Shown: positions 1-64,000 of the stretch, piece after piece
How the letters are laid out: the number at the start of each line of letters is the position of its first letter
How positions within the stretch are numbered: the first letter of the stretch is position 1
Assembly: GCF_014490035.1 (NCBI RefSeq)
Contig: NZ_CP061008.1
Location: forward strand, 434,001 to 498,000
Reading direction: 5' to 3'
Origin: Achromobacter xylosoxidans
GTDB lineage: Bacteria > Pseudomonadota > Gammaproteobacteria > Burkholderiales > Burkholderiaceae_B
Length of the DNA: 64,000 bases
Translations under genes and position numbers: made by a program
Notes under the pieces: model-generated
Databases searched by the model: none
Seen by the model: the letters and a program-made list of their open reading frames with translations, nothing else
Told to the model about the DNA's origin: nothing

Positions 1-1
1 C

Positions 2-139
2 GTGGTGGCCGGACTGAGCCTGATCGTGCGTACCGAGCATTGCCGTCTCGAGCCTTTCCGCGCGGCGGTCATCGACGCCGCCAGCCAGATCAGCAGCCAG
101 TTGGCCGCGGTGGACGGCGCCTGGGTCGCCCGCACCTGA
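2..139 (+). CDS. C-terminal end of a transcriptional regulator, probably IclR family (partial)
   Basis: Only the last 45 codons are present; the reading frame is open from the window edge to the TGA at 137-139. The visible peptide contains RAAVIDAASQISSQLAAVDG, which resembles the final helix of IclR-type effector domains (a V..AA..IS..LG pattern). This is recognition from a short tail, so the family is tentative. The gene runs toward the LysR gene on the opposite strand, so the two genes converge and are separated by about 18 bp. Confidence 0.45.
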   Translation: MVAGLSLIVRTEHCRLEPFRAAVIDAASQISSQLAAVDGAWVART

Positions 140-157
140 ACACAGGCCTCCAGCCGC

Positions 158-1063
158 TCAGTCGGATCGCAACTGGCGGTCCCGGCCCAGGCGGCGCAAT
201 TCATCCAGCGTGTGGCGCAGCAACTCCGAGGGCTCGCTCTCCCGCCGGACATACATGCCGACCGAGCGCGAGAGCGCCTGCCGCAGGCGGGTCTTGCGCA
301 CGCCGCGCTGCGTCGCGTTGTCCAGCGACGACTCCGGCAACAGCGCAATGCCGCAGTTGTGCTGCACGAAGCGCGCGATGGTGTTCAGGTCCCGCAGGGA
401 ATAGAGTGGATTGAAAGGCTGGGACGCGGCCTGGAAGGCGCGTTCGGTCAGGACGCGCACGCTGGTGCCAGGCGGCATGCTGATCAAGGGCAGCCGGGCC
501 AGTTCCGTGGGCATCCAACGCGTGACGTCCGGTTTGATTTGGACGCTGTGGAACAGCACGAAGGGCTCGGTAAACAACTCCTGATAGACCAGGTCGGCAG
601 CGCCTTCCTCGTTCATCGTGGTCACGGCAATGTCCACCCGCCGCTCGCGCAGCAATTGCAGGGCTTCGTTGGCGATGGGATCGTAGACCTCTACGCGGAC
701 CCGAGGGTGCTTGCGCGCGAGACTCTGGATCAATAGCGGGATGAGCGACGCCGCAAGCGTGGGCAAGGCCGCGACGGCGACGCGGTTGTTGCGGTCGCGC
801 AGCCGATGGTCCAGTTCCAGCATGCCTTTCTCGTGCAGTGCCGTGATCTTGCGCGCGATCTCCAGGATGTCCTGGCCTTCGCGCGACAGGCGCACCATGC
901 GAGTGGTGCGCTCGAAGAGTTTGACGCCCAGCGTCTCTTCCGTTTCCTTCAGCAGTTTGCTCAGCGTGGGCTGAGTCACATGCAGCATTTCGGCGGTCCT
1001 CTGGAAGCTCAGGGTCTCTGCCAGCAGCACGAAGATGCGCAGTTGTCTCGTCGTCAGATTCAT
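158..1063 (-). CDS. LysR-family transcriptional regulator
   Basis: This 301-residue protein has the usual LysR length. Residues 1-60 form the winged helix-turn-helix (MNLTTRQLRIFVLLAETLSF, then the TQPTLSKLLKETEETLG recognition region), followed by a linker helix and a type-2 periplasmic-binding effector domain from about residue 90. It is transcribed divergently from the SDR/CMD/Bug operon at 1156-4334, with only 92 bp between the two start codons. By the usual LysR arrangement it should control that operon and itself in response to a pathway metabolite. The effector cannot be read from the sequence. Confidence 0.9.
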   Translation of the reverse strand: MNLTTRQLRIFVLLAETLSFQRTAEMLHVTQPTLSKLLKETEETLGVKLFERTTRMVRLSREGQDILEIARKITALHEKGMLELDHRLRDRNNRVAVAALPTLAASLIPLLIQSLARKHPRVRVEVYDPIANEALQLLRERRVDIAVTTMNEEGAADLVYQELFTEPFVLFHSVQIKPDVTRWMPTELARLPLISMPPGTSVRVLTERAFQAASQPFNPLYSLRDLNTIARFVQHNCGIALLPESSLDNATQRGVRKTRLRQALSRSVGMYVRRESEPSELLRHTLDELRRLGRDRQLRSD

Positions 1064-1083
1064 TCTTCTTGTCTATCAATGCC

Positions 1084-1097
1084 GTTCAAATTGGAAC
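1084..1097. promoter_or_regulatory. Candidate LysR operator between divergent genes
   Basis: A GTTC-N6-GAAC dyad lies between the LysR gene (start 1063) and the first SDR gene (start 1156). Position and symmetry suit a LysR binding site, but the match to a T-N11-A core is imperfect and no footprint can be inferred. Confidence 0.35.
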
Positions 1098-1155
1098 TTA
1101 ACCGGAGGAGCCGGCTGCCTTAGCCTCTACATCACGATCTTTCTCTGGAGCTGGG

Positions 1156-1950
1156 ATGTTTCGTCTTGATGGCAAGGTAGCCCTGGTGACCGGTTGCGGC
1201 ACGCTGGGCGAGGGGTGGGGCAATGGCAAGGCCGCCGCGGCGGTGCTTGCCAGGCAGGGCGCGGCGATTTTCGGTTGCGACCTGAACATCGACGCGGCGC
1301 GCCAGTCCGCGCAGGCCGTGGCCGCCGAGGGCGGCAAGATTACGGTCCGGCAGTGCGACGTCACGGATGGCGGCCAGGTGGCGGAACTGGTGCGGGCCTG
1401 CATGGACACATACGGCCGCATCGACGTGCTGGTCAACAACGTGGGCCGCTCGGAACCGGGCGATCCGGTCTCCATGCCGGAGGATCTTTGGCACGATCAG
1501 ATCCAGGTGAACCTGACCTCCGCCTTCCTGTGCTGCAAGCACGTCATCCCCCTCATGAAGAGCGCCGGTGGAGGATCGATTATCAACATTTCATCCATCG
1601 CCGGGCTGCGTTATGCGGGCAAACCCCAGGTCGGCTACGCCGCCGCCAAGGCCGCCTTGATGCAGATGACGGCAACCACGGCTGTCATCTATGCGCAAGA
1701 CGGCGTGCGGCTGAACTCGGTGGTCCCGGGACTGATGTTCACGCCCCTGGTGGAGCGCCTGGCGCAGAAATACGCCAAGGGCGATTACGAGGGGTTCGTG
1801 GCCCACCGCCATGCCCAGGTGCCGGCGGGCCGCATGGGCGACGCCTGGGATGTGGCCCATGCCGTGGCTTTCCTGGCCAGCGATGAGAGCCGCTACATCA
1901 CGGGGCAACAGATCGTGGTGGATGGCGGCATCACCATGGCGACGCGTTGA
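1156..1950 (+). CDS. SDR-family NAD(P)-dependent oxidoreductase (first of a paralogous pair)
   Basis: This 264-residue protein has the classical SDR length and a Rossmann fold. The nucleotide loop near residue 10 is of the extended VTGCGTLGEGWGNG type rather than plain TGxxxGIG. An NNVG motif follows near residue 95, and the catalytic set is Ser in NISSIAG with the YAAAK Tyr/Lys pair near residue 160. The C-terminus ITGQQIVVDGG is typical. The next gene is a close paralogue 16 bp downstream, and a carboxymuconolactone-decarboxylase-like gene and a Bug protein follow. It presumably oxidises an alcohol or reduces a ketone in an unidentified catabolic route. Confidence 0.88.
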   Translation: MFRLDGKVALVTGCGTLGEGWGNGKAAAAVLARQGAAIFGCDLNIDAARQSAQAVAAEGGKITVRQCDVTDGGQVAELVRACMDTYGRIDVLVNNVGRSEPGDPVSMPEDLWHDQIQVNLTSAFLCCKHVIPLMKSAGGGSIINISSIAGLRYAGKPQVGYAAAKAALMQMTATTAVIYAQDGVRLNSVVPGLMFTPLVERLAQKYAKGDYEGFVAHRHAQVPAGRMGDAWDVAHAVAFLASDESRYITGQQIVVDGGITMATR

Positions 1951-1966
1951 GCGGAGGACAGTCGCG

Positions 1967-2788
1967 ATGCATGTGCATGAGCAAGCGAGCGCCGGGCGCC
2001 TGGCGGGCAAAGTGGCCTTGATCTTCGGCGCAGGTTGCGTCGGACCGGGATGGGGCAACGGGCGAGCGATCGCCGTGCGTTTCGCCCAGGAGGGGGCTGT
2101 GGTGGTCGCGGTGGACATGCGGCCGGAGTCCTTGCCCGAGACTCTGGAGTTGGCTGGGCGCTACAGGTCCCGCATCGAAACCCACATCTGCGACGTGGGC
2201 GACGCTGCCCAGGTCGCCGCGTTGGTCGAAACCGTGGCGCGGCGGCACGGGCGGATCGACATTCTGGTCAACAACGTGGGAGGCCCCATTCCCGGCGGTC
2301 CGGCGGCGCTTACGCAAACGGATTGGCATAGGCAGCTCGACCTGAACCTGACCTCGGTGTACACGACCTGCCACTACGTCCTGCCCATCATGGAGGAGCA
2401 GGGCGCCGGCGCCGTGGTCAACGTGTCCTCGACCTCGGCCATACGCTGGACCGGCGCGCCGCAGGTCGGCTATGCGGCCGCCAAGGCGGGCGTGATGCAG
2501 TTCGGCCGCGTGGCCGCCGTGGAATACGCCAGCAAGGGGGTGCGCATCAATACGGTCTTGCCGGGCCAGCTCCATACGCCGCTGGTCGATGCCTTCCTCG
2601 CTGGCCAGCAGAGCGCGGGCGATATCGACGCCCTGCTGGAGCGGCGGCGGCGCCGCATTCCGCTGCCGTTTTCCGGCGATGGTCGGGACACGGCCAATGC
2701 CGTGCTCTTTCTCGCCTCGGACGAGGCGCGTTTCATCACCGGAACCGAGTTGATCGTGGACGGGGGCATGAGCGCCCGCTGCGACTGA
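1967..2788 (+). CDS. SDR-family NAD(P)-dependent oxidoreductase (second of a paralogous pair)
   Basis: This 273-residue SDR is paralogous to its upstream neighbour. It shares the unusual glycine loop (FGAGCVGPGWGNG), NNVGG, the SSTSAIRW serine region, YAAAK and a terminal TGTELIVDGG. The frame is open from 1811 inside the previous gene, but ATG 1967 is chosen because a GGAGG Shine-Dalgarno at 1952-1956 sits just upstream and the Rossmann fold then begins near residue 15. Two adjacent copies suggest successive or stereospecific dehydrogenations of one substrate; this is inference. Confidence 0.88.
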   Translation: MHVHEQASAGRLAGKVALIFGAGCVGPGWGNGRAIAVRFAQEGAVVVAVDMRPESLPETLELAGRYRSRIETHICDVGDAAQVAALVETVARRHGRIDILVNNVGGPIPGGPAALTQTDWHRQLDLNLTSVYTTCHYVLPIMEEQGAGAVVNVSSTSAIRWTGAPQVGYAAAKAGVMQFGRVAAVEYASKGVRINTVLPGQLHTPLVDAFLAGQQSAGDIDALLERRRRRIPLPFSGDGRDTANAVLFLASDEARFITGTELIVDGGMSARCD

Positions 2789-2811
2789 AAACCAAGCTGA
2801 GGAGAATCACG

Positions 2812-3324
2812 ATGGCGCGAATTGAATATGCGGATATCGCCAGGCCGGAGATCCGGCCGCTGGTCGAACGCATCGAACGGGAGCGGTCCAGCCTGCCGAA
2901 TCTCTATCGGATGCTGCTCAACAGCCCGCCGGTGGCGCAAGGCTGGCTGGCCTATCTCACGGCGATACGCCAGCACAGCGGGCTTGCGCCCAAACTGCGG
3001 GAGATGCTCATCCTGCGCGTCGCGGTGCTGAACCAGGCCGATTACGAGTTCGATCAACATCTGCCGATCGCCTTGAAGGCGGGCTGCAGCGAAGATCAGG
3101 TGCAGGGCTTGAAGACCGGCAATTTCGCATCGCTGGACTTGGGCGAACGCGCGGCCATGGCGTATTGCGACGAGATGACGCGCGACATCCGGGTCCGGGA
3201 CGTCACGTTCGCGGCCATCCGCGAGGCTTTCGATGCCCGCGCGATCGTTGAGATCACGGCCACGGTGGCCGCGTACAACATGGTGTCGCGCTTTCTGGAG
3301 GCGATACAGATCGACCACGAATGA
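2812..3324 (+). CDS. Carboxymuconolactone decarboxylase-like (AhpD-fold) protein
   Basis: This 170-residue all-helical protein has the CMD/AhpD-like core LREMLILRVAVLNQADYEFDQHLPIALKAG at about residues 63-92. Split for reading: LREMLILRVAVLN, then ADYEFDQHLPIALKAG. The CxxC redox pair of true AhpD peroxidases is absent, so a hydrolase or decarboxylase-like role is more likely than peroxidase activity. A GAGGAG ribosome-binding site precedes the ATG. It is third in the SDR-SDR-CMD-Bug operon, so it probably acts on a product of the two dehydrogenases. Exact chemistry unknown. Confidence 0.8.
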   Translation: MARIEYADIARPEIRPLVERIERERSSLPNLYRMLLNSPPVAQGWLAYLTAIRQHSGLAPKLREMLILRVAVLNQADYEFDQHLPIALKAGCSEDQVQGLKTGNFASLDLGERAAMAYCDEMTRDIRVRDVTFAAIREAFDARAIVEITATVAAYNMVSRFLEAIQIDHE

Positions 3325-3368
3325 ACGGCTTCTTGCACAGCCGGTAAATAAGAAAACAGGAGACATGC

Positions 3369-4334
3369 ATGCACAGCTTCAAACGATTTGGTGGCGCGTT
3401 CGCATCCCTTGCGCTGGGCCTGGCCCTGAGCGCGACAGCCCATGCCGGCTATCCGGCAAAGCCGGTGCAACTGATCATTCCGTTCGCGCCCGGCGATACC
3501 GACCAGATGCTGCGGCCCATCACCGAGAAGATGGGGAAATACCTGGGCCAGCCCATCGTGATGAACTACAAGCCCGGCGCGGGAGGAGGCATAGGCGCGG
3601 CATACACGGCCTCGGCGGCGCCCGACGGCTATACCATCGTGGGCAGTTCGCCGGGGGCGCTGGTAGTGGTTCCGCTGGCCAACAAGGAAATCAAGTACAC
3701 AACGGAGTCCTTCGCTCCGGTCGCCGCGATATCCCTGGGCGGCATGATGATCGTCGCGCCCGGGAAGTCCAGGTACAAGACCCTGGCCGACGTGGTGGCC
3801 GACGCCAAGGCGCGTCCCGATGCCATCTCCTACGGCACCTCGGGAGCCATGGGCATCAGCCATCTGTTGGGCGAAACGTTCGCCTCGGAGGCCAAGGTCA
3901 AGTTGCGCCACATTCCCTTCCAGGGCAGCACGCCGGCGGTCACCGCCTTGCTGGGCGGCCACACGGATATCGCCGTGTCCGCAGTGGGGCCGGCGCAGGC
4001 GCATATTCAGTCCGGCGGCTTGCGGCCACTGGCCGTCTTCAGCAGCAAGCGGTTGGTGGCCTATCCGGACGTGCCGACCCTGCGCGAACTGGGCTACGAC
4101 GTCGGCAGCCCCACCATCTACGGGCTGATGGCGCCCAAGGGCACGCCGCCCCAGGTGGTCGACGCCTTGTACCAGGCTGCCCGCAAGGTCGTGGCGGAGC
4201 AGGGCGATGAGGTGAACAAGACCCTGGGCGGCATAGGCGCGGAAATCAGCGTGCTGAGCCCGCAGGAGTACGGCGCCTATCTGCAGGAGCAGCGAGCGTT
4301 GTTTTCCAGGGCGATCGGCCTGATCCGCGAATAA
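3369..4334 (+). CDS. Bug-family tripartite tricarboxylate transporter substrate-binding protein
   Basis: This 321-residue periplasmic protein starts with a Sec signal peptide ending near SATAHAG (about residue 27). The hallmark Bug sequences follow: YPAKPVQLIIPFAPGD, the PGAGGGIGAAYTASAAPDGYT stretch (written as PGAGGGIGAA plus APDGYT), and a DVPTLRELGYD region near residue 240. It binds a small carboxylate or similar solute outside the inner membrane. No TctA/TctB membrane genes lie nearby, so uptake must use a remote permease or the protein only senses. An AGGAG site lies 6 bp before the ATG. A bidirectional terminator follows. Confidence 0.92.
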   Translation: MHSFKRFGGAFASLALGLALSATAHAGYPAKPVQLIIPFAPGDTDQMLRPITEKMGKYLGQPIVMNYKPGAGGGIGAAYTASAAPDGYTIVGSSPGALVVVPLANKEIKYTTESFAPVAAISLGGMMIVAPGKSRYKTLADVVADAKARPDAISYGTSGAMGISHLLGETFASEAKVKLRHIPFQGSTPAVTALLGGHTDIAVSAVGPAQAHIQSGGLRPLAVFSSKRLVAYPDVPTLRELGYDVGSPTIYGLMAPKGTPPQVVDALYQAARKVVAEQGDEVNKTLGGIGAEISVLSPQEYGAYLQEQRALFSRAIGLIRE

Positions 4335-4356
4335 TCGGCGTGCCAGCGCGCGCAAA

Positions 4357-4392
4357 GAAAAAGCCCCTTGATTTGCTCAAGGGGCTTTTTTC
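4357..4392. terminator. Bidirectional intrinsic terminator
   Basis: An A-tract, AAGCCCCTTG, a short loop, CAAGGGGCTT and a T-tract form a GC-rich hairpin flanked by A and T runs. It lies between the convergent Bug gene (ends 4334) and cytochrome gene (ends 4410) and can serve both. Confidence 0.9.
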
Positions 4393-4409
4393 ATCATGGG
4401 AGGCGAGTC

Positions 4410-5342
4410 TTACTTCGCCGCATCCACCATGTACTGCACCGCTGCGCGGATGTCGTCTTCCGAGGCGTTGGCCGCGCCGCCCTTCGGGGGCATCGGCGGC
4501 TTGCCTTGCATGGCGACCTTCACCATGGCGTCCATGCCGGTCTTGATGTACGGATCCCAGGCGGCCTTGTCGCCGAACTTGGGGGCGTTGGCCACGCCGG
4601 TGGCATGGCAGGCGAAACAGACGCTCTTGTACAGCTTTTCGCCGGCCGGATTGACTGCCGCGGCTTGCGGCGCGGCGGCCTGGGCTGCCGGAGCAGGGGC
4701 AGGCGCCGCGGCGGCCGGTGCAGCGGCCGCGGGGGCAGCAGCAGCCGGGGCAGCAGCAGCCGGGGCAGCAGCCGGCGCCGCAACTGCGACGGCAGGAGCG
4801 GCAGCGGCTTCCTTCTTGTCGCCTTCCGCAGCCGGAGCGGCGGGTTCGGACAGCGAAGCGCCCGACTTGTTGGCCATGTACACCACGGCGCGCGCGACTT
4901 CGTAGTCGGACAGCGTGGGGTTGCCGCCCTTGGCGGGCATGCCGCCCTTGCCGTGCAGGGCCACGTTCATCATGGCGTCGTAGCCCGCGGTGATGAAGGG
5001 CGCCCAGGCGGCGTTATCGCCCACCTTGGGTGCGCCAGCCACGCCGGCGGTATGACAGGCCGTACAGACGGCGGCGAAGACCTGTTCGCCGGTCTTGAAG
5101 ACCTTGGGGGCATTCGCATCGACCAGCTGGAAACCCGCGACGGGGGCGATACGCTTGGCGACGGCTTCCTGGGACAGCGTGTCCGAACCCGCACCTGTCT
5201 TGGTGCCCGAGACCACCATGTTCACCAGTAGGATGATGATGGCGATCGGAATCACGAAAGACAGGACGATCGTGACGATCAGTTGCTTCGGGGTCTTGAT
5301 GGGGGAGGAGTGCTCTTCTATGTGTTCCTGCTCGTTGCTCAT
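4410..5342 (-). CDS. Membrane-anchored di-haem cytochrome c5-type protein
   Basis: This 310-residue protein has an N-terminal transmembrane anchor (about residues 18-45), then two class I cytochrome c domains. The haem-binding motifs are CTACH near residue 93 and CFACH near residue 240, each followed by an MPAKGG or MPPKGG axial-Met region. An Ala/Pro-rich linker of about 50 residues joins the domains. ATG 5342 is preferred over an in-frame TTG six bases upstream. The protein should carry electrons on the periplasmic side of the inner membrane. It is a single-gene unit ending at the shared terminator. Confidence 0.9.
   Translation of the reverse strand: MSNEQEHIEEHSSPIKTPKQLIVTIVLSFVIPIAIIILLVNMVVSGTKTGAGSDTLSQEAVAKRIAPVAGFQLVDANAPKVFKTGEQVFAAVCTACHTAGVAGAPKVGDNAAWAPFITAGYDAMMNVALHGKGGMPAKGGNPTLSDYEVARAVVYMANKSGASLSEPAAPAAEGDKKEAAAAPAVAVAAPAAAPAAAAPAAAAPAAAAPAAAAPAPAPAAQAAAPQAAAVNPAGEKLYKSVCFACHATGVANAPKFGDKAAWDPYIKTGMDAMVKVAMQGKPPMPPKGGAANASEDDIRAAVQYMVDAAK
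4731..4772. repeat. Short tandem repeat (15-bp unit) encoding the Ala/Pro linker
   Basis: Near-identical GGGGCAGCAGCAGCC units follow one another inside the cytochrome gene. They encode the AAAAP repeats of the linker and are a likely site of length variation between strains. Confidence 0.75.
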
Positions 5343-5552
5343 GACCAAATCCTGCTAACGGGTACCGGGGGCGCCTGGCGGCGGCAACAGAAAATCAGTA
5401 CTGCACAAGTCGGCGGCATGAAGAGCCCGCCTTGCAAGCAAACGCTGGATTATATAACGGTGTCATAGACACGAGTCCAATGCAACCGACGGGGTTTTCG
5501 CTGAGTTTGACGGAAGATTTGATCCAGTTCATGCAGTTCAGCGAAAACTGGG

Positions 5553-5558
5553 TACAAT
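5553..5558 (+). promoter_or_regulatory. Likely -10 element of the tRNA-Arg promoter
   Basis: TACAAT, preceded by GG, lies 17 bp before the tRNA. No convincing -35 at standard spacing was found, so only the -10 is claimed. Confidence 0.45.
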
Positions 5559-5574
5559 ACCGCCTCCTTGCGCT

Positions 5575-5649
5575 GCGCCCGTAGTTCAATGGATAGAATG
5601 AGAGTTTCCGAAGCTCTTGATACAGGTTCGATTCCTGTCGGGCGCGCCA
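5575..5649 (+). tRNA. tRNA-Arg (anticodon CCG)
   Basis: A full cloverleaf can be drawn. The acceptor stem is GCGCCCG (5575-5581) with CGGGCGC (5639-5645), followed by discriminator G and an encoded CCA (5647-5649). The D stem is GTTC/GAAT. The anticodon stem AGAGT/GCTCT encloses loop TTCCGAA, giving anticodon CCG at 5608-5610. The T stem ACAGG/CCTGT encloses TTCGATT. It reads CGG arginine codons. Confidence 0.95.
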
Positions 5650-5968
5650 CCAACTCCAAGACTAAGAATGGCTTGGGTCCACACTGGGCCTGACGTGGCT
5701 GTTCCGACTCCGGTTCAGAAGGTCTGATTGGCCTCTCCGGAAGATGCCGCGCAGCAAGTCGCCGCATCTTGTCTCCTCCTCGCTGATTTGCGATCTTGTC
5801 GATCCACTTCGAGTAGACCTCGAAGAGCAGCTCCTCGCGTATGCGCTCCCGAATGTCTAGCTCCCGCAACTCTGATCTCCAGATTCCGAGGGCTGCGGTG
5901 CCGGCCATCCACTCGCGGCGGAAGTTGTACCGGCTCCCCCGGAGGCAATCTTCTGAGGCTTCAAGCAG
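5650..5968. other. Gap between the tRNA and the toxin-antitoxin operon, with a possible gene remnant on the minus strand
   Basis: No convincing gene is present. On the minus strand a frame from ATG 5908 begins MAGTAALGIWRSELRELDIR and is rich in charged helix-forming residues to about 5750. It then runs into the tRNA, so a functional full-length product is unlikely. I recognise no family and see no integrase motif. Its position beside a tRNA and a toxin-antitoxin pair would suit a decayed mobile-element fragment, but that is a guess. Confidence 0.3.
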
Positions 5969-6010
5969 AAGGAATATTCCCTTGATGGAATATTCCTTCG
6001 GGGCTATAAT
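5969..6010 (+). promoter_or_regulatory. higBA promoter with two palindromic operators
   Basis: The -35 TTGATG (5982-5987) and -10 TATAAT (6005-6010) are separated by exactly 17 bp. Two identical perfect palindromes, GGAATATTCC, lie at 5971-5980 and 5987-5996, flanking and touching the -35 box. Together they form a larger inverted repeat (AAGGAATATTCC/GGAATATTCCTT). The arrangement fits autorepression by the antitoxin or the toxin-antitoxin complex. Confidence 0.85.
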
Positions 6011-6036
6011 TCGGTTGCCATGCTGACGGGGGAGCG

Positions 6037-6402
6037 ATGGCCTGGGAAGTCGAGTTCACGGACGAATTTGAGGTTTGGTGGAATGGTCTGTCGGAGCGAG
6101 AACAGGAGTCTGTCGTCGCTACCGTTGGTCTTCTGGAAGCTCGTGGCACCACCCTCGGCTTCCCGCATTCCAGCGGCATCAACGGTTCCAAGCATGAGCA
6201 CATGCGGGAGCTTAGGACTCAAGCCGGAGGCCGCCCGCTGCGCACGTTGTATGCCTTTGATCCAAGGCGAGCGGCAATTTTGTTGATTGGCGGGGACAAG
6301 ACGGGCAACGATCGTTGGTATGAAGAGTTTGTGCCGTTGGCAGACAAACTATATGACGATCATTTGAGATTATTGCGAAAGGAAGGGCAGATAAATGGCT
6401 AA
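6037..6402 (+). CDS. higB: Type II toxin, RelE/HigB-like
   Basis: This 121-residue protein belongs to the Gp49/HigB-like group of RelE-superfamily toxins. Its visible features are the N-terminal WEVEFTDEFEVWWNGL, the central MRELRTQAGGRPLRTLYAFDP, and the LLIGGDKTGNDRWYEEFVPLAD segment. Such proteins cleave mRNA, usually on the ribosome. The toxin gene comes first and overlaps the antitoxin gene by 8 bp, the toxin-first order typical of higBA. It is expressed from the operator-flanked promoter at 5982-6010. Family assignment is by pattern recognition; the catalytic residues were not mapped. Confidence 0.85.
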   Translation: MAWEVEFTDEFEVWWNGLSEREQESVVATVGLLEARGTTLGFPHSSGINGSKHEHMRELRTQAGGRPLRTLYAFDPRRAAILLIGGDKTGNDRWYEEFVPLADKLYDDHLRLLRKEGQING

Positions 6403-6709
6403 GAAATTTGGGACGCTCCGCGCCGCCATGTCGCCGGAATCACAGCTTCGCGCCAAGGCTGCCACAGAGCAGATGCTTCAAGAGATGCCGCTTCAGGAAC
6501 TGCGACAGGCACGAGGTTTGTCGCAGAAAGTTCTGGCAGAGGTGTTGCATGTTCAACAGCCGTCCATTGCAAAAATGGAGAAGCGGACGGACATGTATAT
6601 ATCGACGTTACGAAGCCACATTGAGGCAATGGGTGGCAAGCTTGAAGTGGTCGCTCGTTTCCCGGATGGCGCTGTCAAGATCACCAATTTTTCTGATCTG
6701 GCCGCGTAG
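6395..6709 (+). CDS. higA: Type II antitoxin, XRE/HigA-like helix-turn-helix protein
   Basis: This 104-residue protein has a Cro/C1-type HTH at about residues 35-75 (LRQARGLSQKVLAEVLHVQQ, then SIAKMEKRTDMYISTLRSHI) and a short C-terminal extension ending in FPDGAVKITNF, as in HigA2-like antitoxins. It should neutralise the toxin encoded just upstream and bind the GGAATATTCC palindromes at the operon promoter. The start overlaps the toxin stop by 8 bp, implying translational coupling. Confidence 0.85.
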   Translation: MAKKFGTLRAAMSPESQLRAKAATEQMLQEMPLQELRQARGLSQKVLAEVLHVQQPSIAKMEKRTDMYISTLRSHIEAMGGKLEVVARFPDGAVKITNFSDLAA

Positions 6710-6734
6710 AGTCTGGGGTCATAGGAGAGCAGTC

Positions 6735-6763
6735 CAGTCCGCCGCGGATCCTTGCGCGGACTG
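6735..6763 (+). terminator. Hairpin after the toxin-antitoxin operon
   Basis: CAGTCCGC and GCGGACTG form a perfect 8-bp stem with a 13-nt loop 26 bp after the antitoxin stop. No T-tract follows, so it may be a weak or Rho-assisted terminator or an mRNA-protecting stem. Confidence 0.4.
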
Positions 6764-6809
6764 CCAACGCTCTTGATCCGATCGCCAAATCTGCAAGCTT
6801 CCTGCCGTC

Positions 6810-7565
6810 TCAGGTCGTAGTCTGCACATGCAGCCGGCTGGACTTGCAGCGGTGCAAGGCGCGGTAATGCTCCAGCGCGCGCCCGTTGGCGCCATAGGCG
6901 ATGGACTCGATGCGCAGCAGGGGTTCGGGTTCCTTCATGCCCAGCAATTCGCAGGTCTGGGCGTCCGGCTGCACCGCGTCGATCCAACGTTCCGCGCGCA
7001 CGATGCGCAGGCCGTACTGCCTGCGCAGCACGTCATACAGCGAGCGGTTTTCCAGGCGGGTGCGGTGCAGGCCCGGCACCAGATCGGCGGGCACGGCCGT
7101 TTCCACCAGCAATTGCAGTTCGCCGTCGACGCTGCGCAGGCGCTTGAGCGCCACGACCTGGTTGTCTTCAGTCAGCCCCAGCGAACTGGCTTCGTGCGTC
7201 GTGGGTGCGCGTAGTTCCTGCAGCAGCACCTGGGTGCGTACCGTGCGGCCCTTGCGTTCCATTTCGTCCGAAAAGCCCAGCACGGTGGACACGAAGTCTT
7301 CGTCGCGCTCGCGCGCCGATACGAAGGCGCCCTGGCCGCGGATCTTGTAGATCAGGCCGTTGCGGACCAGGTCCGCCAGCGCTTCGCGCACGACGATGCG
7401 CGAAATGCCATATTGCTCGCCGAACTCGGCCTCGGTGGGCAGCTTGTCGCCGACGGCCAGTTCGCCTTGCAGGATCTTGCCGCGCACCACGTCGCGGAAC
7501 TGAGTCCAGAGCGGGGCGCCGGCGCTGCGGTCCAATATGGCTTCGGTGGAGATGGGGCTGCTCAT
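6810..7565 (-). CDS. GntR-family regulator (HutC/UTRA type) of the carbohydrate island
   Basis: The 251-residue protein has an N-terminal winged HTH (LPTEAEFGEQYGISRIVVREAL, residues about 38-60, written LPTEAEFGEQYGIS plus RIVVREAL). A UTRA effector domain follows from about residue 85, including VVALKRLRSVDGE and LLRIESIAYG. The start at ATG 7565 overlaps the stop of the GlpD-like gene in an ATGA, so it is the last gene of the kinase-dehydrogenase-regulator operon. It probably represses both divergent operons through the TGTCATAACA sites at 10817-10827 and 10906-10916, with a pathway phosphate ester as likely inducer (inference). Confidence 0.88.
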   Translation of the reverse strand: MSSPISTEAILDRSAGAPLWTQFRDVVRGKILQGELAVGDKLPTEAEFGEQYGISRIVVREALADLVRNGLIYKIRGQGAFVSARERDEDFVSTVLGFSDEMERKGRTVRTQVLLQELRAPTTHEASSLGLTEDNQVVALKRLRSVDGELQLLVETAVPADLVPGLHRTRLENRSLYDVLRRQYGLRIVRAERWIDAVQPDAQTCELLGMKEPEPLLRIESIAYGANGRALEHYRALHRCKSSRLHVQTTT

Positions 7566-9331
7566 GTCGTCAAAGAGTTTGAAATCGAACCTGTAGCCAA
7601 GGCGGATTCGGCGGGCTCTGCCCAGGACGCCTCGTCTGGAGGAAGTTGAACACAATGCCGGTCCCGCAGCGTCGCGGTGCAGGCTCGTAACTCGTCTTGC
7701 CGGCGCGCAAGGCTCCAGCCCAGCTCGGCCGCGGCGATATCCGCCAGTTCCGCCAGCAGTGCCGGCGTGACTTGGCCGCGGATGGCCAGCAAGGTGCGCC
7801 GGATCACCAGGTCGGCCAGGTGCTGCACAGCCGTTTCGCGGCACAGATAGCGGATCTCGGCGGTTGAATGATCTGGCGCGTGGCGCAAGGGCTTATCGCC
7901 CGCCGCGGCGAAATCCGCCGCCATGGCGCCTGCCCGTGAACCATAGCGCATGAACAGTTCGGCGACGCGCCCGCGGTCCAGCGCGGCGGCTGCCTGAATG
8001 CTGTCCAGAAAGCGTTGGCGTCCCGCCGCATCGGCAGGCATGCCCGCCCCGCCGCCGATAGCCACCTGCTCGGTCGACTGGCGCCGTGCGCGGCCCAGCT
8101 GCTGCAGCACCGCGTCGGCCGCCAGTTGCGCCAACGAACGGAAGGTCGTCCATTTGCCGCCGACCAGGCACACCATCGGCACCTCGCGCCGGGCGTTGGG
8201 CGGGTCGATCACCACCGCGTGATCGCGCGATATCTGTCCGGGCTTGTCGGCATCCGACTGGGCCAGCGGCCTGACGCCCACGTAAGTGTAGACCACGTCC
8301 TTGCGGCTGAAATGCAGGCGGGGAAACACCTCATGCAACACGTCGAGCAGGTAGTCGATCTCCGCCGGCTCGGTCGCGGCCAGGTCGGGATCATCAATCG
8401 GAATGTCGGTGGATCCCACCAGCACCCGGTCCAGGAACGGGTAGACGATGCACACCCGGCCGTCGGACGCTTCGAAGTAAGCCATGCGCCCCTGGAGCGC
8501 GGCGCGTAGCGCCGGATGGTCCAGGATCAGGTGTGATCCCTTGGTGCCCATGACGCGCGAGCCATCGCCTTCCAGGGCGCCGGCCGCGCGGTCCAGCCAG
8601 GCGCCCGTCGCGTTGACCACCGTGTCGGCCGTGACTTGCACGGATTCGCCGGTCAGCGCATCGCGCAGCGTAATGACGCGGCCTTGGCAAGCCGTCACGC
8701 CGCAGTAGTTCGATGCGGCCGAGGCCGGATGGCCGCGATGCGCATCGTCGATCAGCTCCAGCACCAGCCATTCCGGATGCCGTATCCAGGCGTCGTAGTA
8801 CGTGGCCGTCCAGCGCACCGCCGCGCCGAACAGCGTACTGTCCGCCGCCGGCACGCGTTCGATGCGATGTTCCGGCATGACGCGCTGGTTGCGGCCCAGC
8901 TTGTCGTAGAGACGCAAGCCCAGTCCCACCACGCACCGCCCGCGCGCGCCCGGCGAGGCGTTCAGGCCGGCAAAGCGCAGCATGCTGCCCCACAGGCCGC
9001 CGAAGCGGCTGGATAGCGGCACCACGGTTTCCAGCGGCTGCACCAGATGCGCCGCGTTGCGCAGCAGCAGATTGCGTTCGCGCGTGGCTTCGGCCACCAG
9101 GGAAAAGGATCCGCTTTCCAGGTAGCGCAAGCCGCCGTGGATCATGCGCGATGGCGCGCTGCTGGCGCCTGCGGCCACATCGCCCTTGTCGACGATCAGG
9201 CAATCCACGCCCTGCAGCGACAGGTCGCGGAACACGCCAGCGCCGTTGATGCCCGCGCCAACGATCACGGTGGAAAAATGGCGGCCCGCCAAGGAGGCCG
9301 GGCGCACGAAAGGCGAGGTGCGCGGGCTCAT
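7562..9331 (-). CDS. GlpD-like FAD-dependent polyol-phosphate dehydrogenase
   Basis: This 590-residue flavoprotein has an N-terminal FAD-binding motif (IVGAGINGAGVFRDLSLQG, near residue 18) and the GlpD signature MIHGGLRYLESGSF near residue 70. A full-length DAO domain and C-terminal helical domain follow. GlpD proteins oxidise glycerol 3-phosphate to DHAP and pass electrons to quinone. Its placement after an FGGY kinase and opposite an aldolase suggests a different polyol phosphate, as for the GlpD homologue EryB in erythritol catabolism. ATG 9331 overlaps the kinase stop (ATGA), and its own stop overlaps the GntR start. Confidence 0.85.
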   Translation of the reverse strand: MSPRTSPFVRPASLAGRHFSTVIVGAGINGAGVFRDLSLQGVDCLIVDKGDVAAGASSAPSRMIHGGLRYLESGSFSLVAEATRERNLLLRNAAHLVQPLETVVPLSSRFGGLWGSMLRFAGLNASPGARGRCVVGLGLRLYDKLGRNQRVMPEHRIERVPAADSTLFGAAVRWTATYYDAWIRHPEWLVLELIDDAHRGHPASAASNYCGVTACQGRVITLRDALTGESVQVTADTVVNATGAWLDRAAGALEGDGSRVMGTKGSHLILDHPALRAALQGRMAYFEASDGRVCIVYPFLDRVLVGSTDIPIDDPDLAATEPAEIDYLLDVLHEVFPRLHFSRKDVVYTYVGVRPLAQSDADKPGQISRDHAVVIDPPNARREVPMVCLVGGKWTTFRSLAQLAADAVLQQLGRARRQSTEQVAIGGGAGMPADAAGRQRFLDSIQAAAALDRGRVAELFMRYGSRAGAMAADFAAAGDKPLRHAPDHSTAEIRYLCRETAVQHLADLVIRRTLLAIRGQVTPALLAELADIAAAELGWSLARRQDELRACTATLRDRHCVQLPPDEASWAEPAESALATGSISNSLTT

Positions 9332-10818
9332 CGGGCGGGTCCCGCAAGATGGCCGAAAGCAGGGGCCATGCGGTCCACCAAGCCATGGAAGCTGTCGTAG
9401 AAGTCGGCGTGCGCCTGCGCTTCGGCGGCAAGGGGCTCGACCCGTTCGCATGGGGCGGGCAGCAAGTCATCGCCGCCAGGGTTTTGCGACAGCGCGGCAT
9501 ACAAGGCGGCGCCGCGCGCGCCGGTTTCGTCGTCGCCGCAGCGTTCCACGGCGTGGCCCAGAAAGCCCGCCAGCAGGCGCGCCAAGCGCAAGTCCCGGGC
9601 GCCGCCGCCCAACGCGGCCACTCTGCCCGGCACGCCCAGACCAAGCGCCGCCAGGCGTTTCAGATGCCGCGCGTGCAACGCCACCACGGCGTCGACCACG
9701 GCGCGCGCCATGTGCGCGCGGGTGTGATGCCCTTGCAGGCCGACGTATCCCGCGCTGGCTCCCGCCGGCCAGCTGCCGCCATTGATGAAGGGCAGAAAAC
9801 GCAGACCCTCGGCTCCCAAGGGCACCTCCATCGCGCAATTCACCGCCGCGGCCGCGTCCTGGAACTGCAGGGTGCGCGCCAGCCAGGCCACGTTCGCCAT
9901 CGATGAGGGGCTGTTTTCCAGATAGAGCCTGCGATCCGGATCGCCGAAGCTGACGATGGCGCCGACTTCCGGCTTCGGTTCGCGGGCCGGCGCCACCACC
10001 GCATTCACGCACCAGGTGCCGAGTACGGCCACGGCATGGCCCTGGCGTTCTGCATTCACCGCTTTCAGCGAGGCGAGCAGATCGATTGCGCCCAGCGCCA
10101 CGGGGAGACCGGCCGGCAAGCCGAAGGCGGCCGCCTGGGCTGGCAGTAGCCGGCCGATTGCGGCGCCGCTGGGCGCGATGGGCGCCAGCGCCGTGGCGGC
10201 CAGGCCGGACAGGCCGGCTGCCTCGCAAGCCATCGTGGACCAAGTCCCGGCATTGAGCGACAGCAGGCCCGCCGTACTGGCGTCGCTGGCGTCCGTGGCG
10301 ATCTCGCCGGTCAACAGGAACCCCAGATAGTCCTTGGCGAACAGCAGGTGGCGGATGCGGCCGAGTTGACCGGCGTCCGCGCCGTAGAGTTCGGCCGCGA
10401 TCAGCGACGACTGCCCCGACCATGGCCGGCAGCCGACTTCGTCATACAGCGCGTCGCCCATGCGGCGGCCCAGCGCCCGGGCGCGGGCGGCGGCGCGCTG
10501 GTCGGTCGATGCCACCGCGCGGCCTCCCAGCAGTTGGCCGCTGGCATCCAGCGCATACAAGCCGGCGCCATGGCCCGTGCAGCACAGCGCGCGCACGTCG
10601 GCCACGCGCGGACCCAGTTGGGCGGCCACGCCTTGCAAGGCCCGCGCCAGCGCCGTGTGGATGGCGTCCGCGGGCAGCTCGCAACCGCCTTGCGCCAATT
10701 GCCGATAGGGCAGCGCGCCGCCCGATGCGGCCAGAGTGGCGCCGCTCCCGGCCTCGAAGGCAACCGCCTTCAAGCCCGTGGAGCCCATGTCTATGCCGAG
10801 GTAGATGTCTGTTTTCAT
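9328..10818 (-). CDS. FGGY-family carbohydrate or polyol kinase
   Basis: The 496-residue protein has the ATPase-fold N-terminus IYLGIDMGSTGLKAVAFEAG and a C-terminal GGGARDLRLARLLAGFLGH element (near residue 405) typical of xylulokinase/glycerol-kinase-type FGGY enzymes. It should phosphorylate an imported sugar or polyol with ATP. It is first in the operon, followed with ATGA overlaps by the GlpD-like dehydrogenase and the GntR regulator. It diverges from the ABC importer genes. Substrate cannot be assigned; the GlpD-like partner argues for a polyol over an aldose. Confidence 0.88.
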   Translation of the reverse strand: MKTDIYLGIDMGSTGLKAVAFEAGSGATLAASGGALPYRQLAQGGCELPADAIHTALARALQGVAAQLGPRVADVRALCCTGHGAGLYALDASGQLLGGRAVASTDQRAAARARALGRRMGDALYDEVGCRPWSGQSSLIAAELYGADAGQLGRIRHLLFAKDYLGFLLTGEIATDASDASTAGLLSLNAGTWSTMACEAAGLSGLAATALAPIAPSGAAIGRLLPAQAAAFGLPAGLPVALGAIDLLASLKAVNAERQGHAVAVLGTWCVNAVVAPAREPKPEVGAIVSFGDPDRRLYLENSPSSMANVAWLARTLQFQDAAAAVNCAMEVPLGAEGLRFLPFINGGSWPAGASAGYVGLQGHHTRAHMARAVVDAVVALHARHLKRLAALGLGVPGRVAALGGGARDLRLARLLAGFLGHAVERCGDDETGARGAALYAALSQNPGGDDLLPAPCERVEPLAAEAQAHADFYDSFHGLVDRMAPAFGHLAGPAR

Positions 10819-10827
10819 GTCATAACA
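10817..10827. promoter_or_regulatory. Candidate GntR operator, kinase side
   Basis: ATGTCATAACA, containing the near-palindrome TGTCATAACA, abuts the start codon of the kinase gene. An identical copy lies 89 bp away on the importer side. TGT-N4-ACA symmetry is common for GntR operators. Confidence 0.55.
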
Positions 10828-10905
10828 TTGTCTACGGAAATTTCACGCAGGATAGCAGTATTTCCCCTAGTAATTTAAAAAATCCGGCTGCAATATAGTT
10901 CAGCG

Positions 10906-10916
10906 ATGTCATAACA
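10906..10916. promoter_or_regulatory. Candidate GntR operator, importer side
   Basis: This is the second exact copy of ATGTCATAACA, 81 bp before the binding-protein start codon. It lies just downstream of a TATAGT sequence (10893-10898) that could be a -10 element. Occupancy would block the importer promoter. Confidence 0.55.
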
Positions 10917-10996
10917 ACGATTCGACCGAAACAGGTTGAACAACAGGCACCGAGGGCTGCAGGGTTCTTGGAACGATGCGAAAAAAGGAGCGGAAC

Positions 10997-12031
10997 ATGA
11001 GACGAGATTTCTTGAAGACCGTAGCGGCGGCGGGCGCCGGCCTGGCGAGCGCCAACGCCTTTGCGCAGAACACCTCGCAAGCCCCCGGGCTGCGCGGCAA
11101 CGCCAACGATGTCTACGTGATGAACGTGATGGTGTCCGGGGTGGAGTACTGGTTTCCTGTCTACGAAATGATGAAACAACTGGGCCATTCGCTCGGCGTG
11201 CGCACCCGCTATTCGGGCACGCCCGAATACGACGTCAACAAGCAGCTGGCCTCGTTCGAGCAGGAACTGGCGCGCAAGCCGGCCGGCATCCTGCTGCATC
11301 CCATGAACCCCGACCCCTTCATCGAACCCATCAACCGCGCCGCGGCCATGGGCATTCCGGTGGTGACCTTCGCGGCCGACTCGCCCAATTCCAAGCGCGT
11401 GTCGTTTGTCACGTCCGACAACGACCGCGAAGGCGCGCAGGCCGCCGACGCCATTGCGGCCTCGCTCAATGGCAAGGGCGAGTACGCGGTGCTGGAAAAC
11501 CCCGGTCAGGACAACCATGACCGCCGCGTCGCCGCCTTCATCAATCGCATGAAGACCCAGCACCCCGGCATGAAGCTGGTGGGCCGCGCGGCCAGCAACC
11601 AGGATCCGAACAAGGCATACCAGGCCACGCTGAGCCTGGCGCAGGCCAACCCCGGCCTGGGCGCGCTGTTCATGCCCGAAGCCAATTCGGCGCTGGGCGC
11701 GGCGCAGGCCTCCATCGAGACCAAGAAGAACATCAAGGTCCTGTGCTGCGACGTGAACGCCAAGATCCTGGACATGATCAAGTCGGGCGAGGTCTTCGGC
11801 TCCGTCAACCCGAACCAGGGCGTGCAGGGCTACATGGGCATGATGCTGCTGTTCCTGGCGCGCAACCAGCAACTGATCGACCCGATGAACGACGCCAAGC
11901 GCAACGGCACCAACCCCATGGCCGTGCCGTTCCTGGACAACGGCCTGTCCATCGTCAGCAAGGCGAACGCCGACGACTTCTATTGGGACAAGTACCTGGC
12001 GCGTCGCGGCACCAAGGGCATCAACGAATGA
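10997..12031 (+). CDS. Sugar ABC transporter periplasmic substrate-binding protein (ribose/RbsB type)
   Basis: The 344-residue protein begins with a twin-arginine-like signal, MRRDFLKTVAAAGAG, ending near AFAQ. It continues as a LacI-like sugar-binding fold (for example GILLHPMNPDPFIEPINRAA, VVTFAADSP, FVTSDNDREGAQAADAI). ATG 10997 is chosen because GGAG lies 6 bp upstream; an in-frame start at 10976 lacks this. The RR-x-F-L-K pattern suggests Tat export, less usual for sugar-binding proteins. Its stop overlaps the ATPase start (ATGA). It captures the sugar or polyol metabolised by the island. Confidence 0.9.
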   Translation: MRRDFLKTVAAAGAGLASANAFAQNTSQAPGLRGNANDVYVMNVMVSGVEYWFPVYEMMKQLGHSLGVRTRYSGTPEYDVNKQLASFEQELARKPAGILLHPMNPDPFIEPINRAAAMGIPVVTFAADSPNSKRVSFVTSDNDREGAQAADAIAASLNGKGEYAVLENPGQDNHDRRVAAFINRMKTQHPGMKLVGRAASNQDPNKAYQATLSLAQANPGLGALFMPEANSALGAAQASIETKKNIKVLCCDVNAKILDMIKSGEVFGSVNPNQGVQGYMGMMLLFLARNQQLIDPMNDAKRNGTNPMAVPFLDNGLSIVSKANADDFYWDKYLARRGTKGINE

Positions 12032-13551
12032 AGGCGCCCGCAGCGCTGCTGGAACTGCAAGGCATCAGCAAGCAGTTCGGCGCGTCCAAAGCCCTGGCCG
12101 ACGTGCGCTTCACGCTGCGCCGGGGCGAAATCCATGCCTTGTGCGGCGAGAACGGCGCTGGCAAGTCGACGCTGATGAAGATCATCGACGGCATCCATCA
12201 GCCGGACAGCGGCGACATCTACCTGGAAGGCGAGCGCGTGGTCATCAATGGGCCGGCCCATGCGATGCGCCTGGGCATCGGCCTGGTCCACCAGGAAATC
12301 TCGCTCTGCGGCGACGCGACCGTGGCCGAGAACATCTTCATGCCCATGATCAGCGCCGGCGCGCAGGCCTGGATGGACTATGCCGGCCTGCAAGAGCGCG
12401 CCGCGGCCGTGCTGCGGCGGCTGGGCCAGGACATCGATCCGGGCTTGCGGGTCGATGCGCTGGGCATATCCAGCCAGCAGTTGGTCGAGATCGCCCGCGC
12501 CTTGACGCTGGACTGCAAGGTGCTGATCCTGGACGAACCCACCGCCGCGTTGACGGAAGTGGAGTCCGTGGCGCTGTTCCGCGTATTGCATGACCTCAAG
12601 GCCCAGGGCATCGGCATCGTCTACATCAGTCACCGCATGGCCGAGATCTTCGAGCACTGCGACCGCGTCACGGTGTTGCGGGACGGCCGCGACGTGCACA
12701 GCGCCGATATTGCGGCGCTTTCTCCGGATGCGCTGGTGCGCTGCATGGTGGGCCGCGACCTGGGCAACTATTACCCGCCCCGGCAGGCGGCTGGCGATGC
12801 GCCGGCCGAGACCCTGCTGGAAGTCGAGGACCTCGCCGATGGCGCCGCCGTCCACGGCATCTCGTTCACGCTGCGCCGGGGCGAAATCCTGGGCATCTCC
12901 GGCCTGATGGGCGCGGGCCGCAGCGAGCTGGCCGAAACCGTGTGCGGCCTGCGGCGCGCGCGGCGAGGCGCCGTGCGGCTGCGCGGCCAGCCCCTGCGGC
13001 TGCGCCGCTACGCCGATGCCCTGCGCCACGGCATCGCCTACCTGAGCGAAGACCGCAAGGCCGCCGGCCTGTTCCTGGACATGCCGATCGAGCAGAACGT
13101 GTCTTCGATGGCGCTGCGCCGCATCAGCTCGCGCTTCGGCCTGCTCAAACGCACGGCGGAACGCAGCCTGGCCGTCGAGCTGGGCGCCCGGCTCAGGCTC
13201 AAGTCGGACGGCGTGGCGATCGATGCCAGTTGCCTGTCGGGGGGCAACCAGCAGAAGGTGGCCATCGCCAAACTGCTGGCGACCCGCCCCTCGGTGCTGC
13301 TGATGGACGAACCGACGCGCGGCGTGGACGTCGGCGCCAAATCCGAGATCCATCACCTGCTGCGCGACCTGGCCAATCAGGGCGTGGGCGTGGTGGTGAT
13401 CTCGTCCGAGCTGCCGGAGATCATCGGGCTGTGCGACCGGGCCCTGGTCATACGCAACGGCAGGCTCGCCGGAGAACTGGCGGCAAGCGAGATGACGGAA
13501 GAAAAACTGCTGCGGCTGGCCTCGGGCCTGACCGCCGAGGAGGCCACATGA
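12028..13551 (+). CDS. Sugar ABC transporter ATP-binding protein (RbsA-type, two ATPase domains)
   Basis: The 507-residue protein contains two fused ABC domains. The first has Walker A GENGAGKST near residue 40 and an LDEPTAALTE Walker B. The second has the degenerate GLMGAGRSE loop near residue 290, then LSGGNQQKVAIAKLL and MDEPTRGVDVGAK. This is the ribose/xylose/galactoside importer layout, in which the second site is weakened. ATGA overlaps join it to the binding protein and the permease. Confidence 0.93.
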   Translation: MKAPAALLELQGISKQFGASKALADVRFTLRRGEIHALCGENGAGKSTLMKIIDGIHQPDSGDIYLEGERVVINGPAHAMRLGIGLVHQEISLCGDATVAENIFMPMISAGAQAWMDYAGLQERAAAVLRRLGQDIDPGLRVDALGISSQQLVEIARALTLDCKVLILDEPTAALTEVESVALFRVLHDLKAQGIGIVYISHRMAEIFEHCDRVTVLRDGRDVHSADIAALSPDALVRCMVGRDLGNYYPPRQAAGDAPAETLLEVEDLADGAAVHGISFTLRRGEILGISGLMGAGRSELAETVCGLRRARRGAVRLRGQPLRLRRYADALRHGIAYLSEDRKAAGLFLDMPIEQNVSSMALRRISSRFGLLKRTAERSLAVELGARLRLKSDGVAIDASCLSGGNQQKVAIAKLLATRPSVLLMDEPTRGVDVGAKSEIHHLLRDLANQGVGVVVISSELPEIIGLCDRALVIRNGRLAGELAASEMTEEKLLRLASGLTAEEAT

Positions 13552-14579
13552 CGAGCGACCTGAAAACCCAGCCGGCGGCGCAAGCGGTCCTGATGCCTCC
13601 CTCCGCCGGCCTGCCGACGGAGCCCCGCCCAGGGCGCCGGCTGGGCAGCTTCCGCGAAGCGGGACTGCTGCTGATCATTGCCGCGTTGTGCGTCGTCATG
13701 AGTTTCGCATCGCCGCATTTCCTGACTTGGGAAAACGTGCGCGCCATGCTGCTGTCGTTTTCCATCGAAGGCATCGTGGTGGTCGGCATGACCATTCTGG
13801 TCATCGTCGGCGGCATCGACTTGTCGGTGGGCTCGGTGGTCTGCCTGGCCATGGTCATCACCGGCAAGCTCTTCCTGCTGGGGCTGGACCCATGGACCGC
13901 GAGCCTGGCCGCGATCGCCGTCTGCACGATGGTGGGCGCGCTTATCGGCGGCTGCGTCACGCGCATCGGCCTCAGCCATTTCATCGCGTCGCTGGCGTTC
14001 ATGGTGATCGTGCGCGGCCTGTGCCTGGCGATTACCCAGGGTACGCCGCAATCGCTGTTCTCATTGCCCCCGCAGTTCAAGTTCATCGGGCAGGGATCCA
14101 TCGCGGGCATACCCGCCGTCATCCTGATCTTCGCAGCCATCGTCGTCGTCAGCGACTTCGCGTTGCGCCGCGCCTCCTTGTTGCGCAAGGTGTTCTACAC
14201 CGGCAGCAATGAAAAGGCGGCGCTCTATGCCGGCATCCGCACCGGCCGCGTGAAGTTCTGGGTCACGGTGCTGTGCTCGACCTTGGCCGGCGTCGCCGGC
14301 GTGGTCTACACGGCCCGCTTCGGCGCTGCCACGCCCAACTTCGGCGTGGGCATGGAACTCAACGTCATCGCGGCGGTGGTGATCGGCGGCGCCAGCCTCA
14401 AGGGCGGTTCGGGCACCGTGCTGGGCGCGGTGTTGGGCCTGGCCCTGCTGTCGGTTGTCACCAGCTCGCTCATCCTGCTGGACGTGTCGCCGTACTGGCA
14501 AGACGTCGTGAAGGGGCTGATCCTGCTGGGCGCCGTCACCGTCGACCATCTCATGAACGTCAAAAAGGTTTCCCGATGA
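13548..14579 (+). CDS. Sugar ABC transporter permease (RbsC-type)
   Basis: The 343-residue membrane protein has about nine hydrophobic segments and the family motifs GIVVVGMTILVIVGGIDLSVG (written GMTILVIVGGIDLSVG) near residue 85 and NVIAAVVIGGASLKGGSG near residue 275. It forms the inner-membrane channel with the RbsA-type ATPase. The start overlaps the ATPase stop and its stop overlaps the aldo/keto reductase start, so import and catabolism are co-transcribed. Confidence 0.93.
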   Translation: MTSDLKTQPAAQAVLMPPSAGLPTEPRPGRRLGSFREAGLLLIIAALCVVMSFASPHFLTWENVRAMLLSFSIEGIVVVGMTILVIVGGIDLSVGSVVCLAMVITGKLFLLGLDPWTASLAAIAVCTMVGALIGGCVTRIGLSHFIASLAFMVIVRGLCLAITQGTPQSLFSLPPQFKFIGQGSIAGIPAVILIFAAIVVVSDFALRRASLLRKVFYTGSNEKAALYAGIRTGRVKFWVTVLCSTLAGVAGVVYTARFGAATPNFGVGMELNVIAAVVIGGASLKGGSGTVLGAVLGLALLSVVTSSLILLDVSPYWQDVVKGLILLGAVTVDHLMNVKKVSR

Positions 14580-15556
14580 AGACTACAACACTGGGCGCGT
14601 CCGGCATCGTCTGCGAATCCGTCGGCCTGGGCACCTGGGCCATGGGCGGCTGGATGTGGGGCGGCGGGGACGATGCGGCCGCCATTGCCGCCATCCAGGC
14701 GTCCCTCGACGCGGGCGTGCGGCTCATCGACACCGCGCCTGCCTATGGCCTGGGGCATGCCGAAAGCCTGGTCGGCCAGGCCCTCAAGGGGCGCCGCCAG
14801 CAAGCCGTCATCGCCACCAAATGCGGACTGGTCTGGCACACCCGCCAAGGCGAGCATTTCTTCGACGAGGAAGGCCAGGCCGTGCACCGCCACCTGGGCC
14901 GCGCCTCCATCTTCCACGAAGTGGAGCAAAGCCTGGCGCGGCTGCAGACGGACTACATCGACCTCTACATCACCCATTGGCAGGACGCCGGCACGCCCGT
15001 CGCCGAGACCATGGACGCCCTGTTGGATCTGAAGCGGCAAGGCAAGATCCGCGCCATCGGCGTCAGCAACGTGGATCCCGGCACCTTGACGGAATACCTG
15101 CGCCATGGCCCGGTCGACGCCATCCAGGAACGCTACAGCCTGATCGACCGCGAGATCGAAGCCACGCTGATGCCGCTGTGCCGCCGCCACAACGTCGGCA
15201 CCCTCGGGTACTCCTCGCTGGCGCTCGGCCTGCTGGCGGGCCCCATCGATCCGCAACGCCGCTTTACCGGCGACGACCAGCGTGCCGGCAACCCCCGCTT
15301 CAGCGTCGCCAACCGCAGCCGGCTGCAAGGCTTCTTCGCGGAACTGGAGCCGCTGCGCCAGCGGCTGGACTGCTCGGCTTCGCAGCTGATGATCGCCTGG
15401 ACCACGCGCCCAGGCGGCGTGTCCGTGGCGCTGTGCGGCGCCCGCACGCCGCAGCAGGCCATGCAGAACGCCGGCGCCGCCGCGCTGGAACTGTCGCCTG
15501 AAGACCTCGGCGCCATCGACCAGGCGGCCGGGCGCCACCTGCAAACACTGGATTGA
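14576..15556 (+). CDS. Aldo/keto reductase
   Basis: The 326-residue (alpha/beta)8-barrel enzyme shows the AKR catalytic tetrad: Asp and Tyr in DTAPAYGLGHAE (near residue 50), Lys in VIATKCGL (near residue 82) and His in LYITHWQDAG (near residue 137). IGVSNVDPGTL is also family-typical. It should interconvert an aldehyde or ketone and an alcohol with NADPH. Translationally coupled to the permease (ATGA) and 13 bp ahead of the aldolase, it acts on the same imported substrate, either before phosphorylation or on an aldehyde released by aldol cleavage. Direction is unknown. Confidence 0.9.
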   Translation: MKTTTLGASGIVCESVGLGTWAMGGWMWGGGDDAAAIAAIQASLDAGVRLIDTAPAYGLGHAESLVGQALKGRRQQAVIATKCGLVWHTRQGEHFFDEEGQAVHRHLGRASIFHEVEQSLARLQTDYIDLYITHWQDAGTPVAETMDALLDLKRQGKIRAIGVSNVDPGTLTEYLRHGPVDAIQERYSLIDREIEATLMPLCRRHNVGTLGYSSLALGLLAGPIDPQRRFTGDDQRAGNPRFSVANRSRLQGFFAELEPLRQRLDCSASQLMIAWTTRPGGVSVALCGARTPQQAMQNAGAAALELSPEDLGAIDQAAGRHLQTLD

Positions 15557-15569
15557 ACAAGGAATTCCC

Positions 15570-16418
15570 ATGCTGCACAGAAAAGAAGCGCGTCTGAACC
15601 GGCTGCTGAACGGCGGCCGTTGCCTGGACATCGCCGTCGACCACGGCGTTTGCAATGAACCCAGCTTCCTGTCCGGACTGGAGGACATGCCGGCCGTGAT
15701 GGAACAGCTGGCCGCGGCGCGGCCCGACGCCATCCAGCTGAACTACGGCCAGGCCGACCTGCTGCAGCAGCGTCCAGGCCGGGACAAGCCCGCGCTGGTC
15801 ATGCGCCTGGACATGGGCAACCCCTACAATGCCACGGTCCATCGCGTCATGTGGGCCGTGCTGCAGAACGAGCAGGACCCGGTGCTGCCTGCGGTTCAGA
15901 TGGACGCGGCCTGCGTGGTGGTCAACCTGTTCATGCTGCCGGACGAACCCGACCTGTTTCGCCAATGCGTCGCCAACATCGCGCGAGTCCGCGCGGACTG
16001 CGACCGCTACGGCATGCCGCTGATGATCGAACCCCTGGTCATGGCCCCGCACTCAGCGCGCGGCGGCTACATGGTCGATGGCGACGCCGAGAAGATCGTC
16101 ACGCTGGTCAGGCTGGCGCGTGAAATGGGCGCCGATATCGTCAAGGCCGACCCCACCACCGCCACGCGCGATTTCCATCGCGTGGTGCAGGCGGCGCGCT
16201 GCCCGGTGCTGGTGCGCGGCGGCGGCCGCGAAGACCTGCGCCAGGTCTTCGAGCGGTCGCGCGAATTGCTGGATGAAGGCGCGGTGGGGCTGGTGTATGG
16301 CCGCAATGTCTACCAGCACGCCGATCCGTCCTCAGTGGTGCGGGCGCTGATGGCCATGATCCACGACAACGCGAGCGCCAGGCAGGCGTGGGATCTTTAC
16401 GAAGCAGGCGGCCGATAG
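15570..16418 (+). CDS. Class I (Schiff-base) aldolase, DeoC/FbaB/LsrF superfamily
   Basis: The 282-residue TIM-barrel protein has LDIAVDHGVCNEPSF near residue 17, a central MIEPLVMAPHSARGGY, and GADIVKADPTTATRDF near residue 187. The Lys of the last motif is the expected Schiff-base residue. LVRGGGR and GLVYGRNVYQH close the phosphate-binding end. Relatives cleave ketose phosphates or thiolyse the phospho-AI-2 product. As last gene of the importer operon it probably splits the ketose phosphate made by the kinase and GlpD-like enzyme into two smaller pieces. Confidence 0.85.
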   Translation: MLHRKEARLNRLLNGGRCLDIAVDHGVCNEPSFLSGLEDMPAVMEQLAAARPDAIQLNYGQADLLQQRPGRDKPALVMRLDMGNPYNATVHRVMWAVLQNEQDPVLPAVQMDAACVVVNLFMLPDEPDLFRQCVANIARVRADCDRYGMPLMIEPLVMAPHSARGGYMVDGDAEKIVTLVRLAREMGADIVKADPTTATRDFHRVVQAARCPVLVRGGGREDLRQVFERSRELLDEGAVGLVYGRNVYQHADPSSVVRALMAMIHDNASARQAWDLYEAGGR

Positions 16419-16446
16419 GGCGCGCGGCGCTTCGGCCGCACGGTTC

Positions 16447-16785
16447 CTAGTGCTCCTCCTTGGCATGGTTTATCGTGTACTTGGGAATGGCGACGGTAAG
16501 GTCTTCCTCCGCGACGATCGCCTGACAGCTCAGGCGGGACTGCGCTTCCAACCCCCAGGCGCGGTCGAGCTGATCCTCTTCGGACTCATTCGCTTCGTTC
16601 AAGGATTCGAAACCCTTGCGCACGATGCAATGGCAGGTGGTGCAGGCGGCACTCATGTCGCATGCATGTTCTATTGCAATGCCGTTGGCCAGCAAGGCCT
16701 CGCAGATCGTGGCGCCGGCCTGCACCTCCAGCTCGGCGCCTTCGGGCGCCAGTTCTGCGTGTGGGAGTACGGTGATCTTGGGCAT
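16447..16785 (-). CDS. fdx: [2Fe-2S] ferredoxin, ISC (adrenodoxin) type
   Basis: The 112-residue protein carries the adrenodoxin-type cluster ligands in CDMSAACTTCHC (Cys about 42, 48 and 51) plus a fourth Cys in SRLSCQ near residue 86, and ends with a short His-containing tail. This type of ferredoxin supplies electrons for iron-sulfur cluster assembly. In many betaproteobacteria fdx sits in the isc operon; here no isc gene is adjacent, as can occur in Bordetella-like genomes. It converges with the aldolase gene. Confidence 0.93.
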   Translation of the reverse strand: MPKITVLPHAELAPEGAELEVQAGATICEALLANGIAIEHACDMSAACTTCHCIVRKGFESLNEANESEEDQLDRAWGLEAQSRLSCQAIVAEEDLTVAIPKYTINHAKEEH

Positions 16786-16993
16786 ATCTGATTCCTGTTC
16801 AAGGACGTCTCCCTGTTCAAAGGAAGGCGTAGTGGCGTAAGAGAAGCCTGGGGCTTACCAACGTTGGAATGTCAAGGCCGCCAGAAATGCGCGAGAACCC
16901 TGTGGAAATCCACACGATCGGTCTAAAATCCGCACACGTTTCGATCCGTGCCTGCACAAGCGGCAGGTCCCTCGCACGTAACATCCCACGCCA

Positions 16994-18823
16994 TTGCAGC
17001 CTGCCATCGGTCAGACTTCCGCTTCCGCGCCGCCAAGTTCGTCCTATGCCGCCCGCATCCATCAGGTGCAGGTCGACGCATTGCGCCGAAGCTTTCCGTT
17101 CGCCCTGGCCGGGTCGCTGATCAGCGCCTGTTTTTCCGCGTTCGCCTTGGTCGGCGTGCTGCCCCAGCACGAGATCCTGCTATGGCTGGGCGCCACGCTG
17201 ATGGTGGGCGCGCTGCGCTGGGCCGCAGTGGTGGCCTACGACCGCCATCGCACCGATCCGTCGGCGGCGCAGCGCTGGGTGCGCCGGATGCTGGCCGGCA
17301 ACCTGTGTTCCGGCATTCTGTGGGGCTTGCCGTTCGCCTATTGGACCTTTTTCGTCCCGCTGGAGTACCAGCTGTTCTTCATCGTCATCCTGTTCGGACT
17401 GGGCACCGGCGCCATCTATTCGAACTACATGATGCTGCCGGTGATGTACGCGTTCGAGGTGCCGGCCTTCGCGCCGATGTTCATCGCGCTGGCGGCGCAG
17501 CCTTCCGCCATCCATCTGGCGCTGGTGACGGGCGGTCTCGCATATCTGATCGCGACCCTGGCCTTCATCCATCGCATGAACCGCACCCACCTGGACGCGC
17601 TGCGGCTGGGTTATGAGAACCTGGCGCTGCTGGAACAGGTGCGCCAGGAGAAGATAGCCGCCGAACGCAGCGACCTGGAGAAGTCCCGCTTTCTGGCGGC
17701 GGCCAGCCACGACCTGCGCCAGCCCGTGCACGCGGTGAACCTGTTCCTGGGCCTGCTGGCCAACGAGCCCTTGTCCCGGCACGGACGCTATCTGGTCGAT
17801 AACATCACCAGCGCGCTGTCGGCGATGGGCCATCTGTTCGACGCCTTGCTGAACCTGTCGCGGCTGGACGCCGGCGTCATCGAGCCTCGTTTCGAGACGT
17901 TCAGGATGCAGCCGCTGCTGGACCAGCTGAAGGCCGAGTACGCGCCGCAGGCGGGCGAGAAGGGGATACGGCTGCGGGTGCGCGCGTGCGCGGCCAGCGT
18001 GCGTTCGGATCCCGTGCTGCTGGAGCGCATGCTGCGCAACCTGATCAGCAATGCCATCGTGCACTCCGACGGCGGCCGCGTCCTGGTGGGCTGCCGCAGG
18101 CGCGGAAGCCGATTGCGCATCGAGGTCTGGGACAACGGCCCGGGGATCCCGAAGGCCGAGCAGGAGCGCGTCTTCTGGGAGTTCCATCAACTGGCCAATC
18201 CCGAGCGCGACCGCAGCAAGGGCCTGGGGTTGGGCCTGGCGATCGTGCGCCGCACCGCCAGGCTGCTGGCCCACGAACTGGCGCTGCGCTCGGAAGAAGG
18301 CCGCAGCACGGTTTTCACGGTCACGGCGCCGCTGTCGGATCCGGCCGCGGCAGGCCTTTCGATCACGGATGCCAATGTAGGACTGCCACGGGCGCCTGCA
18401 AGCGAAGACAACCTGCGCGGCAAGCTGGCGTTGCTGGTGGACGACGACGCGCAGAACCTGGCGGGCCTGTCCATGTTGTTCGAAAGCTGGGGCTGCCGCG
18501 TCATCGCCGCGACCAGCGGCAATGCGCTGTTCGAGCGCGTGCTGCCGCTGGCCGAGACGCCTGCCCTGATCGTCACCGATTACCGGCTGCGCGAACACGA
18601 GACCGGCATCCACGTGATCGAAAGGCTGCGCGAGGAATACAACGATCCCGATCTGCCTGCCTTGCTGGTCAGCGGCGACACCGATCCGGCGCGCCTGACG
18701 GAAGCCGCCGAGCGCGGCGTGCCGCTCTTGCACAAGCCCGTGCAAGTCCAGGCCCTGCGCGAGCACGTGACGGGCCTGCTGCATGCCAGAGCGGCTGCGT
18801 CCCTTACCGGAGATGCCGAATGA
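16994..18823 (+). CDS. Hybrid sensor histidine kinase with receiver domain
   Basis: The 609-residue protein has about six N-terminal transmembrane segments (residues about 30-195). It continues with a HisKA dimerisation region containing SHDLRQPVHAV (phospho-acceptor His near 240), an HATPase domain with GLGLGLAIVRR, and a C-terminal receiver with VDDDAQN, Asp in IVTDYRL (near 527) and Lys in LLHKPVQ. The start is TTG in this frame; no in-frame ATG lies nearby, so the exact N-terminus is uncertain. No periplasmic sensor loop of size is visible, so it may sense a membrane or small ligand. The response regulator follows with an ATGA overlap. Confidence 0.9.
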   Translation: MQPAIGQTSASAPPSSSYAARIHQVQVDALRRSFPFALAGSLISACFSAFALVGVLPQHEILLWLGATLMVGALRWAAVVAYDRHRTDPSAAQRWVRRMLAGNLCSGILWGLPFAYWTFFVPLEYQLFFIVILFGLGTGAIYSNYMMLPVMYAFEVPAFAPMFIALAAQPSAIHLALVTGGLAYLIATLAFIHRMNRTHLDALRLGYENLALLEQVRQEKIAAERSDLEKSRFLAAASHDLRQPVHAVNLFLGLLANEPLSRHGRYLVDNITSALSAMGHLFDALLNLSRLDAGVIEPRFETFRMQPLLDQLKAEYAPQAGEKGIRLRVRACAASVRSDPVLLERMLRNLISNAIVHSDGGRVLVGCRRRGSRLRIEVWDNGPGIPKAEQERVFWEFHQLANPERDRSKGLGLGLAIVRRTARLLAHELALRSEEGRSTVFTVTAPLSDPAAAGLSITDANVGLPRAPASEDNLRGKLALLVDDDAQNLAGLSMLFESWGCRVIAATSGNALFERVLPLAETPALIVTDYRLREHETGIHVIERLREEYNDPDLPALLVSGDTDPARLTEAAERGVPLLHKPVQVQALREHVTGLLHARAAASLTGDAE

Positions 18824-19446
18824 CGGCAGTGTTATTGGTTGACGACCACGCCATGTTCCGCGAAGCGCTGGTGATGGCGTTGGGCCAGGGCGTGCCCGGC
18901 CTGACGATCCATCCCGCGGCCAGCGGCCAGGAAGCGCTGGAGGTGTTGGACCGGCATACCGCGATCCAGCACGTCATCATGGATTTCTATCTGCCCGACA
19001 TGGCCGGGGCCGACCTGCTCAAACGCTTGCGTCAGCGCCGATCGCAGCTGCGCATCCTGGTGCTGTCGGCCTCGCAAGATCCCGATGACATGCGCCGGGC
19101 GCTGGAAGCTGGCGCGCAGGGCTTCCTGAACAAGTCCGCCAGCTGCCAGGAGCTGGCCGCCGCGCTGGAAGCGGTCAGCGAGGCGGCGCCACCGCAGCGC
19201 AGCGCGTTGTCCGCAGGTGACCAGGACGAAGCGGCCTTGCTGCGCGCGCTGACTCCGCGCCAGGTCGAGGTGCTGTGCCTGATGTGCGACGGGCTGCGCA
19301 ACAAGGAAATCTCGGAACGGCTGAACATGACCGAGAAGACCGTCAAGACGCACGTGTCGGCCATCCTGGGCACGCTGGGCGTGCTCAATCGTACGCAGGC
19401 GACGCTAGTGGCGCGGCGCGGCGGCGTGTTCGGGAAGCCGGTCTAG
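18820..19446 (+). CDS. LuxR/NarL-type response regulator
   Basis: The 208-residue protein has a receiver domain (VDDHAMF near residue 8, phospho-acceptor Asp55 in VIMDFYLPD, Lys105 in FLNKSAS) and a C-terminal LuxR HTH (LTPRQVEVLCLMCDG through EKTVKTHVSAILGTL). It is translationally coupled to the sensor kinase. Its last 62 bp overlap, on the opposite strand, the 3' end of the peptide-exporter gene. The target genes are not known; the peptide-secretion locus next door is one candidate. Confidence 0.93.
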   Translation: MTAVLLVDDHAMFREALVMALGQGVPGLTIHPAASGQEALEVLDRHTAIQHVIMDFYLPDMAGADLLKRLRQRRSQLRILVLSASQDPDDMRRALEAGAQGFLNKSASCQELAAALEAVSEAAPPQRSALSAGDQDEAALLRALTPRQVEVLCLMCDGLRNKEISERLNMTEKTVKTHVSAILGTLGVLNRTQATLVARRGGVFGKPV

Positions 19447-21562
19447 GCGGCTGTCCGCTGTCGCTGGCGACCTTGCCGGCCACGAGCGAGATCTCGCGTC
19501 CGGCTGCCGCGATCGTGTCGGGCCGGTGCGCCACGATCACCCGCGTCATGTCGAGCCTGGCGATGGCCGTGTTGACGATCCGTTCGCGTTCAAGGTCCAG
19601 GTGGCTGGTGGCCTCGTCCAGGAACAGGATGGCGGGCTGCTTGTACAGCGCCCGCGCCAGCAGCACCCGCTGCTTCTGGCCGCCCGACAGCACCGTGCCC
19701 ATGTCTCCCACCAGCGTGTTGTAGCCCATGGGCATGGCGCTGATGTCGTCGTGGATCGCGGCGATTGCGGCGCAGCGGCTGGCGCGGTCAGGGTCGTATT
19801 GCGGATCGAAGAAGCTGATGTTCTCGCCGATGGATCCGGCGAAGAGGACGTCGTCCTGCAATACCGTGCCGGCGATTCGGCGCAGGGCGGCCGCGCCCGC
19901 GCCTCGCGCCGGCACTCCGTCTATCAGCACTTCACCGTCGGTCGGCGTCAGGACGCCCAGCAGGATGTTGATCAAAGTGGTCTTGCCGCCGCCGGAAGGC
20001 CCGGTGATCGCGACCGACTCGCCTGGCTCGATCCTGAAGCTGATGTCGTCCAGCACATACGGTTCCTGCGGCCCGTACCGGAAGCGCAGATTGCGGACTT
20101 CGATGACGGGCGAGCGCGGGTGCTCATCCTGCACTGGCAACCTTTCGTCGACCGGCTCGGGTGTTTCGCGCACGATGTCGGCCAGGCGTTCGCCTTGCAG
20201 CCGCAGCATCCTCACCTCCACCAGCTTGTCCAGCAGCGCTGCCACGCGCTGGTCGAACAAGGTCTTGTAGACGATGAAGGCGAGCAGGGCGCCCACGGTG
20301 AACTGGCCGTCCAGCACCAGTCTTGCGCCCAGCCACAGTATCGCGATGGAGGACAGGCCGAACAGCAAGCCGTTGAACGTGCGGAAGAACAGCGTCCATT
20401 TCTGCACGCGCAGGTCGGCGTTGATCTCGTTGACCAACAGCGACAGCCAGCGGGAGCGCCGGTCGTCCTGATGCTGGAACAGTTTGATCGCCTTGACGCC
20501 CCGCACGGTTTCCAGGAAATGCGATTGCTCCTTGGCGGCGTGCACGATGTGCTCTTCGGTGGCGTAATGCAGCGGCGCATAGCCGGACCAGCGGGCCAGT
20601 CCGTACAAGGCCATGGCGCCCACCGCGATCCATGCCAGGGGCGGGCTGTACAGGAACATCAGCACCAGCGTGATCAGCATGACCAGGCCGTCCAGCAACG
20701 CCTCCAGGAAGGACGTCGTCACGGTGCGCTGTATGGCGTCGATGGCGCCGAAGCGCGACACCACGTCGCCCAGGTGCCGCTTCTCGAAGTAAGCCACCGG
20801 CAGGCGCAGCAGATGCGTGAAGACGTTGGTGCGCCATTGCAGGTTCAGCGTGGTGCCCATGACCATCAGCATCCAGCTGCGCGCCACCGAAGTCAGCTGC
20901 TTCATGATCATCAGCAGTCCGAAGGCCAGCGCCAGCGTGGTCAGCAGATCCCGGTCCCCGGTGTTCAGCACATGGTCCACCACCCATTGCAGGAAGAACG
21001 GCTGGACCACGGTGAGGATTTCCAGCGCCAGCGCCAGCAGCAGCACCTGCGAGAACGCGCCGCCCAGGCCGGAAACCCTGCCGGTCAGCTCGCGCAGCCG
21101 TACGCGCTTGTGATCCCGGGCCTCCTGGAAATCGGGCGTGGGCCAGAGTTCCAGCGCGACTCCCGTGAACGATGCGGACAGTTCGCCGATGGAGCATTTG
21201 CGCGTGCCGCTGGCAGGATCGATCAGCGTGGCCGAGCGGCCGTTGATGGCCGTCAGCACCACGAAGTGATTGAACTCCCAATGCAGGATGCAGGGCAGCT
21301 TCAGCTTGCCCAAGGCGCCCAGGCTGACCTTGACCGGCCGCGACGCCAATCCTAGCTGGCTGGCGACGTGGATCAGGGTGGCCAGCGTCGCGCCCTTGAG
21401 CGATACGGGAAAGCGGCCGCGCAGGGTGGCCAGGCTTTGCTCATGGCCGTGATAGCCCGCGATCATGCCCACGCAGGCCAGGCCGCATTCGGCGGCCTCG
21501 GTCTGCAGCAGCCTGGGCACGCGCCGTTTGACTCCCAGCGTCAGGCGTTCGAGCATGTTCAT
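19385..21562 (-). CDS. Peptidase-containing ABC exporter (C39 bacteriocin type)
   Basis: The 725-residue protein combines three modules. First comes an N-terminal C39 peptidase with QTEAAECGLACVG (catalytic Cys about 26), LHWEFNHFVVL (His about 99) and LIDPASG (Asp about 115). A six-helix membrane domain (about 165-440) follows, then an ABC ATPase with GPSGGGKTT and LSGGQKQRVLLARAL. Such proteins cut leader peptides after a Gly-Gly site and export the mature peptide. The start at ATG 21562 overlaps the adaptor stop (ATGA). The 3' end overlaps the response-regulator gene on the other strand. Two matching Gly-Gly precursors lie upstream. Confidence 0.95.
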   Translation of the reverse strand: MNMLERLTLGVKRRVPRLLQTEAAECGLACVGMIAGYHGHEQSLATLRGRFPVSLKGATLATLIHVASQLGLASRPVKVSLGALGKLKLPCILHWEFNHFVVLTAINGRSATLIDPASGTRKCSIGELSASFTGVALELWPTPDFQEARDHKRVRLRELTGRVSGLGGAFSQVLLLALALEILTVVQPFFLQWVVDHVLNTGDRDLLTTLALAFGLLMIMKQLTSVARSWMLMVMGTTLNLQWRTNVFTHLLRLPVAYFEKRHLGDVVSRFGAIDAIQRTVTTSFLEALLDGLVMLITLVLMFLYSPPLAWIAVGAMALYGLARWSGYAPLHYATEEHIVHAAKEQSHFLETVRGVKAIKLFQHQDDRRSRWLSLLVNEINADLRVQKWTLFFRTFNGLLFGLSSIAILWLGARLVLDGQFTVGALLAFIVYKTLFDQRVAALLDKLVEVRMLRLQGERLADIVRETPEPVDERLPVQDEHPRSPVIEVRNLRFRYGPQEPYVLDDISFRIEPGESVAITGPSGGGKTTLINILLGVLTPTDGEVLIDGVPARGAGAAALRRIAGTVLQDDVLFAGSIGENISFFDPQYDPDRASRCAAIAAIHDDISAMPMGYNTLVGDMGTVLSGGQKQRVLLARALYKQPAILFLDEATSHLDLERERIVNTAIARLDMTRVIVAHRPDTIAAAGREISLVAGKVASDSGQPPRPASRTRRRAAPLASPAYD

Positions 21563-22806
21563 AGTTTCCCCGACAGCCGCTGGGCGGGATCGAACGCCCA
21601 TTGGTACAGGCGGCGCGTCTGCTGCAGGATGTCCGCTTCCAGCCGCATGCCGGGCCGCAGCGCCAGCGCCTCTCCGTGGGGGCCGCGCGCAGGGGTATCC
21701 AGCGACACCGTGATCCGGTACAGATCCTCCTGCGCATCGCCATTCGCGGCGGCTTCATTCAATTGCCATTCGGGCAAGGCGGTGCGCGTCACGGTCTGGA
21801 CCACGCCGGACTGCTGTCCGAAGGTCTGATACGGGTAGGCCGCGAAACGCATGAGCACCTGGTCGCCGGGCGCGACGAAGCCGACGGCGCGGCTGGGCGC
21901 CAGCAGTTCGGCCTGCAGGCGGGCGCCGTCGGGGACGATGGTGGCCAGCGGCCGCTTGGCGTCCACGGCCTGGCCCGCCGCGGCGGTGACGGCGGTCGCG
22001 ACGCCCGCCTGGGGGGCGGAGATGACGACGCGGCGCCTGGCTTCGCTGCGGCTGAGGTCCACGGCAATGTCGGCCATGTCCCGGTCCAGCTGCGCCAGCT
22101 GGTTCTGTTGCCGCAACGACAGGTCCGCCAGCGCGGCCTGGCGGTTGGACAGGTCCATGGCCAGCCCGATGCGGTCGCGCAGCAGCGCCTGCAGCTGATT
22201 GCGCTGTTCCAGCAGTTCGGCGCGCTTCTGGTCGGCTTCCTCGGCGGACAGATAGCCTTTTTCCATCAGGCCGTGATAGCGGTGCGCGCTGTCTTCGGCC
22301 AATTTGATGCGGGCGCGCTGCCCCTCGATCTGGCTGTCCATGGCGGTCAGCTGGGCCTTCAGGCTGGCGATTGCCGTGGCCTGGTTGTCGTGTTCGCCCT
22401 GCTGCAGCAATAGCGTCTTCTGGCGCGCCAGCCGCAGGCTTTCTTCGCGCTGCCGGATCTGGCCGCTGATCGCCTCCTGGGTTTCGCCCAGGGCGCTTTG
22501 CTGATCGCCCGACACCACGTAGAGCACCTCGCCAGCGGCGACATGCTGGCCTTCCTGGACCCGGCGTTCAAGCACGATGCCGGCCTGCGGCACGTAAAGC
22601 TTGATGAGCCCGGTGTCGGGCGCCAGCTGGCCGCTCACGGTCGCGCGTTTGGTGTACGAGCCAAAGGCAAGAAAGAGACAGACGGCCAGCACGAAACCCG
22701 CCAGCACGGCGGTGACCAGTGCGAACGACACCGGCCGGATCAGGACGATATCGCCCAGCCCGACGGAGCGTTGTGCGGCAAGCGCCTGTTTGCGATAGAG
22801 CGTCAC
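21559..22806 (-). CDS. HlyD-family membrane-fusion (adaptor) protein of the peptide exporter
   Basis: The protein of about 415 residues has one N-terminal transmembrane helix (FALVTAVLAGFVLAVCLFLAF), then lipoyl-like and coiled-coil regions, ending LEADILQQTRRLYQWAFDP. It links the inner-membrane exporter to an outer-membrane channel. The frame is open up to 23004, but an intrinsic terminator at 22862-22891 lies inside that extension, so a start downstream is required. GTG 22806 is chosen because homologues usually begin near YRKQAL. A 17-codon frame (ATG on the minus strand near 22857) ends in a TGA overlapping this GTG, a possible coupling leader. Confidence 0.85.
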   Translation of the reverse strand: MTLYRKQALAAQRSVGLGDIVLIRPVSFALVTAVLAGFVLAVCLFLAFGSYTKRATVSGQLAPDTGLIKLYVPQAGIVLERRVQEGQHVAAGEVLYVVSGDQQSALGETQEAISGQIRQREESLRLARQKTLLLQQGEHDNQATAIASLKAQLTAMDSQIEGQRARIKLAEDSAHRYHGLMEKGYLSAEEADQKRAELLEQRNQLQALLRDRIGLAMDLSNRQAALADLSLRQQNQLAQLDRDMADIAVDLSRSEARRRVVISAPQAGVATAVTAAAGQAVDAKRPLATIVPDGARLQAELLAPSRAVGFVAPGDQVLMRFAAYPYQTFGQQSGVVQTVTRTALPEWQLNEAAANGDAQEDLYRITVSLDTPARGPHGEALALRPGMRLEADILQQTRRLYQWAFDPAQRLSGKL

Positions 22807-22861
22807 GGCGTTGGAGGCAGCCCAGGAAAGCGTGGTGAGCAAAAGCCGGCCGGCATGGCGG

Positions 22862-22891
22862 AAAAAAAGCCGCGGCGAACGCGCCGCCGCG
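22862..22891 (-). terminator. Intrinsic terminator between precursor peptide 1 and the adaptor gene
   Basis: On the minus strand a GC stem (CGCGGCG at 22885-22891 with CGCCGCG at 22871-22877, 7-nt loop) is followed by GGC and a run of seven T. It would make the precursor transcript more abundant than the adaptor/exporter transcript, with partial read-through. Confidence 0.75.
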
Positions 22892-22948
22892 CCATGAAAT
22901 CGGATGTCAGCCGGGGCATCCGTCCGATGCGGCCGGGATTCCGACTGA

Positions 22949-23125
22949 CTACTTCGGCATGTAAACCGTCTTGCCGGCGGGGAAGCTGCCTTTCTGGGGG
23001 GCAAAGGTGATGGTGTTACGGTTCGGTCCCCAGCCGCCGCTGACCGCCTGGGTTTCCTCGGCGCTCAAGGGTCTGATCTGTTGTTCCGCGTCGCGCTGCG
23101 GATCGGGTTGTTCAGTTTTTTCCAT
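22949..23125 (-). CDS. Double-glycine-leader secreted peptide precursor 1
   Basis: This gene encodes 58 residues. The leader begins MEKTEQ and ends RPLSAEETQAVSGG (cleavage after residue 31), the pattern recognised by C39 exporters. The predicted mature peptide of 27 residues starts WGPNRNT, ends VYMPK, has no Cys and is basic. An AGGAG site lies 7 bp before the ATG at 23125. It reads toward the adaptor and exporter genes. The leader is almost the same as that of precursor 2 on the other strand, while the mature parts are unrelated. Bacteriocin or signal peptide are both possible. Confidence 0.88.
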   Translation of the reverse strand: MEKTEQPDPQRDAEQQIRPLSAEETQAVSGGWGPNRNTITFAPQKGSFPAGKTVYMPK

Positions 23126-23549
23126 CTCTATCTCCTGCTGCGTGCTGACGAAGGAAGCCGCGCCAGCGTCGGCCGAGCATCGTCCGAAACGAGGCGCCCG
23201 TCGCGATGCGCTGCAAACGGGAAGCCAAGCTCCCAAACACTGGCATGCTCGGGGCGGACAGTAGCAGCGCACCAGTGCAGGCGCATCGGTCTTTAGTCGT
23301 AGGGACGGAAATCCGGCGGTCTGACCGGCGCGGTTTCGCGCCGGCCGGGACGGGAGACGGATCGTTTGCGTGCCTACGACCAAAGACCGATTCGGCGCTG
23401 CGGCTCCACTGCTACTGTCCGCGTCGGGCCGTTCGACGGCCGGCGCGTCGGTGTTCCGGTCCTTGGGACCAGGAGGCCAGCGCGGTCCGTCCGCTGAGGC
23501 TTGGCCGACGCTGGCGCGGCTTCCTTCGTCAGCACAGCAGGAGCAGGAC
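23126..23549. repeat. Mirror-image (inverted) duplicated 5' regions of the two peptide genes
   Basis: This 424-bp divergent gap is an imperfect inverted repeat around about 23338. Matching blocks sit at equal distances from the centre. They are CCTACGACYAAAGACCGAT at 23285-23304 and 23372-23391, CTGCTACTGTCCGC about 39 nt from the start of each arm, and a long block including GGCCGACGCTGGCGCGGC just before each ribosome-binding site. The arms are 181 and 180 bp to the respective ATGs. Promoter, untranslated leader and ribosome-binding site therefore seem duplicated as a unit. A CCGGCGCG/CGCGCCGG hairpin (23325-23344) lies at the centre. Confidence 0.85.
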
Positions 23550-23729
23550 ATGAAGAAAACGGAGCAAACGAACCGGCAGCAGACTGCCGGGGATCAGATC
23601 CGCCCCTTGAGCGCCGAGGAAATCCAGGCGGTCAGCGGCGGCGCAAATGGCAAGAAACCGGGGGTTCCCGGGCCGCAAGGCGGGCGCGTGAATGCCACGT
23701 CCGTGACCAAGGCGAGCTTCTATCGTTGA
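23550..23729 (+). CDS. Double-glycine-leader secreted peptide precursor 2
   Basis: This gene encodes 59 residues. The leader begins MKKTEQ and ends RPLSAEEIQAVSGG (cleavage after residue 31), differing from precursor 1 at only a few positions. The predicted mature peptide of 28 residues starts ANGKKPGVPGPQGG, ends KASFYR, lacks Cys and is basic and Gly/Pro-rich at its start. A GCAGGAG site precedes the ATG. It is transcribed away from precursor 1 and the exporter and ends before a strong hairpin. The two precursors could act together as a two-peptide bacteriocin; this is inference. Confidence 0.88.
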   Translation: MKKTEQTNRQQTAGDQIRPLSAEEIQAVSGGANGKKPGVPGPQGGRVNATSVTKASFYR

Positions 23730-23740
23730 ACGCGGGATCA

Positions 23741-23767
23741 GGCGGCATGGTTCCCAGCCATGCCGCC
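23741..23767 (+). terminator. Hairpin after precursor peptide 2
   Basis: GGCGGCATGG and CCATGCCGCC form a perfect 10-bp stem with a 7-nt loop 11 bp after the stop codon. There is no T-tract; it may end transcription or protect the short mRNA. Confidence 0.6.
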
Positions 23768-23911
23768 ATGAGGCCATAATCCAGAGACAACGGGACGGTC
23801 GAAGCCGAAGCCCCAGGCACGGAATTTGCTGCTCAGCCTACTCCGCACAGCCCTGGCGGCTTGTTTGGGTCCGCAGGCGAGGCCGCGCGCCCATCTTCTG
23901 GGAGAATGCTC

Positions 23912-24835
23912 ATGGCCACGCGAACCATCTGGAAGGGCGCGATCACCTTCGGCCTGGTCCACATTCCCGTGGGCCTGCATACCGCCACGACGGAATCGGG
24001 CGTGGATTTCGACTGGCTGGACCGCCGGTCGATGGACCCGGTTGGCTACAAGCGCATCAACAAGCGCACGGGCAAGGAGATCGAATCCAAGGACATCGTC
24101 AAAGGGGTCGAGTACGAGGACGGCCAGTACGTCATCATCTCGCCCGATGAAATCGCGGCAGCCTATCCGCGCACCACCCAGACCATCGAAATCCAGCAAT
24201 TCGTGGAGGCGTCCGAAGTCTCGTTCGTGTATCTGGAACGTCCCTATTACGTTGCTCCGATCAACAAGGGGCAAAAGGTCTACGCGCTGCTGCGCGACAC
24301 GCTGGTGAAAAGCGGCAAGATCGGCATTGCCAAGGTCGTGATCCAGACCAAGCAGCATCTGGCGGCCTTGATTCCGATGGGAGACGCGCTGGTCCTGAAC
24401 CTGATGCGCTGGGGCGACGACGTGAAGTCCGTGGAGGACCTGGATCTGCCCAAGGCCGGTGCCAAGAGCATGTCGCCCAGCGCGGCCGAATTGAAGATGG
24501 CCAAGATGCTCGTGGACGAGATGTCGGCGCAGTGGAACCCGGCCGATTACCAGGACGAATTCAAGGCGGCCATCATGGGGCTGGTGGAAAAGAAGGTAAA
24601 GGCGGGCAAGACGGAAACCGTGGTCGAGCCGCAGGAGGAAGCGCCGGCGTATGCGGATAACGTGATCGATCTGACCGAGCTGCTGCAGCGCAGCCTGCGC
24701 GGCGGGGCGTCCAAGGGGCGTGCCAAAGCCGATGCCAGGCCCGCGAAGAAAGCCGCGCCGCGCAGCGCCGCCGTGAAGAAGGCGCCCGCGAAGAAGGCGG
24801 CCAAGAGCGCCAGGCAGGCGAAAAAGGCGGCCTAG
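23912..24835 (+). CDS. ku: Non-homologous end joining protein Ku
   Basis: The 307-residue protein begins MATRTIWKGAITFGLVHIPV, the invariant start of bacterial Ku, and contains the beta-barrel DNA-ring core through about residue 250. A Lys/Ala-rich tail (KKAPAKKAAKSARQAKKAA) follows, which in related proteins increases DNA binding. ATG 23912 has GGGAG 7 bp upstream. It binds double-strand DNA ends and recruits LigD, encoded 2 bp downstream. No spore or plasmid context is visible. Confidence 0.97.
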   Translation: MATRTIWKGAITFGLVHIPVGLHTATTESGVDFDWLDRRSMDPVGYKRINKRTGKEIESKDIVKGVEYEDGQYVIISPDEIAAAYPRTTQTIEIQQFVEASEVSFVYLERPYYVAPINKGQKVYALLRDTLVKSGKIGIAKVVIQTKQHLAALIPMGDALVLNLMRWGDDVKSVEDLDLPKAGAKSMSPSAAELKMAKMLVDEMSAQWNPADYQDEFKAAIMGLVEKKVKAGKTETVVEPQEEAPAYADNVIDLTELLQRSLRGGASKGRAKADARPAKKAAPRSAAVKKAPAKKAAKSARQAKKAA

Positions 24836-24837
24836 CG

Positions 24838-27363
24838 ATGGCAGACAGCCTGAAGAAATATCGCGAGAAGCGCAATTTCGCCGTCACGCCCGAACCTGCG
24901 GACGGCGGCGATTCTGGCGGTGAAGGCCTGGCATTCGTGATTCAAAAACACTGGGCCAGCCACCTGCACTATGACTTCCGCCTGGAACTGGACGGCGCGA
25001 TGAAAAGCTGGGCAGTGCCGAAGGGGCCGTCGTTCGATCCTTCCATCAAACGCATGGCGGTGCAGGTCGAAGACCATCCCATCGCATACAACCAGTTCGA
25101 AGGCACCATCCCCAAGGGACAGTATGGCGCCGGCAAGGTGATCATCTGGGACGAGGGGCGCTGGACTCCGATCGGCGATCCCCGGAAGGCATATAAGGCT
25201 GGCCATCTGAAGTTCACGCTCGAAGGCGTGAAGATGCGCGGGCGCTGGGCGCTGATCCGCATGAAGGGCAAAGAGGGCGAGCGCCAGCCGCCCTGGCTGC
25301 TGATCAAGGAAAGCGACGAGTACGCGCGGCCTGAGCGGGATTTCAGCGTGGTGGACGAGCTACCGGACAGCGTGGTGCCGTTGCGCAAGAAGAAGGCGGC
25401 GACTGCGCGCAGCGAACTGCCAATCCGCGCCGCGAAGGCGGCAGCAGCCGTGGCAGCGTTACCGGGCAAGGCCGCCGCCCTGCCTGCATCGCTCAAACCT
25501 CAGCTGGCCACCCTGGTCGAGGGCGTGCCGCGGGGCGCGGACGACTGGTCCTACGAAATGAAGTTCGACGGCTACCGGATCCTGGCCAGGCTGGACGACG
25601 GCAGCGTGAAGCTGTACACGCGCAACGGCCACGACTGGACGGCCAGGATGCCGCGCCTGGCCCAGGAGCTGGCGGCGCTGCAGATCGCCAATGCCTGGAT
25701 CGACGGCGAGATCGTGGTGCTGACGCGCGAAGGCGTACCCAGCTTTCAGGCCTTGCAGAACGCCTTCGATGCCGCCAGTACGGCGGACATCGTCTTCTAT
25801 GCGTTTGACCTGCCTTACGTCACGGGGCGCGATCTGCGCGACGAGCCGCTCAGGCTGCGGCGGGATCTGCTGCGGCGGATCATCGCCACGAGCCAGGGCA
25901 AGCACGTGAAGTTCAGTGAGGCCTTCGACAAGCCGGCGGCAGACCTGGTCGCTTCGGCCTGCAAGCTGGGCCTGGAGGGCATCATCGGCAAGCGGCTGTC
26001 CGCGCCCTACGTGTCGCGCCGCACGGACGACTGGATCAAAATCAAGTGCACCAGACGCCAGGAGTTCGTCATCGTGGGTTACACCGAGCCCAAGGGCAGC
26101 CGCAAGGGCTTCGGCGCGCTGCTGCTGGCGGTGCATGAGCCGGATGGCGGGCTGCGCTACGCCGGCAACGTGGGCACAGGGTTCGACGACAAGACGCTGC
26201 ATGACCTGCATCGTAAGCTGGCCGGCATCGAACAAAAAGCCAGCGCGTTGATCCAAGGCAAGCCGCGCGCCCTCAAGCAGGTCCACTGGGTCCAGCCTAC
26301 GCTGGTAGGTGAGGTTTCGTTCGGAGAATGGACTGGCGACGGCCATGTACGCCATTCGACCTTCCGCGGGCTGCGGACTGACAAACCACCCAAGAAGATC
26401 ACGCGCGAGGTTGCCATGCCGGCTGAAAAGATATCCACCCGCAATCGCCCCGCCAAAGCCATAAAAGCGGGCGCTGAAACGTCTGCGAAGGGGATGAAGC
26501 TGTCCAATCCCGATCGCGTCATCGATCCCTCTTCAGGCGCGACCAAGCTCGACCTGGCGCGCTACTACGCGCTGGTGGCGCCGCTGATGATGCCGCACCT
26601 GCGCGGCCGCCCGGTTTCGTTCGTCAGGGCGCCCGCGGGGATCGAGGGCGAGCATTTCTTCCAGCGGCATTCGGAGTCTTCCATCCCGGGGGTGCTTGCG
26701 CTGCCTGAACGCCTGTACCCGGGGCATCCGCCGCTCATGGAAATATCGAACGTAGCGGCGATACTCGCTGCTGCCCAGCTGAACGTCGTGGAGTTCCACA
26801 CGTGGAATGCGCTCAAGACCGCGATCGGCAAGCCGGACCGGATGGTGTTCGACCTGGACCCTGGAGCAGGGGTGGATTGGCCGGCGGTGCAGCAGGGCGC
26901 GGAACTGGTGCGCGTGCTGCTGCAGGAACTGGGCCTGCATGGCTGGCTGAAGACCAGCGGCGGCAAGGGGCTGCATGTGGTCGTGCCGATCCGCAAGCAA
27001 TACGGCTGGGACGCCGTGAAGGACTTTTCCGAAGCCATGGTGCGCCATCTGGCGCAAACACTGCCGAAGCTGTTCGTCGCCAAGAGCGGTCCCAAGAACC
27101 GTGTGGGCAAGATTTTCGCCGATTACCTGCGCAACGGCTTCGGCGCCACGACGGTGGCGGCCTGGTCGGCCCGCGCCCGGCCTGGCCTGGGCGTGTCCGT
27201 GCCGGTCCGCTGGGACGAACTGGCGGGGCTGAAAGGGTCGGCGCAATGGACCATCGCCAACATTCACACCCGCCTGGATGCGGGCAACGAGCCTTGGGAC
27301 GATTACGCGCCCCAGGCCATCGGCCGGGCCATGAAGCAGCTCGGGGTCGAGCCGCGATCCTGA
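24838..27363 (+). CDS. ligD: Multifunctional ATP-dependent DNA ligase LigD
   Basis: The 841-residue protein has the PE-LIG-POL order. The N-terminal phosphoesterase domain carries HWASHLHYDFRLE (His about 42 and 44). The ligase domain has the adenylated Lys in YEMKFDGYR (about residue 242). The C-terminal polymerase/primase domain (from about 550) has LSNPDRV, GEHFFQRH and the acidic FDLDPG motif. It processes, fills and seals Ku-bound DNA ends. It follows ku by 2 bp, so the pair forms one operon. Length matches the Pseudomonas-type enzyme. Confidence 0.97.
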   Translation: MADSLKKYREKRNFAVTPEPADGGDSGGEGLAFVIQKHWASHLHYDFRLELDGAMKSWAVPKGPSFDPSIKRMAVQVEDHPIAYNQFEGTIPKGQYGAGKVIIWDEGRWTPIGDPRKAYKAGHLKFTLEGVKMRGRWALIRMKGKEGERQPPWLLIKESDEYARPERDFSVVDELPDSVVPLRKKKAATARSELPIRAAKAAAAVAALPGKAAALPASLKPQLATLVEGVPRGADDWSYEMKFDGYRILARLDDGSVKLYTRNGHDWTARMPRLAQELAALQIANAWIDGEIVVLTREGVPSFQALQNAFDAASTADIVFYAFDLPYVTGRDLRDEPLRLRRDLLRRIIATSQGKHVKFSEAFDKPAADLVASACKLGLEGIIGKRLSAPYVSRRTDDWIKIKCTRRQEFVIVGYTEPKGSRKGFGALLLAVHEPDGGLRYAGNVGTGFDDKTLHDLHRKLAGIEQKASALIQGKPRALKQVHWVQPTLVGEVSFGEWTGDGHVRHSTFRGLRTDKPPKKITREVAMPAEKISTRNRPAKAIKAGAETSAKGMKLSNPDRVIDPSSGATKLDLARYYALVAPLMMPHLRGRPVSFVRAPAGIEGEHFFQRHSESSIPGVLALPERLYPGHPPLMEISNVAAILAAAQLNVVEFHTWNALKTAIGKPDRMVFDLDPGAGVDWPAVQQGAELVRVLLQELGLHGWLKTSGGKGLHVVVPIRKQYGWDAVKDFSEAMVRHLAQTLPKLFVAKSGPKNRVGKIFADYLRNGFGATTVAAWSARARPGLGVSVPVRWDELAGLKGSAQWTIANIHTRLDAGNEPWDDYAPQAIGRAMKQLGVEPRS

Positions 27364-27434
27364 CGCCCGGCATGGCCGTCAGCGCGCGTTGACGATTGTT
27401 GCCGTCGCGGCAACATCATGGTCCCCTCCGCGGG

Positions 27435-27465
27435 CCTACTGCCGTTCTGCGGGCAGACCTACGAT
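27435..27465 (+). promoter_or_regulatory. Shared two-block promoter motif (copy 1), upstream of the AhpD-like operon
   Basis: CCTAC (27435-27439), exactly 19 bp, then CTACGAT (27459-27465), ending 33 bp before the start codon. The same motif with identical spacing occurs at three other units near the ECF41 sigma gene. Spacing suits -35 and -10 elements of an ECF promoter. Confidence 0.65.
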
Positions 27466-27498
27466 TTGGGCGTCGTTCAACCCATCGAGGAAGTCACC

Positions 27499-27978
27499 AT
27501 GAGTCAACGCCTGAATGCCTTTGCGCAATCGCCCGAACTATTCAAGAAATTCGTCGAATTCGGCATGCTGCTGAAGTCCGGCGCGATCGAGCAGCCGATC
27601 CTGCGCCTGGTCGAAATCCGCGCCTCGCAGATCAACGGCTGCGGCTTCTGCCTGGACATGCATGTGAAGGATGCCAAGATCCACGGCGAGGGCGAGCTGC
27701 GCCTGCACCACGTGGCGATCTGGCGCGAATCCGGCGAATTCTCGCCGCGCGAGCGCGCCTGCCTGGCCTGGACCGAAGCGCTGACCACGCTGGGCGCGCA
27801 GGGCGTGCCCGACGAGATCTATGAACGCGTCCGCACGCAGCTGTCCGAAAAGGAAATCTCGGACCTTAGCTTCGCGGTCATGGCGATCAATGGCTGGAAC
27901 CGCCTGAACGTGGGTTTCCGCACCGTGCCGGGTTCGGCCGACAAGGCTTATGGCCTGGATAAAGCCAAGTTCAACTGA
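27499..27978 (+). CDS. Carboxymuconolactone decarboxylase/AhpD-family peroxidase-like protein
   Basis: The 159-residue protein has the AhpD-like active-site signature NGCGFCLDMH, with both redox Cys and the His four residues on, so it can be a thiol-based peroxidase. ATG 27499 has GAGGAA upstream; the frame extends to 27418 without ribosome-binding support. It heads an operon with an NAD(P)-binding epimerase-like gene and ohr. Carboxymuconolactone decarboxylase, oxidoreductase and epimerase genes are the usual partners of ECF41 sigma factors, and one lies 3 kb away. Confidence 0.9.
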   Translation: MSQRLNAFAQSPELFKKFVEFGMLLKSGAIEQPILRLVEIRASQINGCGFCLDMHVKDAKIHGEGELRLHHVAIWRESGEFSPRERACLAWTEALTTLGAQGVPDEIYERVRTQLSEKEISDLSFAVMAINGWNRLNVGFRTVPGSADKAYGLDKAKFN

Positions 27979-27987
27979 GGAACCATC

Positions 27988-28743
27988 ATGAAAATCCTGG
28001 TTATCGGCGGCACGGGCCTGATCGGCTCCAAACTGGTCAAACTGCTGCTTGAGCGCGGTCATGAGGCAATTGCCGCGTCCCCCGCTACCGGCGTCAACAC
28101 GCTGACCGGCGAGGGCCTGGATGCCGCGCTCGCCGGCGTCGACACGGTGGTCGACGTTGCCAACTCGCCGTCGTTCGAAGACCGCGCCGTGCTGGAATTC
28201 TTCCAGACCTCGGGGCGCAACCTGCTGGCGGCGGAGGCCCGCGCCGGCGTGCGCCACCACGTCGCGTTGTCGGTGGTCGGCACGCAGCGCCTGGCCGAAA
28301 GCGGCTACTTCCGCGGCAAGATCGCGCAGGAGGCGCTGATCGTGGCTGCCGGCATCCCGTACACCATCGTGCACAGCACCCAGTTCTTCGAATTCCTGGG
28401 CGGTATCGTGCAGTCGGGTACCGAAGGGACGGAGGTGCGGCTGTCGCCGGCCTACGTCCAGCCCATAGCGTCGGACGACGTGGCCCTGGCCATGGCCGAT
28501 GCCACGCTGGCGCCGCCAGTGAACGGCATCGTGGAAATCGCCGGCCCCGAGCGGGTGCGACTGGCCGAACTGGCGCAGCGCTACATGGCCAAGATCGGCG
28601 ACGCGCGCACCGTGCGGGCGGACGTCGGCGCGCGCTACTTCGGCGCGCATCTCCACGACGACACGCTGGTTCCGGGAGCCGGCCCACGGCTGGGCAAGAT
28701 CGGCTTCGAAACCTGGTTCAGCCGTTCGGGCGCAAGAAAGTAG
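27988..28743 (+). CDS. NAD(P)-binding atypical SDR (NmrA/epimerase-like)
   Basis: The 251-residue protein begins with a Rossmann motif (MKILVIGGTGLIGSKLVKLL) and shows the NmrA/atypical-SDR pattern, with HHVALSVVG, a YFRGKIAQE segment in place of the classical YxxxK, and IPYTIVHSTQFFEF. Many members bind NADPH and act as quinone reductases or redox sensors. It follows the AhpD-like gene by 9 bp and precedes ohr by 20 bp, consistent with a role in the oxidant response. Confidence 0.88.
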   Translation: MKILVIGGTGLIGSKLVKLLLERGHEAIAASPATGVNTLTGEGLDAALAGVDTVVDVANSPSFEDRAVLEFFQTSGRNLLAAEARAGVRHHVALSVVGTQRLAESGYFRGKIAQEALIVAAGIPYTIVHSTQFFEFLGGIVQSGTEGTEVRLSPAYVQPIASDDVALAMADATLAPPVNGIVEIAGPERVRLAELAQRYMAKIGDARTVRADVGARYFGAHLHDDTLVPGAGPRLGKIGFETWFSRSGARK

Positions 28744-28763
28744 CGGCGGGCACAAGGACCTTC

Positions 28764-29258
28764 ATGAGCAAACCGCGGCCTCCTTCCCAGCGTCTCCTGG
28801 ACAAGTACCGGGGGAAGGATTTCCATGCCCTGTACACCACCAGCGTGACGGTGCGCGGCGGGGAGGCTGCGGATGGACGGGCCTCCGGCATGGCCATTTC
28901 GGACGACGGCGAGTTGGTGGTGGAACTGCGCCTGCCGGTGGAGCTGGGCGGCACGGGCGGGGGCACCAACCCTGAACAGCTATTCGCCGCCGGCTTTGCG
29001 GCGTGCTTCCATGGCGCGCTCGGCATGCTGGCCGAACGTGCCGGTCTGGCCATCCCGGACGCTGCCGTGACGGCCACCATCTCGTTCGGCCGGGACCCCG
29101 TCGACGGCTTTTTCGCGCTGACGGCGGACGTCAACATCCACCTTCCAGGCGTGCCTGCGCCGGTCGCCGAAGAACTGGTGCGCAATACGGAACGCCTGTG
29201 TCCGTACGCCAAGATGGCCCAGGGCGGGATCCAGAGCGTGGTGGCCCTGACCCAATAG
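28764..29258 (+). CDS. ohr: Organic hydroperoxide resistance protein (Ohr/OsmC family)
   Basis: The 164-residue protein has the two Ohr cysteines, in FAAGFAACFHGAL (about residue 77) and ERLCPYAKM (about 146), plus the YTTSVTVRGG start typical of Ohr. It reduces organic hydroperoxides to alcohols in the cytoplasm with lipoylated or thiol donors. It is the third gene of the AhpD-like/epimerase operon. No OhrR-type MarR regulator lies next to it, which is usual elsewhere; control by the nearby sigma factor is plausible. Confidence 0.92.
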   Translation: MSKPRPPSQRLLDKYRGKDFHALYTTSVTVRGGEAADGRASGMAISDDGELVVELRLPVELGGTGGGTNPEQLFAAGFAACFHGALGMLAERAGLAIPDAAVTATISFGRDPVDGFFALTADVNIHLPGVPAPVAEELVRNTERLCPYAKMAQGGIQSVVALTQ

Positions 29259-29261
29259 CGC

Positions 29262-30266
29262 TCAGGCCTGTTTCGACAGCAGGCTGTCGATGATCAGCAG
29301 ATCCTGCGCGCGGATGCCTTCGGTCATGAAGTCGATGAAGACACGCATGCGCGCCGGCAGGTGCTGGCGGCTCAGAAAGCACAGGTAGTGTCCGCGGTCG
29401 TCGGGCGAGTACTGCGGCATGCAGGCGACCAGCGTGCCTGCACGCAGATGCTCACAGACCTGATAGGCCGCCATCTGCGCGATGCCATGGCCGTCCAGCA
29501 CGGCCTGCAAGACCAGATCGGCATCGTTGAAGGTCAGCATGGCGGGCGGCGCGAACTTGCGCAGATGGCCGCCGACCTTGAACTCCCATTCGAATACGCG
29601 GCCGGACGCGAGCAGGAAATTCACGCAGCTATGGCTGGATAGCTCGTCGACGCTGAGCGGCAGTCCATGCCTGGCGGCATAGTCCGGCGAGGCGCACAGC
29701 ATCATCTGCATGGGAATCACTTTCTTGGCGATCACCTGGCTGTCTTCCATGCGGCCGTTGCGAAACGACACGTCGACGCGGTCCGTGGTGAAGTCGGTCG
29801 GGCCGTCATCCAGCAGCAGCTCCACCGAGATGTTCGGATGCGCTTGGCGGAACGCCTTCAGCAGGGGCGCCACGATCTTGCGGCCAAACCCCACGGTGGA
29901 ACAGACGCGCACCAGGCCGGAAGGCGGACCCTCGCGCAGGTCGCGCATATTGTCCAGGGCCTGGATGATCCGTTCCACGCCGGGATGGCATTGTTCGTAA
30001 AAGCGCTGCCCCTCGGCGGTAAGCGAGGTGCTGCGCGTGGTGCGCACGAAGAGCCGCACGCCCAGCTGGTCTTCGAGCTTCTGCACGCTGCGGCTGACTG
30101 CCGAACGGCCTATGCCCAGCCGGTCGCCGGCCTTGGCGAAGTTGCCCTCGGCCGCGACGGCCAGGAAGGCCATGACGCCGGCATAGCTGGTGGCGAAGCT
30201 GTCGGCCAGGGAGTCCGGGCCGTTCGCGGGAGAGGTAACCGGGGAGGCGGGGAGAGGGGTAGGCAT
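29262..30266 (-). CDS. LysR-family transcriptional regulator
   Basis: The 334-residue protein has a somewhat long N-terminal extension, then the LysR HTH (FLAVAAEGNFAKAGDRLGIG, SAVSRSVQKLEDQLG) and an effector domain from about residue 120. It converges with the ohr operon, ending 3 bp from its stop, and lies ahead of the cupin gene on the same strand. It belongs to the CrgA/AaeR-like group by general appearance. Target genes are unclear; the flanking stress genes are candidates. It does not carry the shared CCTAC-N19-CTACGAT motif upstream. Confidence 0.88.
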   Translation of the reverse strand: MPTPLPASPVTSPANGPDSLADSFATSYAGVMAFLAVAAEGNFAKAGDRLGIGRSAVSRSVQKLEDQLGVRLFVRTTRSTSLTAEGQRFYEQCHPGVERIIQALDNMRDLREGPPSGLVRVCSTVGFGRKIVAPLLKAFRQAHPNISVELLLDDGPTDFTTDRVDVSFRNGRMEDSQVIAKKVIPMQMMLCASPDYAARHGLPLSVDELSSHSCVNFLLASGRVFEWEFKVGGHLRKFAPPAMLTFNDADLVLQAVLDGHGIAQMAAYQVCEHLRAGTLVACMPQYSPDDRGHYLCFLSRQHLPARMRVFIDFMTEGIRAQDLLIIDSLLSKQA

Positions 30267-30408
30267 GGTGGCAGCGGCGCAAGTTGGTTGATCCTACCCC
30301 CTAAGACGTGGGGCAGGCCGGTTTTGTGACGCTGCCGCGGAAAAAAAATAGGCCAACCTCGGGCGAGCGGCGCCCGGGGCTGGCCAGGATGGGATAAGTG
30401 CGTGTCCC

Positions 30409-30843
30409 CTATTGAACGGGAATCAGGGCGGGAGCGCCCTTTTTCTTGATCAGCACGACCACGAACTTGGCCGGCTGGGTCTGGCTGGCATTGCGGCCCA
30501 CGGTGTGGATGTCGTCCGGCCCTTCGTAGAAGGTCTGGCCCGGGGTCAGCGTCACTTCCTTGCCGCCTTTGACCTGCATGACGATGCTGCCCTCCAGTAC
30601 ATAGACAAAGGCCGAGGCGTCATGGCGGTGCAGGGGGTCGGCCGCCCCGGGCGGATAGTCGACGACGAGCATCACGGCATCGCGGCCGGGGATGTCCGGC
30701 AGGTCTTTGCTCATTACTTCGGTGACGATGGGATCGGCGGGCTTGCCGGCGGACGCCGCGTGGTGCGATGCGGCATGGGCGGGCTGGCCCAGCAGCGCGC
30801 CGGCGGCGATGAAAGACAACGCGAGTTTGGTGAGTTTCGGCAT
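30409..30843 (-). CDS. Secreted cupin-domain protein
   Basis: The 144-residue protein has a Sec signal peptide (MPKLTKLALSFIAAGALLG, cleavage near AHA) and a single cupin fold with the metal ligands in PLHRHDASAFVYVLEG and a later His in DDIHTVG. It is likely a periplasmic metal-binding or oxidoreductase-type cupin. ATG 30843 is chosen over upstream in-frame codons because the signal peptide then starts correctly. Copy 3 of the shared promoter motif lies 31 bp upstream, so it may belong to the ECF41 regulon. Confidence 0.88.
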   Translation of the reverse strand: MPKLTKLALSFIAAGALLGQPAHAASHHAASAGKPADPIVTEVMSKDLPDIPGRDAVMLVVDYPPGAADPLHRHDASAFVYVLEGSIVMQVKGGKEVTLTPGQTFYEGPDDIHTVGRNASQTQPAKFVVVLIKKKGAPALIPVQ

Positions 30844-30874
30844 GGCCTGTCCTGAGTGGATGGGTGACAGGTCC

Positions 30875-30905
30875 ATCGTAGAAGCGCGGGCGGCGCGGCG
30901 GTAGG
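30875..30905 (-). promoter_or_regulatory. Shared two-block promoter motif (copy 3), upstream of the cupin gene
   Basis: Read on the minus strand: CCTAC (30905-30901), 19 bp, CTACGAT (30881-30875), ending 31 bp before the cupin start. Confidence 0.65.
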
Positions 30906-30961
30906 TCCGCACAAGGGATCACCATGTTGCCCCTCATGCACCAACGCCGGCGCGGGCGGCC

Positions 30962-31840
30962 TCAGCGTTGCGCCAGCGCGGCCGCGATGCGGGCCAGCTT
31001 GTCCGGATTGCGCTGCACCAGAATCCGGGTCAGGCGCTTGCCGTCCGTCTCGTAGGACTGCACGGATTCAAGCTCGCCATCGATAAAGCGCAGCAGCGTC
31101 CATTGTCCGTTCACCTGGACCACTTCGGTGCGCAGCGCCTCGCGGTAGCGGCGCTTGCCGGCGTAGAACAGCTGCGCCAGCCGCTTGCCGCCCACCAGGC
31201 TGGCAAAGGCGGTGGCCTTGCCGCCGCCGTCGCCGATGAGTTCGGCGTCGTCGCTCAGCAGCGCATGCAGGCCGTGGAAGTCGCTGCGGTCCATCGCGTC
31301 GGCAAAGGTCAGTAGCAGCCGATGCAGCGTCGCGCGCGGCACGGCCTCGCGCGGGGTGCCTTGGCGCAATTGCTGCTTGGCGCGCCGCACCAGCTGGCGG
31401 ACCGCGGCCTGGGTCTTGTCCAGGGTCTGCGCGATGTCCTCGTAGTCGGCGTCGAACACCTCGCGCATCAGGAAGGCCGCGCGGGCGTCCGGCGACAGGC
31501 GCTCCAGCATGAACAGAAATGCCACTGACACATCGTCGGCGAGTTCATGGATCTGTTCGGGCGTGGAGGGCGCGGCCATCAGCATCGGTTCCGGTAGCCA
31601 GACGCCCACATAGTTTTCCCGTTCGGCACGGGCGGCGCGCAGGCGGTCGATCGCCAGACGGGTGGTGACGGTGACGAGCCAGGCTTCGGGGTTCTCCAGC
31701 GTGGCGCGGTCGGCGCCATGCCAGCGCAGCCAGGCGTCCTGCACCACGTCTTCCGCCTCGGCCACCGAACCCAGCATGCGATAGGCGATCGCGTGGAGGC
31801 GCGGGCGATGGCGGTCGAACAAGGTCACGGAGCCGGTCAT
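30962..31840 (-). CDS. sigJ: ECF41-type RNA polymerase sigma factor (SigJ-like) with SnoaL-like C-terminal domain
   Basis: The 292-residue protein has sigma-2 (YRMLGSVAEAEDVVQDAWLRW) and sigma-4 (ADYEDIAQTLDKTQAAVRQL) regions, then an NTF2/SnoaL-like extension of about 120 residues. All three ECF41 signatures are visible: WLPEP at residues 81-85, DGGGK near 210 and NPDKL near the end. In this group the C-terminal extension, not a separate anti-sigma factor, controls activity. No anti-sigma gene is present. Usual ECF41 partners (AhpD-like, oxidoreductase/epimerase) lie at 27499-28743. A motif copy before its own gene suggests autoregulation. Confidence 0.93.
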   Translation of the reverse strand: MTGSVTLFDRHRPRLHAIAYRMLGSVAEAEDVVQDAWLRWHGADRATLENPEAWLVTVTTRLAIDRLRAARAERENYVGVWLPEPMLMAAPSTPEQIHELADDVSVAFLFMLERLSPDARAAFLMREVFDADYEDIAQTLDKTQAAVRQLVRRAKQQLRQGTPREAVPRATLHRLLLTFADAMDRSDFHGLHALLSDDAELIGDGGGKATAFASLVGGKRLAQLFYAGKRRYREALRTEVVQVNGQWTLLRFIDGELESVQSYETDGKRLTRILVQRNPDKLARIAAALAQR

Positions 31841-31886
31841 GGAGTGGGCCAACGCTTGGAGGGAAGGACGGGAGGCAGGGCATTTT

Positions 31887-31917
31887 GCCGTAGCGGCGTG
31901 GGCAGAACAAGAGTAGG
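31887..31917 (-). promoter_or_regulatory. Shared two-block promoter motif (copy 4), upstream of the sigma factor gene
   Basis: Read on the minus strand: CCTAC (31917-31913), 19 bp, CTACGGC (31893-31887), ending 47 bp before the sigma factor start. Two bases of the second block differ from the other three copies. Confidence 0.55.
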
Positions 31918-31969
31918 GAACCGCCGCGAATTGGTGCGGATCGCACAACAGCATGCTTCCCCGCACACG

Positions 31970-32000
31970 CCTACCGCGCCTGAAGAGCCAGACCTACGAT
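31970..32000 (+). promoter_or_regulatory. Shared two-block promoter motif (copy 2), upstream of the MBL-fold gene
   Basis: CCTAC (31970-31974), 19 bp, CTACGAT (31994-32000), 73 bp before the metallohydrolase start. Eight further bases around the second block (CAGAC) also match copy 1. Confidence 0.65.
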
Positions 32001-32072
32001 CCTCCCAACTTCGCCACGCGCAGAAGCCTCCGCGCCGCCACCTTGGTGGCGCACCTTCCTGGAGATACCGCC

Positions 32073-32972
32073 ATGTTTGCCATTGAAAACACCGAATCCA
32101 TCGACCTGGTGCCGTCGCGCTACGCGCTGCAGATCGGCGACATCGACGCGCTGGTCGTCAGCGACGGCGTGCTGCCGCTGCCGACCTCGACGATGGCCAC
32201 CAATGCCGATCCCGCCGATCTCGCGGCCTGGCTGGAACACATGTTCATGCCGCCCGACGCGTTCGACTGGCCGTTGAACGTGATGGTGGCGCGCAGCGGC
32301 GATCAGACCATACTCATCGATGCGGGACTGGGCGGGCAGTTCGCGGGCTTTCCGCGCGCCGGGCTGTTTCCCCAGCGGCTCGAGTCCGCCGGCATCGCGC
32401 TGGAATCCGTGACCGACGTGATCATCACGCACATGCACATGGACCACGTGGGTGGGCTGCTCGTGCCCGGCGTCAAGGAACGCTTGCGTGCGGATGTGCG
32501 CATCCACGTGTCCGCGACCGAGGTGGCGTTCTGGACTTCGCCGGATTTCTCGCACACCGTCATGCCCAAGCCGGTGCCTGCGGTGCTGAAGTCGACCGCC
32601 ACCAGCTTCTACAACGAATACCGCGACCGTCTGCGGCTCTTCGAAGACCGGCATGAGGTGGCGCCGGGCGTCATCGTGCGCATGACAGGCGGCCATACGC
32701 CCGGACACAGCGTGGTCGATCTGGTCTCGGGCGGCGAACGGCTGACCTTCGCTGGCGACGCCATGTTCCCGGTGGCATTCGACCATCCCGAATGGCACAA
32801 CGGCTTCGAGCACGACCCCGAGGAATCGGCCCGCGTCCGCCTCGGTCTGTTCCAGGAGTTGGCGCAGAACCGTGGGTTGCTGGTCGCCGCCCACTTGCCG
32901 TTTCCGTCCCTCGGGCGGGTCGCGGTTGACGGCGACGCGTTCCGCTGGGTGCCGGTCATCTGGGATTTTTGA
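32073..32972 (+). CDS. MBL-fold metallohydrolase
   Basis: The 299-residue protein has the metallo-beta-lactamase-fold zinc motif HMHMDHVGG near residue 120, GGHTPGHSV near 205, FAGDAMF near 228 and a late His in AAHLPFPS. It resembles quorum-quenching lactonase or AttM-like hydrolases, but the true substrate is unknown. ATG 32073 with GGAG upstream is preferred; the frame is open to 31953. It diverges from the sigma factor gene and carries copy 2 of the shared motif. Confidence 0.88.
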   Translation: MFAIENTESIDLVPSRYALQIGDIDALVVSDGVLPLPTSTMATNADPADLAAWLEHMFMPPDAFDWPLNVMVARSGDQTILIDAGLGGQFAGFPRAGLFPQRLESAGIALESVTDVIITHMHMDHVGGLLVPGVKERLRADVRIHVSATEVAFWTSPDFSHTVMPKPVPAVLKSTATSFYNEYRDRLRLFEDRHEVAPGVIVRMTGGHTPGHSVVDLVSGGERLTFAGDAMFPVAFDHPEWHNGFEHDPEESARVRLGLFQELAQNRGLLVAAHLPFPSLGRVAVDGDAFRWVPVIWDF

Positions 32973-33671
32973 GTGCGCTGAGACGCCCATTCTGCAAAGG
33001 CTGGGCGTCGGCGACGCGCATTGGCCCGCGGCCGGTCAACGGCCGGGGCCGGTTTGGATACGTTTGATTAACTCTGCGCGTGACGAATTTCGAATTCAGG
33101 CAATGATTGTTTATTGCTGATTATTGGAAATTTGGACAGCGACTTCTGTGTTGATTTGTCCGGACGAGGTGTCTGCATGAATCCATAAATGCTTGATAAA
33201 GCGAGACATGAATCCGGCGTCAGGATGCCGATGATGGCGAAATTTGTTGCAGTGAAACATGCGGAATGCTGCAGCCGTCGAGTTTCATGGTTGCATGCCG
33301 ATTGACGCAGTCTCACAAGGGCGGGATACGAGAAAAAACACGAAGTTTTGATAGGGGTATTTCGTGTTTAAAGTCCGGAAATTTAGTTAAAATCAATCGC
33401 TTGGGATTATGAGCGGGAGCATCGTCTCCCGCTTTGCATTTAGGCCCGTCGGCGTATACCAACGTCTGCGGGCCATGAGAAAAACGGGTTAACGGTCCTT
33501 GTTTTTCTTCCAAAGTCGGCCGTCGTTCGCCAATCCGGCGAGTGTATTGGTGCGTCGCAGCAGGGGAGCCCAGCCCCTTCGGATTCTGATAACCCATCCC
33601 GATACTGACCGGGACTGTTCCGCCGCTGGCCGGTGGGACAGGGGTGTATCTCAGGCTTAGGATATCCACGC
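32973..33671. other. 699-bp AT-rich gap without a recognisable gene
   Basis: Base composition drops clearly relative to the neighbours from about 33060 to 33400. It contains several dyads: GAATT-TCG-AATTC at 33085-33097, and AAACACGAA (33336-33344) with TTCGTGTTT (33361-33369). A hairpin of AGCGGGAG/CTCCCGCT lies at 33412-33433. No open frame has convincing codon structure. It could hold a small RNA, a remnant of foreign DNA, or a long promoter region for the LysR gene. Confidence 0.5.
33412..33433. terminator. GC-rich hairpin in the AT-rich gap
   Basis: AGCGGGAG and CTCCCGCT form an 8-bp stem with a 6-nt loop, followed by TTGCATTT. It might end a small RNA transcribed from the AT-rich stretch before it. 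Confidence 0.4.
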
Positions 33672-34592
33672 ATGAATCTCCGGTTTCTGGAAACGTTTGT
33701 CCGAGCCGCCAGGCTCAAGAAAATGACTTTGGCCGCGGAAGAACTCCACGCGTCCCAGGCGGCCATTTCCGCCCGCATTGCGGCCTTCGAGGAAGAACTG
33801 GGCGTAAGGGTCTTTGTGCGGGAGAAGGGCAAGCAGCTGAGCTTGACGCCGATAGGCGCAGAAATGCTTGGCCCTGCGGAAGAACTGCTGGCACATGCGA
33901 GAGCCTTCACCAGCCGGTTCGCGACCACGGACGTAAGGCTTACCCAGATCAGCATCGGCATGAGCGGGACCGTTGCGGAAGCGATACTCGAGCCCATGGC
34001 CGCCGCCCTCTGCAGACAATGGCCGAACGTCACCGTGCATCTGCAGTCTTTGACCAGCACGGACATACGGCAGCAATTGCGTGAGGGCACGCTCGACATC
34101 GGGCTGTTGCTGGGCAGCATCGAAGAGCCGATGGTGGTAAACCGGCAGTTGCTCGAGCTGGACTACGTCTGGGTCTGCAGCCCAAGCCTGATGCGCGGCG
34201 ATGTCGAGCCGTCGGTGAACCACTTGAAGCGGCTGCCTCTGTTGTCCTATCCGGTGGATTCGCTGTTGTACTCTGCCATCGCCAGCTATTTTTCGTCTCC
34301 TCAGATGCAAGGCTTCAAGCTGATCGTGTTGAGATCGCTGTCGGTCATGCTGCGGTTGGCCGTTGCGGGCGCGGGATACGCGGTCTTGCCGATCGAGCTC
34401 ATCCGCGGGGAGCTCGATTCGGGCAAGCTTGTGCGGCTGCCATTTTCCATGCCATTTCCTAAGCAGACCTACTTTGCCGCTTATGTCGACCAGCCCTCGA
34501 TTCCGCTGCGCGCAGCCATGGTCGATTGCATTTGCGAGGTCGCCAGGCTGGTCTCGGATGGCATGGCGAACGGGCCGACGCTAGCCGCCTGA
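33672..34592 (+). CDS. LysR-family transcriptional regulator
   Basis: The 306-residue protein has the LysR HTH at the N-terminus (MNLRFLETFVRAARLKKMTL, ASQAAISARIAAFEEELG) and an effector domain containing ISIGMSGTVAEAIL near residue 97. ATG 33672 is chosen since the HTH begins there; the frame runs open to 33633. It converges with the Bug gene at 34627, which is its only functional neighbour, and sits behind the long AT-rich gap. Its target is not evident. Confidence 0.88.
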   Translation: MNLRFLETFVRAARLKKMTLAAEELHASQAAISARIAAFEEELGVRVFVREKGKQLSLTPIGAEMLGPAEELLAHARAFTSRFATTDVRLTQISIGMSGTVAEAILEPMAAALCRQWPNVTVHLQSLTSTDIRQQLREGTLDIGLLLGSIEEPMVVNRQLLELDYVWVCSPSLMRGDVEPSVNHLKRLPLLSYPVDSLLYSAIASYFSSPQMQGFKLIVLRSLSVMLRLAVAGAGYAVLPIELIRGELDSGKLVRLPFSMPFPKQTYFAAYVDQPSIPLRAAMVDCICEVARLVSDGMANGPTLAA

Positions 34593-34626
34593 GCGCAGCC
34601 GGGCTTCGGCGTGTGCTGCCTGTGCC

Positions 34627-35619
34627 TCAATCCTGGCCCGCTTGAGACGCCGCGATGATCTGCCGCCACGCCACGGTATCGCGCTGTATCTTCTGCGCAA
34701 ACGCGTCGGGGCCGTTACCTACCGGTTTCGCAATCTGCCTCGCAAACGTTTCCCGCAACGAGGGCTGGGCCAATGCTTGCTGCACGCTGCGAGCGACCTT
34801 GGCGGTGATCTCATGCGGCGTGTCGCGCGGCGCGCAAATACCTACCCAGCCCACAAAGCCCAAGTCGTCCAGGCCCTGTTCAGCCAAGGTCGGTACGGAC
34901 GGCATCTGCGGCAGGCGTTGATCGGCGCTGACGCCCAGTCCCTTGACCCGGCCAGACTCGATGAAGGGCAGCGCTGAAATAATGCTGTCCATCATCAGGT
35001 TCACACGTCCCGTGGCGAGATCCGCATAGGCGGGCGTGGATCCGCGGTACGGCACGTGCAGCATGTTCAGGCCATTGCGCGCGCTGATCGTCCGGCCTGC
35101 AAGATGAGGCATGGTGTTCGTGCCGCCCGAGGCGTAGCCGTATTTGCCGGGCGCCTGTTTGGCGGCCGCGATGAATTCCTGGAGATTGGTAGCGGATACG
35201 CCCGGATCGGCCACCCAGACCGTCGGCGTATCGGCAATATGGACGACCGGAGCCAGATCCTCGACGCGGTACGGCAAGCTGGGATAGAGCGCTGTTGCCA
35301 CGACCAGACTGCTGGTCGAGCAGAGCAGCAGCGTGTAGCCATCGGGGTGTGCCCGGGCGACGGTCGCAGAGCCTATGGTGCCGCCCGCGCCCGGCCGGTT
35401 TTCGACGACCAGAAGCTGGCCCAGCGCCTGGCCTGCGGGGCCTGCGATCTGGCGCGCTACTGCGTCATTGCCTCCACCTGGGGGAAAAGGCACGACCAGC
35501 GTCACGGGTCTGCTCGGCCAGTCGGAGGACTCCGGCGAATGCGCCGCATGCGTCAGGGCGCAAGCCAGGGACAGGAGTCCGGCCGTGGTGGCGCGGAGCA
35601 AGGGGAGTTGGCGGATCAT
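34627..35619 (-). CDS. Bug-family tripartite tricarboxylate transporter substrate-binding protein
   Basis: The 330-residue protein has a Sec signal (MIRQLPLLRATTAGLLSLAC, cleavage near THAA) and the Bug motifs WPSRPVTLVVPFPPGGGNDA, NRPGAGGTIGSATVARAHPD and MPSVPTLAEQGLDD. ATG 35619 is used; an upstream TTG in frame would only lengthen the signal. No transport membrane genes are adjacent. It is a lone gene converging with a LysR regulator, a common arrangement for Bordetella-type Bug genes. Confidence 0.92.
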   Translation of the reverse strand: MIRQLPLLRATTAGLLSLACALTHAAHSPESSDWPSRPVTLVVPFPPGGGNDAVARQIAGPAGQALGQLLVVENRPGAGGTIGSATVARAHPDGYTLLLCSTSSLVVATALYPSLPYRVEDLAPVVHIADTPTVWVADPGVSATNLQEFIAAAKQAPGKYGYASGGTNTMPHLAGRTISARNGLNMLHVPYRGSTPAYADLATGRVNLMMDSIISALPFIESGRVKGLGVSADQRLPQMPSVPTLAEQGLDDLGFVGWVGICAPRDTPHEITAKVARSVQQALAQPSLRETFARQIAKPVGNGPDAFAQKIQRDTVAWRQIIAASQAGQD

Positions 35620-35799
35620 GCGGCTTCTTGGTGGCAAGGTGGGTAGGCGATTTGCACGTAACCCCGCATCCTGTCGGACATCCTTGCCCTAGTGAAGCTA
35701 GAAAATATTCATTCCAATCAAAGAAAATTCATGACACGGCCCAGCGGCGATCAGTCGTTGCCGCCGGGCCGGGGTCGACGCCGCACGGCGGCCTCGCAT

Positions 35800-36045
35800 T
35801 CAATCGTCCAGTGCCGGTACGGTCCCGATCTGGGCGAGGATGCGCGGCGATTCCATGTCGCCGGTTTCCTTGTCCACCAGTACTTCGTAGGCGGCGACGC
35901 CGGCGAACTTGGAGGCCATGGAGTTGGCGATGCGTATGGCGCCGAACTCGCTGCTGGCGGCGCGGATTTCACCGGGCGCGACGCCATCGGCGGCGGCGCG
36001 GTAGGGAACGACGATGTACTGGACGAGATGGGCAGCTTCTGACAC
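35800..36045 (-). CDS. Conserved-looking small protein of unknown function, putatively SOS-controlled
   Basis: The product is 81 residues, starting at a GTG with an AGGAGA ribosome-binding site. I do not recognise a family. The sequence is mixed alpha/beta with no signal peptide or membrane helix; it includes YIVVPYRAAADGV, FGAIRIANSMASKFAGVAAY and VLVDKETGDMESPRILAQIG. A canonical LexA box (36096-36115) lies 50 bp upstream, so the gene is probably induced by DNA damage. A role such as division control or repair help is possible but cannot be read from the sequence. Confidence 0.7.
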   Translation of the reverse strand: MSEAAHLVQYIVVPYRAAADGVAPGEIRAASSEFGAIRIANSMASKFAGVAAYEVLVDKETGDMESPRILAQIGTVPALDD

Positions 36046-36095
36046 AGGGTTCTCCTGGACGACAGTTTTTTGGGCGAGCGAAATGTATCACGTTG

Positions 36096-36115
36096 TACTG
36101 TGTTTTTGTACAGTA
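36096..36115. promoter_or_regulatory. LexA (SOS) box
   Basis: TACTG-N10-CAGTA, with an AT-rich spacer, matches the canonical gamma/beta-proteobacterial LexA operator at all ten outer positions. It is 50 bp from the small-protein start (36045, minus strand) and 128 bp from the gentisate dioxygenase start (36244), so the former is the likelier target. Confidence 0.85.
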
Positions 36116-36202
36116 TTGTTTGACCGCGCGCCAACAATTTTCAGGCGGCCTGGGAAAACCCCTAGCGCGCACTCGTTGCCCGATTTTCAGCTGGCCTCTA
36201 TT

Positions 36203-36214
36203 ATTTTCGAAAAT
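36203..36214. promoter_or_regulatory. Perfect 12-bp palindrome before the gentisate dioxygenase gene
   Basis: ATTTTCGAAAAT, followed by another TTCGAA at 36216-36221 and a TTTATAAA stretch that could be a -10 region, 30-40 bp before the start codon. A likely operator for the cluster regulator, perhaps the GntR protein at 43022. Confidence 0.45.
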
Positions 36215-36243
36215 ATTCGAACTTTTATAAAAAGAGGCAAGGG

Positions 36244-37368
36244 ATGGAAGCGAACCGCTATGACGCGTACCGCGAGGACACCATAGGCCGCGCCAATGTG
36301 GCCGACTCGCCCGAGCTGATCGCCTATTACCAGGAGCTGGCCCGCCTGGAGACGGGCGCCCTGTGGACGGTGGCGAACAAGATCGAACCGTGGGCGCCGC
36401 GGTCTGCCTCGGTGCCGGTGGTGTGGCGCTACCAGGACCTGCGCGGCCACGTGCTGCGTTCGTCCGAGCTGGTTTCGCCCGAAGAGGCGGGCCGGCGCGT
36501 GATCTACCTGAACAACCCGGGCCGGCGCGACGTGGCCGCCGCCGTGGGCTGGCTGTATTCGGGCCTGCAGGTCATGAAGCCGGGCGAACTGGCTTCCGCC
36601 CACAAGCATTCGCATTCGGCGCTGCGCTTCATCATGGAAGGGCGGGGCGCCTTCACGGTGGTCGACGGCCACAAGATGACACTGGGCGCGAACGATTTCG
36701 TGCTGACGCCCAACGGCACCTGGCACGAGCATGGCGTGGCCGAAGACGGCACCACCTGCATCTGGCAGGACGGCCTGGACATCCCGCTGGTCAACGCCAT
36801 GGAAGCCGGCTTCTATGCCGTGCATCCCGACTTGAACCAGACCGTGACCTATCCGGTCGACGACACCAGCGCCGCCTGGGCCAATCCGGCGCTACGGCCC
36901 CAGGTGTCCGGTTGGACCAAGCCCTATTCGCCGCTCTTCAAGTACGAATGGGAGCCCACCTACGAGGCGCTGCGCCGCTATGCGCGCACCACTGCGGGCA
37001 GCCCCTACGACGGCATCCTGCTCGAATACGTCAACCCGGCCACGGGCGGCCCGGTCATGCCCACCATCGGCGCCAGCATGCAGCTGCTGCGGCCCGGCGA
37101 GCACACCAAGGCCCACCGCCATACCGGCAGCTTCATCTACCAGGTGGCCAAGGGCAGCGGCTATTCCATCATCGACGGCAAGCGCTATGACTGGACCGAG
37201 CGCGACATCTTCTGCGTGCCCTCGTGGGCCATCCATGAACACGTCAATCTTTCATCGAACGACGACGCCTGCCTGTTCAGCTTCAACGACCTGCCCGTGA
37301 TGCGCGCGCTGGCGCTTTACCGCGAAGAAGCGGTCAAGGAAAACGACGGCCATCAAGTGCTGATCTAG
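36244..37368 (+). CDS. Gentisate 1,2-dioxygenase
   Basis: The 374-residue bicupin enzyme opens the ring of gentisate (2,5-dihydroxybenzoate) between C1 and C2 to give maleylpyruvate, using Fe(II). The N-terminal cupin holds the iron ligands in ASAHKHSHSALRF (His about 120, 122 and 124) and WHEHG (about 161-163). The second cupin has AHRHTGSFIYQVAKGSG near residue 285. A GGCAAGGG ribosome-binding site precedes the ATG. It is followed by an FAH-family hydrolase and a five-gene ABC importer on the same strand. Confidence 0.9.
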   Translation: MEANRYDAYREDTIGRANVADSPELIAYYQELARLETGALWTVANKIEPWAPRSASVPVVWRYQDLRGHVLRSSELVSPEEAGRRVIYLNNPGRRDVAAAVGWLYSGLQVMKPGELASAHKHSHSALRFIMEGRGAFTVVDGHKMTLGANDFVLTPNGTWHEHGVAEDGTTCIWQDGLDIPLVNAMEAGFYAVHPDLNQTVTYPVDDTSAAWANPALRPQVSGWTKPYSPLFKYEWEPTYEALRRYARTTAGSPYDGILLEYVNPATGGPVMPTIGASMQLLRPGEHTKAHRHTGSFIYQVAKGSGYSIIDGKRYDWTERDIFCVPSWAIHEHVNLSSNDDACLFSFNDLPVMRALALYREEAVKENDGHQVLI

Positions 37369-37400
37369 CGCCGCCCGTTCCCTCCCGAATTTTCATCCGC

Positions 37401-37421
37401 CGCGCGGGCTTGGCCCGCGCG
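37401..37421. terminator. Strong GC hairpin after gentisate dioxygenase
   Basis: CGCGCGGGC and GCCCGCGCG form a perfect 9-bp stem with a 3-nt loop in the 88-bp gap before the hydrolase gene. Without a T-tract it is more likely an mRNA-processing or attenuation element than a full terminator. Confidence 0.45.
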
Positions 37422-37456
37422 CTTGACTCAACTCGTCCTGAATCAATGGAGTTCTT

Positions 37457-38368
37457 ATGCGCTTGGTAACTTTTCGCGCTCACCCCACCGCCGCTGCCCG
37501 CCTGGGCGCGCTGGCCGAAGGCTATGTGATCGACCTGGCCCTGCTGGGGCGCGCCGGCGGCGTGGACCTGCCTGACGACATGCTGGCTTTCATCGACCTC
37601 GGTCCCGTGGCGGTGGCGCAGGCCAGCAAGCTGATGGAGGCCTATCGCGGCAACTGGCCCGTGGGCAGCGCGCTGCCGCAGGAGAACGTCAAGCTGCTGG
37701 CGCCGATTCCGCGTCCGCGCAAGAACATCTTCGGCATCGGCCTGAACTACGTGGAGCACGTGAAGGAATCCAGCCGCACGCTGGATACCTCGGCCGACCT
37801 GCCCAAGCAGCCGGTGATCTTCTCCAAGCCGCCCACCACGGTCATCGGCCCGGGCGACGCCATCGAGCACAACGCCAAGATCACGCAGCAGCTGGATTGG
37901 GAAGTGGAGCTGGCCGTGATCATGGGCCGCCGCGCTTCGCGCGTGGCCGAGGCCGATGCGCTGTCGTACGTGTTCGGCTACAGCGTGATGCTGGACATGA
38001 GCGCGCGCGATTGCCGCCGCGCCGGCCAGTGGATCTATTCCAAGGGCATGGACACCTACGCGCCCTTCGGCCCGTGCATCGTGACCGCCGATGAGATCCC
38101 GGATCCGCAGGTGCTGGACCTGTGGCTCACGGTCAACGGCGAAAAGAAGCAGGGCTCCAACACGCGGCACATGCTGTTCAAGGTGCCGTTCCTGATCTCG
38201 GACATCAGTGCGGGCATCACGCTGGAACCGGGCGACATCATCGCCACCGGTACGCCGGAAGGCGTGGGCGCGGGACGCAAGCCCCAGGAATGGTTGTGGC
38301 CGGGCGACGTGGTGGTGGCCTGCGTGGAAGGCATCGGCACGCTGCGCCATCCGGTGGTGGCGGTCTAA
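37457..38368 (+). CDS. Fumarylacetoacetate hydrolase-family protein (fumarylpyruvate/maleylpyruvate hydrolase-like)
   Basis: The 303-residue protein has the FAH fold: IFGIGLNYVEHVKESSRTLD near residue 92, metal ligands in DWEVELAVIMG near 147, and ITLEPGDIIATGTPEGVG near 257. Next to gentisate dioxygenase the expected reaction is hydrolysis of fumarylpyruvate (or directly maleylpyruvate) to pyruvate and fumarate (or maleate). No maleylpyruvate isomerase gene is in the window, so either it is elsewhere or hydrolysis is direct. Confidence 0.88.
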   Translation: MRLVTFRAHPTAAARLGALAEGYVIDLALLGRAGGVDLPDDMLAFIDLGPVAVAQASKLMEAYRGNWPVGSALPQENVKLLAPIPRPRKNIFGIGLNYVEHVKESSRTLDTSADLPKQPVIFSKPPTTVIGPGDAIEHNAKITQQLDWEVELAVIMGRRASRVAEADALSYVFGYSVMLDMSARDCRRAGQWIYSKGMDTYAPFGPCIVTADEIPDPQVLDLWLTVNGEKKQGSNTRHMLFKVPFLISDISAGITLEPGDIIATGTPEGVGAGRKPQEWLWPGDVVVACVEGIGTLRHPVVAV

Positions 38369-38422
38369 AACGCCCGGCCGCCGACGCGGGCGGCGGGCAA
38401 CGCAGTCTCCAAGGGGAAAAAC

Positions 38423-39607
38423 ATGATCAAGAAACAGATACTGGGCGGCGCGTTGTCCGTCGCGCTGGGCGCAGCGGCGTCCATGGGAGCGGCCCATGCC
38501 GCGGAACCGGTCAAGATCGGCTTCATCGCCACCTTGTCCACGCCGGCGGGCTACATCGGCGAAGACGAGCGCGATGCGTTCAACCTGGCCATCAAGCAGG
38601 GCGGCGGCAAGCTGGGCGGCGTGCCCGTGCAACTGGTGATCGAGGACGACGGCCTGAAGCCCGCCAACGCCAAGCAGGCGGCCGACCGCCTGCTGCAATC
38701 GGGCGTCAAGCTCTATACCGGCGTGAACTTCTCCAACGTGCTGGCGGCGGTCGTGCCCAGCGTGGTGAAGTCGGGCGCGTTCTACGTCAGCCTGAATCCC
38801 GGCCCGTCGAACTTCGCGGGCGAAAAGTGTGATCCCAATTACTTCGTGACGTCCTACCAGAACGACGCCTTCCACACGGCCGGCGGCGTGGCGGCCAACG
38901 AACTGGGCTACAAGAAGGTCGTCCTGCTGGCGCCCAACTACCAGGCGGGCCGCGACGCCATCGAAGGCTTCAAGCGCACCTACAAGGGCGAGGTGGTCGC
39001 CGAGATCTACACCAAGCTCGACCAGTCGGACTTCTCGGTGGAGCTGGCGCGCCTGCGTTCGCTGGCGCCCGACGCCATCTATCAGTTCCATCCTGGCGGC
39101 ACGGGCATCAACTTCGTCAAGCAGTACGCGGCGGCCGGGCTGAACAAGAGCATCCCGATGCTGATGCCCAGCTTCTCGATGGATGCGCGCATGATCCAGG
39201 CCACGGGCGACGCCTCGGCCGGCGCTTACATCACCGGCATCTGGTCGCAGGACTTCGACAACGCGCAATCCAAGGCCTTCGTGCAGGCGTTCAAGGACGC
39301 CTACGGCCGCGTGCCGACGGACTACGCCATGCAGGCCTACGACACCGCGCAGCTGATCGGCGCGGGCCTGAAGGCCACCGGCGGCGACCTGTCCAAGGCC
39401 GCGGACTTCCGCGCCGCGCTGCGCAAGCCTGAGTTCACGTCGCTGCGCGGCAAGTTCAGCATGAACACCAACCAGCATCCGATCCAGGATCTGTACCTGA
39501 TGCGCATCGAGAAGGATAGCGACGGCAGCCTGTCGCCGAAGCTGGTCCGCAAGCTGGTGTCCGATGACAAGGACGCCTACGCGCAACTCTGCAAGATGCC
39601 GTCATGA
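38423..39607 (+). CDS. Branched-chain-type ABC transporter substrate-binding protein
   Basis: The 394-residue protein has a Sec signal (ending near AHAAEP) and the Peripla_BP_6 fold (VKIGFIATLSTPAGYIGEDE, QLVIEDDGLKPANAKQAADR, YFVTSYQNDAFHTAGGVAAN). Its location in the gentisate cluster suggests it binds an aromatic acid such as gentisate, a hydroxybenzoate or a related compound rather than an amino acid. Its stop overlaps the start of the first permease gene (ATGA). Confidence 0.92.
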   Translation: MIKKQILGGALSVALGAAASMGAAHAAEPVKIGFIATLSTPAGYIGEDERDAFNLAIKQGGGKLGGVPVQLVIEDDGLKPANAKQAADRLLQSGVKLYTGVNFSNVLAAVVPSVVKSGAFYVSLNPGPSNFAGEKCDPNYFVTSYQNDAFHTAGGVAANELGYKKVVLLAPNYQAGRDAIEGFKRTYKGEVVAEIYTKLDQSDFSVELARLRSLAPDAIYQFHPGGTGINFVKQYAAAGLNKSIPMLMPSFSMDARMIQATGDASAGAYITGIWSQDFDNAQSKAFVQAFKDAYGRVPTDYAMQAYDTAQLIGAGLKATGGDLSKAADFRAALRKPEFTSLRGKFSMNTNQHPIQDLYLMRIEKDSDGSLSPKLVRKLVSDDKDAYAQLCKMPS

Positions 39608-40518
39608 CGCTTCTGTTTGAACAGCTGCTCAACGGGCTGCAGTTCGGCGCCATGCTGTTCATGCTGGCGGCCGGACTGACGCTGATCTTCGGCATCATGG
39701 GCGTGGTCAACCTGACGCACGGGTCGTTCTACATGGTGGGGGCGTATTGCGCGGCCTACGCCATCGGCACCACCGGCTCGTTCCTGGCGGGCGTGCTGGC
39801 GGCGTTGCTGGGGGCGGGCCTGTATGGCATTTCCGTCGAAGTGGTGGTGATACGCAAGCTGTACAAGCGGGATCACCTCTACCAGGTGCTGGCCACCTTC
39901 GGCCTGCTGCTGTTCTCCAACGAAGCGGTCAGCCTGATCTTCGGCCGGCGTCCGCCGCTGGTGGGCATCCCAAGCTTCCTGGAAGGCGCGGTGACGCTGG
40001 CGCCGGGGTTCCAGTATCCGCTGATCCGCCTGTCGTTCATCGCCATAGGCGCGCTGGTGGCCGTGGGCCTGTGGTGGCTGGTCAACCGCACGCGCATCGG
40101 CATGCTGATCCGCGCGGGCGCCGACGACCGCGAGATGGTCGACGCGTTAGGCATAGACATCCGCAAGCTCTACACGCTGGTGTTTGGCTTGGGCGCCTTG
40201 CTTTGCGGCCTGGCCGGCGTGATGGCCGCGCCGCTGCTGGCGGTCGAAATCGGCATGGGCGAGCGCATCCTGATCACCACCTTCGTGGTCATCGTGATCG
40301 GCGGCGTGGGATCGGTGCGTGGCGCGTTGGCCGGCGCGCTGTTGGTGGGCATGGTGGACAGCCTGGGGCGTGCCTTCCTGCCCCAGCTGCTGTCGACGAT
40401 GTTCTCGCCCGCCACCGCGGACCCGCTGGCGGCAGGCATGGCTTCCGCCAGCATCTATGTATTGATGGCGATCGTGCTGATTGCCAAGCCGGGTGGACTG
40501 TTCCCGGCGCGAGGATGA
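39604..40518 (+). CDS. Branched-chain-type ABC transporter permease (LivH-like)
   Basis: The 304-residue membrane protein has about eight transmembrane helices and the LivH signature NGLQFGAMLFMLAAGLTLIFG near the start (written LQFGAMLFMLAAGLTLIFG), and VVIVIGGVGSVRGALAGALLVG near residue 230. It forms half of the translocation channel. The start overlaps the binding-protein stop and its stop overlaps the LivM-like start. Confidence 0.93.
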   Translation: MTLLFEQLLNGLQFGAMLFMLAAGLTLIFGIMGVVNLTHGSFYMVGAYCAAYAIGTTGSFLAGVLAALLGAGLYGISVEVVVIRKLYKRDHLYQVLATFGLLLFSNEAVSLIFGRRPPLVGIPSFLEGAVTLAPGFQYPLIRLSFIAIGALVAVGLWWLVNRTRIGMLIRAGADDREMVDALGIDIRKLYTLVFGLGALLCGLAGVMAAPLLAVEIGMGERILITTFVVIVIGGVGSVRGALAGALLVGMVDSLGRAFLPQLLSTMFSPATADPLAAGMASASIYVLMAIVLIAKPGGLFPARG

Positions 40519-41501
40519 AGATGGCATACACACTTACGAACCGCGCCCGCTGGGGCCTGGCGGGTCTGGCGGTGCTGATCCTGCTGCCGGCCGCGGCGCT
40601 GGCCTCGGGCTCGCCGTTCCTGATCGGCGTGGTGACGCGCTTTCTGATCTACGGCCTGGCGGCGGTCAGCCTGGACCTGGTGATCGGCTATGGCGCCATG
40701 GTCAGTTTCGGCCATGCCATGTTCTTCGGGCTGGGCGGTTATGCGGTCGGCATCATTGCCTTCCATACTTCGGAAGCCGGTCCGATCTTCGGCTGGGCCG
40801 GCAGCAACGCCGCGCTGGTGGTGTGGCCGATAGCGCTCATCGTGTGCGCGCTGGCCGGCTGGCTGTTCGGCTATCTGGCGCTGCGCACGCGCGGCGTGCA
40901 GTTCATCATGATCACGTTGGCGTTCGGTCAGATGGTGTACTTCGTGCTGGTGTCGTTGCAGTTCTACGGCGGCGACGACGGCCTGATGATTCCGCAGCGC
41001 AATGAGCTGCCGGGCATCAATCTGGAAAGCCCCATGGTTTTCTACTACGTGTGCCTGGCGTTGCTGACCTTGTGGACGCTGCTGTGCATCCGCGTCACCA
41101 ACTCGCGCTTCGGCATGGTGTTGCAGGCACTGCGCCAGAGCGAGCGGCGCGCCATCAACCTGGGCGTGGCGCCCACGCCGTACCGGCTCAGCGCCTTCGT
41201 GCTGTCGGCGGTGGGCACGGGTCTGGCCGGCGTGCTGTGGGCCAACTATGCCGGGCTGGTGACGCCCGACATGGCGGCCTGGACCAAGTCCGGGGAACTG
41301 ATGGCCATCGTCATCCTGGGCGGCGTGGGCACCTTGCTCGGGCCGATCGCGGGTGCGGCGGTGTTCCTGGGGCTGGAGCAGATGCTGTCGTCGCTGACCG
41401 AGCACTGGCTGCTGTACATGGGACCGATCCTGGTGCTGGTGGTGTTGTGGGGCCAGAAGGGTCTGTTCGGAAAGCTGCTGGAGACGCGCCATGCCGACTG
41501 A
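40515..41501 (+). CDS. Branched-chain-type ABC transporter permease (LivM-like)
   Basis: The 328-residue membrane protein shows the LivM pattern (YGLAAVSLDLVIGYGAMVSFGH near residue 38, VQFIMITLAFGQM near 125, VILGGVGTLLGPIAGAAVF near 270). ATG 40515 overlaps the LivH-like stop in an ATGA; the frame is open far upstream but only because of the high GC. It pairs with the LivH-like subunit. Confidence 0.92.
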   Translation: MKMAYTLTNRARWGLAGLAVLILLPAAALASGSPFLIGVVTRFLIYGLAAVSLDLVIGYGAMVSFGHAMFFGLGGYAVGIIAFHTSEAGPIFGWAGSNAALVVWPIALIVCALAGWLFGYLALRTRGVQFIMITLAFGQMVYFVLVSLQFYGGDDGLMIPQRNELPGINLESPMVFYYVCLALLTLWTLLCIRVTNSRFGMVLQALRQSERRAINLGVAPTPYRLSAFVLSAVGTGLAGVLWANYAGLVTPDMAAWTKSGELMAIVILGGVGTLLGPIAGAAVFLGLEQMLSSLTEHWLLYMGPILVLVVLWGQKGLFGKLLETRHAD

Positions 41502-42261
41502 TGCAAGCGCGAGCCTGTTGCGCCTGACGCAGCTGCGCAAGGCCTTCGATGCGGTGGTGGCAACCAACGGCGTGGACCTCGATGTGCGCGCTGGCGAGAT
41601 CCACGCCATCATCGGCCCGAACGGCGCGGGCAAGTCGACCCTGATCGCGCAGATCTGCGGCGAGATCCGGCCGGATTCCGGCACCATCCATCTGGACGGA
41701 CAGGACGTGACCGGGCTGCGCGCCTTCGAGCGTGCGCGCCTGGGGCTGGGACGCTCGTTCCAGATCACCGAGCTGTGCCAGGAATACACCGCGCTGGAGA
41801 ACGTGATCCTGTCGCGCATGCTCAAGGGCGGCCGCGCCTTCCAGGCCTGGTCCAACCCGCGCCATGATGCGGCGTTGAAGACCGAGGCCATGCAGTGGCT
41901 GAAGCATGTGGGGCTGGAGGACCGGCGCCACGTGCGTTCGGCGGACCTGGCGCACGGCGAGAAGCGGCAGCTGGAGCTGGCGGTTGCGCTGGCGCGTTCG
42001 CCGCGGTTGCTGCTGCTGGACGAGCCCATGGCCGGCATGGGGCCCGAGGAATCGGCGCGCATGACGCGGCTCTTGCAAGGCATGAAGGGCGACTACGGCA
42101 TCCTGCTGGTGGAACACGACATGGACGCGGTCTTCGCGCTGGCCGACCGCATCAGCGTGCTGGTCTATGGCCGCGTGGTGTTCAGCGGTTCGCCCGAGGA
42201 GGTGCGCCGCCATCCGGAGGTGCGCGCGGCGTATCTGGGAGAAGAACATGTTGAAGGTTGA
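41491..42261 (+). CDS. Branched-chain-type ABC transporter ATP-binding protein (LivG-like)
   Basis: The 256-residue ATPase has Walker A GPNGAGKST near residue 42, an LAHGEKRQLELAVALARSP signature region and LLLLDEPMAGMG Walker B. The family LSGGQ is replaced by LAHGE, a known variation among LivG-type subunits. Its start lies 11 bp inside the permease gene and its end overlaps the LivF-like gene by 14 bp, so all five subunits are translationally coupled. Confidence 0.92.
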   Translation: MPTDASASLLRLTQLRKAFDAVVATNGVDLDVRAGEIHAIIGPNGAGKSTLIAQICGEIRPDSGTIHLDGQDVTGLRAFERARLGLGRSFQITELCQEYTALENVILSRMLKGGRAFQAWSNPRHDAALKTEAMQWLKHVGLEDRRHVRSADLAHGEKRQLELAVALARSPRLLLLDEPMAGMGPEESARMTRLLQGMKGDYGILLVEHDMDAVFALADRISVLVYGRVVFSGSPEEVRRHPEVRAAYLGEEHVEG

Positions 42262-42940
42262 AGGGCTGACTGGCGGCTACGGTTCCAGCAAGGTCCTGTT
42301 CGGCATGTCGTTCGAGGCCAGCGAAGGCGAGGTGATCTCGCTGATCGGGCGCAACGGCATGGGCAAGACCACCACGATCAAGACCCTGATGGGCATGCTG
42401 CCCGCCACCGGCGGCGCGGTGCAGTTCCGCGGCCAGACGCTGGGCCGTTCCGCGCCCAGCAGCGTGGCGCGCCTGGGGGTGGGGCTGGTGCCGGAGGGCC
42501 GGCGCGTGTTCGGTTCACTGACGGTGCAGGAAAATCTGGTGGCGACCTCGCGCGCCGCGCCGGGCGGATGGGACCTGGAACGCGTCTACACGCTGTTCCC
42601 GCGCTTGAAAGAGCGCCGCGGGCAGTCATCGCGCACGCTATCAGGCGGTGAACAGCAGATGCTGGTGGTGGGGCGCGCGCTCATGACCAACCCCAAGCTC
42701 CTGATCCTGGACGAAGCCACCGAGGGGCTGGCGCCGCTGATCCGCCAGGAGATCTGGCGCTGCCTGCGGGCGCTGAAGGCCGAAGGCCAGACCATCCTGG
42801 TGATCGACAAAAACCTGCCCGAGATGGCGACGCTGGTCGACCGCCATTACATCGTGGACAAGGGCCGGGTAGCCTGGTCGGGGCGGCCCGCCGAGCTGTC
42901 CGCCCAGCCCGAGCTGGCGCAGCGTTACCTGGGTATTTGA
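42248..42940 (+). CDS. Branched-chain-type ABC transporter ATP-binding protein (LivF-like)
   Basis: The 230-residue ATPase has Walker A GRNGMGKTT near residue 37, the LSGGEQQML signature and ILDEATEGLAP Walker B, as in LivF proteins (the second energising subunit). It is the last gene of the transporter, followed by a GntR gene after 81 bp. ATG 42248 is used; the frame extends upstream within the LivG-like gene. Confidence 0.92.
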   Translation: MLKVEGLTGGYGSSKVLFGMSFEASEGEVISLIGRNGMGKTTTIKTLMGMLPATGGAVQFRGQTLGRSAPSSVARLGVGLVPEGRRVFGSLTVQENLVATSRAAPGGWDLERVYTLFPRLKERRGQSSRTLSGGEQQMLVVGRALMTNPKLLILDEATEGLAPLIRQEIWRCLRALKAEGQTILVIDKNLPEMATLVDRHYIVDKGRVAWSGRPAELSAQPELAQRYLGI

Positions 42941-43021
42941 GCAGGCCGCGCGGCCCTGGGGCGCGGGTAGAATGGGCCGCGCGCGGATACGCGCCCCGGC
43001 TGCAGACATCTGGAGACCATC

Positions 43022-43795
43022 TTGAAGCCTAGAATCAAAGCTTCCCGCCAGGACGATCCCGGATCGGACGGGAGCGCCGGCGTGGAGGAAATCACGCTGT
43101 CCGAGCAGGTCTACCGCCTGCTGCGGCGCGACATCATGCGCGGCGCCTTCGCGCCGGGCCAGTCCTTGCGGCTGGAACTGCTGAAGCAGCGCTACGGCAG
43201 CAGCTTCTCTCCCATCCGCGAAGCCCTCAACCGCCTGCGCAGCGAGCGCATGGTCATCAGCACCACATCGCGCGGTTTCAGCATCGCGCCCTTGTCGGTC
43301 GAGGAAATGTGGGACGCCTGTGAAACCCGCATACTGATCGATTGCGACGCGCTGCGCCGCTCGCTGGCCAATGCCGACGACGCCTGGGAAACGCGCCTGG
43401 TCGGCGCGTACCATGCGCTGACGCTGGCCGCGCAGCGGGCCGAGGCCGCCGCCGAACCTTCGGAAGAACTGGACGAACTGCTGGAGGCGCGCCACCTGGA
43501 ATTCCACCACGCGCTGATCGGCGCCTGCCGCTCCCATTGGCTGCTGGACCTGTCCACCCAACTCTACGCGCAGACTGAGCGCTACCGCCGCCCGGCGCGC
43601 GCCGGTGCGACCGCCTACGGACCGGAGCGCAACGTCGACGACGAACATCGCCAGCTGCTGGACGCCGCCGTTGCGCGTGACGTGGAAGGTTCGGTCGCCA
43701 TGCTGGCCGCGCACTACCGCAAGACCGCGCAGTTCATCGAACGCATCATTTCCCAGCCCCAATCGCAGCCCACATCGCAGGCCAGGCATGCATAA
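43022..43795 (+). CDS. GntR-family regulator with FCD effector domain
   Basis: The 257-residue protein has a winged HTH (EQVYRLLRRDIMRGAFAPGQ, FSPIREALNRLRSERM) and an all-helical FCD domain from about residue 95 with metal-binding type His residues (FHHALIGAC, HRQLLDAAVARD). The start is a TTG with GGAG eight bases before it; an in-frame GTG at 43082 is an alternative. It follows the importer and overlaps the hydrolase gene by 8 bp, so it is probably the local repressor of the aromatic cluster, with the palindrome at 36203-36214 as possible site. Confidence 0.85.
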   Translation: MKPRIKASRQDDPGSDGSAGVEEITLSEQVYRLLRRDIMRGAFAPGQSLRLELLKQRYGSSFSPIREALNRLRSERMVISTTSRGFSIAPLSVEEMWDACETRILIDCDALRRSLANADDAWETRLVGAYHALTLAAQRAEAAAEPSEELDELLEARHLEFHHALIGACRSHWLLDLSTQLYAQTERYRRPARAGATAYGPERNVDDEHRQLLDAAVARDVEGSVAMLAAHYRKTAQFIERIISQPQSQPTSQARHA

Positions 43796-44672
43796 CACCG
43801 ACATCGATCTCTTCTTTCCCACCATCGCCGAGCGCGAGGTGCAATACAACGCGCGCGAATCGGTGCCGGATTTCGACGCCTGCGTGCGCCGGTATGCCGA
43901 GTCCTCGGCGCGGGTGCGCACGCGCCGCCCCGGCGTGCTGGACCTGCGCTACGGCATGGGCCAGGACGAGCGGCTGGACCTGTTCCTGCCCGCCGCCTCG
44001 CAGGCGCCGGCGCCGCTGTTCGTGTTCATCCATGGCGGCTATTGGCGCGCGCAGCGCAAGGAAGACGCTCCGGTAATGGCCGAGGCCTTCAACGCCGCGG
44101 GCGCCGCGGTGGCTACCCTGGAATACACGTTGGTGCCCGAGGCCACCTTGGGCGAAGTGGTGCGCGAGGTGCGTTCCGCCGTGGCCTGGCTGTATCGCAA
44201 CGTGGCGGCCTATGGCGTGGATCCCGAGAGGATCTACGTCAGCGGCAGCTCGGCGGGCGGCCATCTGGCCGGCATGCTGGTCGCGCCGGCGTGGCAGGCG
44301 CGCTACGGCGTGCCGGACGACGTGATCAAGGGCACGCTGGCGTTGAGCGGGCTGTTCGACCTGCGTCCGCTGTGCGACGTCCTGCCCAACACCTGGCTGC
44401 AGCTCACGCCCGAGCAAGCCGCGCATCAAAGCCCGATCTTCCATCTGCCGGAACGCGCAGGCCCGATGCTGCTGGCCGTGGGCGGGTTGGAGACCCAGGG
44501 CTTCAAGAACCAGACGGCGGCATACGAAGCAGCCTGGAATGCCGCAGGGCTGGCTTCCACCCGCATCCCGACGCCGCACTGCAACCATTTCGACCTGGTC
44601 AATGAGCTGGAAGATCTGGACAGCGATCTGACCCGCGCCACCCTGGCAATGATGGGGCTGGGCGCCAAGTGA
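43788..44672 (+). CDS. Alpha/beta hydrolase with HGGYW oxyanion motif (kynurenine-formamidase/esterase-like)
   Basis: The 294-residue protein has HGGYW near residue 83 and the nucleophile elbow GSSAGG near residue 149. A late Asp and the His in TPHCNHFDLV (about residue 270) complete the triad region. HGGYW is characteristic of arylformamidase-like esterases and hormone-sensitive-lipase relatives. In this cluster it could release an aromatic acid from an ester or amide that the ABC system imports. It overlaps the GntR gene by 8 bp. Confidence 0.85.
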   Translation: MHNTDIDLFFPTIAEREVQYNARESVPDFDACVRRYAESSARVRTRRPGVLDLRYGMGQDERLDLFLPAASQAPAPLFVFIHGGYWRAQRKEDAPVMAEAFNAAGAAVATLEYTLVPEATLGEVVREVRSAVAWLYRNVAAYGVDPERIYVSGSSAGGHLAGMLVAPAWQARYGVPDDVIKGTLALSGLFDLRPLCDVLPNTWLQLTPEQAAHQSPIFHLPERAGPMLLAVGGLETQGFKNQTAAYEAAWNAAGLASTRIPTPHCNHFDLVNELEDLDSDLTRATLAMMGLGAK

Positions 44673-44703
44673 AGGGCCGGCCGATGGCGTAAGCTTGACG
44701 CCC

Positions 44704-45618
44704 ATGGCCGACCTGAAACTCCTTGAAGATCTGATTGCCCTGGCGCAGACCGGCAGCTTCGTGCGTGCGGCCGAGCTGCGCCACGTCACCCATCCTGCGT
44801 TCGGCCGGCGCATCCGCGCGCTGGAGGCCTGGGCCGGCGCGCCATTGATCGAACGTCAGCGCCTGCCCGTGGTCCTGACCGCCGAAGGCGAGGCCTTGCT
44901 CAAGACTGCGACGCAGGTGGTGGAGCAGATGGCGCAGGTGCGTCATCGCATCCGCAGTTTCGGCGCAGGCGGCGAGGCGGTGCTGCGCATCGCCACCGGC
45001 CGCAGCCTGGCCCGGACGCTGGTGGCCGACTGGATTGCGCGCCTGCGCCACCGCACGCCCAAGGTGTTGACCGAGGGCACGCAGGTCGAGCTGTCCACCG
45101 GCATGATGCAGGACATGGCGGCCCGGCTGGAGCAAGGCCGGGTGGACCTGTTGTGCTGCTATGAGCATCCGGCTCTGTCCGTGCAGCTGAGCCCAGGACG
45201 CTACCGCTACATGACCTTGGGCACCGACAAGCTCGTGCCCGTCAGTCAGGCGGATTCACGCGGCCGGCCCCGTTACGTGCTGCAGGAAGGCGGTCCGTCC
45301 GTGCCCTTGATCACCTATGCGGGCGGCCTGGCCATGGAGCGCATCGTGGGAGACCGCCTGGAGGCCACGCCCTACGCCCTGGCGCCATTTCTGCGCAGCG
45401 ATTCGCTGGACGCGGCGCATGGCGCGGTCGCCAAGGGCCTGGGCGTGGCCTGGCTGCCCTGGTCCATGGTGGCGGCGGATTGCCGCCGCGGCGCGCTGGC
45501 CGCCCTGGGCGGCCGCAGCGAGGAAATCTCGTTCGAGGTGCGGCTGTACCGGTCGCGGGCGCGCCTGGCTGACCTGGCCGAAGCGGCCTGGGAAGCCACG
45601 GCCAGCCGCAAGGCCTGA
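44704..45618 (+). CDS. LysR-family transcriptional regulator
   Basis: The 304-residue protein has the HTH DLIALAQTGSFVRAAELRHV with HPAFGRRIRALEAWAGA, and an effector domain beginning near residue 90 (VLRIATGRSLARTLVADW). The usual Ser-rich recognition helix is changed to THPAFGRR, as in some relatives. ATG 44704 is preferred to a TTG nine bases upstream; no strong Shine-Dalgarno is seen for either. It precedes the Bug and aspartoacylase-like genes on the same strand and probably regulates them. Confidence 0.85.
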   Translation: MADLKLLEDLIALAQTGSFVRAAELRHVTHPAFGRRIRALEAWAGAPLIERQRLPVVLTAEGEALLKTATQVVEQMAQVRHRIRSFGAGGEAVLRIATGRSLARTLVADWIARLRHRTPKVLTEGTQVELSTGMMQDMAARLEQGRVDLLCCYEHPALSVQLSPGRYRYMTLGTDKLVPVSQADSRGRPRYVLQEGGPSVPLITYAGGLAMERIVGDRLEATPYALAPFLRSDSLDAAHGAVAKGLGVAWLPWSMVAADCRRGALAALGGRSEEISFEVRLYRSRARLADLAEAAWEATASRKA

Positions 45619-45768
45619 AATCCGCTGGTCGCGCGCCAGGCGTGTGCCGAATCCGCACGGCAATGTGTCGATTCGGCACGAAATATCCCTGGTGTACGCC
45701 CGAGAATAGCTCCCGAAACATCAAATGAGACGGCGCCGCCGTCCGCCTCAGCACCCCAGGGAGAAAAC

Positions 45769-46758
45769 ATGAAATCCGTCCTGCATCCGTTGCGCGGCGC
45801 GCTAGCCGCTATCTGTGCCGTCTCTGCGCTGGCCGCGGCGTCTTCCGCCCACGCCGAGTATCCCGAACGCGCCATCTCGCTGGTGGTCGGCTACCCGGCG
45901 GGCGGCAGCGTGGACCTGACCGCGCGCCTGTTCGGCGAAGAGCTGGCCAAGCGCCTGGGCCAGAGCGTGGTGGTCGAGAACGTGGGCGGCGCCGGCGGCA
46001 CCATCGGCGCGCAGCGCGTGGCGCGCGCCGCGCCCGACGGCTACACGCTGCTGCTGGGCTCCACCAATGAAATGGTCATCGCCAGCATGATCAACAATGC
46101 GGTCAAGTACGACAGCGTGAAGGACTTTTCGCCGTTGGGCGTGATTGCCTCGCAGCCCATGCTGCTGGCCGCCAGCAAGAATTCGGGCGTGAAGACCGCC
46201 GCCGAGTATCTGCAGAAGCTGCGCGCCGCCGCGCCCGGCAGCTTCAACTACGGTTCTTCCGGCGTGGGCACGACCCTGCACCTGGCCGGCGAGATGATCA
46301 ACCAGTCGACCGGCACGCGCGCCGAGCACGTGCCGTATCGCGGCGTGGCGCCGCTGGTGACGGACCTGATGAGCGGCCAGCTGGACTACGGCATGCTGGT
46401 GCTGTCCTCGGGCCTGCCGCAAGTGCGCGCCGACAAGATCGTGGCGCTGGGCGTGACCGAGAAGAAGCGTTCGCCAGTGGCGCCGGACCTGCCTGCCTTG
46501 GCTGAAACCCCGGGGTTCGAATCCGTGGACATCAGCGTCTGGTTCGCGCTCTATGGCCCGGCCGGCCTGCCGGAGCCGGTGGCGGCCAAGCTGCGCAGCG
46601 CGCTGGCCGAGACGCTGAAGTCGGAGCAGTTCCGCGCCAAGATGCAGGAAGCCGGCGGGGTGCTGTCGCAACCGGGCCTGGACCCGGCGGCCTATCAGGC
46701 CGAGGAAACCAGGAAGTACGGCGCGCTGGTCAAGGCCGCCAAGATCGAAGCCCAGTGA
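45769..46758 (+). CDS. Bug-family tripartite tricarboxylate transporter substrate-binding protein
   Basis: The 329-residue protein has a signal peptide (cleavage near SSAHAE) and the Bug motifs YPERAISLVVGYPAGGSVDL, VVENVGGAGGTIGAQRVARA and APDLPALAETPGFES. The leader GGGAGAAAAC provides a ribosome-binding site. It is followed 49 bp later by an aspartoacylase-like gene, suggesting that the bound solute is an N-acyl amino acid or a related acid. No TctAB genes are adjacent. Confidence 0.92.
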   Translation: MKSVLHPLRGALAAICAVSALAAASSAHAEYPERAISLVVGYPAGGSVDLTARLFGEELAKRLGQSVVVENVGGAGGTIGAQRVARAAPDGYTLLLGSTNEMVIASMINNAVKYDSVKDFSPLGVIASQPMLLAASKNSGVKTAAEYLQKLRAAAPGSFNYGSSGVGTTLHLAGEMINQSTGTRAEHVPYRGVAPLVTDLMSGQLDYGMLVLSSGLPQVRADKIVALGVTEKKRSPVAPDLPALAETPGFESVDISVWFALYGPAGLPEPVAAKLRSALAETLKSEQFRAKMQEAGGVLSQPGLDPAAYQAEETRKYGALVKAAKIEAQ

Positions 46759-46807
46759 TTCGAAACCGGATCATCGCAACACCCTAGCACCGCAGCGGAC
46801 GACATCC

Positions 46808-47752
46808 ATGGAATTCAAGCTTCCCGTACCCGACCTGAGCGCCGAGCGCGCCGGCAATACCGGCACCCCTGGCGTGTGGCATTTCGATTCAGGCCTGCCG
46901 GGGCGCGCGTTGATGCTGTCCGCGCTGGTGCACGGCAACGAGCTGTGCGGCGCCTGGGCCTTGAAGGACCTGCTGACGGTGGGCCTGCGGCCGCGCCGCG
47001 GCAGCCTGACGCTGGCGTTCTGCAATCTCGATGCGTTCGACCGTTTCGACCATGCCAACCACGATGCGTCGCGCTTCGTCGCCGAGGACATGAACCGCGT
47101 CTGGAGCGCCGAGCGCCTGGATAACCCCACGACGCCGGACCGCCGGCGCGGCGCCGAACTGCGTCCCTGGGTGGAGCGCGCGGATTGGCTGCTGGACCTG
47201 CACTCCATGCATGAACCGGGCGCGCCTTTGCTGCTGACCGGCGTTCTGCCGCGCAACATCGCGCTGGCGCGCAGGCTGAAGGCGCCGCAGCACGTGATCG
47301 TGGACGCGGGCCACAAGGACGGCGTGCGCATGCGCGACTTCGGCCAGTTCGGCGATCCGGCCCGCGAAGACGCCTGCGCCTTGCTGATCGAATGCGGTTT
47401 CCATGGCGAGTTGGCTGCGCGCGACGTGGCGCGCGACATGGTGGCGCGCATGTTGCTGGAATCGGGCGTGGCGGATGCGGCGGACGTGCCGGCGGGCTGG
47501 CTGTTGCCGGATGCCGAAAACCAGCGCGTGCTGGAAGTGACGGACGCGGTGGTCGCGCCGTCCATGGACCTGCGCTTCTCGCAGCCCTGGACGGGCCTGG
47601 AGACGTTTGAGCGGGCCGGTTCGACGATAGGCTGGGCCGACGGCCAGCCCATCGTGACGCCGTACGATCAATGCACGCTGGTCATGCCGTCGTTGCGGCA
47701 GCTGAAGCCGGGCGTAACGGTGCTGCGGCTGGCACGCGATTACGCGGGATAG
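46808..47752 (+). CDS. Succinylglutamate desuccinylase/aspartoacylase-family metallopeptidase-like enzyme
   Basis: The 314-residue protein shows the zinc carboxypeptidase-like deacylase core: VHGNELCGAW near residue 41 (His and Glu ligands), NRVWS near 97, and LDLHSMHEPG near 130 (third His). These enzymes remove acyl groups from amino acids such as N-acetylaspartate or N-succinylglutamate. Coupling with the preceding Bug protein suggests uptake and deacylation of an external N-acyl compound. Exact substrate unknown. Confidence 0.85.
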   Translation: MEFKLPVPDLSAERAGNTGTPGVWHFDSGLPGRALMLSALVHGNELCGAWALKDLLTVGLRPRRGSLTLAFCNLDAFDRFDHANHDASRFVAEDMNRVWSAERLDNPTTPDRRRGAELRPWVERADWLLDLHSMHEPGAPLLLTGVLPRNIALARRLKAPQHVIVDAGHKDGVRMRDFGQFGDPAREDACALLIECGFHGELAARDVARDMVARMLLESGVADAADVPAGWLLPDAENQRVLEVTDAVVAPSMDLRFSQPWTGLETFERAGSTIGWADGQPIVTPYDQCTLVMPSLRQLKPGVTVLRLARDYAG

Positions 47753-47768
47753 AGCGCCGCAGCGCGTC

Positions 47769-48290
47769 TTACTTCTGAGGCGTAAACCGCAGTTCGTCCA
47801 GTTGATAGCCCTGGGCCTTGGCCGCATCCAGGGCCTTGTCCAGTTCTTCCTTGGGCAGCTGCGGCGAGCGCGACAGGATCCACAGGTATTTCCGGTCCGG
47901 GGTCCCGACCACCGACCAGCGGTATTCGGGGTCCAGGCCGATGACCCAGTAATCGCCCTTGAACGGCTTGAAGAACGAGACTTCCAGCTTGGCGTTGTTG
48001 CTGCCTTCCACCACGTTGGCGGTGCCCGAGGCGGAATCGATGTCGCCATCCTTGGTGCGGCAGCGGTTGTTCACGCCGACCGTGCCGTCGGGATGCGCGG
48101 TGTATTCAGCGGTGGTGTCTCCCACGCAGTCGCGCTGGAAGAACATGGGGAAATTCGCGATCTCGTACCACATGCCTGCGTAACGCTTCAGGTCCACCGA
48201 TTCCACGGTTTGCATGGGCGGCGGTGCGGCATGGACTACCCCCGCCACGCTGGTGGCCAAGGCCAACAGGAATGTTGCGGTGCGGCGCAT
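47769..48290 (-). CDS. Lipocalin family protein (Blc-like)
   Basis: The 173-residue protein has a signal sequence (MRRTATFLLALATSVAGVVH) and the lipocalin first motif KRYAGMWYEIANFP near residue 35, with later YWVIGLDPEYRW and the final LWILSRSPQLP. E. coli Blc is an outer-membrane lipoprotein; here no lipobox Cys is evident, so the protein may be soluble in the periplasm. It should bind lysophospholipids or other lipids. It is a single gene converging with the aspartoacylase-like gene. Confidence 0.9.
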   Translation of the reverse strand: MRRTATFLLALATSVAGVVHAAPPPMQTVESVDLKRYAGMWYEIANFPMFFQRDCVGDTTAEYTAHPDGTVGVNNRCRTKDGDIDSASGTANVVEGSNNAKLEVSFFKPFKGDYWVIGLDPEYRWSVVGTPDRKYLWILSRSPQLPKEELDKALDAAKAQGYQLDELRFTPQK

Positions 48291-48371
48291 GGGGAAAACC
48301 TCCTGATGTGACAGAGCGGTCCGCGCCGGCCGGCAGGCGGTCGGCGCGGATCAAAACCCTAACGATACGCC

Positions 48372-49943
48372 TTATTTGTGCGGGGCCTTCAGCGCGGCGT
48401 GGTAGCGGGCCACATAGGTATCGAAATCCTCGGTGTCCGATTGCTCCAGGCGCAGCTGTTCCGCCGTGGATTGCGCGGCGGCCTGTTCATAGGCTGCCGC
48501 CAGGTCGGCGGGCAAGGCCTGGGCGCGCAGCGCGTCGGCATGCTTGCGGCTGAGGTCCAGCGAATAGTCATGGAACGACAGGCCGCTGTCGGTCAGCGAA
48601 GCCAGCAGGCGCGCCGACGGCGTGGAGTCGGGCTGGTCGAGCTTGGCGCGCTGGGCCGCCAGGGCCTCGGCATAGGCGCTGCCGCCCAGGGCGGAGTCGA
48701 ACAGCGCGGCGTATGGCGCAATCTGGTCCAGCAGTTCGTGGCCCCATTGCGCCAGGCCGATGGGCTGGCCTTCGCGGTCCAGCGTCAGGCCGGGCTTGCG
48801 GCCTTCCTTGACGACGGTCGAGAAGTTGTCGGCGCTGCGCTGACAGTAGCCGTTGGCGGGGAAGAAGGGGCTGTCGGACGCGGTGCAGAACAGCAGGAAG
48901 GCGTCGACGAAGCGGCTGGTGCTGGCGTCGATGCCGACCGGCGAGTTCGGGTCGATATCCAGGCAGCGTACTTCGACGTACTGCACGCCGCGTTCGGCCA
49001 GGGCCGTGATCGGGCGTTCGCAGCGGCCGGTGGCGCGCTTGGGGCGGATGCTCGAGTAGTACTCGTTTTCGATCTGCAGCACGTTGGTGTTGAGCTGGAT
49101 CCATTCGCCGTCGCGGTGGGTGCCGATCTTCTGGTAGTCGGGCCAGGGCTGGGTAACGGCGTCGTACAAGCGGCCCAGGAACGTGTCCAGGTCGTTGTAG
49201 CAGAGCTTGAGCTGCGACTGCGCCTTGTTCTGGTAGCCCAGGTCGCTCATGCGCAGGCTGGTGGCATAGGGCAGGTACAGCGTGCTGTCATCCAGCTTTT
49301 TCAGCGGATGTTCGCGCCCGCGCAGGAAGTCGCTGGACAGGGCCGGGGCGGCGCCGAACAGGTACATCAGCAGCCAGGAATAGCGCGTGAAATTGCGGAT
49401 CAGGCCGATGTAGCCGCGCGAACGCCGGTCCTGGACGCTACCGGGCTGCGTGTCCAGCACGGACCACAGGTCTTCGGCCAGCGAGAAGTTGTAGTGCACG
49501 CCGGCGATGCATTGCATGGTCTTGCCGTAGCGCACGGCCAGGCCGCGGCGGTACACGTGCTTGAGCATGCCGGTGTTGGACTTGCCGTACCAGGCGATGG
49601 GGATGTCCGCTTCGGGCGGCAGCGTGGCGGGCATGGACTGGTTCCAGATCAGTTCATGGTCCAGCACGCTGTAGACGTGGCGATGGGTGTTGGTCAGTTC
49701 GGCCAGCAGCGCGTCGACGTCCTTGTGCGTGCCCGTGATGAGTTCGAGCAGGGATTCGGAGTAGTCGGTGGTGACGTGTTCGTTGGTCAGCGCGGATCCC
49801 AGGCCGGCGGGGTGCGGCTTGCGGGACAGGACACCTTGTTCGTCCACGCGCAGGCCTTCCTTTTCGATGCCCCGCAGGGTCTGGGTCAGCAGCGATCGGT
49901 TGGCCTCCAGGCGGGAGAGGCGGTTGGCGGCAGTATCAGTCAC
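48372..49943 (-). CDS. gshA: Glutamate-cysteine ligase (type 1)
   Basis: The 523-residue protein matches the length and motifs of the proteobacterial GshA family (LSRLEANRSLLTQTLRGIEK, GIEKEGLRVD, EHVTTDYSESLLELITG, ARYGKTMQCIAGVHYNFSL-like VRYGKTMQCIAGVHYNFSLA, and YVEVRCLDIDPN). It makes gamma-glutamylcysteine, the first step of glutathione synthesis. The start is GTG 49943 with GAGAAG upstream; the open extension to 50054 overlaps the hydrolase gene region and is not needed. The enzyme is cytoplasmic. Confidence 0.95.
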   Translation of the reverse strand: MTDTAANRLSRLEANRSLLTQTLRGIEKEGLRVDEQGVLSRKPHPAGLGSALTNEHVTTDYSESLLELITGTHKDVDALLAELTNTHRHVYSVLDHELIWNQSMPATLPPEADIPIAWYGKSNTGMLKHVYRRGLAVRYGKTMQCIAGVHYNFSLAEDLWSVLDTQPGSVQDRRSRGYIGLIRNFTRYSWLLMYLFGAAPALSSDFLRGREHPLKKLDDSTLYLPYATSLRMSDLGYQNKAQSQLKLCYNDLDTFLGRLYDAVTQPWPDYQKIGTHRDGEWIQLNTNVLQIENEYYSSIRPKRATGRCERPITALAERGVQYVEVRCLDIDPNSPVGIDASTSRFVDAFLLFCTASDSPFFPANGYCQRSADNFSTVVKEGRKPGLTLDREGQPIGLAQWGHELLDQIAPYAALFDSALGGSAYAEALAAQRAKLDQPDSTPSARLLASLTDSGLSFHDYSLDLSRKHADALRAQALPADLAAAYEQAAAQSTAEQLRLEQSDTEDFDTYVARYHAALKAPHK

Positions 49944-49975
49944 GGGTTCTTCTCGTTTGGGTCTGTCGCCGGATT

Positions 49976-50869
49976 TTACGGGGTGCCGGCCTCCTGTGCC
50001 GAGGGAGTCAATACTGGGGACAGGGACAATGCCTGGGCGGTGCGCGCCAGCCACTCGTCCAGGTCGGCGTAGACCGGGTCGGCGATGGGGGCGGTTTCAT
50101 TGAAAATCTCGTGCCAGGCGGTGTCGTACCAGCGCAGGGTCAGCAGTTCGGCGGGGGCGCGCTGGGCGAACTGTCTGCTGCCTTCGGCAGCGACGATGGA
50201 GTCGTCGCCCGCCACCATCAGCAGGGTGCGGCAGGCCAGCAGCGGGGCTTCTCGCAGGGACTCGCGGCCGCCTTCGTCCACGAAGCGCGCCAGGCGTCCC
50301 GTCATTTGGCGCCGCACCAGCGGGTCGCTACGGTAGGCCTTGACCACGGCCGGGTCGTGGGAAATGCGGGCGGGCGCCAGGCCATGGGGCACGCGCAGGT
50401 CGGGCGCATGCAGCGACATCCAGGTCAAGGTGCGCCGCACCCACGGCGGTACATGCACCACGAAGGGCGGGGAACTGAGCGCCAGGCCGTCGATCTCGGT
50501 CAGGCGGCGCAGGGCGATCCGCACCGCGACCAGGGCGCCCAGGCTGTGGCCCAGCAGGATGGGCGGGCGTCCGTGCGCCGCGGTCCAGGCCCGCAGGCGA
50601 TCGACCGCATCGACGACCAGATCGTCTTCGCGGCTCAGGGTCGCGGGCCGGCCGCCGGAGCGGCCATGGCCGCGGTGGTCGTGGGCGCCCACCGTCCAGC
50701 CGCGCGCGGTCAACCAGCGCGCCAGGCGGTCATAGCGCCCGGCATGCTCGCTAAGTCCGTGCAGCAGGTAGATACTGGGGGTGCCCAGGCCGGCGATCGG
50801 CGGGGGTACATTGGGCGCGGCTGGCCACACATAGTTGGCCAGTGGCGTGCCGTCGGGCGCGGGGGTCAT
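49976..50869 (-). CDS. Alpha/beta hydrolase, monoacylglycerol-lipase-like
   Basis: The 297-residue protein has the lipase-type motifs LLHGLSEHAGRY near residue 39, HDHRGHGRSGG near 68, the nucleophile in LGHSLGA near 107, an Asp in VAGDDSIV near 222 and the final His in AWHEIFNE near 257. This is the Hydrolase_4 pattern of monoacylglycerol lipases and lysophospholipases. ATG 50869 is chosen over a TTG 15 bases upstream. It precedes gshA on the same strand by 32 bp. Confidence 0.88.
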   Translation of the reverse strand: MTPAPDGTPLANYVWPAAPNVPPPIAGLGTPSIYLLHGLSEHAGRYDRLARWLTARGWTVGAHDHRGHGRSGGRPATLSREDDLVVDAVDRLRAWTAAHGRPPILLGHSLGALVAVRIALRRLTEIDGLALSSPPFVVHVPPWVRRTLTWMSLHAPDLRVPHGLAPARISHDPAVVKAYRSDPLVRRQMTGRLARFVDEGGRESLREAPLLACRTLLMVAGDDSIVAAEGSRQFAQRAPAELLTLRWYDTAWHEIFNETAPIADPVYADLDEWLARTAQALSLSPVLTPSAQEAGTP

Positions 50870-50929
50870 CGAAATCGGCGACAATTTCTGGCTTCCTCGA
50901 AATGAATAGACAGTCCAGGTCCTCGGGTA

Positions 50930-51469
50930 ATGACGATTTCATCGCTGTTTCGTTTCATGTTCAAGAAAGCCGGCGCGATTGTCGCGCTGGCCTTGCTGAT
51001 CACGGCCTGCTCGCCCAGTTACAACTGGCGCGAAGTCGACGTGGCCGACGGCCACGCGCGCGCCGCGTTTCCGGACCGGGTCACGACCGATACCCGCGAC
51101 CTGAAGCTGGATACCCATACCCTGCGTTTTACCCTGACCAGCGCGACCGTGGGCGAGGCGGTCTTTGCGGTGGGGTCGGCGCCGCTGCCGCCCGACATCG
51201 CGAAGGATCCGGCCGCCAGGCAGGCGCTGGGCATGGCGCTGATGCATTCGCTCTACGCCAACATGCAGTCGCCGCCGCCCAACGAATGGCCTGCCTATGG
51301 GCAGGACATCGAAGTCCAGGGCAAGGCCATGGGCAAGCCGGGCTGGCTGCGCGCCAGGGTCTGGGTGACCGACACCATGTTGATCGAGGCCGTGGCAGCC
51401 GGCACCGTGGAAAGCCTGCCGGCCGAGCGGGCGCATGAATTCCTGCGTTCCGTCGTCATCAAGCCGTGA
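50930..51469 (+). CDS. Putative lipoprotein of unknown function
   Basis: The 179-residue protein has a type II signal peptide (FKKAGAIVALALLITACSPS) with lipobox LITAC, so the mature protein begins at Cys about 27. The rest is a compact domain with ARVWVTDTMLIEAVAAGT near residue 145 and no recognised catalytic motif. Similar small lipoproteins are common in this bacterial group. It diverges from the lipase-like gene, and its last 11 bp overlap the 3' end of the LuxR-type gene on the other strand. Confidence 0.85.
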   Translation: MTISSLFRFMFKKAGAIVALALLITACSPSYNWREVDVADGHARAAFPDRVTTDTRDLKLDTHTLRFTLTSATVGEAVFAVGSAPLPPDIAKDPAARQALGMALMHSLYANMQSPPPNEWPAYGQDIEVQGKAMGKPGWLRARVWVTDTMLIEAVAAGTVESLPAERAHEFLRSVVIKP

Positions 51470-51788
51470 CGGGCGCGATCAGGCCCAGTCTCAATGCCGC
51501 GACCACCGCGGCGCGCCGGCCGCGCACGCCGAGCTTTTCGCAGGCGTTGCACAGATGGAAATTCACGGTGCTTTCACTGACGCCCAGGATGCGGGCGGTT
51601 TCCCAGCTGGTCTTGCCCATGGCGGCCCAGTGCAGGCAACTGGCCTGGCGTTCCGACAGGGGTTTGATGGGCCGGGCCGGACTTGGCCCTGCATCCACGG
51701 TTGAATTTGCGGCCGGGTTCGTGGCCGCGTTTTTGGCCGCGTTTGTGGCGAGATGCGGGGACGTGGCGGAAAGGGCGGTGGCTGGCAT
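51459..51788 (-). CDS. Short LuxR-type HTH protein without a sensor domain
   Basis: The 109-residue product is almost only a LuxR-type HTH: LSERQASCLHWAAMGKTSWE, TARILGVSESTVNFHLCNAC and EKLGVRGRRAAVVAALRLG, as in quorum-sensing regulators. Before it lies a low-complexity Ala/Asn/Thr stretch, and no autoinducer-binding domain is present. ATG 51788 is used; a TTG at 51860 would add 24 residues. It may be a degraded LuxR regulator or a DNA-binding-only form like GerE-type proteins. It converges with the lipoprotein gene. Confidence 0.7.
   Translation of the reverse strand: MPATALSATSPHLATNAAKNAATNPAANSTVDAGPSPARPIKPLSERQASCLHWAAMGKTSWETARILGVSESTVNFHLCNACEKLGVRGRRAAVVAALRLGLIAPVTA
51705..51752. 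repeat. Short imperfect 12-bp tandem repeat in the LuxR-type gene
   Basis: Successive TTBGTGGCCGCG-like units (TTCGTGGCCGCG, TTTTTGGCCGCG, TTTGTGGCGA) encode the Ala/Asn/Thr-rich stretch before the HTH. Such repeats vary in length easily. Confidence 0.5.
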
Positions 51789-51910
51789 GGCGGTGGGGGG
51801 GCAAAAGCCTGGCGATTGACGAGTTGCCCCATGCTGCCGCCCCGGCAGGCCGTCCGGCAAGCGATGATGCCTTCACGCATCAAACCTCTTATCTCTAACG
51901 GAATAAGCGC

Positions 51911-52807
51911 ATGTCCGCCGTCGTGCAGTTCTATTTTTCATCGATCGTGCTGATGCTGCCTTTGCTCTTCTGCGCAGGCATAGGGGTGTATTGGGGCAAG
52001 CGGGACCTGCCGTTCGGCGGCTCCTTCATCACCATGCTGGTGACCTCGGTGACCACGCCCGCCCTGGTGTTCCACACATTCGTCACCACCCACCTGGACG
52101 ACCGCGCGCTGGCCGACGTGGCGGTGGCGACGCTGCTGGCGCTGCTGCTGTGCGCCTTGGTGTGCGCGCTGCTGCTCAAGGCATGGAAGCTGCCGGTGCG
52201 CACGCTGTTGCCCACCGCGTTCCTGCCCAATGCCGGCAACCTCGGCTTGCCGATTTCGCAGATGGCTTTTGGCGACGCCGGCCTGTCGGTGGCGGTCGCG
52301 TTCTTCGCCGTCAGTTCCTTTGTCATGCATACCATTGCGGTGCGCCTGTTGCCGGGCGTGAACACCAAGGGCAGCTGGAAGAGTCCGATTTTGCTGGCCT
52401 CCCTGGTCGCCGTGGCCCTGCGCCTCATGCACGTGCCGGTGCCCGCATGGCTGATCGAGACCTCGCGCATGCTGGGCGCGGTGACGGTGCCGCTGATGCT
52501 GCTGAGCCTGGGCCACGCGCTGGCCTTGATCCCGTCCAACGGTCTGCGCGACGGCGCCAAGGTCGCCGCCATCCGCCTGGCCGTGGGCCTGGGAGCGGGG
52601 CTGGCGGTGGTGTGGGCGCTGGATCTGGAGCCGGTGCTGGCCGGGGCGCTGAGCCTGCAGATGGCCATGCCTTGCGCGGTGGTGAGCTACATGTACGTCA
52701 AGCGCTATACGACGCAGGGCGATACCGCGGCGGGCGCGGTGCTGGTGTCGACCGTGGCGTTCCTGCTGCTGGCGCCGGTGATACTTTGGTTCAGCCGCGG
52801 GGCTTGA
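51911..52807 (+). CDS. AEC (auxin efflux carrier)-family permease
   Basis: The 298-residue integral membrane protein has about ten helices and the family pattern LPTAFLPNAGNLGLPISQMAFG near residue 95 (written FLPNAGNLGLPISQMAFG). AEC permeases export or import small carboxylates such as malonate or malate. It stands alone between a LuxR-type gene (divergent) and the sulfolactate operon (convergent). It might carry a product or substrate of that operon, but nothing shows this directly. Confidence 0.88.
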   Translation: MSAVVQFYFSSIVLMLPLLFCAGIGVYWGKRDLPFGGSFITMLVTSVTTPALVFHTFVTTHLDDRALADVAVATLLALLLCALVCALLLKAWKLPVRTLLPTAFLPNAGNLGLPISQMAFGDAGLSVAVAFFAVSSFVMHTIAVRLLPGVNTKGSWKSPILLASLVAVALRLMHVPVPAWLIETSRMLGAVTVPLMLLSLGHALALIPSNGLRDGAKVAAIRLAVGLGAGLAVVWALDLEPVLAGALSLQMAMPCAVVSYMYVKRYTTQGDTAAGAVLVSTVAFLLLAPVILWFSRGA

Positions 52808-52900
52808 ACCCGGCAATTGTCGCGACGCTGTCGCGACAATTGCGATGGCCGCAAGTCCAGACGCTTGCGTGCTTCGTACCCGGCGCCCGCTGAGCTTGAG

Positions 52901-53908
52901 TTACGCCGCGCCCGACATCGCGCGCAACTGCGTCATCAACGCATCGGGAATCTCCACGCCGTGCTTGAGCGCTTCGTCGCGCAGTTTGCGGCGGCGGTCG
53001 CCCGGCAGGCGTACGCCTTCGTCTTCCAGCATGGCATCAACCAGGACTTCGACGCGGTCCAGATAGGCGTTGTTGCCCGCCAGGGCGCCTGGGTCGATCG
53101 CCATGAAGGCTTGGCCCAGCCGCGCCGGGCCGCCTTCGTCGACGAAGAACGATTCGGTCTCGAAGCCGAAGTGCGAGCCGGTCAGCGCGCAAGCCAGCAG
53201 TTCGACGATCAGCGCCAGCATAGCGCCCTTGACGCCGCCCGCGGGCAGCATGCTGCCCGCCAGGCCGGCCTTGGGGTCGGTGGTGGGCTGGCCGTCGGCG
53301 TCCAGCGCCCAGCCCAGGGGGATGGGCTGGTTGTCGCGGGCCGCGATCATGAGCTTGCCGCGCGCGACCTGCGACAGCGACAGGTCGATCACCAGCCGGG
53401 CGCCGCCGCGCCGTGGAAAGACGGCGGCGATGGGGTTGGTGCCGAAGAGCGGGCGCTTGCCGCCCCAGGCGGGCATGGCGGCGGGCGAGTTGCTCAGCGC
53501 CAGCCCCACCAGCCCGAGGTCGGCCAGGGCTTCGAGGTGGTAGCCGGCTTCGCCGAAGTGGTGGCTGTTGGCCACGCCGATGAAGGCCACGCCATGCTCG
53601 CGGGCGCGCAGGCCGGCCTGTTCGATCGCCATGGCGCAGGCGGGAAAGGCCAGCCCGGAGCCGGCATCGATCAGCGCGGCGCCGCCGCGCTCATGCACGA
53701 TGCGCGGCACCGCCGTACCGATGGCGCGGCCGGCGCGCAGGTGCCCGGCATAGAAAGGCACGCGCGACAGGCCATGGGAGCTGAGCCCCTGGCTTTCGGC
53801 GAAGACCAGCGCGCGCGCCGTGGTGTCGGCCATGGCCGGGTTGGCGCCCGCGGCGGCCAGGCCTGCCGCTGCCAGATGTTGCAATTCGTCCAGATAGATG
53901 TGAGCCAT
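52901..53908 (-). CDS. comC: (R)-sulfolactate dehydrogenase, malate/L-lactate dehydrogenase family
   Basis: The 335-residue protein belongs to the Ldh_2 family, with SSHGLSRVPFYAGHLR near residue 42, GVANSHHFGEAGYHLEALAD near 108 (catalytic His) and a TNPIAAVFPRR stretch. In sulfolactate users ComC oxidises (R)-sulfolactate to sulfopyruvate, or runs in reverse, so that with SlcC it interconverts the enantiomers. The assignment rests on the neighbouring suyAB and slcC genes; the family also acts on malate and ureidoglycolate. It is last in the operon. ATG 53908 follows an AAGGA site. Confidence 0.8.
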   Translation of the reverse strand: MAHIYLDELQHLAAAGLAAAGANPAMADTTARALVFAESQGLSSHGLSRVPFYAGHLRAGRAIGTAVPRIVHERGGAALIDAGSGLAFPACAMAIEQAGLRAREHGVAFIGVANSHHFGEAGYHLEALADLGLVGLALSNSPAAMPAWGGKRPLFGTNPIAAVFPRRGGARLVIDLSLSQVARGKLMIAARDNQPIPLGWALDADGQPTTDPKAGLAGSMLPAGGVKGAMLALIVELLACALTGSHFGFETESFFVDEGGPARLGQAFMAIDPGALAGNNAYLDRVEVLVDAMLEDEGVRLPGDRRRKLRDEALKHGVEIPDALMTQLRAMSGAA

Positions 53909-53946
53909 ATCCTTCTCTTCATGGGCTTGCGCCGGGCCATGTGGCT

Positions 53947-54882
53947 TCATCGGTCGCCGCCCGTAAGCGCCATTGTCACCCCGGCGGCCACCATGTCGGA
54001 AACGCGGGTGTTGGCTTCTTGCGTCAGGCCGGCGATATGCGGCGTCAGGATCAGGTTGGGCGCGCCCGCCAGCGGGCTGCCGGCGGGCAGGGGTTCAGCT
54101 TCGAACACGTCGAGTGCCGCGCCGCGCAGATGGCCCGTGCGCAGCGCATCCGCCAGCGCGGCTTCGTCCACGATGCCGCCGCGCGAGGTGTTGATCAGCA
54201 CGGCGCCCGGTCGCATGTGCGCGATGCGGCCGGCATCCATCAGCCGCCGCGTGCCGGGCGTGAGCGGCAGGTGCAGCGTGACGGCATCAGCCTGGGCCAG
54301 CAGCTCGTCCAGCGTCATGGGGGCGACGCCGGTTTCCCGCCAGGCGGGATGGTCCGGCGGCAGCGCCGCGTCGCAGCCCGCCACGCGCATGCCCAGCGCC
54401 TGCGCCAGGCTTGCGGTCAACCGGCCGATGCCGCCGAAGCCCACGATGGCCAGCATGCGGCCGTGCGCTTCCAGCCCCTGCGAAAGCGCGTTGCGCGGCC
54501 ATGCGCCCGCCGCGACCTCGGCCGTCGACGCATAGGCGCCGCGCAGCAGCATCAGCATGGCGCCCACGACGTACTCGGCGACGGCGCGCGCATTGGCGCC
54601 GGTGGCCGGTATGACCGCGATGTTGCGCGCGGCGCAGGCGTCCAGGTCGATGTTGTCCAGCCCCACGCCCAGGCGGCCGACGGCCCGCAGCCGCGGGGCC
54701 GCCTGCAGCAGGGCGGCGTTCACCTGGCTGCGGTTGCGCACGATGAGCGCGTCGGCTTCGGCCGCCGCGGCCAGCAGGGCCTCGCGCTGCTCCACCAGTT
54801 CAGGCTCGTACCGCACCTTGAAGCGCTGGCGCAGCGCGTCGACCGCGGGCGCGTCCATGAACTCGGAAATGAGGATATGCAT
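53947..54882 (-). CDS. slcC: (S)-sulfolactate dehydrogenase, D-2-hydroxyacid dehydrogenase family
   Basis: The 311-residue protein has the 2-hydroxyacid dehydrogenase layout: nucleotide motif GFGGIGRLTASLAQALGM near residue 150, catalytic Arg in NTSRGGIVDE (about 234), Glu in DVFEAEPLP and His in LTPHIAGLT (about 283). Beside suyAB it should be SlcC, which oxidises (S)-sulfolactate to sulfopyruvate with NAD. ATG 54882 is chosen; the frame extends upstream into the Bug gene only as a GC artefact. It lies between comC and the Bug gene. Confidence 0.82.
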   Translation of the reverse strand: MHILISEFMDAPAVDALRQRFKVRYEPELVEQREALLAAAAEADALIVRNRSQVNAALLQAAPRLRAVGRLGVGLDNIDLDACAARNIAVIPATGANARAVAEYVVGAMLMLLRGAYASTAEVAAGAWPRNALSQGLEAHGRMLAIVGFGGIGRLTASLAQALGMRVAGCDAALPPDHPAWRETGVAPMTLDELLAQADAVTLHLPLTPGTRRLMDAGRIAHMRPGAVLINTSRGGIVDEAALADALRTGHLRGAALDVFEAEPLPAGSPLAGAPNLILTPHIAGLTQEANTRVSDMVAAGVTMALTGGDR

Positions 54883-54902
54883 CGGTGGGGACTCCACGGT
54901 GG

Positions 54903-55913
54903 TCAGGCGATCTGGATGTTGGCGTCGCGGATGATCTTGGCCCAGCGCTCCACCTCGGACTTCAGGTAGGCGCCGAACTCCGCGGGGCCGCGCGGCTGCG
55001 GCACGAAGCCCAGCTGCAGCAGCGCCTGCTTCATGGCGGGCTGCGAAACCTGGCGCACGATGGCGTCGCCGATGCGCTGCACCAGCTCGGGCGGCGTGCC
55101 CGCAGGCGCCAGCACGCCGGTGAAGTTTTCGACGATCAGGTCGGGCAGGCCGGCCTCCTTCACGGTGGGCACGTCGGGCAGGTCCGCGCTGCGTTCGCGG
55201 GTGGTGATGGCCAGCGCCCGCAAGGAGCCGTTCTTCACGTGCGAGAGCGATTCCGGGTAGTTGGAGAACACCACGTCCAGGTGGCCGCCTATCAGGTCGG
55301 TGAGGGAGGGCGCGCCGCCCTTGTAGGGGATGTGCATCATCGGCACGCCGGTCAGCTTCTGGTACAGCGCCAGGGTCAGGTGCGGCGGCGTGCCGTTGCC
55401 GCTGGACCCGGCAGAAAGCGACTTCGAGCGGGCGGCCTTGGCCAGGTCGGCCATGCTCTTGATGTCGCTCTTGGCGTTGACCACCACCATGATGGGCGAA
55501 GATGCCAGGCCCGCCAGCGGCGTGAGGTCGCGCGTCAGGTCGTAGCCCGCCTTGCCGGCGAAGAGCGTGGCGTTGGCCGCATGCGACAGCGTGATCGCCA
55601 GCCAGGTGTAGCCGTCCGGGGCGGCGTGGGAAACGTGCGCCGCGCCGATGTTGGCGCTGCCGCCGGGCTTGTTTTCCACCACCACGTTCCAGCGCTCGGC
55701 GTCGCTCAGGGCTTTGCCGACCTGGCGCGCGGCCACGTCGGTCAGGCCGCCGGGCGGGAACGGCACCACATAGTTGATGGGCCGTTCGGGCCAGGCTTTC
55801 TGCGCCAACGCGCGCTGCCACGGCGCCACGGCACAGAGGCCGGCGGCGCCCAGGGCGGCAAGCAGGCGCCGGCGTTGCGCGGCGTCGGGATGGTGATCGT
55901 GTTCGCTGTTCAT
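54903..55913 (-). CDS. Bug-family substrate-binding protein of the sulfolactate operon
   Basis: The 336-residue protein has an N-terminal signal with twin Arg residues (QRRRLLAALGAAGLCAVAP, cleavage near ALAQ) and the Bug motifs WPERPINYVVPFPPGGLTDV, NKPGGSANIGAAHV and LPDVPTVKEAGLPDL. The operon context makes sulfolactate or a similar sulfonate the likely ligand. In known sulfolactate users a whole tripartite tricarboxylate transporter (SlcHFG) is encoded with the pathway; here only the binding protein is present. AGGAAG precedes the ATG. Confidence 0.88.
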   Translation of the reverse strand: MNSEHDHHPDAAQRRRLLAALGAAGLCAVAPWQRALAQKAWPERPINYVVPFPPGGLTDVAARQVGKALSDAERWNVVVENKPGGSANIGAAHVSHAAPDGYTWLAITLSHAANATLFAGKAGYDLTRDLTPLAGLASSPIMVVVNAKSDIKSMADLAKAARSKSLSAGSSGNGTPPHLTLALYQKLTGVPMMHIPYKGGAPSLTDLIGGHLDVVFSNYPESLSHVKNGSLRALAITTRERSADLPDVPTVKEAGLPDLIVENFTGVLAPAGTPPELVQRIGDAIVRQVSQPAMKQALLQLGFVPQPRGPAEFGAYLKSEVERWAKIIRDANIQIA

Positions 55914-56036
55914 CTGTCTTCCTCCTTGGGGGACGCCCGGGTAGGAATGCAACCGCCTGTGCTGCCGCGGCGGATGTCGCCCGGGTCTGCTGGTGTGGTT
56001 CTGAGACGATGCTGCGGGGAAATGCTGGCGGCAGGA

Positions 56037-56070
56037 CGGCGTGTCCGCAATCCTGCTTGCGGACACGCCG
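56037..56070 (-). other. Strong hairpin between suyB and the Bug gene
   Basis: A perfect 14-bp stem (CGGCGTGTCCGCAA with TTGCGGACACGCCG) and 6-nt loop TCCTGC lies 23 bp after the suyB stop, inside the 179-bp gap before the Bug gene. No T-tract follows on the minus strand. It could stabilise the suyAB mRNA or partly stop transcription, lowering expression of the downstream genes. Confidence 0.65.
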
Positions 56071-56092
56071 TTGCCGGGGACGACAGGCGCGG

Positions 56093-57268
56093 TCAGGCGC
56101 TTTCGAAGATGCGGGTCAGGACGAATTCGCGGTGGCCCAGCGCTTCGGCCGCGGTCCAGCGGCCGTTGGCGGTGGCCAGCATGCATTCCAGCAGCTTGTC
56201 GCCGGCCTGGTTCAGGTCGATGTCACGCTGCAGCAGGCCGCTGGTGTCCACGTCGATGTGTTCGGACATGGTGCGCACCGTGCGCGGATTGGCGCAGATC
56301 TTGATGACCGGCAGTATCGGGTTGCCGATGACGTTGCCCTGGCCGGTGGGGAAGAAGTGCACCGCATAACCCGAGGCTGCGCACAAGGTCACCATTTCGG
56401 CCGCGGCGGAGGACGAGTCCATGAACCACAGACCTGGGCCGTCGGGGATCTCGGCCTTGTCGATCACGCCGTCCACGCGGCATTGCTTGCCGATCTTCTG
56501 GATGTTGCCCAGCGCCTTTTCCTCGATGGTGGTCAGCCCGCCCGCGATGTTGCCCTTGGTGGGCTGGGATTCAGACAGGTCGCTGGTCTTCCAGCGGTCG
56601 ATCATGGCCTGGTAGCGGTTGAACATGAACATGAAGCGTTCGCGCACCGCATCGTTGGCGCAGCGCTCGGCCACGATGTGTTCGCCGCCGGTCAGCTCCG
56701 AGGTCTCGCCGAAGACCAGCGTGGAGCCCAGCGCATACAGCTTGTCGAAGGCGTTGCCCACGGTGGGGTTGGCGCCACAGCCCGAGGTGGTGTCGGATTC
56801 GCCGCATTTGGTCGACACCCACAGGTCGGCGATGGGGCACTCGCTGCGCGTCAGCGCCGTGGCGTAGTGCACGAATTCCTTGGCGCAGCGCGAGGCGCGC
56901 ATGATGGTGTCGTGGTCGCCGTGCAGTTCGATGCTGAAGCCCATGACCGGCTTGCCGGTGGCGGCGATGCCGTCCACCACGCGCTTGGTCCAGCCTTCTT
57001 CGATGCCGATCACCACCACCGCGGCAACGTTGGGATTGCAGCCGGTGCCGATCAGGGTGCGGAAGTGCAGCTCAAGGTCCTCGCCGAATTGCAGTCGGCC
57101 ATAAGGGTGAGGCAGGGCCATCGTGCCCTTGATGTTGTTGGCCACGGCTTCGGCTGCGGCATTCGAAATATCGTCCACGGGCAGGACGATGACGTGGTTG
57201 CGGACGCCGACGCGGCCGTTGTCGCGGCGGTAGCCCTGGAAGGTGGTCGAGGCGGTGATGATGGACAT
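56093..57268 (-). CDS. suyB: (2R)-sulfolactate sulfo-lyase, large (beta) subunit
   Basis: The 391-residue protein is of the UxaA/altronate dehydratase family, with [20 protein letters not shown] at the start, [19 protein letters not shown] near residue 53, [20 protein letters not shown] near 150 and [19 protein letters not shown] near 308. These match SuyB more than sugar-acid dehydratases. With SuyA it cleaves 3-sulfolactate to pyruvate and sulfite. It is 27 bp after suyA. Confidence 0.92.
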
Positions 57269-57295
57269 GGCGGATTCCTGTGCGGGGTGGAGGGC

Positions 57296-57577
57296 TTACC
57301 AGCGCTTGGTCTTGATGTTGTGCACATGGGCGTGCTGGCCGGCCTTGATGGGCTCCACCACGCGGCCGATGTCGACGCCGTACTTGAAGACGGTGTCGCC
57401 CACGGCCATGTCCTTCATCGCCACCTTGTGGCCGATGGGTATGTCCTGCGATGCGCGCACGTGGATGATCTTGTCTTCATCCATGATCCAGGCGTTCAGT
57501 TCGGTTCCGGCGGTGACTCCTTCCACGACGGCGACCGCCACCGTGTCCTTGGCATCGTGCAATACGGCGTGAATCAT
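57296..57577 (-). CDS. suyA: (2R)-sulfolactate sulfo-lyase, small (alpha) subunit
   Basis: The 93-residue protein is an SAF-domain subunit as found at the N-terminus of altronate dehydratases: HAVLHDAKDTVAVAVVEGV, then IPIGHKVAMKDMAVGDTVFK, and the final GRVVEPIKAGQHAHVHNIK. It heads the operon suyA-suyB-Bug-slcC-comC and has AGAGGAAG just before the ATG. The divergent GntR gene starts 187 bp away. Confidence 0.92.
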   Translation of the reverse strand: MIHAVLHDAKDTVAVAVVEGVTAGTELNAWIMDEDKIIHVRASQDIPIGHKVAMKDMAVGDTVFKYGVDIGRVVEPIKAGQHAHVHNIKTKRW

Positions 57578-57683
57578 TTGTCTTCCTCTCTTGGGCTTGG
57601 GGGCGCCCGGCAGGTGCGGCGGCAGGGCGCGGATCGCTACGGCCAGGAAATCTTAGGACCGTGTTTCATGCATGTCAACTAAA

Positions 57684-57695
57684 TCATATATATGA
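57684..57695. promoter_or_regulatory. Palindromic operator candidate between suyA and the GntR gene
   Basis: TCATATATATGA is a perfect 12-bp palindrome in an AT-rich patch between the divergent genes. CATGCATG (57668-57675) is a second palindrome nearby. The AT-rich patch is probably the suyA promoter region, and the GntR protein its regulator. Confidence 0.55.
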
Positions 57696-57763
57696 ATTGT
57701 ATGACTTGAGCAGGTTCCGTCCCCGCCGCTACACTGTGGACTCCTGATTTTTGCGATGCACCC

Positions 57764-58519
57764 ATGAACACCAGCCTGTCCTCGACCGTGCCTTTGGGCA
57801 GTCCCTTGTACGCGCAGGTCAAGCAGGCCGTGCTGGCCGCGCTGGCGCAGGGGGAATGGAAGCAGGGCGAGGCGATCCCGCCCGAGAAGCTGCTGGCGGA
57901 ACGCTTCGGCGTATCCATCGGCACCTTGCGCAAGGCCATCGATGAACTGGCCGCGGAGAACATCCTGGTGCGGCATCAGGGCCGCGGCACCTTTGTGGCG
58001 GTGCACACGCGCAACCACCATTTCTTCAAGTTCTTCCGTATCGTGCGGCAGGACGGCGACAAGTCCTATCCAGCGACCGAGTTGCTGCGTTTTCGCCGCG
58101 TGCGGGCCTCGGCCATCGCGCGCGAGAAGCTGAACCTGCCCGCCGGCGCCATGGTGTTCGAGTTCCTCAACCTGTTGTCGCTTAACGGCGACGTGGTGAT
58201 GATGGATGAGATCTGCCTGCCGGAATCGTGCTTTCCGGGCATGACCGAAGCGCACCTGCGCGACCGCGCCAGCACGCTATATGCGCTGTACCAGGACGTC
58301 TTCGGCGTCAACGTGATCGCCACCGACGAGCGGCTGCGCACCTGCGTGGCCGAACGCATGCAGGCGCGGGCGCTGGGCGTGGCCGAAGGCAGCCCCTTGC
58401 TGGAGATCCGTCGCGTGGCGTTTTCCTACAAGCGGCAAGCGGTGGAATGGCGCATCTCGCGCGTCAACACCGAACGCTATGAGTACCTGGGCCAGGAACC
58501 CTGGGAGGCCGGCACCTGA
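57764..58519 (+). CDS. suyR: GntR-family (UTRA) regulator of the sulfolactate operon
   Basis: The 251-residue protein has an N-terminal winged HTH (IPPEKLLAERFGVSIGTLRK, then GTFVAVHTRNHHFFKFFRI) and a UTRA effector domain (VFEFLNLLSLNGDVVMMDEI, LLEIRRVAFSYKRQAVEWRI). It is divergent from suyA, as SuyR is in other sulfolactate users. It presumably represses the operon until sulfolactate or a derivative binds. The name rests on gene position as well as family. Confidence 0.82.
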   Translation: MNTSLSSTVPLGSPLYAQVKQAVLAALAQGEWKQGEAIPPEKLLAERFGVSIGTLRKAIDELAAENILVRHQGRGTFVAVHTRNHHFFKFFRIVRQDGDKSYPATELLRFRRVRASAIAREKLNLPAGAMVFEFLNLLSLNGDVVMMDEICLPESCFPGMTEAHLRDRASTLYALYQDVFGVNVIATDERLRTCVAERMQARALGVAEGSPLLEIRRVAFSYKRQAVEWRISRVNTERYEYLGQEPWEAGT

Positions 58520-58563
58520 GGGGCCGCCGCGCGCGCCAGGCGGCCCGGATAGGCCGTCCGCCG

Positions 58564-58591
58564 TTGCGGCGCGCTTCAGCAGTGCTAGAAT
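58564..58591 (+). promoter_or_regulatory. Likely metX promoter
   Basis: TTGCGG (58564-58569) and TAGAAT (58586-58591) with a 16-bp spacer, about 87 bp before the metX start. I saw no SAM-riboswitch-like fold in the leader. Confidence 0.5.
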
Positions 58592-58677
58592 TCCTGCCGC
58601 AGTACAAAATTTTTCGGCGCCGATTTGCCTGATCCGCTTGCGGGCGCCTTCCAATAAATCCAGCTAAAGAGGTCCGT

Positions 58678-59937
58678 ATGACCACTCCTGCCCAAAATTT
58701 GGCCGGTGATTCGGCCAGCGGGTTCGTACCCGCAACCGTCACGACTTCCGCTTCCGCTGATCCCGGTTCGGTCGGTCTCGTTGCCCCCACCTTCATCCGT
58801 TTCGATGAGCCCCTGTCCTTGCAGAGCGGCCAGTCGCTGGCTGCCTACGAACTGGCGGTCGAGACATACGGCACGCTCAACGCCCAGCGCAGCAACGCAG
58901 TCCTGATCTGCCACGCGCTGAACGCTTCGCACCACGTGGCGGGGCAGGCGGCCGACAATCCCAGCGACGTGGGCTGGTGGGACAACATGGTGGGCCCCGG
59001 CAAAGCGGTGGACACCAACGTCTTCTTCGTCATCGGCGTCAACAACCTGGGCTCCTGCTTCGGCTCGACCGGCCCGGCCAGCATCAATCCGGAAACCGGC
59101 AAGCCCTGGGGCGCCGCTTTTCCGGTGCTGACCGTGGAGGACTGGGTAAGGGCGCAGGCCAGGGTCGCGGACCACTTCGGCATCGAACGTTTCGCCGCCG
59201 TGATGGGCGGATCGCTGGGCGGCATGCAGGCGCTGAGCTGGGCCATCACGCTGCCGGACCGCGTGGCCAATTGCGTGGTGATCGCCAGCACGCCGCGCCT
59301 GTCGGCGCAGAACATCGGCTTTAACGAGGTGGCGCGCCGCGCCATCATCACCGATCCGGATTTCCACGGCGGCGACTATTACGCGCAGGATACCGTGCCG
59401 CGCCGCGGCTTGTCGGTGGCGCGCATGCTTGGCCACATCACCTACCTGTCCGACGACGACATGGCCGAGAAGTTCGGCCGCGCCCAGCGCGCACCGGCCG
59501 AGAACGGCGCCTACCACTATGGCTACGACGTCGAGTTCGAGGTGGAGTCGTACCTGCGCTACCAGGGCGAGAAATTCACCCGCTATTTCGACGCCAACAC
59601 CTATCTGCTGATCACGCGCGCGCTGGACTATTTCGATCCCGCGCGCACCACCGGCGGCGACCTGGCGCGCGCGCTGGCCCCGGCCAAGGCCGATTTCCTG
59701 CTGGTATCGTTCTCGACCGATTGGCGTTTCCCGCCGGAGCGGTCGCGCGAAATCGTGCGCGCGCTGCTGAAGAACGCCAGCCCCGTGACCTACGCCGAGA
59801 TCGACGCGCCGCATGGCCACGACGCCTTCCTGCTGGAAGACGCCCGCTACCATGCCGTGGTTCGCGGCTATTACGAACGCATCGCGCGCGAGCTCGGGCT
59901 CGGCGTTGCCGCCCAGACCGAAGGACGTTCCGCATGA
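58678..59937 (+). CDS. metX: Homoserine O-acyltransferase MetX
   Basis: The 419-residue alpha/beta-hydrolase-fold enzyme has [17 protein letters not shown] near residue 73, the nucleophile Ser about 179 in [23 protein letters not shown] near the C-terminus (His of the triad), and an N-terminal extension of about 30 Ser/Thr/Ala-rich residues. It acylates homoserine on the way to methionine. Betaproteobacterial MetX proteins of this type often use succinyl-CoA instead of acetyl-CoA; this cannot be settled here. The metW start overlaps its stop (ATGA). Confidence 0.95.
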
Positions 59938-60548
59938 CTCCCGTGACTCCCCGACCCGCGCACAGCGTCCTGCGGCCCGACCTGGCGCGCATCGCCAGCT
60001 GGATCGAGCCCGGCAGCCGCGTCCTGGACCTGGGCTGCGGCGACGGCGCGCTACTGGCGCATCTGCGCGACCACCGGCAGGTGCGCGGCGCGGGCGTGGA
60101 ACTGGACGACAACTGCGTCATCGCATGCGTGCGCCGCGGCGTGGAAGTGATCCAGCAGAACCTGGAAGACGGGCTGGCGCTGTTCGACGACAAGCAGTTC
60201 GACACCGTGGTGCTGTCGCAAACGCTGCAATCCATGCACCGGACCGAGCACATCCTGCGCGAAATGGCGCGGGTGGCGCGCTACGGCGTGGTGTCGTTTC
60301 CCAACTTCGGTTACTGGCCGCACGGTTGGGCCATCCTGCGCGGCCGCATGCCGGTGACGGGGCAGATGCCCTACCAGTGGTACAACACGCCGAACATCCA
60401 CCTGTGCACGCTGCGCGACTTCGAGCAGCTGGCCGGCGAACTGCGCCTCTCCATCCTTGAACGCGCCACCTTCAACGAAGGTCGCGAGGTCAAGCTGCTG
60501 CCCAGCTGGCGCAGCACCCTGGCGGTGTACCGCTTCGCGTCGCCCTGA
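59934..60548 (+). CDS. metW: Methionine biosynthesis protein MetW
   Basis: The 204-residue protein is a class I SAM-dependent methyltransferase-like fold with [15 protein letters not shown] near residue 30, [17 protein letters not shown] near 100 and [19 protein letters not shown] near 148, all typical of MetW. It works with MetX in homoserine acylation, though its precise role is not clear. It is translationally coupled with metX. Confidence 0.95.
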
Positions 60549-60568
60549 CGTTTTGGTACGTTTCCTAT

Positions 60569-60597
60569 TTGTACGCAGGGTCGCCAAGGCCTAGAAT
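60569..60597 (+). promoter_or_regulatory. Promoter of the AmpG-like permease gene
   Basis: TTGTAC (60569-60574), a 17-bp spacer and TAGAAT (60592-60597), located 20 bp after the metW stop. Transcription would start near 60604. Confidence 0.65.
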
Positions 60598-60650
60598 GCC
60601 GCAAGTCTGCGGCGCCTGGCCGGCGCGCTGGCGCGTATCAGGAGACCGTT

Positions 60651-61901
60651 ATTACCGCTGCATCCAACGTCTACACCAGCCCCCGCGTGGCCCCCTTGCT
60701 GGTCCTTGGATTTGCCAGCGGATTGCCTTTGGCGCTGACCAGCGGCACCTTGCAAGCCTGGGCCACGGTGGAAAACGTGCCGCTGCAGCAGATCGGGTTC
60801 CTGACCCTGGTGGGCAGCGCCTATACCCTCAAGTTCCTGTGGGCTCCCTTGGTGGACCGCTATGCGCCGCCCTTGTTGGGGCGCCGGCGCGGCTGGATGC
60901 TGCTGACGCAGTTGCTGCTGGCCGTGGCCATCATGGCGATGGGCGCCTTGTCGCCTTCTTCCGCCTTGCAGACGCTGGCCCTGCTGGCCGTGCTGGTGGC
61001 GTTTCTGTCGGCCACGCAGGACATCGCTTTCGACGCCTATTGCACGGACGTGCTGCGCAAGGATGAGCGCGGCGCGGGCGCGGCCATCAAGGTCATGGGC
61101 TACCGCCTGGCGATGATCGTGTCGGGCGGGCTGGCGCTGATCCTGGCGGACCAGTGGATAGGCTGGGGCAATACCTATGTGCTGATGGGCGGGCTGATGC
61201 TGCTGTGTGCGTTGGCGACCATCTGGGCCCCCGAGCCCGAGCACGTCGCCCGCCCGCCGCGCACGCTGCGCGAGGCCGTGGGCGAGCCTTTGCGCGAGTT
61301 CTTCACGCGGCGCGGGGCGCTGGCGGTGCTGCTGCTGATCGTGCTGTACAAGCTGGGCGACGCGTTCGCGGGGGCCTTGTCCACCACCTTCCTGATCCGC
61401 GGCGCGGGCTTCACGCCGACGGAAGTGGGCACGGTGAACAAGGTGCTGGGACTGGCCGCCACCATCATCGGCGCGCTGGCGGGCGGATCGCTCATGTCGC
61501 GCTGGGGCCTGTACCGGTCGCTGATGGCGTTCGGGCTGCTGCAGGCGGTATCGAACCTGGCTTACTGGCTGATCGCCGTCAGCCCCAAGAGCCTCTGGCT
61601 GATGGCCGCGGGCGTGGGCATCGAGAACCTCTGCGGCGGCCTGGGCACGGCGTCCTTCGTCGGCCTGTTGATGGCGCTGTGCCGCCAGCAGTTTTCGGCG
61701 ACCCAGTTTGCGCTGCTGTCGGCGCTGTCGGCGGTGGGCCGCACGTATCTGGCGGGCCCGCTCACGCCTCCTTTGGTCGAGGCGATGGGCTGGCCAGGCT
61801 TTTTCCTGCTGACGGTTGTGATCGCGCTGCCGGGGCTGGTGCTGCTGCACTTGCTGCGCGGCACGATAGAAACCATGGAGAAGCAGGGCGAGCAGGCCTA
61901 G
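60651..61901 (+). CDS. ampG: AmpG-like muropeptide MFS permease
   Basis: The product of about 416 residues has twelve hydrophobic segments and the AmpG features GFASGLPLALTSGTLQAW near the start, WAPLVDRY, and ATQDIAFDAYCTDVLRKDERG near residue 122. AmpG imports anhydro-muropeptides from cell-wall recycling. No ATG lies in frame at the start. The best ribosome-binding site, AGGAG at 60640-60644, is 6 bp before an ATT codon (60651) that would give MTAASNVYTSPRVAPLL; otherwise GTG 60687 is used, with no ribosome-binding site. An AUU start is rare, so this is flagged. Confidence 0.85.
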   Translation: MTAASNVYTSPRVAPLLVLGFASGLPLALTSGTLQAWATVENVPLQQIGFLTLVGSAYTLKFLWAPLVDRYAPPLLGRRRGWMLLTQLLLAVAIMAMGALSPSSALQTLALLAVLVAFLSATQDIAFDAYCTDVLRKDERGAGAAIKVMGYRLAMIVSGGLALILADQWIGWGNTYVLMGGLMLLCALATIWAPEPEHVARPPRTLREAVGEPLREFFTRRGALAVLLLIVLYKLGDAFAGALSTTFLIRGAGFTPTEVGTVNKVLGLAATIIGALAGGSLMSRWGLYRSLMAFGLLQAVSNLAYWLIAVSPKSLWLMAAGVGIENLCGGLGTASFVGLLMALCRQQFSATQFALLSALSAVGRTYLAGPLTPPLVEAMGWPGFFLLTVVIALPGLVLLHLLRGTIETMEKQGEQA

Positions 61902-61935
61902 GCTCGGAAGCCGGCGCGTGGCGCCGGGGCCATAC

Positions 61936-61967
61936 AAAAAAAACGGCGCCGAGGCGCCGTTTTTTCA
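61936..61967. terminator. Bidirectional intrinsic terminator
   Basis: A run of eight A, ACGGCGC, loop CGAG, GCGCCGT and a run of T. It lies between the convergent AmpG-like and universal stress protein genes and can serve both. Confidence 0.9.
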
Positions 61968-61980
61968 TGGCCGGACGGAC

Positions 61981-62850
61981 TTATTCGTCGCCGAGCAACC
62001 TGACGATCAGCACGTCGCTGGGCAGGGATTCCAGCAGCCGTTCGGCCACGCTGCCGATGGCGGTGCGCAGAATGCCGGTGCGGCCATGGGTGCCGGTCAC
62101 GACCAGGTCGGACCGGTGGTTGAACGAGTATTCCGACAGCACGGTTTCCGGCTGGCCGCATTCCAGCACCACCTTGGGGGCGGCAACCTGGGCGAGTTCG
62201 GGCGTTTCGGCGATGAAGTCCCGGGCGCTTTGCTCGGCCCCCTTGTAGAAGCTGCGCGTGATGGCGTCATCCGGCGTGTTCTTGCCCTGGAAGGGGACGT
62301 CGTAGGAGTGGAACAAGGTCAGGTCCGCGTTCGGCACCAGTTGCAGCGCGGCGCGCAGCGCCTGGCGCGAGCCGGCGGAGAAGTCGGTGGCGACCAGCAC
62401 GTCGCGGTAGGGCCGGCGCGGACGGGTCTTGACCACCAGCACGGGCTGGCGCGCCTGGCGGGCCAGCTTTTCAACCGTGGTGCCCAGCAGCAGGCGGCCC
62501 AGGGTTTCATCGCGCGCGGTGCCGGTGACGATCAGCGAGCAGCCGTAGCTGTCGGCGGTTTCCATGATGCGGACCAGCGGATCGCCGCTGACCACCACCA
62601 CTTCGGTCGGCACGTCGGCGGCAGCCAGGTCCTCGGCCAGCTCGCGCTCGGCCAGCGCCTTGTGGTCCGTCGACAGGCGCCGCCACACGGGCGTGGTGAG
62701 GCGGGCCGGCGTGGCATGGGATTCCATGACGTGCAGGACGATGAGCTTGGTGTTGAGTTCCTTGGCCAGCTGCAGCGCGCGGTCCAGGGCGCGGTCGCCA
62801 CGCGCGCTCAGGTCGGTCGCCAATAGGATGGGGCCAGTTTGCTGTGTCAT
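61981..62850 (-). CDS. Tandem-domain universal stress protein
   Basis: The 289-residue protein has two Usp domains (residues about 6-145 and 155-285). Each ends in a nucleotide-binding-type motif: GTARDETLGRLLLGTTVEKL and GTHGRTGILRTAIGSVAERL. ATG 62850 has GGGAGA upstream; the open extension to 62934 is not supported. A perfect FNR-type box at 62961-62974 suggests induction at low oxygen, as known for several Usp genes of this kind. Confidence 0.93.
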   Translation of the reverse strand: MTQQTGPILLATDLSARGDRALDRALQLAKELNTKLIVLHVMESHATPARLTTPVWRRLSTDHKALAERELAEDLAAADVPTEVVVVSGDPLVRIMETADSYGCSLIVTGTARDETLGRLLLGTTVEKLARQARQPVLVVKTRPRRPYRDVLVATDFSAGSRQALRAALQLVPNADLTLFHSYDVPFQGKNTPDDAITRSFYKGAEQSARDFIAETPELAQVAAPKVVLECGQPETVLSEYSFNHRSDLVVTGTHGRTGILRTAIGSVAERLLESLPSDVLIVRLLGDE

Positions 62851-62932
62851 ACGTTCTCTCCCGGTTGTGGCTGGACTGCCGACTCCCGCGTGCGTGCGCT
62901 CCAGCCGTTCCGCCCTCGCGGGCCTTATCCCC

Positions 62933-62974
62933 ATTGTCCCGCGGCTGCGCGGAGGGGGACTTGATAGATATCAA
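62933..62974 (-). promoter_or_regulatory. FNR/ANR-type box and -10 of the universal stress protein promoter
   Basis: TTGAT-AGAT-ATCAA (62961-62974) matches the FNR consensus at all ten positions. On the minus strand a GACAAT -10-like hexamer (62938-62933) is centred 32 bp downstream, giving the -41.5 geometry of an FNR-activated class II promoter. Confidence 0.8.
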
Positions 62975-63073
62975 CGCAAAGTCGAGCGTAAGGGATGGCG
63001 GGCGCGCAGGCAATGGCCGCCCGCCGCGCCGCCGGCTTAATACAATGGGGCCAGTTCCACTCCCTGTCTGCCC

Positions 63074-63712
63074 ATGTTCCCGGATCTGTCTCCCGTCTTG
63101 CTGCACACGCTGTATCTCGTCGCCATCGTGGCGGAAGCGATGACCGCGGCGCTCTCGGCCGGCAGGCGCGACATGGACTGGATGGGCGTCTGCATCATCG
63201 CCTGCGTGACGGCGCTGGGCGGCGGTTCGCTGCGCGATGTGCTGCTGGGGCATTACCCGCTGACCTGGGTTGTCCATCCCGAATACCTGTGGATGACGGC
63301 GGGCGCGGCGATCTTTACGGCCCTGATCGCGCCCGTCATGCGGCGCCTGCGCAGCCTGTTCCTGCTGGCGGACGCGCTGGGCCTGGTGGCCTTCACGGTT
63401 ATCGGCTGCCAGGTGGCGCAGCTGATGCAGCTGCCGATCACGGTGGTGCTGATCAGCGGCATGATCACCGGCTGCGCCGGCGGGGTGCTGCGCGACGTGC
63501 TGTGCAACGAGGTGCCGCTGCTGTTCCGCAAGGAACTCTATGCCAGCGTGTCCTTCGTGACCGGCGGACTGTATCTGGGTTCGCAAGCCCTGGGCTTGTC
63601 CGCCAATGCCGCGGTGCCGATCGCGCTGGCGGCGGGCCTGGCGGTGCGCCTGCTGGCTCTGCGCTTCAATTGGCAGATGCCGAAGTTCGTGTACCGGGAC
63701 GATTGGGACTGA
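63074..63712 (+). CDS. Trimeric intracellular cation (TRIC) channel-family protein (UPF0126/YadS type)
   Basis: The 212-residue membrane protein has seven predicted helices in two repeats. Each repeat has a conserved glycine-rich re-entrant motif: ALGGGSLRDVLLGHYPLTW near residue 47 and GCAGGVLRDVLCNEVPLLF near 135. Bacterial TRIC homologues form K+-conducting trimers. It is a single gene diverging from the universal stress protein gene. Confidence 0.92.
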   Translation: MFPDLSPVLLHTLYLVAIVAEAMTAALSAGRRDMDWMGVCIIACVTALGGGSLRDVLLGHYPLTWVVHPEYLWMTAGAAIFTALIAPVMRRLRSLFLLADALGLVAFTVIGCQVAQLMQLPITVVLISGMITGCAGGVLRDVLCNEVPLLFRKELYASVSFVTGGLYLGSQALGLSANAAVPIALAAGLAVRLLALRFNWQMPKFVYRDDWD

Positions 63713-63769
63713 GGGGCAGGGCGGCATGGCGCTCTGCAACAATTTTCTTATTTATGTTTCAAGAAATTT

Positions 63770-63785
63770 CTAGTATCTTCACTAG
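63770..63785. promoter_or_regulatory. Inverted repeat in the AT-rich leader of the last GntR gene
   Basis: CTAGT (63770-63774) and ACTAG (63781-63785) flank a 6-bp spacer, 39 bp before the TTG start of the GntR gene. It may be an autoregulatory operator. Confidence 0.35.
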
Positions 63786-63823
63786 GTCTCATACCATGCA
63801 TTGCGCAGTACAAGGGGAGCCGA

Positions 63824-64000
63824 TTGGACGTCAAAGCGCCCGCCACGATTCCGTATTTCCTGCAGGAACAGATTCGTGAATTGATCGTGGACGGCACCAT
63901 CCGTCCGGGCCAGCCGCTGCGCGAACAGGAGCTGGAGCAGCGTTTCGGCACCAGCCGCAGCCCGATCCGCGAAGCGCTGCGCCTGCTGGAGTTGAGCGGT
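63824..64000 (+). CDS. GntR-family transcriptional regulator (partial, runs off the window)
   Basis: The 59 codons present start at a TTG preceded by AAGGGGAG. They encode a typical GntR winged HTH: YFLQEQIRELIVDGTIRPGQ, LREQELEQRFGTSRSPIREA, LRLLELSG. The SRSPIREAL recognition helix points to the FadR/FCD subfamily, but the effector domain lies beyond the window. Confidence 0.88.
   Translation, partial: MDVKAPATIPYFLQEQIRELIVDGTIRPGQPLREQELEQRFGTSRSPIREALRLLELSG

Follow-up and report, generated by a model that had tools for sequence, protein, structure and literature searches.

Sequence analysis of a locus in Achromobacter xylosoxidans points to a peptide export module of this genus that would stand under two-component control, with the exported peptides as the output of the circuit; we give this reading a probability of roughly 0.55. 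It builds on gene content, conservation, the architecture of a promoter box with its -10 hexamer and the set of genes that carry this box, all of which are observed directly. As far as their sequences can tell, the peptides themselves most likely serve a surface or competition programme as effectors, either bacteriocin-like or acting on surfaces, rather than as the ligand of the kinase. In the window (the whole stretch of 64,000 nucleotides that was analysed), a C39-peptidase ABC exporter and an HlyD adaptor adjoin two small genes for double-glycine (GG) precursors, just as the original prediction had stated; it had passed over the neighbouring two-component system and the promoter box, along with the other genes that carry this box. 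The features are as follows.

16994-18823, plus strand: hybrid histidine kinase (HisKA, HATPase and receiver domains; six predicted membrane helices)
18820-19446, plus strand: LuxR/NarL-type response regulator (ErdR is the nearest NCBIfam model, with a score below its cut-off)
19385-21562, minus strand: C39-peptidase ABC exporter (Pfam C39, ABC_membrane, ABC_tran)
21559 to about 22806, minus strand: HlyD-family periplasmic adaptor (Pfam HlyD_3, HlyD_D23; probable GTG start at 22806, within a longer open reading frame that extends to 23004)
22949-23125, minus strand: precursor A, 58 aa (31-aa GG leader 23033-23125, 27-aa core 22952-23032)
23033-23642: imperfect inverted duplication spanning the leaders and promoter regions of the two precursors, centred near 23338
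23258-23263, minus strand: -10-like hexamer TACTGT of precursor A, 18 nt past the box
23282-23303, minus strand: promoter box of precursor A (22-mer, ACTU-like)
23373-23394, plus strand: promoter box of precursor B (22-mer, ACTU-like)
23413-23418, plus strand: -10-like hexamer TACTGT of precursor B, 18 nt past the box
23550-23729, plus strand: precursor B, 59 aa (31-aa GG leader 23550-23642, 28-aa core 23643-23726)

The kinase and regulator genes are placed tail to tail with the exporter gene, which the regulator gene overlaps by 62 nt, and for nine of 12 orthologues the match to the HlyD reference (468 aa) starts at residue 45-54. The leader of precursor A ends in RPLSAEETQAVSGG before the 27-aa core, and that of precursor B in RPLSAEEIQAVSGG before the 28-aa core. 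The leader match reported earlier is real, but the two leaders are not independent, because both lie in the imperfect inverted duplication, whose arms (108 nt at 76%, 65 nt at 75% and 40 nt at 95%) share a single centre. The matching leaders are best read as the product of an inverted duplication of leader and promoter, and independent convergence of the leaders is ruled out by their position within it.

Across the genus, precursors and exporter co-occur in the same 13 of 43 genomes (own included), as detected with a profile of 15 peptides, and HlyD orthologues are likewise present in 13 of the 43, own included. GG leaders are seen in all 13 exporter loci, so that homologous small genes, expected by the original prediction beside the exporter in relatives, are indeed there. 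In the 30 genomes without the exporter, the profile gave two weak matches only, inside frames of 591 and 473 aa; peptide matches in genomes G019 and G007 were set aside. Since the GG precursors are found in precisely the 13 exporter genomes, they are more than chance. Every exporter genome has an A-type precursor; a B-type precursor occurs in nine, unlinked to the module in two of these, and A stands without B in the other four. The idea of an undescribed two-peptide system stands in part: a dedicated exporter with conserved GG precursors is supported, both types occur together in nine of the 13 exporter genomes, and listings of open-licence papers gave no description of this locus. The divergent layout, present in four of the 13, is a variant of one clade. 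A plasmid origin was rejected, the plasmid set having no relative of the kinase at E 1e-100. It is very improbable that the small ORFs arose by chance or are decayed and that the exporter next to them serves something else: pooled pN/pS in A is near neutral (leader 1.23, core 0.90; four genomes, few sites), which would suit decay, but precursor and exporter co-occur in 13 of 13 cases, the promoters are conserved, both unlinked B copies retain the box at the same distance, and acidic residues are nearly excluded from the cores.

The exporter's C39 site shows Cys, His and Asp aligned with solved C39 domains, including 6mpz, and we take these three residues to have the C39 site roles. The solved structures matched were 4ry2 and 6mpz, presumably PCAT1 and LahT. 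The exporter can also be aligned over nearly its whole length with ComA, a pheromone exporter of solved structure, although bacteriocin-type and HlyB transporters score higher, and among NCBIfam models it scores best, though below cut-off, with TIGR03796 (NHLP bacteriocin exporter); HlyD is 34.8% identical to the HlyD of Moraxella pLQ510 over 88% of the query. By its exporter and HlyD adaptor, the locus classes in sequence terms as C39 GG-peptide export (type I secretion). Anti-phage defence was considered and rejected, the exporter giving just two matches to anti-phage models (mad3 and mad8), both in its ATPase part.

The 22 cores from the 13 genomes (15 of the 22 precursors were used in the alignment) all share a K or R as fourth or fifth residue, and in most of them a basic and then an aromatic residue stand near the end. 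Their 667 residues include 97 basic and two acidic ones, and GRAVY values of -0.12 to -0.92 mark them as hydrophilic. The two cores of the window had been called basic, free of Cys and unrelated; the first two properties hold, but in view of this shared residue pattern the two cores are not entirely unrelated. The precursors matched no Pfam family, and no module protein matched a bacteriocin family model at threshold, the only match being to NF038167 (12 bits against a cut-off of 32). One database entry bears the name 'Bacteriocin'.

As strict bacteriocins, A and B, singly or jointly, would inhibit related bacteria, and immunity would come from a gene elsewhere or from a change of the surface. 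We regard this as possible but doubtful. Relatives of the exporter proteins export bacteriocins (the Moraxella HlyD and the TIGR03796 model above), the cores are strongly cationic, core A evolves fast (pooled pN/pS 0.90 in four genomes), T6SS and SapC/OEP genes of relatives are preceded by this box as well, and there is the entry so named; against this, the family models are unmatched at threshold and the hydrophilic cores are unlike pore-forming bacteriocins. A is alone in four of the 13 genomes, and therefore a strict two-peptide toxin is not general; a two-peptide bacteriocin found no support as the general rule. A search for an immunity gene among ORFs of at least 25 aa in 22700-23960, with tblastn against 12 relatives, found none, and the ORFs of this interval that recur in most of the loci either overlap hlyD, a precursor or a promoter or run antisense to one of these. 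A module without an immunity-like small gene, unlike McbABCI, and hydrophilic cores also count against our preferred reading.

Both precursors of the window are preceded by a box, TACGACTAAAG(A/T)CCGAT, which resembles the published CrbR motif. In the fetched loci, to which the scan was confined and in which AAAG was required in the box, TAnnnT lies exactly 18 nt downstream of 30 of 37 distinct box sites, against a background of 0.0021 per position. The composite of box and -10 element gave 36 matches in the 43 genus genomes and one in the reversed control. The search for the box itself also gave 36 matches, of which one, on contig C2 of G001, is not among the 37 sites because of the restriction to fetched loci and the AAAG requirement; the rows set aside are also counted in these 36. 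The seven sites that lack TAnnnT remain in the 37: those of G005, G020 and G027 are alike in sequence, with that of G005 inside a coding frame; G009 has two, its site with two mismatches falling within a coding frame; one is in G038, a genome without the regulator; and one precedes the kinase gene in G025. Among 268 family genomes, the composite promoter has 33 matches, 30 in Achromobacter and three outside, and the latter resemble the coding-sequence match of G005. A literature text search with the letters of the box returned matches that are unrelated, judging by their titles.

With at most one mismatch, box sites occur in 16 genomes, all 16 of which have the regulator, and no box at this level was found in the regulator-bearing G001, G009 and G024. 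The own genome has three composite promoters, before the two peptide genes and before one large autotransporter gene; in relatives, the box precedes autotransporters, the T6SS gene tssB, a SapC/OEP (outer-membrane-channel) cluster and the two unlinked B precursors. This gene set bears on a third use of the peptides, in which they would bind the producer's own envelope, autotransporter or matrix and aid adhesion or biofilm. The idea draws on the autotransporter behind the one further box promoter detected in the own genome, on the boxes before autotransporters and the SapC/OEP cluster in relatives and on the end pattern shared by the cationic cores. We nevertheless hold it to be rather unlikely: the large downstream ORFs differ between some genomes, as judged by eye, and for two of the five subjected to Pfam no match was found.

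The regulator scores 111.8 bits against the NCBIfam ErdR model NF041830 (cut-off 390) and is for this reason a relative of ErdR, not a member. It is present in, and linked to the peptide genes of, all 13 exporter genomes, as against presence in six of the 30 others (relatedness not corrected); in the Fisher sets, the regulator was counted at 67% identity or more, G033 (59%) was left out and the 36% HlyD of G024 was taken as another exporter. A paralogue at 58-59% identity in G001, G004, G021 and G033 could serve some of the box sites. Regulator dN/dS is 0.39-0.46 towards three exporter-less genomes and 0.13-0.26 towards three with the exporter, a difference that would fit a tighter tie between peptides and circuit than our preferred reading has.

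The kinase is linked to the peptide genes in 11 of the 13 genomes, absent from the module in two and present in seven genomes without the exporter. No periplasmic domain is predicted. Across 17 orthologues, mean identity per 50-residue block is 95-98% for residues 101-250, with residues 1-100 more variable (75-78%), and the sensor region is 61-74% identical in eight named matches outside Achromobacter, with such kinases in Variovorax, Paraburkholderia, Cupriavidus and Dyella. For six kinases of other family genera, at 50-56% identity, the fetched 18-19 kb contained neither a box nor, by tblastn, any homologue of the peptides. Comparison of the window's kinase with that of G001, where the exporter gene is reduced to a remnant, gives a dN/dS of 0.08, indicating purifying selection. 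The structure model (mean pLDDT 74.8, pTM 0.41) names no sensor relative among the best 50 of 1234 matches, because these are histidine kinases or parts of them over mostly 220-370 aligned columns. An order-wide kinase search (E 1e-200, 399 genomes, at most three candidates scored per genome) gave two Achromobacter genomes only among the matches listed, a weak negative.

These data weigh on the possibility of a Gram-negative peptide pheromone, in which the exported peptides would bind the kinase and the regulator would activate the peptide promoters, a ComABCDE-like loop with HlyD and an outer-membrane channel added. Kinase, regulator, exporter and peptides do form one module with the box on the peptide promoters and no immunity gene found in it, the cores are short and soluble, the exporter aligns with ComA as described, and regulator dN/dS rises towards exporter-less genomes. 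Once exporter distance is accounted for, core A covaries with sensor residues 101-222 at a partial r of 0.37 (p 0.008; 11 genomes) and less with the other sensor part (0.20, p 0.07), but the kinase core covaries with it more than either (0.64), which looks like phylogeny. The pheromone is weakened because the membrane core of the kinase is conserved while the cores of the peptides vary greatly, and because the kinase persists without peptides, under purifying selection and in other genera, and is missing from two of 13 modules; we place it well below even odds. A fuller circuit, in which A and B are read by the hybrid kinase, which would act through the ErdR-related regulator on autotransporters, T6SS or adhesin-type secretion, with sender-less receivers as eavesdroppers, seems less likely still.

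Under the export module that we prefer, the six-helix hybrid kinase would activate the adjoining ErdR/CrbR-related regulator on sensing a conserved cue at or within the membrane, and the regulator would bind the 22-bp box and turn on the peptide genes, probably hlyD and the exporter as well, and also the autotransporter encoded elsewhere in the genome. The C39 domain would cleave off the 31-residue GG leaders, and HlyD, the exporter and an outer-membrane channel encoded elsewhere would release the short cationic peptides, presumably without modification. This is a short and testable chain from a two-component system through secreted peptides to surface and secretion machines in an opportunistic genus, and the box defines a candidate regulon. 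Should the peptides serve as signals, they would offer a clear Gram-negative example of GG-peptide quorum sensing; should they act on neighbours, they would be an unusual hydrophilic cationic pair with no immunity gene beside it.

Among known systems, the solved bacteriocin-type transporters and C39 domains (4ry2, 6mpz) are alike in C39 domain and exporter architecture; to our knowledge, their systems are Gram-positive and without HlyD. The streptococcal ComAB-ComCDE system likewise combines a C39-ABC exporter, a GG peptide, a kinase and a regulator, but peptide sensing is not supported in Achromobacter, and its kinase and regulator families presumably differ from those seen here. That such a system is uncommon outside lactic acid bacteria had been overstated, C39/HlyD export of GG peptides being known from Moraxella McbABCI and Xanthomonas RaxX. 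In Moraxella catarrhalis, McbABCI comprises an HlyD adaptor (the 34.8% match above), a C39-ABC exporter and a GG-leader peptide, as here, and downstream of the exporter lies mcbC, of 101 aa (77 aa in a second strain), which overlaps an immunity gene (PMC2761928); the Achromobacter precursors are short, lie upstream of or divergent from the exporter and have no immunity ORF found beside them, and the adjacent two-component system has no counterpart in the passages on McbABCI. The Xanthomonas raxX-raxSTAB locus shares a GG precursor, in that case of 60 residues, a dedicated exporter (RaxA/RaxB) and two-component genes close by (raxHR); RaxX is described as a peptide that RaxST sulfates on tyrosine and a rice receptor perceives, and RaxHR as orthologous to ColSR (PMC6637879, PMC8306577). 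RaxHR is thus of ColSR type, unlike the ErdR-related Achromobacter regulator, and no sulfotransferase of the raxST kind was found among the six module proteins scanned. For the regulatory part, the closest likeness is to CrbS/CrbR (MxtR/ErdR), with a LuxR-type regulator and an ACTU motif that is an imperfect inverted repeat at -52 to -36 (PMC5715377); sites listed there, such as TACGACTAAAGTCTAAA, resemble the Achromobacter box in their letters and lie at a like distance from the promoter. CrbS, as described in that source, has an SLC5 transporter domain and controls acetate genes, whereas the Achromobacter kinase has six membrane helices and goes with surface and secretion genes.

The original prediction placed an HlyD adaptor and a C39 exporter beside two small genes with double-glycine (GG) leaders and cores of 27 and 28 residues, and this arrangement is seen in the window, which belongs to a genome of 6.76 Mb in a single contig:

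22949-23125, minus strand: precursor A, a 31-residue leader with a VSGG end, then a 27-residue core
23550-23729, plus strand: precursor B, a 31-residue leader with a VSGG end, then a 28-residue core

The hlyD and C39-ABC exporter genes follow precursor A on the minus strand, and two genes, for a hybrid histidine kinase and for a response regulator of the LuxR type, are convergent with the exporter gene, with a 62-nt overlap at its end. Alignments to solved bacteriocin-type transporters and to ComA cover almost the whole exporter; its C39 domain aligns with solved C39 domains. Directly past precursor B (23912-27363), genes resembling Ku and LigD of non-homologous end joining were named by eye.

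We searched 43 genomes of the genus (own included) for HlyD and found a match in 14, 13 of them orthologous; the match in genome G024 (36%) was set aside as another exporter. The absence of homologous small genes beside the exporter in relatives had been named as refuting, but at least one GG precursor lies upstream of hlyD in all 13 orthologous loci. The divergent layout is found in four of these genomes; the other nine carry a tandem pair (three) or one precursor (six). A peptide profile detected precursors in exactly these 13 genomes, with two weak matches elsewhere, and in G015 and G028 it found one unlinked B-type precursor each. Both A and B are present in 9 of the 13 exporter genomes, a count that includes these unlinked precursors, and A alone in four. 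Of 32 protein-database matches to the profile, every one shown with a bacterial name is Achromobacter; one entry is of compost-metagenome origin, and another has been named 'Bacteriocin' automatically. The search with precursor B gave nine relatives (four with organism names, all Achromobacter), and the exporter loci with HlyD identity of at least 75% number seven, all Achromobacter. The observation of paired GG precursors at an exporter is real, with support beyond what was known to the original prediction.

Three loci deserve separate mention. In G001 (locus L079, 10239-10418) the exporter is reduced to a stretch matching its last 67 residues (79% identical), next to which the kinase and regulator are intact; it seems that the sender part has been lost and the receiver kept. 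Near the unlinked precursor of G028 (contig C99) lies, by eye, an IS3-type transposase-like frame, with which this precursor may have moved. The different exporter of G024 has, upstream of its hlyD, a leader ending in GA, followed by a core of a predicted 100 residues, a more classical microcin-like cargo.

The near-identity of the two leaders, noted in the prediction, stands as a match, but not as two independent hits. Because both leaders sit in an imperfect inverted duplication (23033-23642; three inverted pairs with a common centre near 23338), which also includes both promoter regions, and are 67-78% identical in nucleotides in four genomes of the window's clade, we attribute the match to shared descent or conversion. 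The 22 cores (667 residues in all) contain 97 basic and 2 acidic residues and one Cys; each has negative mean hydropathy, a net charge of +3 to +6, and either K or R as its fourth or fifth residue. Pooled pN/pS over four close genomes, with few sites, is 0.90 for core A and 1.23 for its leader, and 0.47 and 0.71 for those of B, compared with 0.13 for the kinase (window against the other three genomes).

A 17-mer with one C/T position occurs upstream of both precursors and at no other site of the window at up to three mismatches; none of 100 shuffles had two matches. All 13 loci have it ahead of their first precursor with at most two mismatches, and the unlinked B-type precursors keep this box at the usual distance (two mismatches in G015, three in G028). 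The longer 22-mer gave 36 matches in the 43 genomes, against 6 for the reversed control. The regulator is present in all 16 genomes having a site with at most one mismatch and in 3 of the remaining 27 (Fisher 4e-9, uncorrected for relatedness). A -10-like TAnnnT hexamer lies exactly 18 nt downstream at 30 of 37 distinct box sites in the fetched loci (background 0.0021), namely 19/19, 6/7, 4/9 and 1/2 of sites with zero, one, two and three mismatches. The composite of box and hexamer (up to three mismatches) gave 36 genus matches, including three from the own genome, against one in the control; at up to two mismatches in 268 family genomes it gave 33, of which 30 are Achromobacter and three, outside it, resemble a coding-sequence match of G005. 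The best NCBIfam model for the regulator is ErdR, with a score far under its cut-off. The published CrbR (ErdR) motif occupies -52 to -36, immediately upstream of a sigma-70 promoter, and its sites include TACGACTAAAGTCTAAA (PMC5715377); the part of the Achromobacter box that is like it lies, by our estimate counted from the hexamer, at about -50 to -34.

The third box site of the own genome lies 260 nt upstream of an autotransporter of 1345 residues. Five large downstream ORFs were run against Pfam (G000, G021, G024, G025 and G030; that of G037 is outside this set), with autotransporter domains in G000, G025 and G030 and no match in G021 and G024. The box also precedes the type VI secretion gene tssB in G001 (Pfam) and G004 (by sequence), at 105-109 nt (L120, 3351; L121, 3478); the contig also encodes, about 24 kb from there, a regulator paralogue of 59% identity. 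The box likewise precedes a cluster that has a SapC gene, Pfam-tested in G033, as well as an outer-membrane efflux gene, Pfam-tested in G013; by sequence this cluster recurs in G012, G017 and G025. In G025 a one-mismatch box (L126, 2209) lies upstream of the kinase gene, which is possibly autoregulated; the hexamer at 18 nt is unlike TAnnnT. Regulator paralogues of 58-59% identity occur in G001, G004, G021 and G033, and some box sites outside peptide loci may belong to them.

The peptides could be either the output of this two-component circuit or the ligand sensed by its kinase. A structure model of the kinase has six long helices in residues 1-216 and no periplasmic domain. Across 17 orthologues, blocks within 101-250 average 95-98% identity and residues 1-100 75-78%. 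The eight named matches outside Achromobacter share 61-74% identity over the sensor region. Kinase dN/dS is 0.08 between the window and G001, which has only the C-terminal remnant of the exporter gene, and in two genomes, G013 and G028, the module lacks the kinase. Partial Mantel tests against core A (11 genomes) give 0.20 (p 0.07) and 0.37 (p 0.008) for the sensor parts and a higher 0.64 (p below 0.001) for the kinase core, so we read the result as phylogeny. Counting against output, regulator dN/dS is 0.39-0.46 towards three exporter-less genomes versus 0.13-0.26 towards three with the exporter. Taken together, these sequence data lead us to favour the peptides as output rather than ligand. 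Beside the kinase-less modules (L087 and L088), frames were seen that by eye resemble another pair, an unrelated kinase and a LuxR-type regulator belonging to it.

No description of the Achromobacter locus was found among the open-licence papers listed by our searches. Two genomes from a single other genus have exporters of 68% identity (L046 and L047). Upstream of hlyD they encode a 30-residue core containing two Cys, downstream an ORF resembling, by eye, an outer-membrane channel gene, and no close relative of the Achromobacter kinase or regulator was seen next to these exporters. The HlyD of the window shares 34.8% identity with its counterpart on Moraxella pLQ510, whose mcbABCI is described as a bacteriocin locus with an immunity gene (PMC2761928). 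Xanthomonas RaxX is a GG peptide with raxHR close by (PMC6637879, PMC8306577) and an exporter of like type to that of Achromobacter. We file the system as C39/HlyD peptide export; what distinguishes it is the promoter box, together with the set of genes that carry this box.
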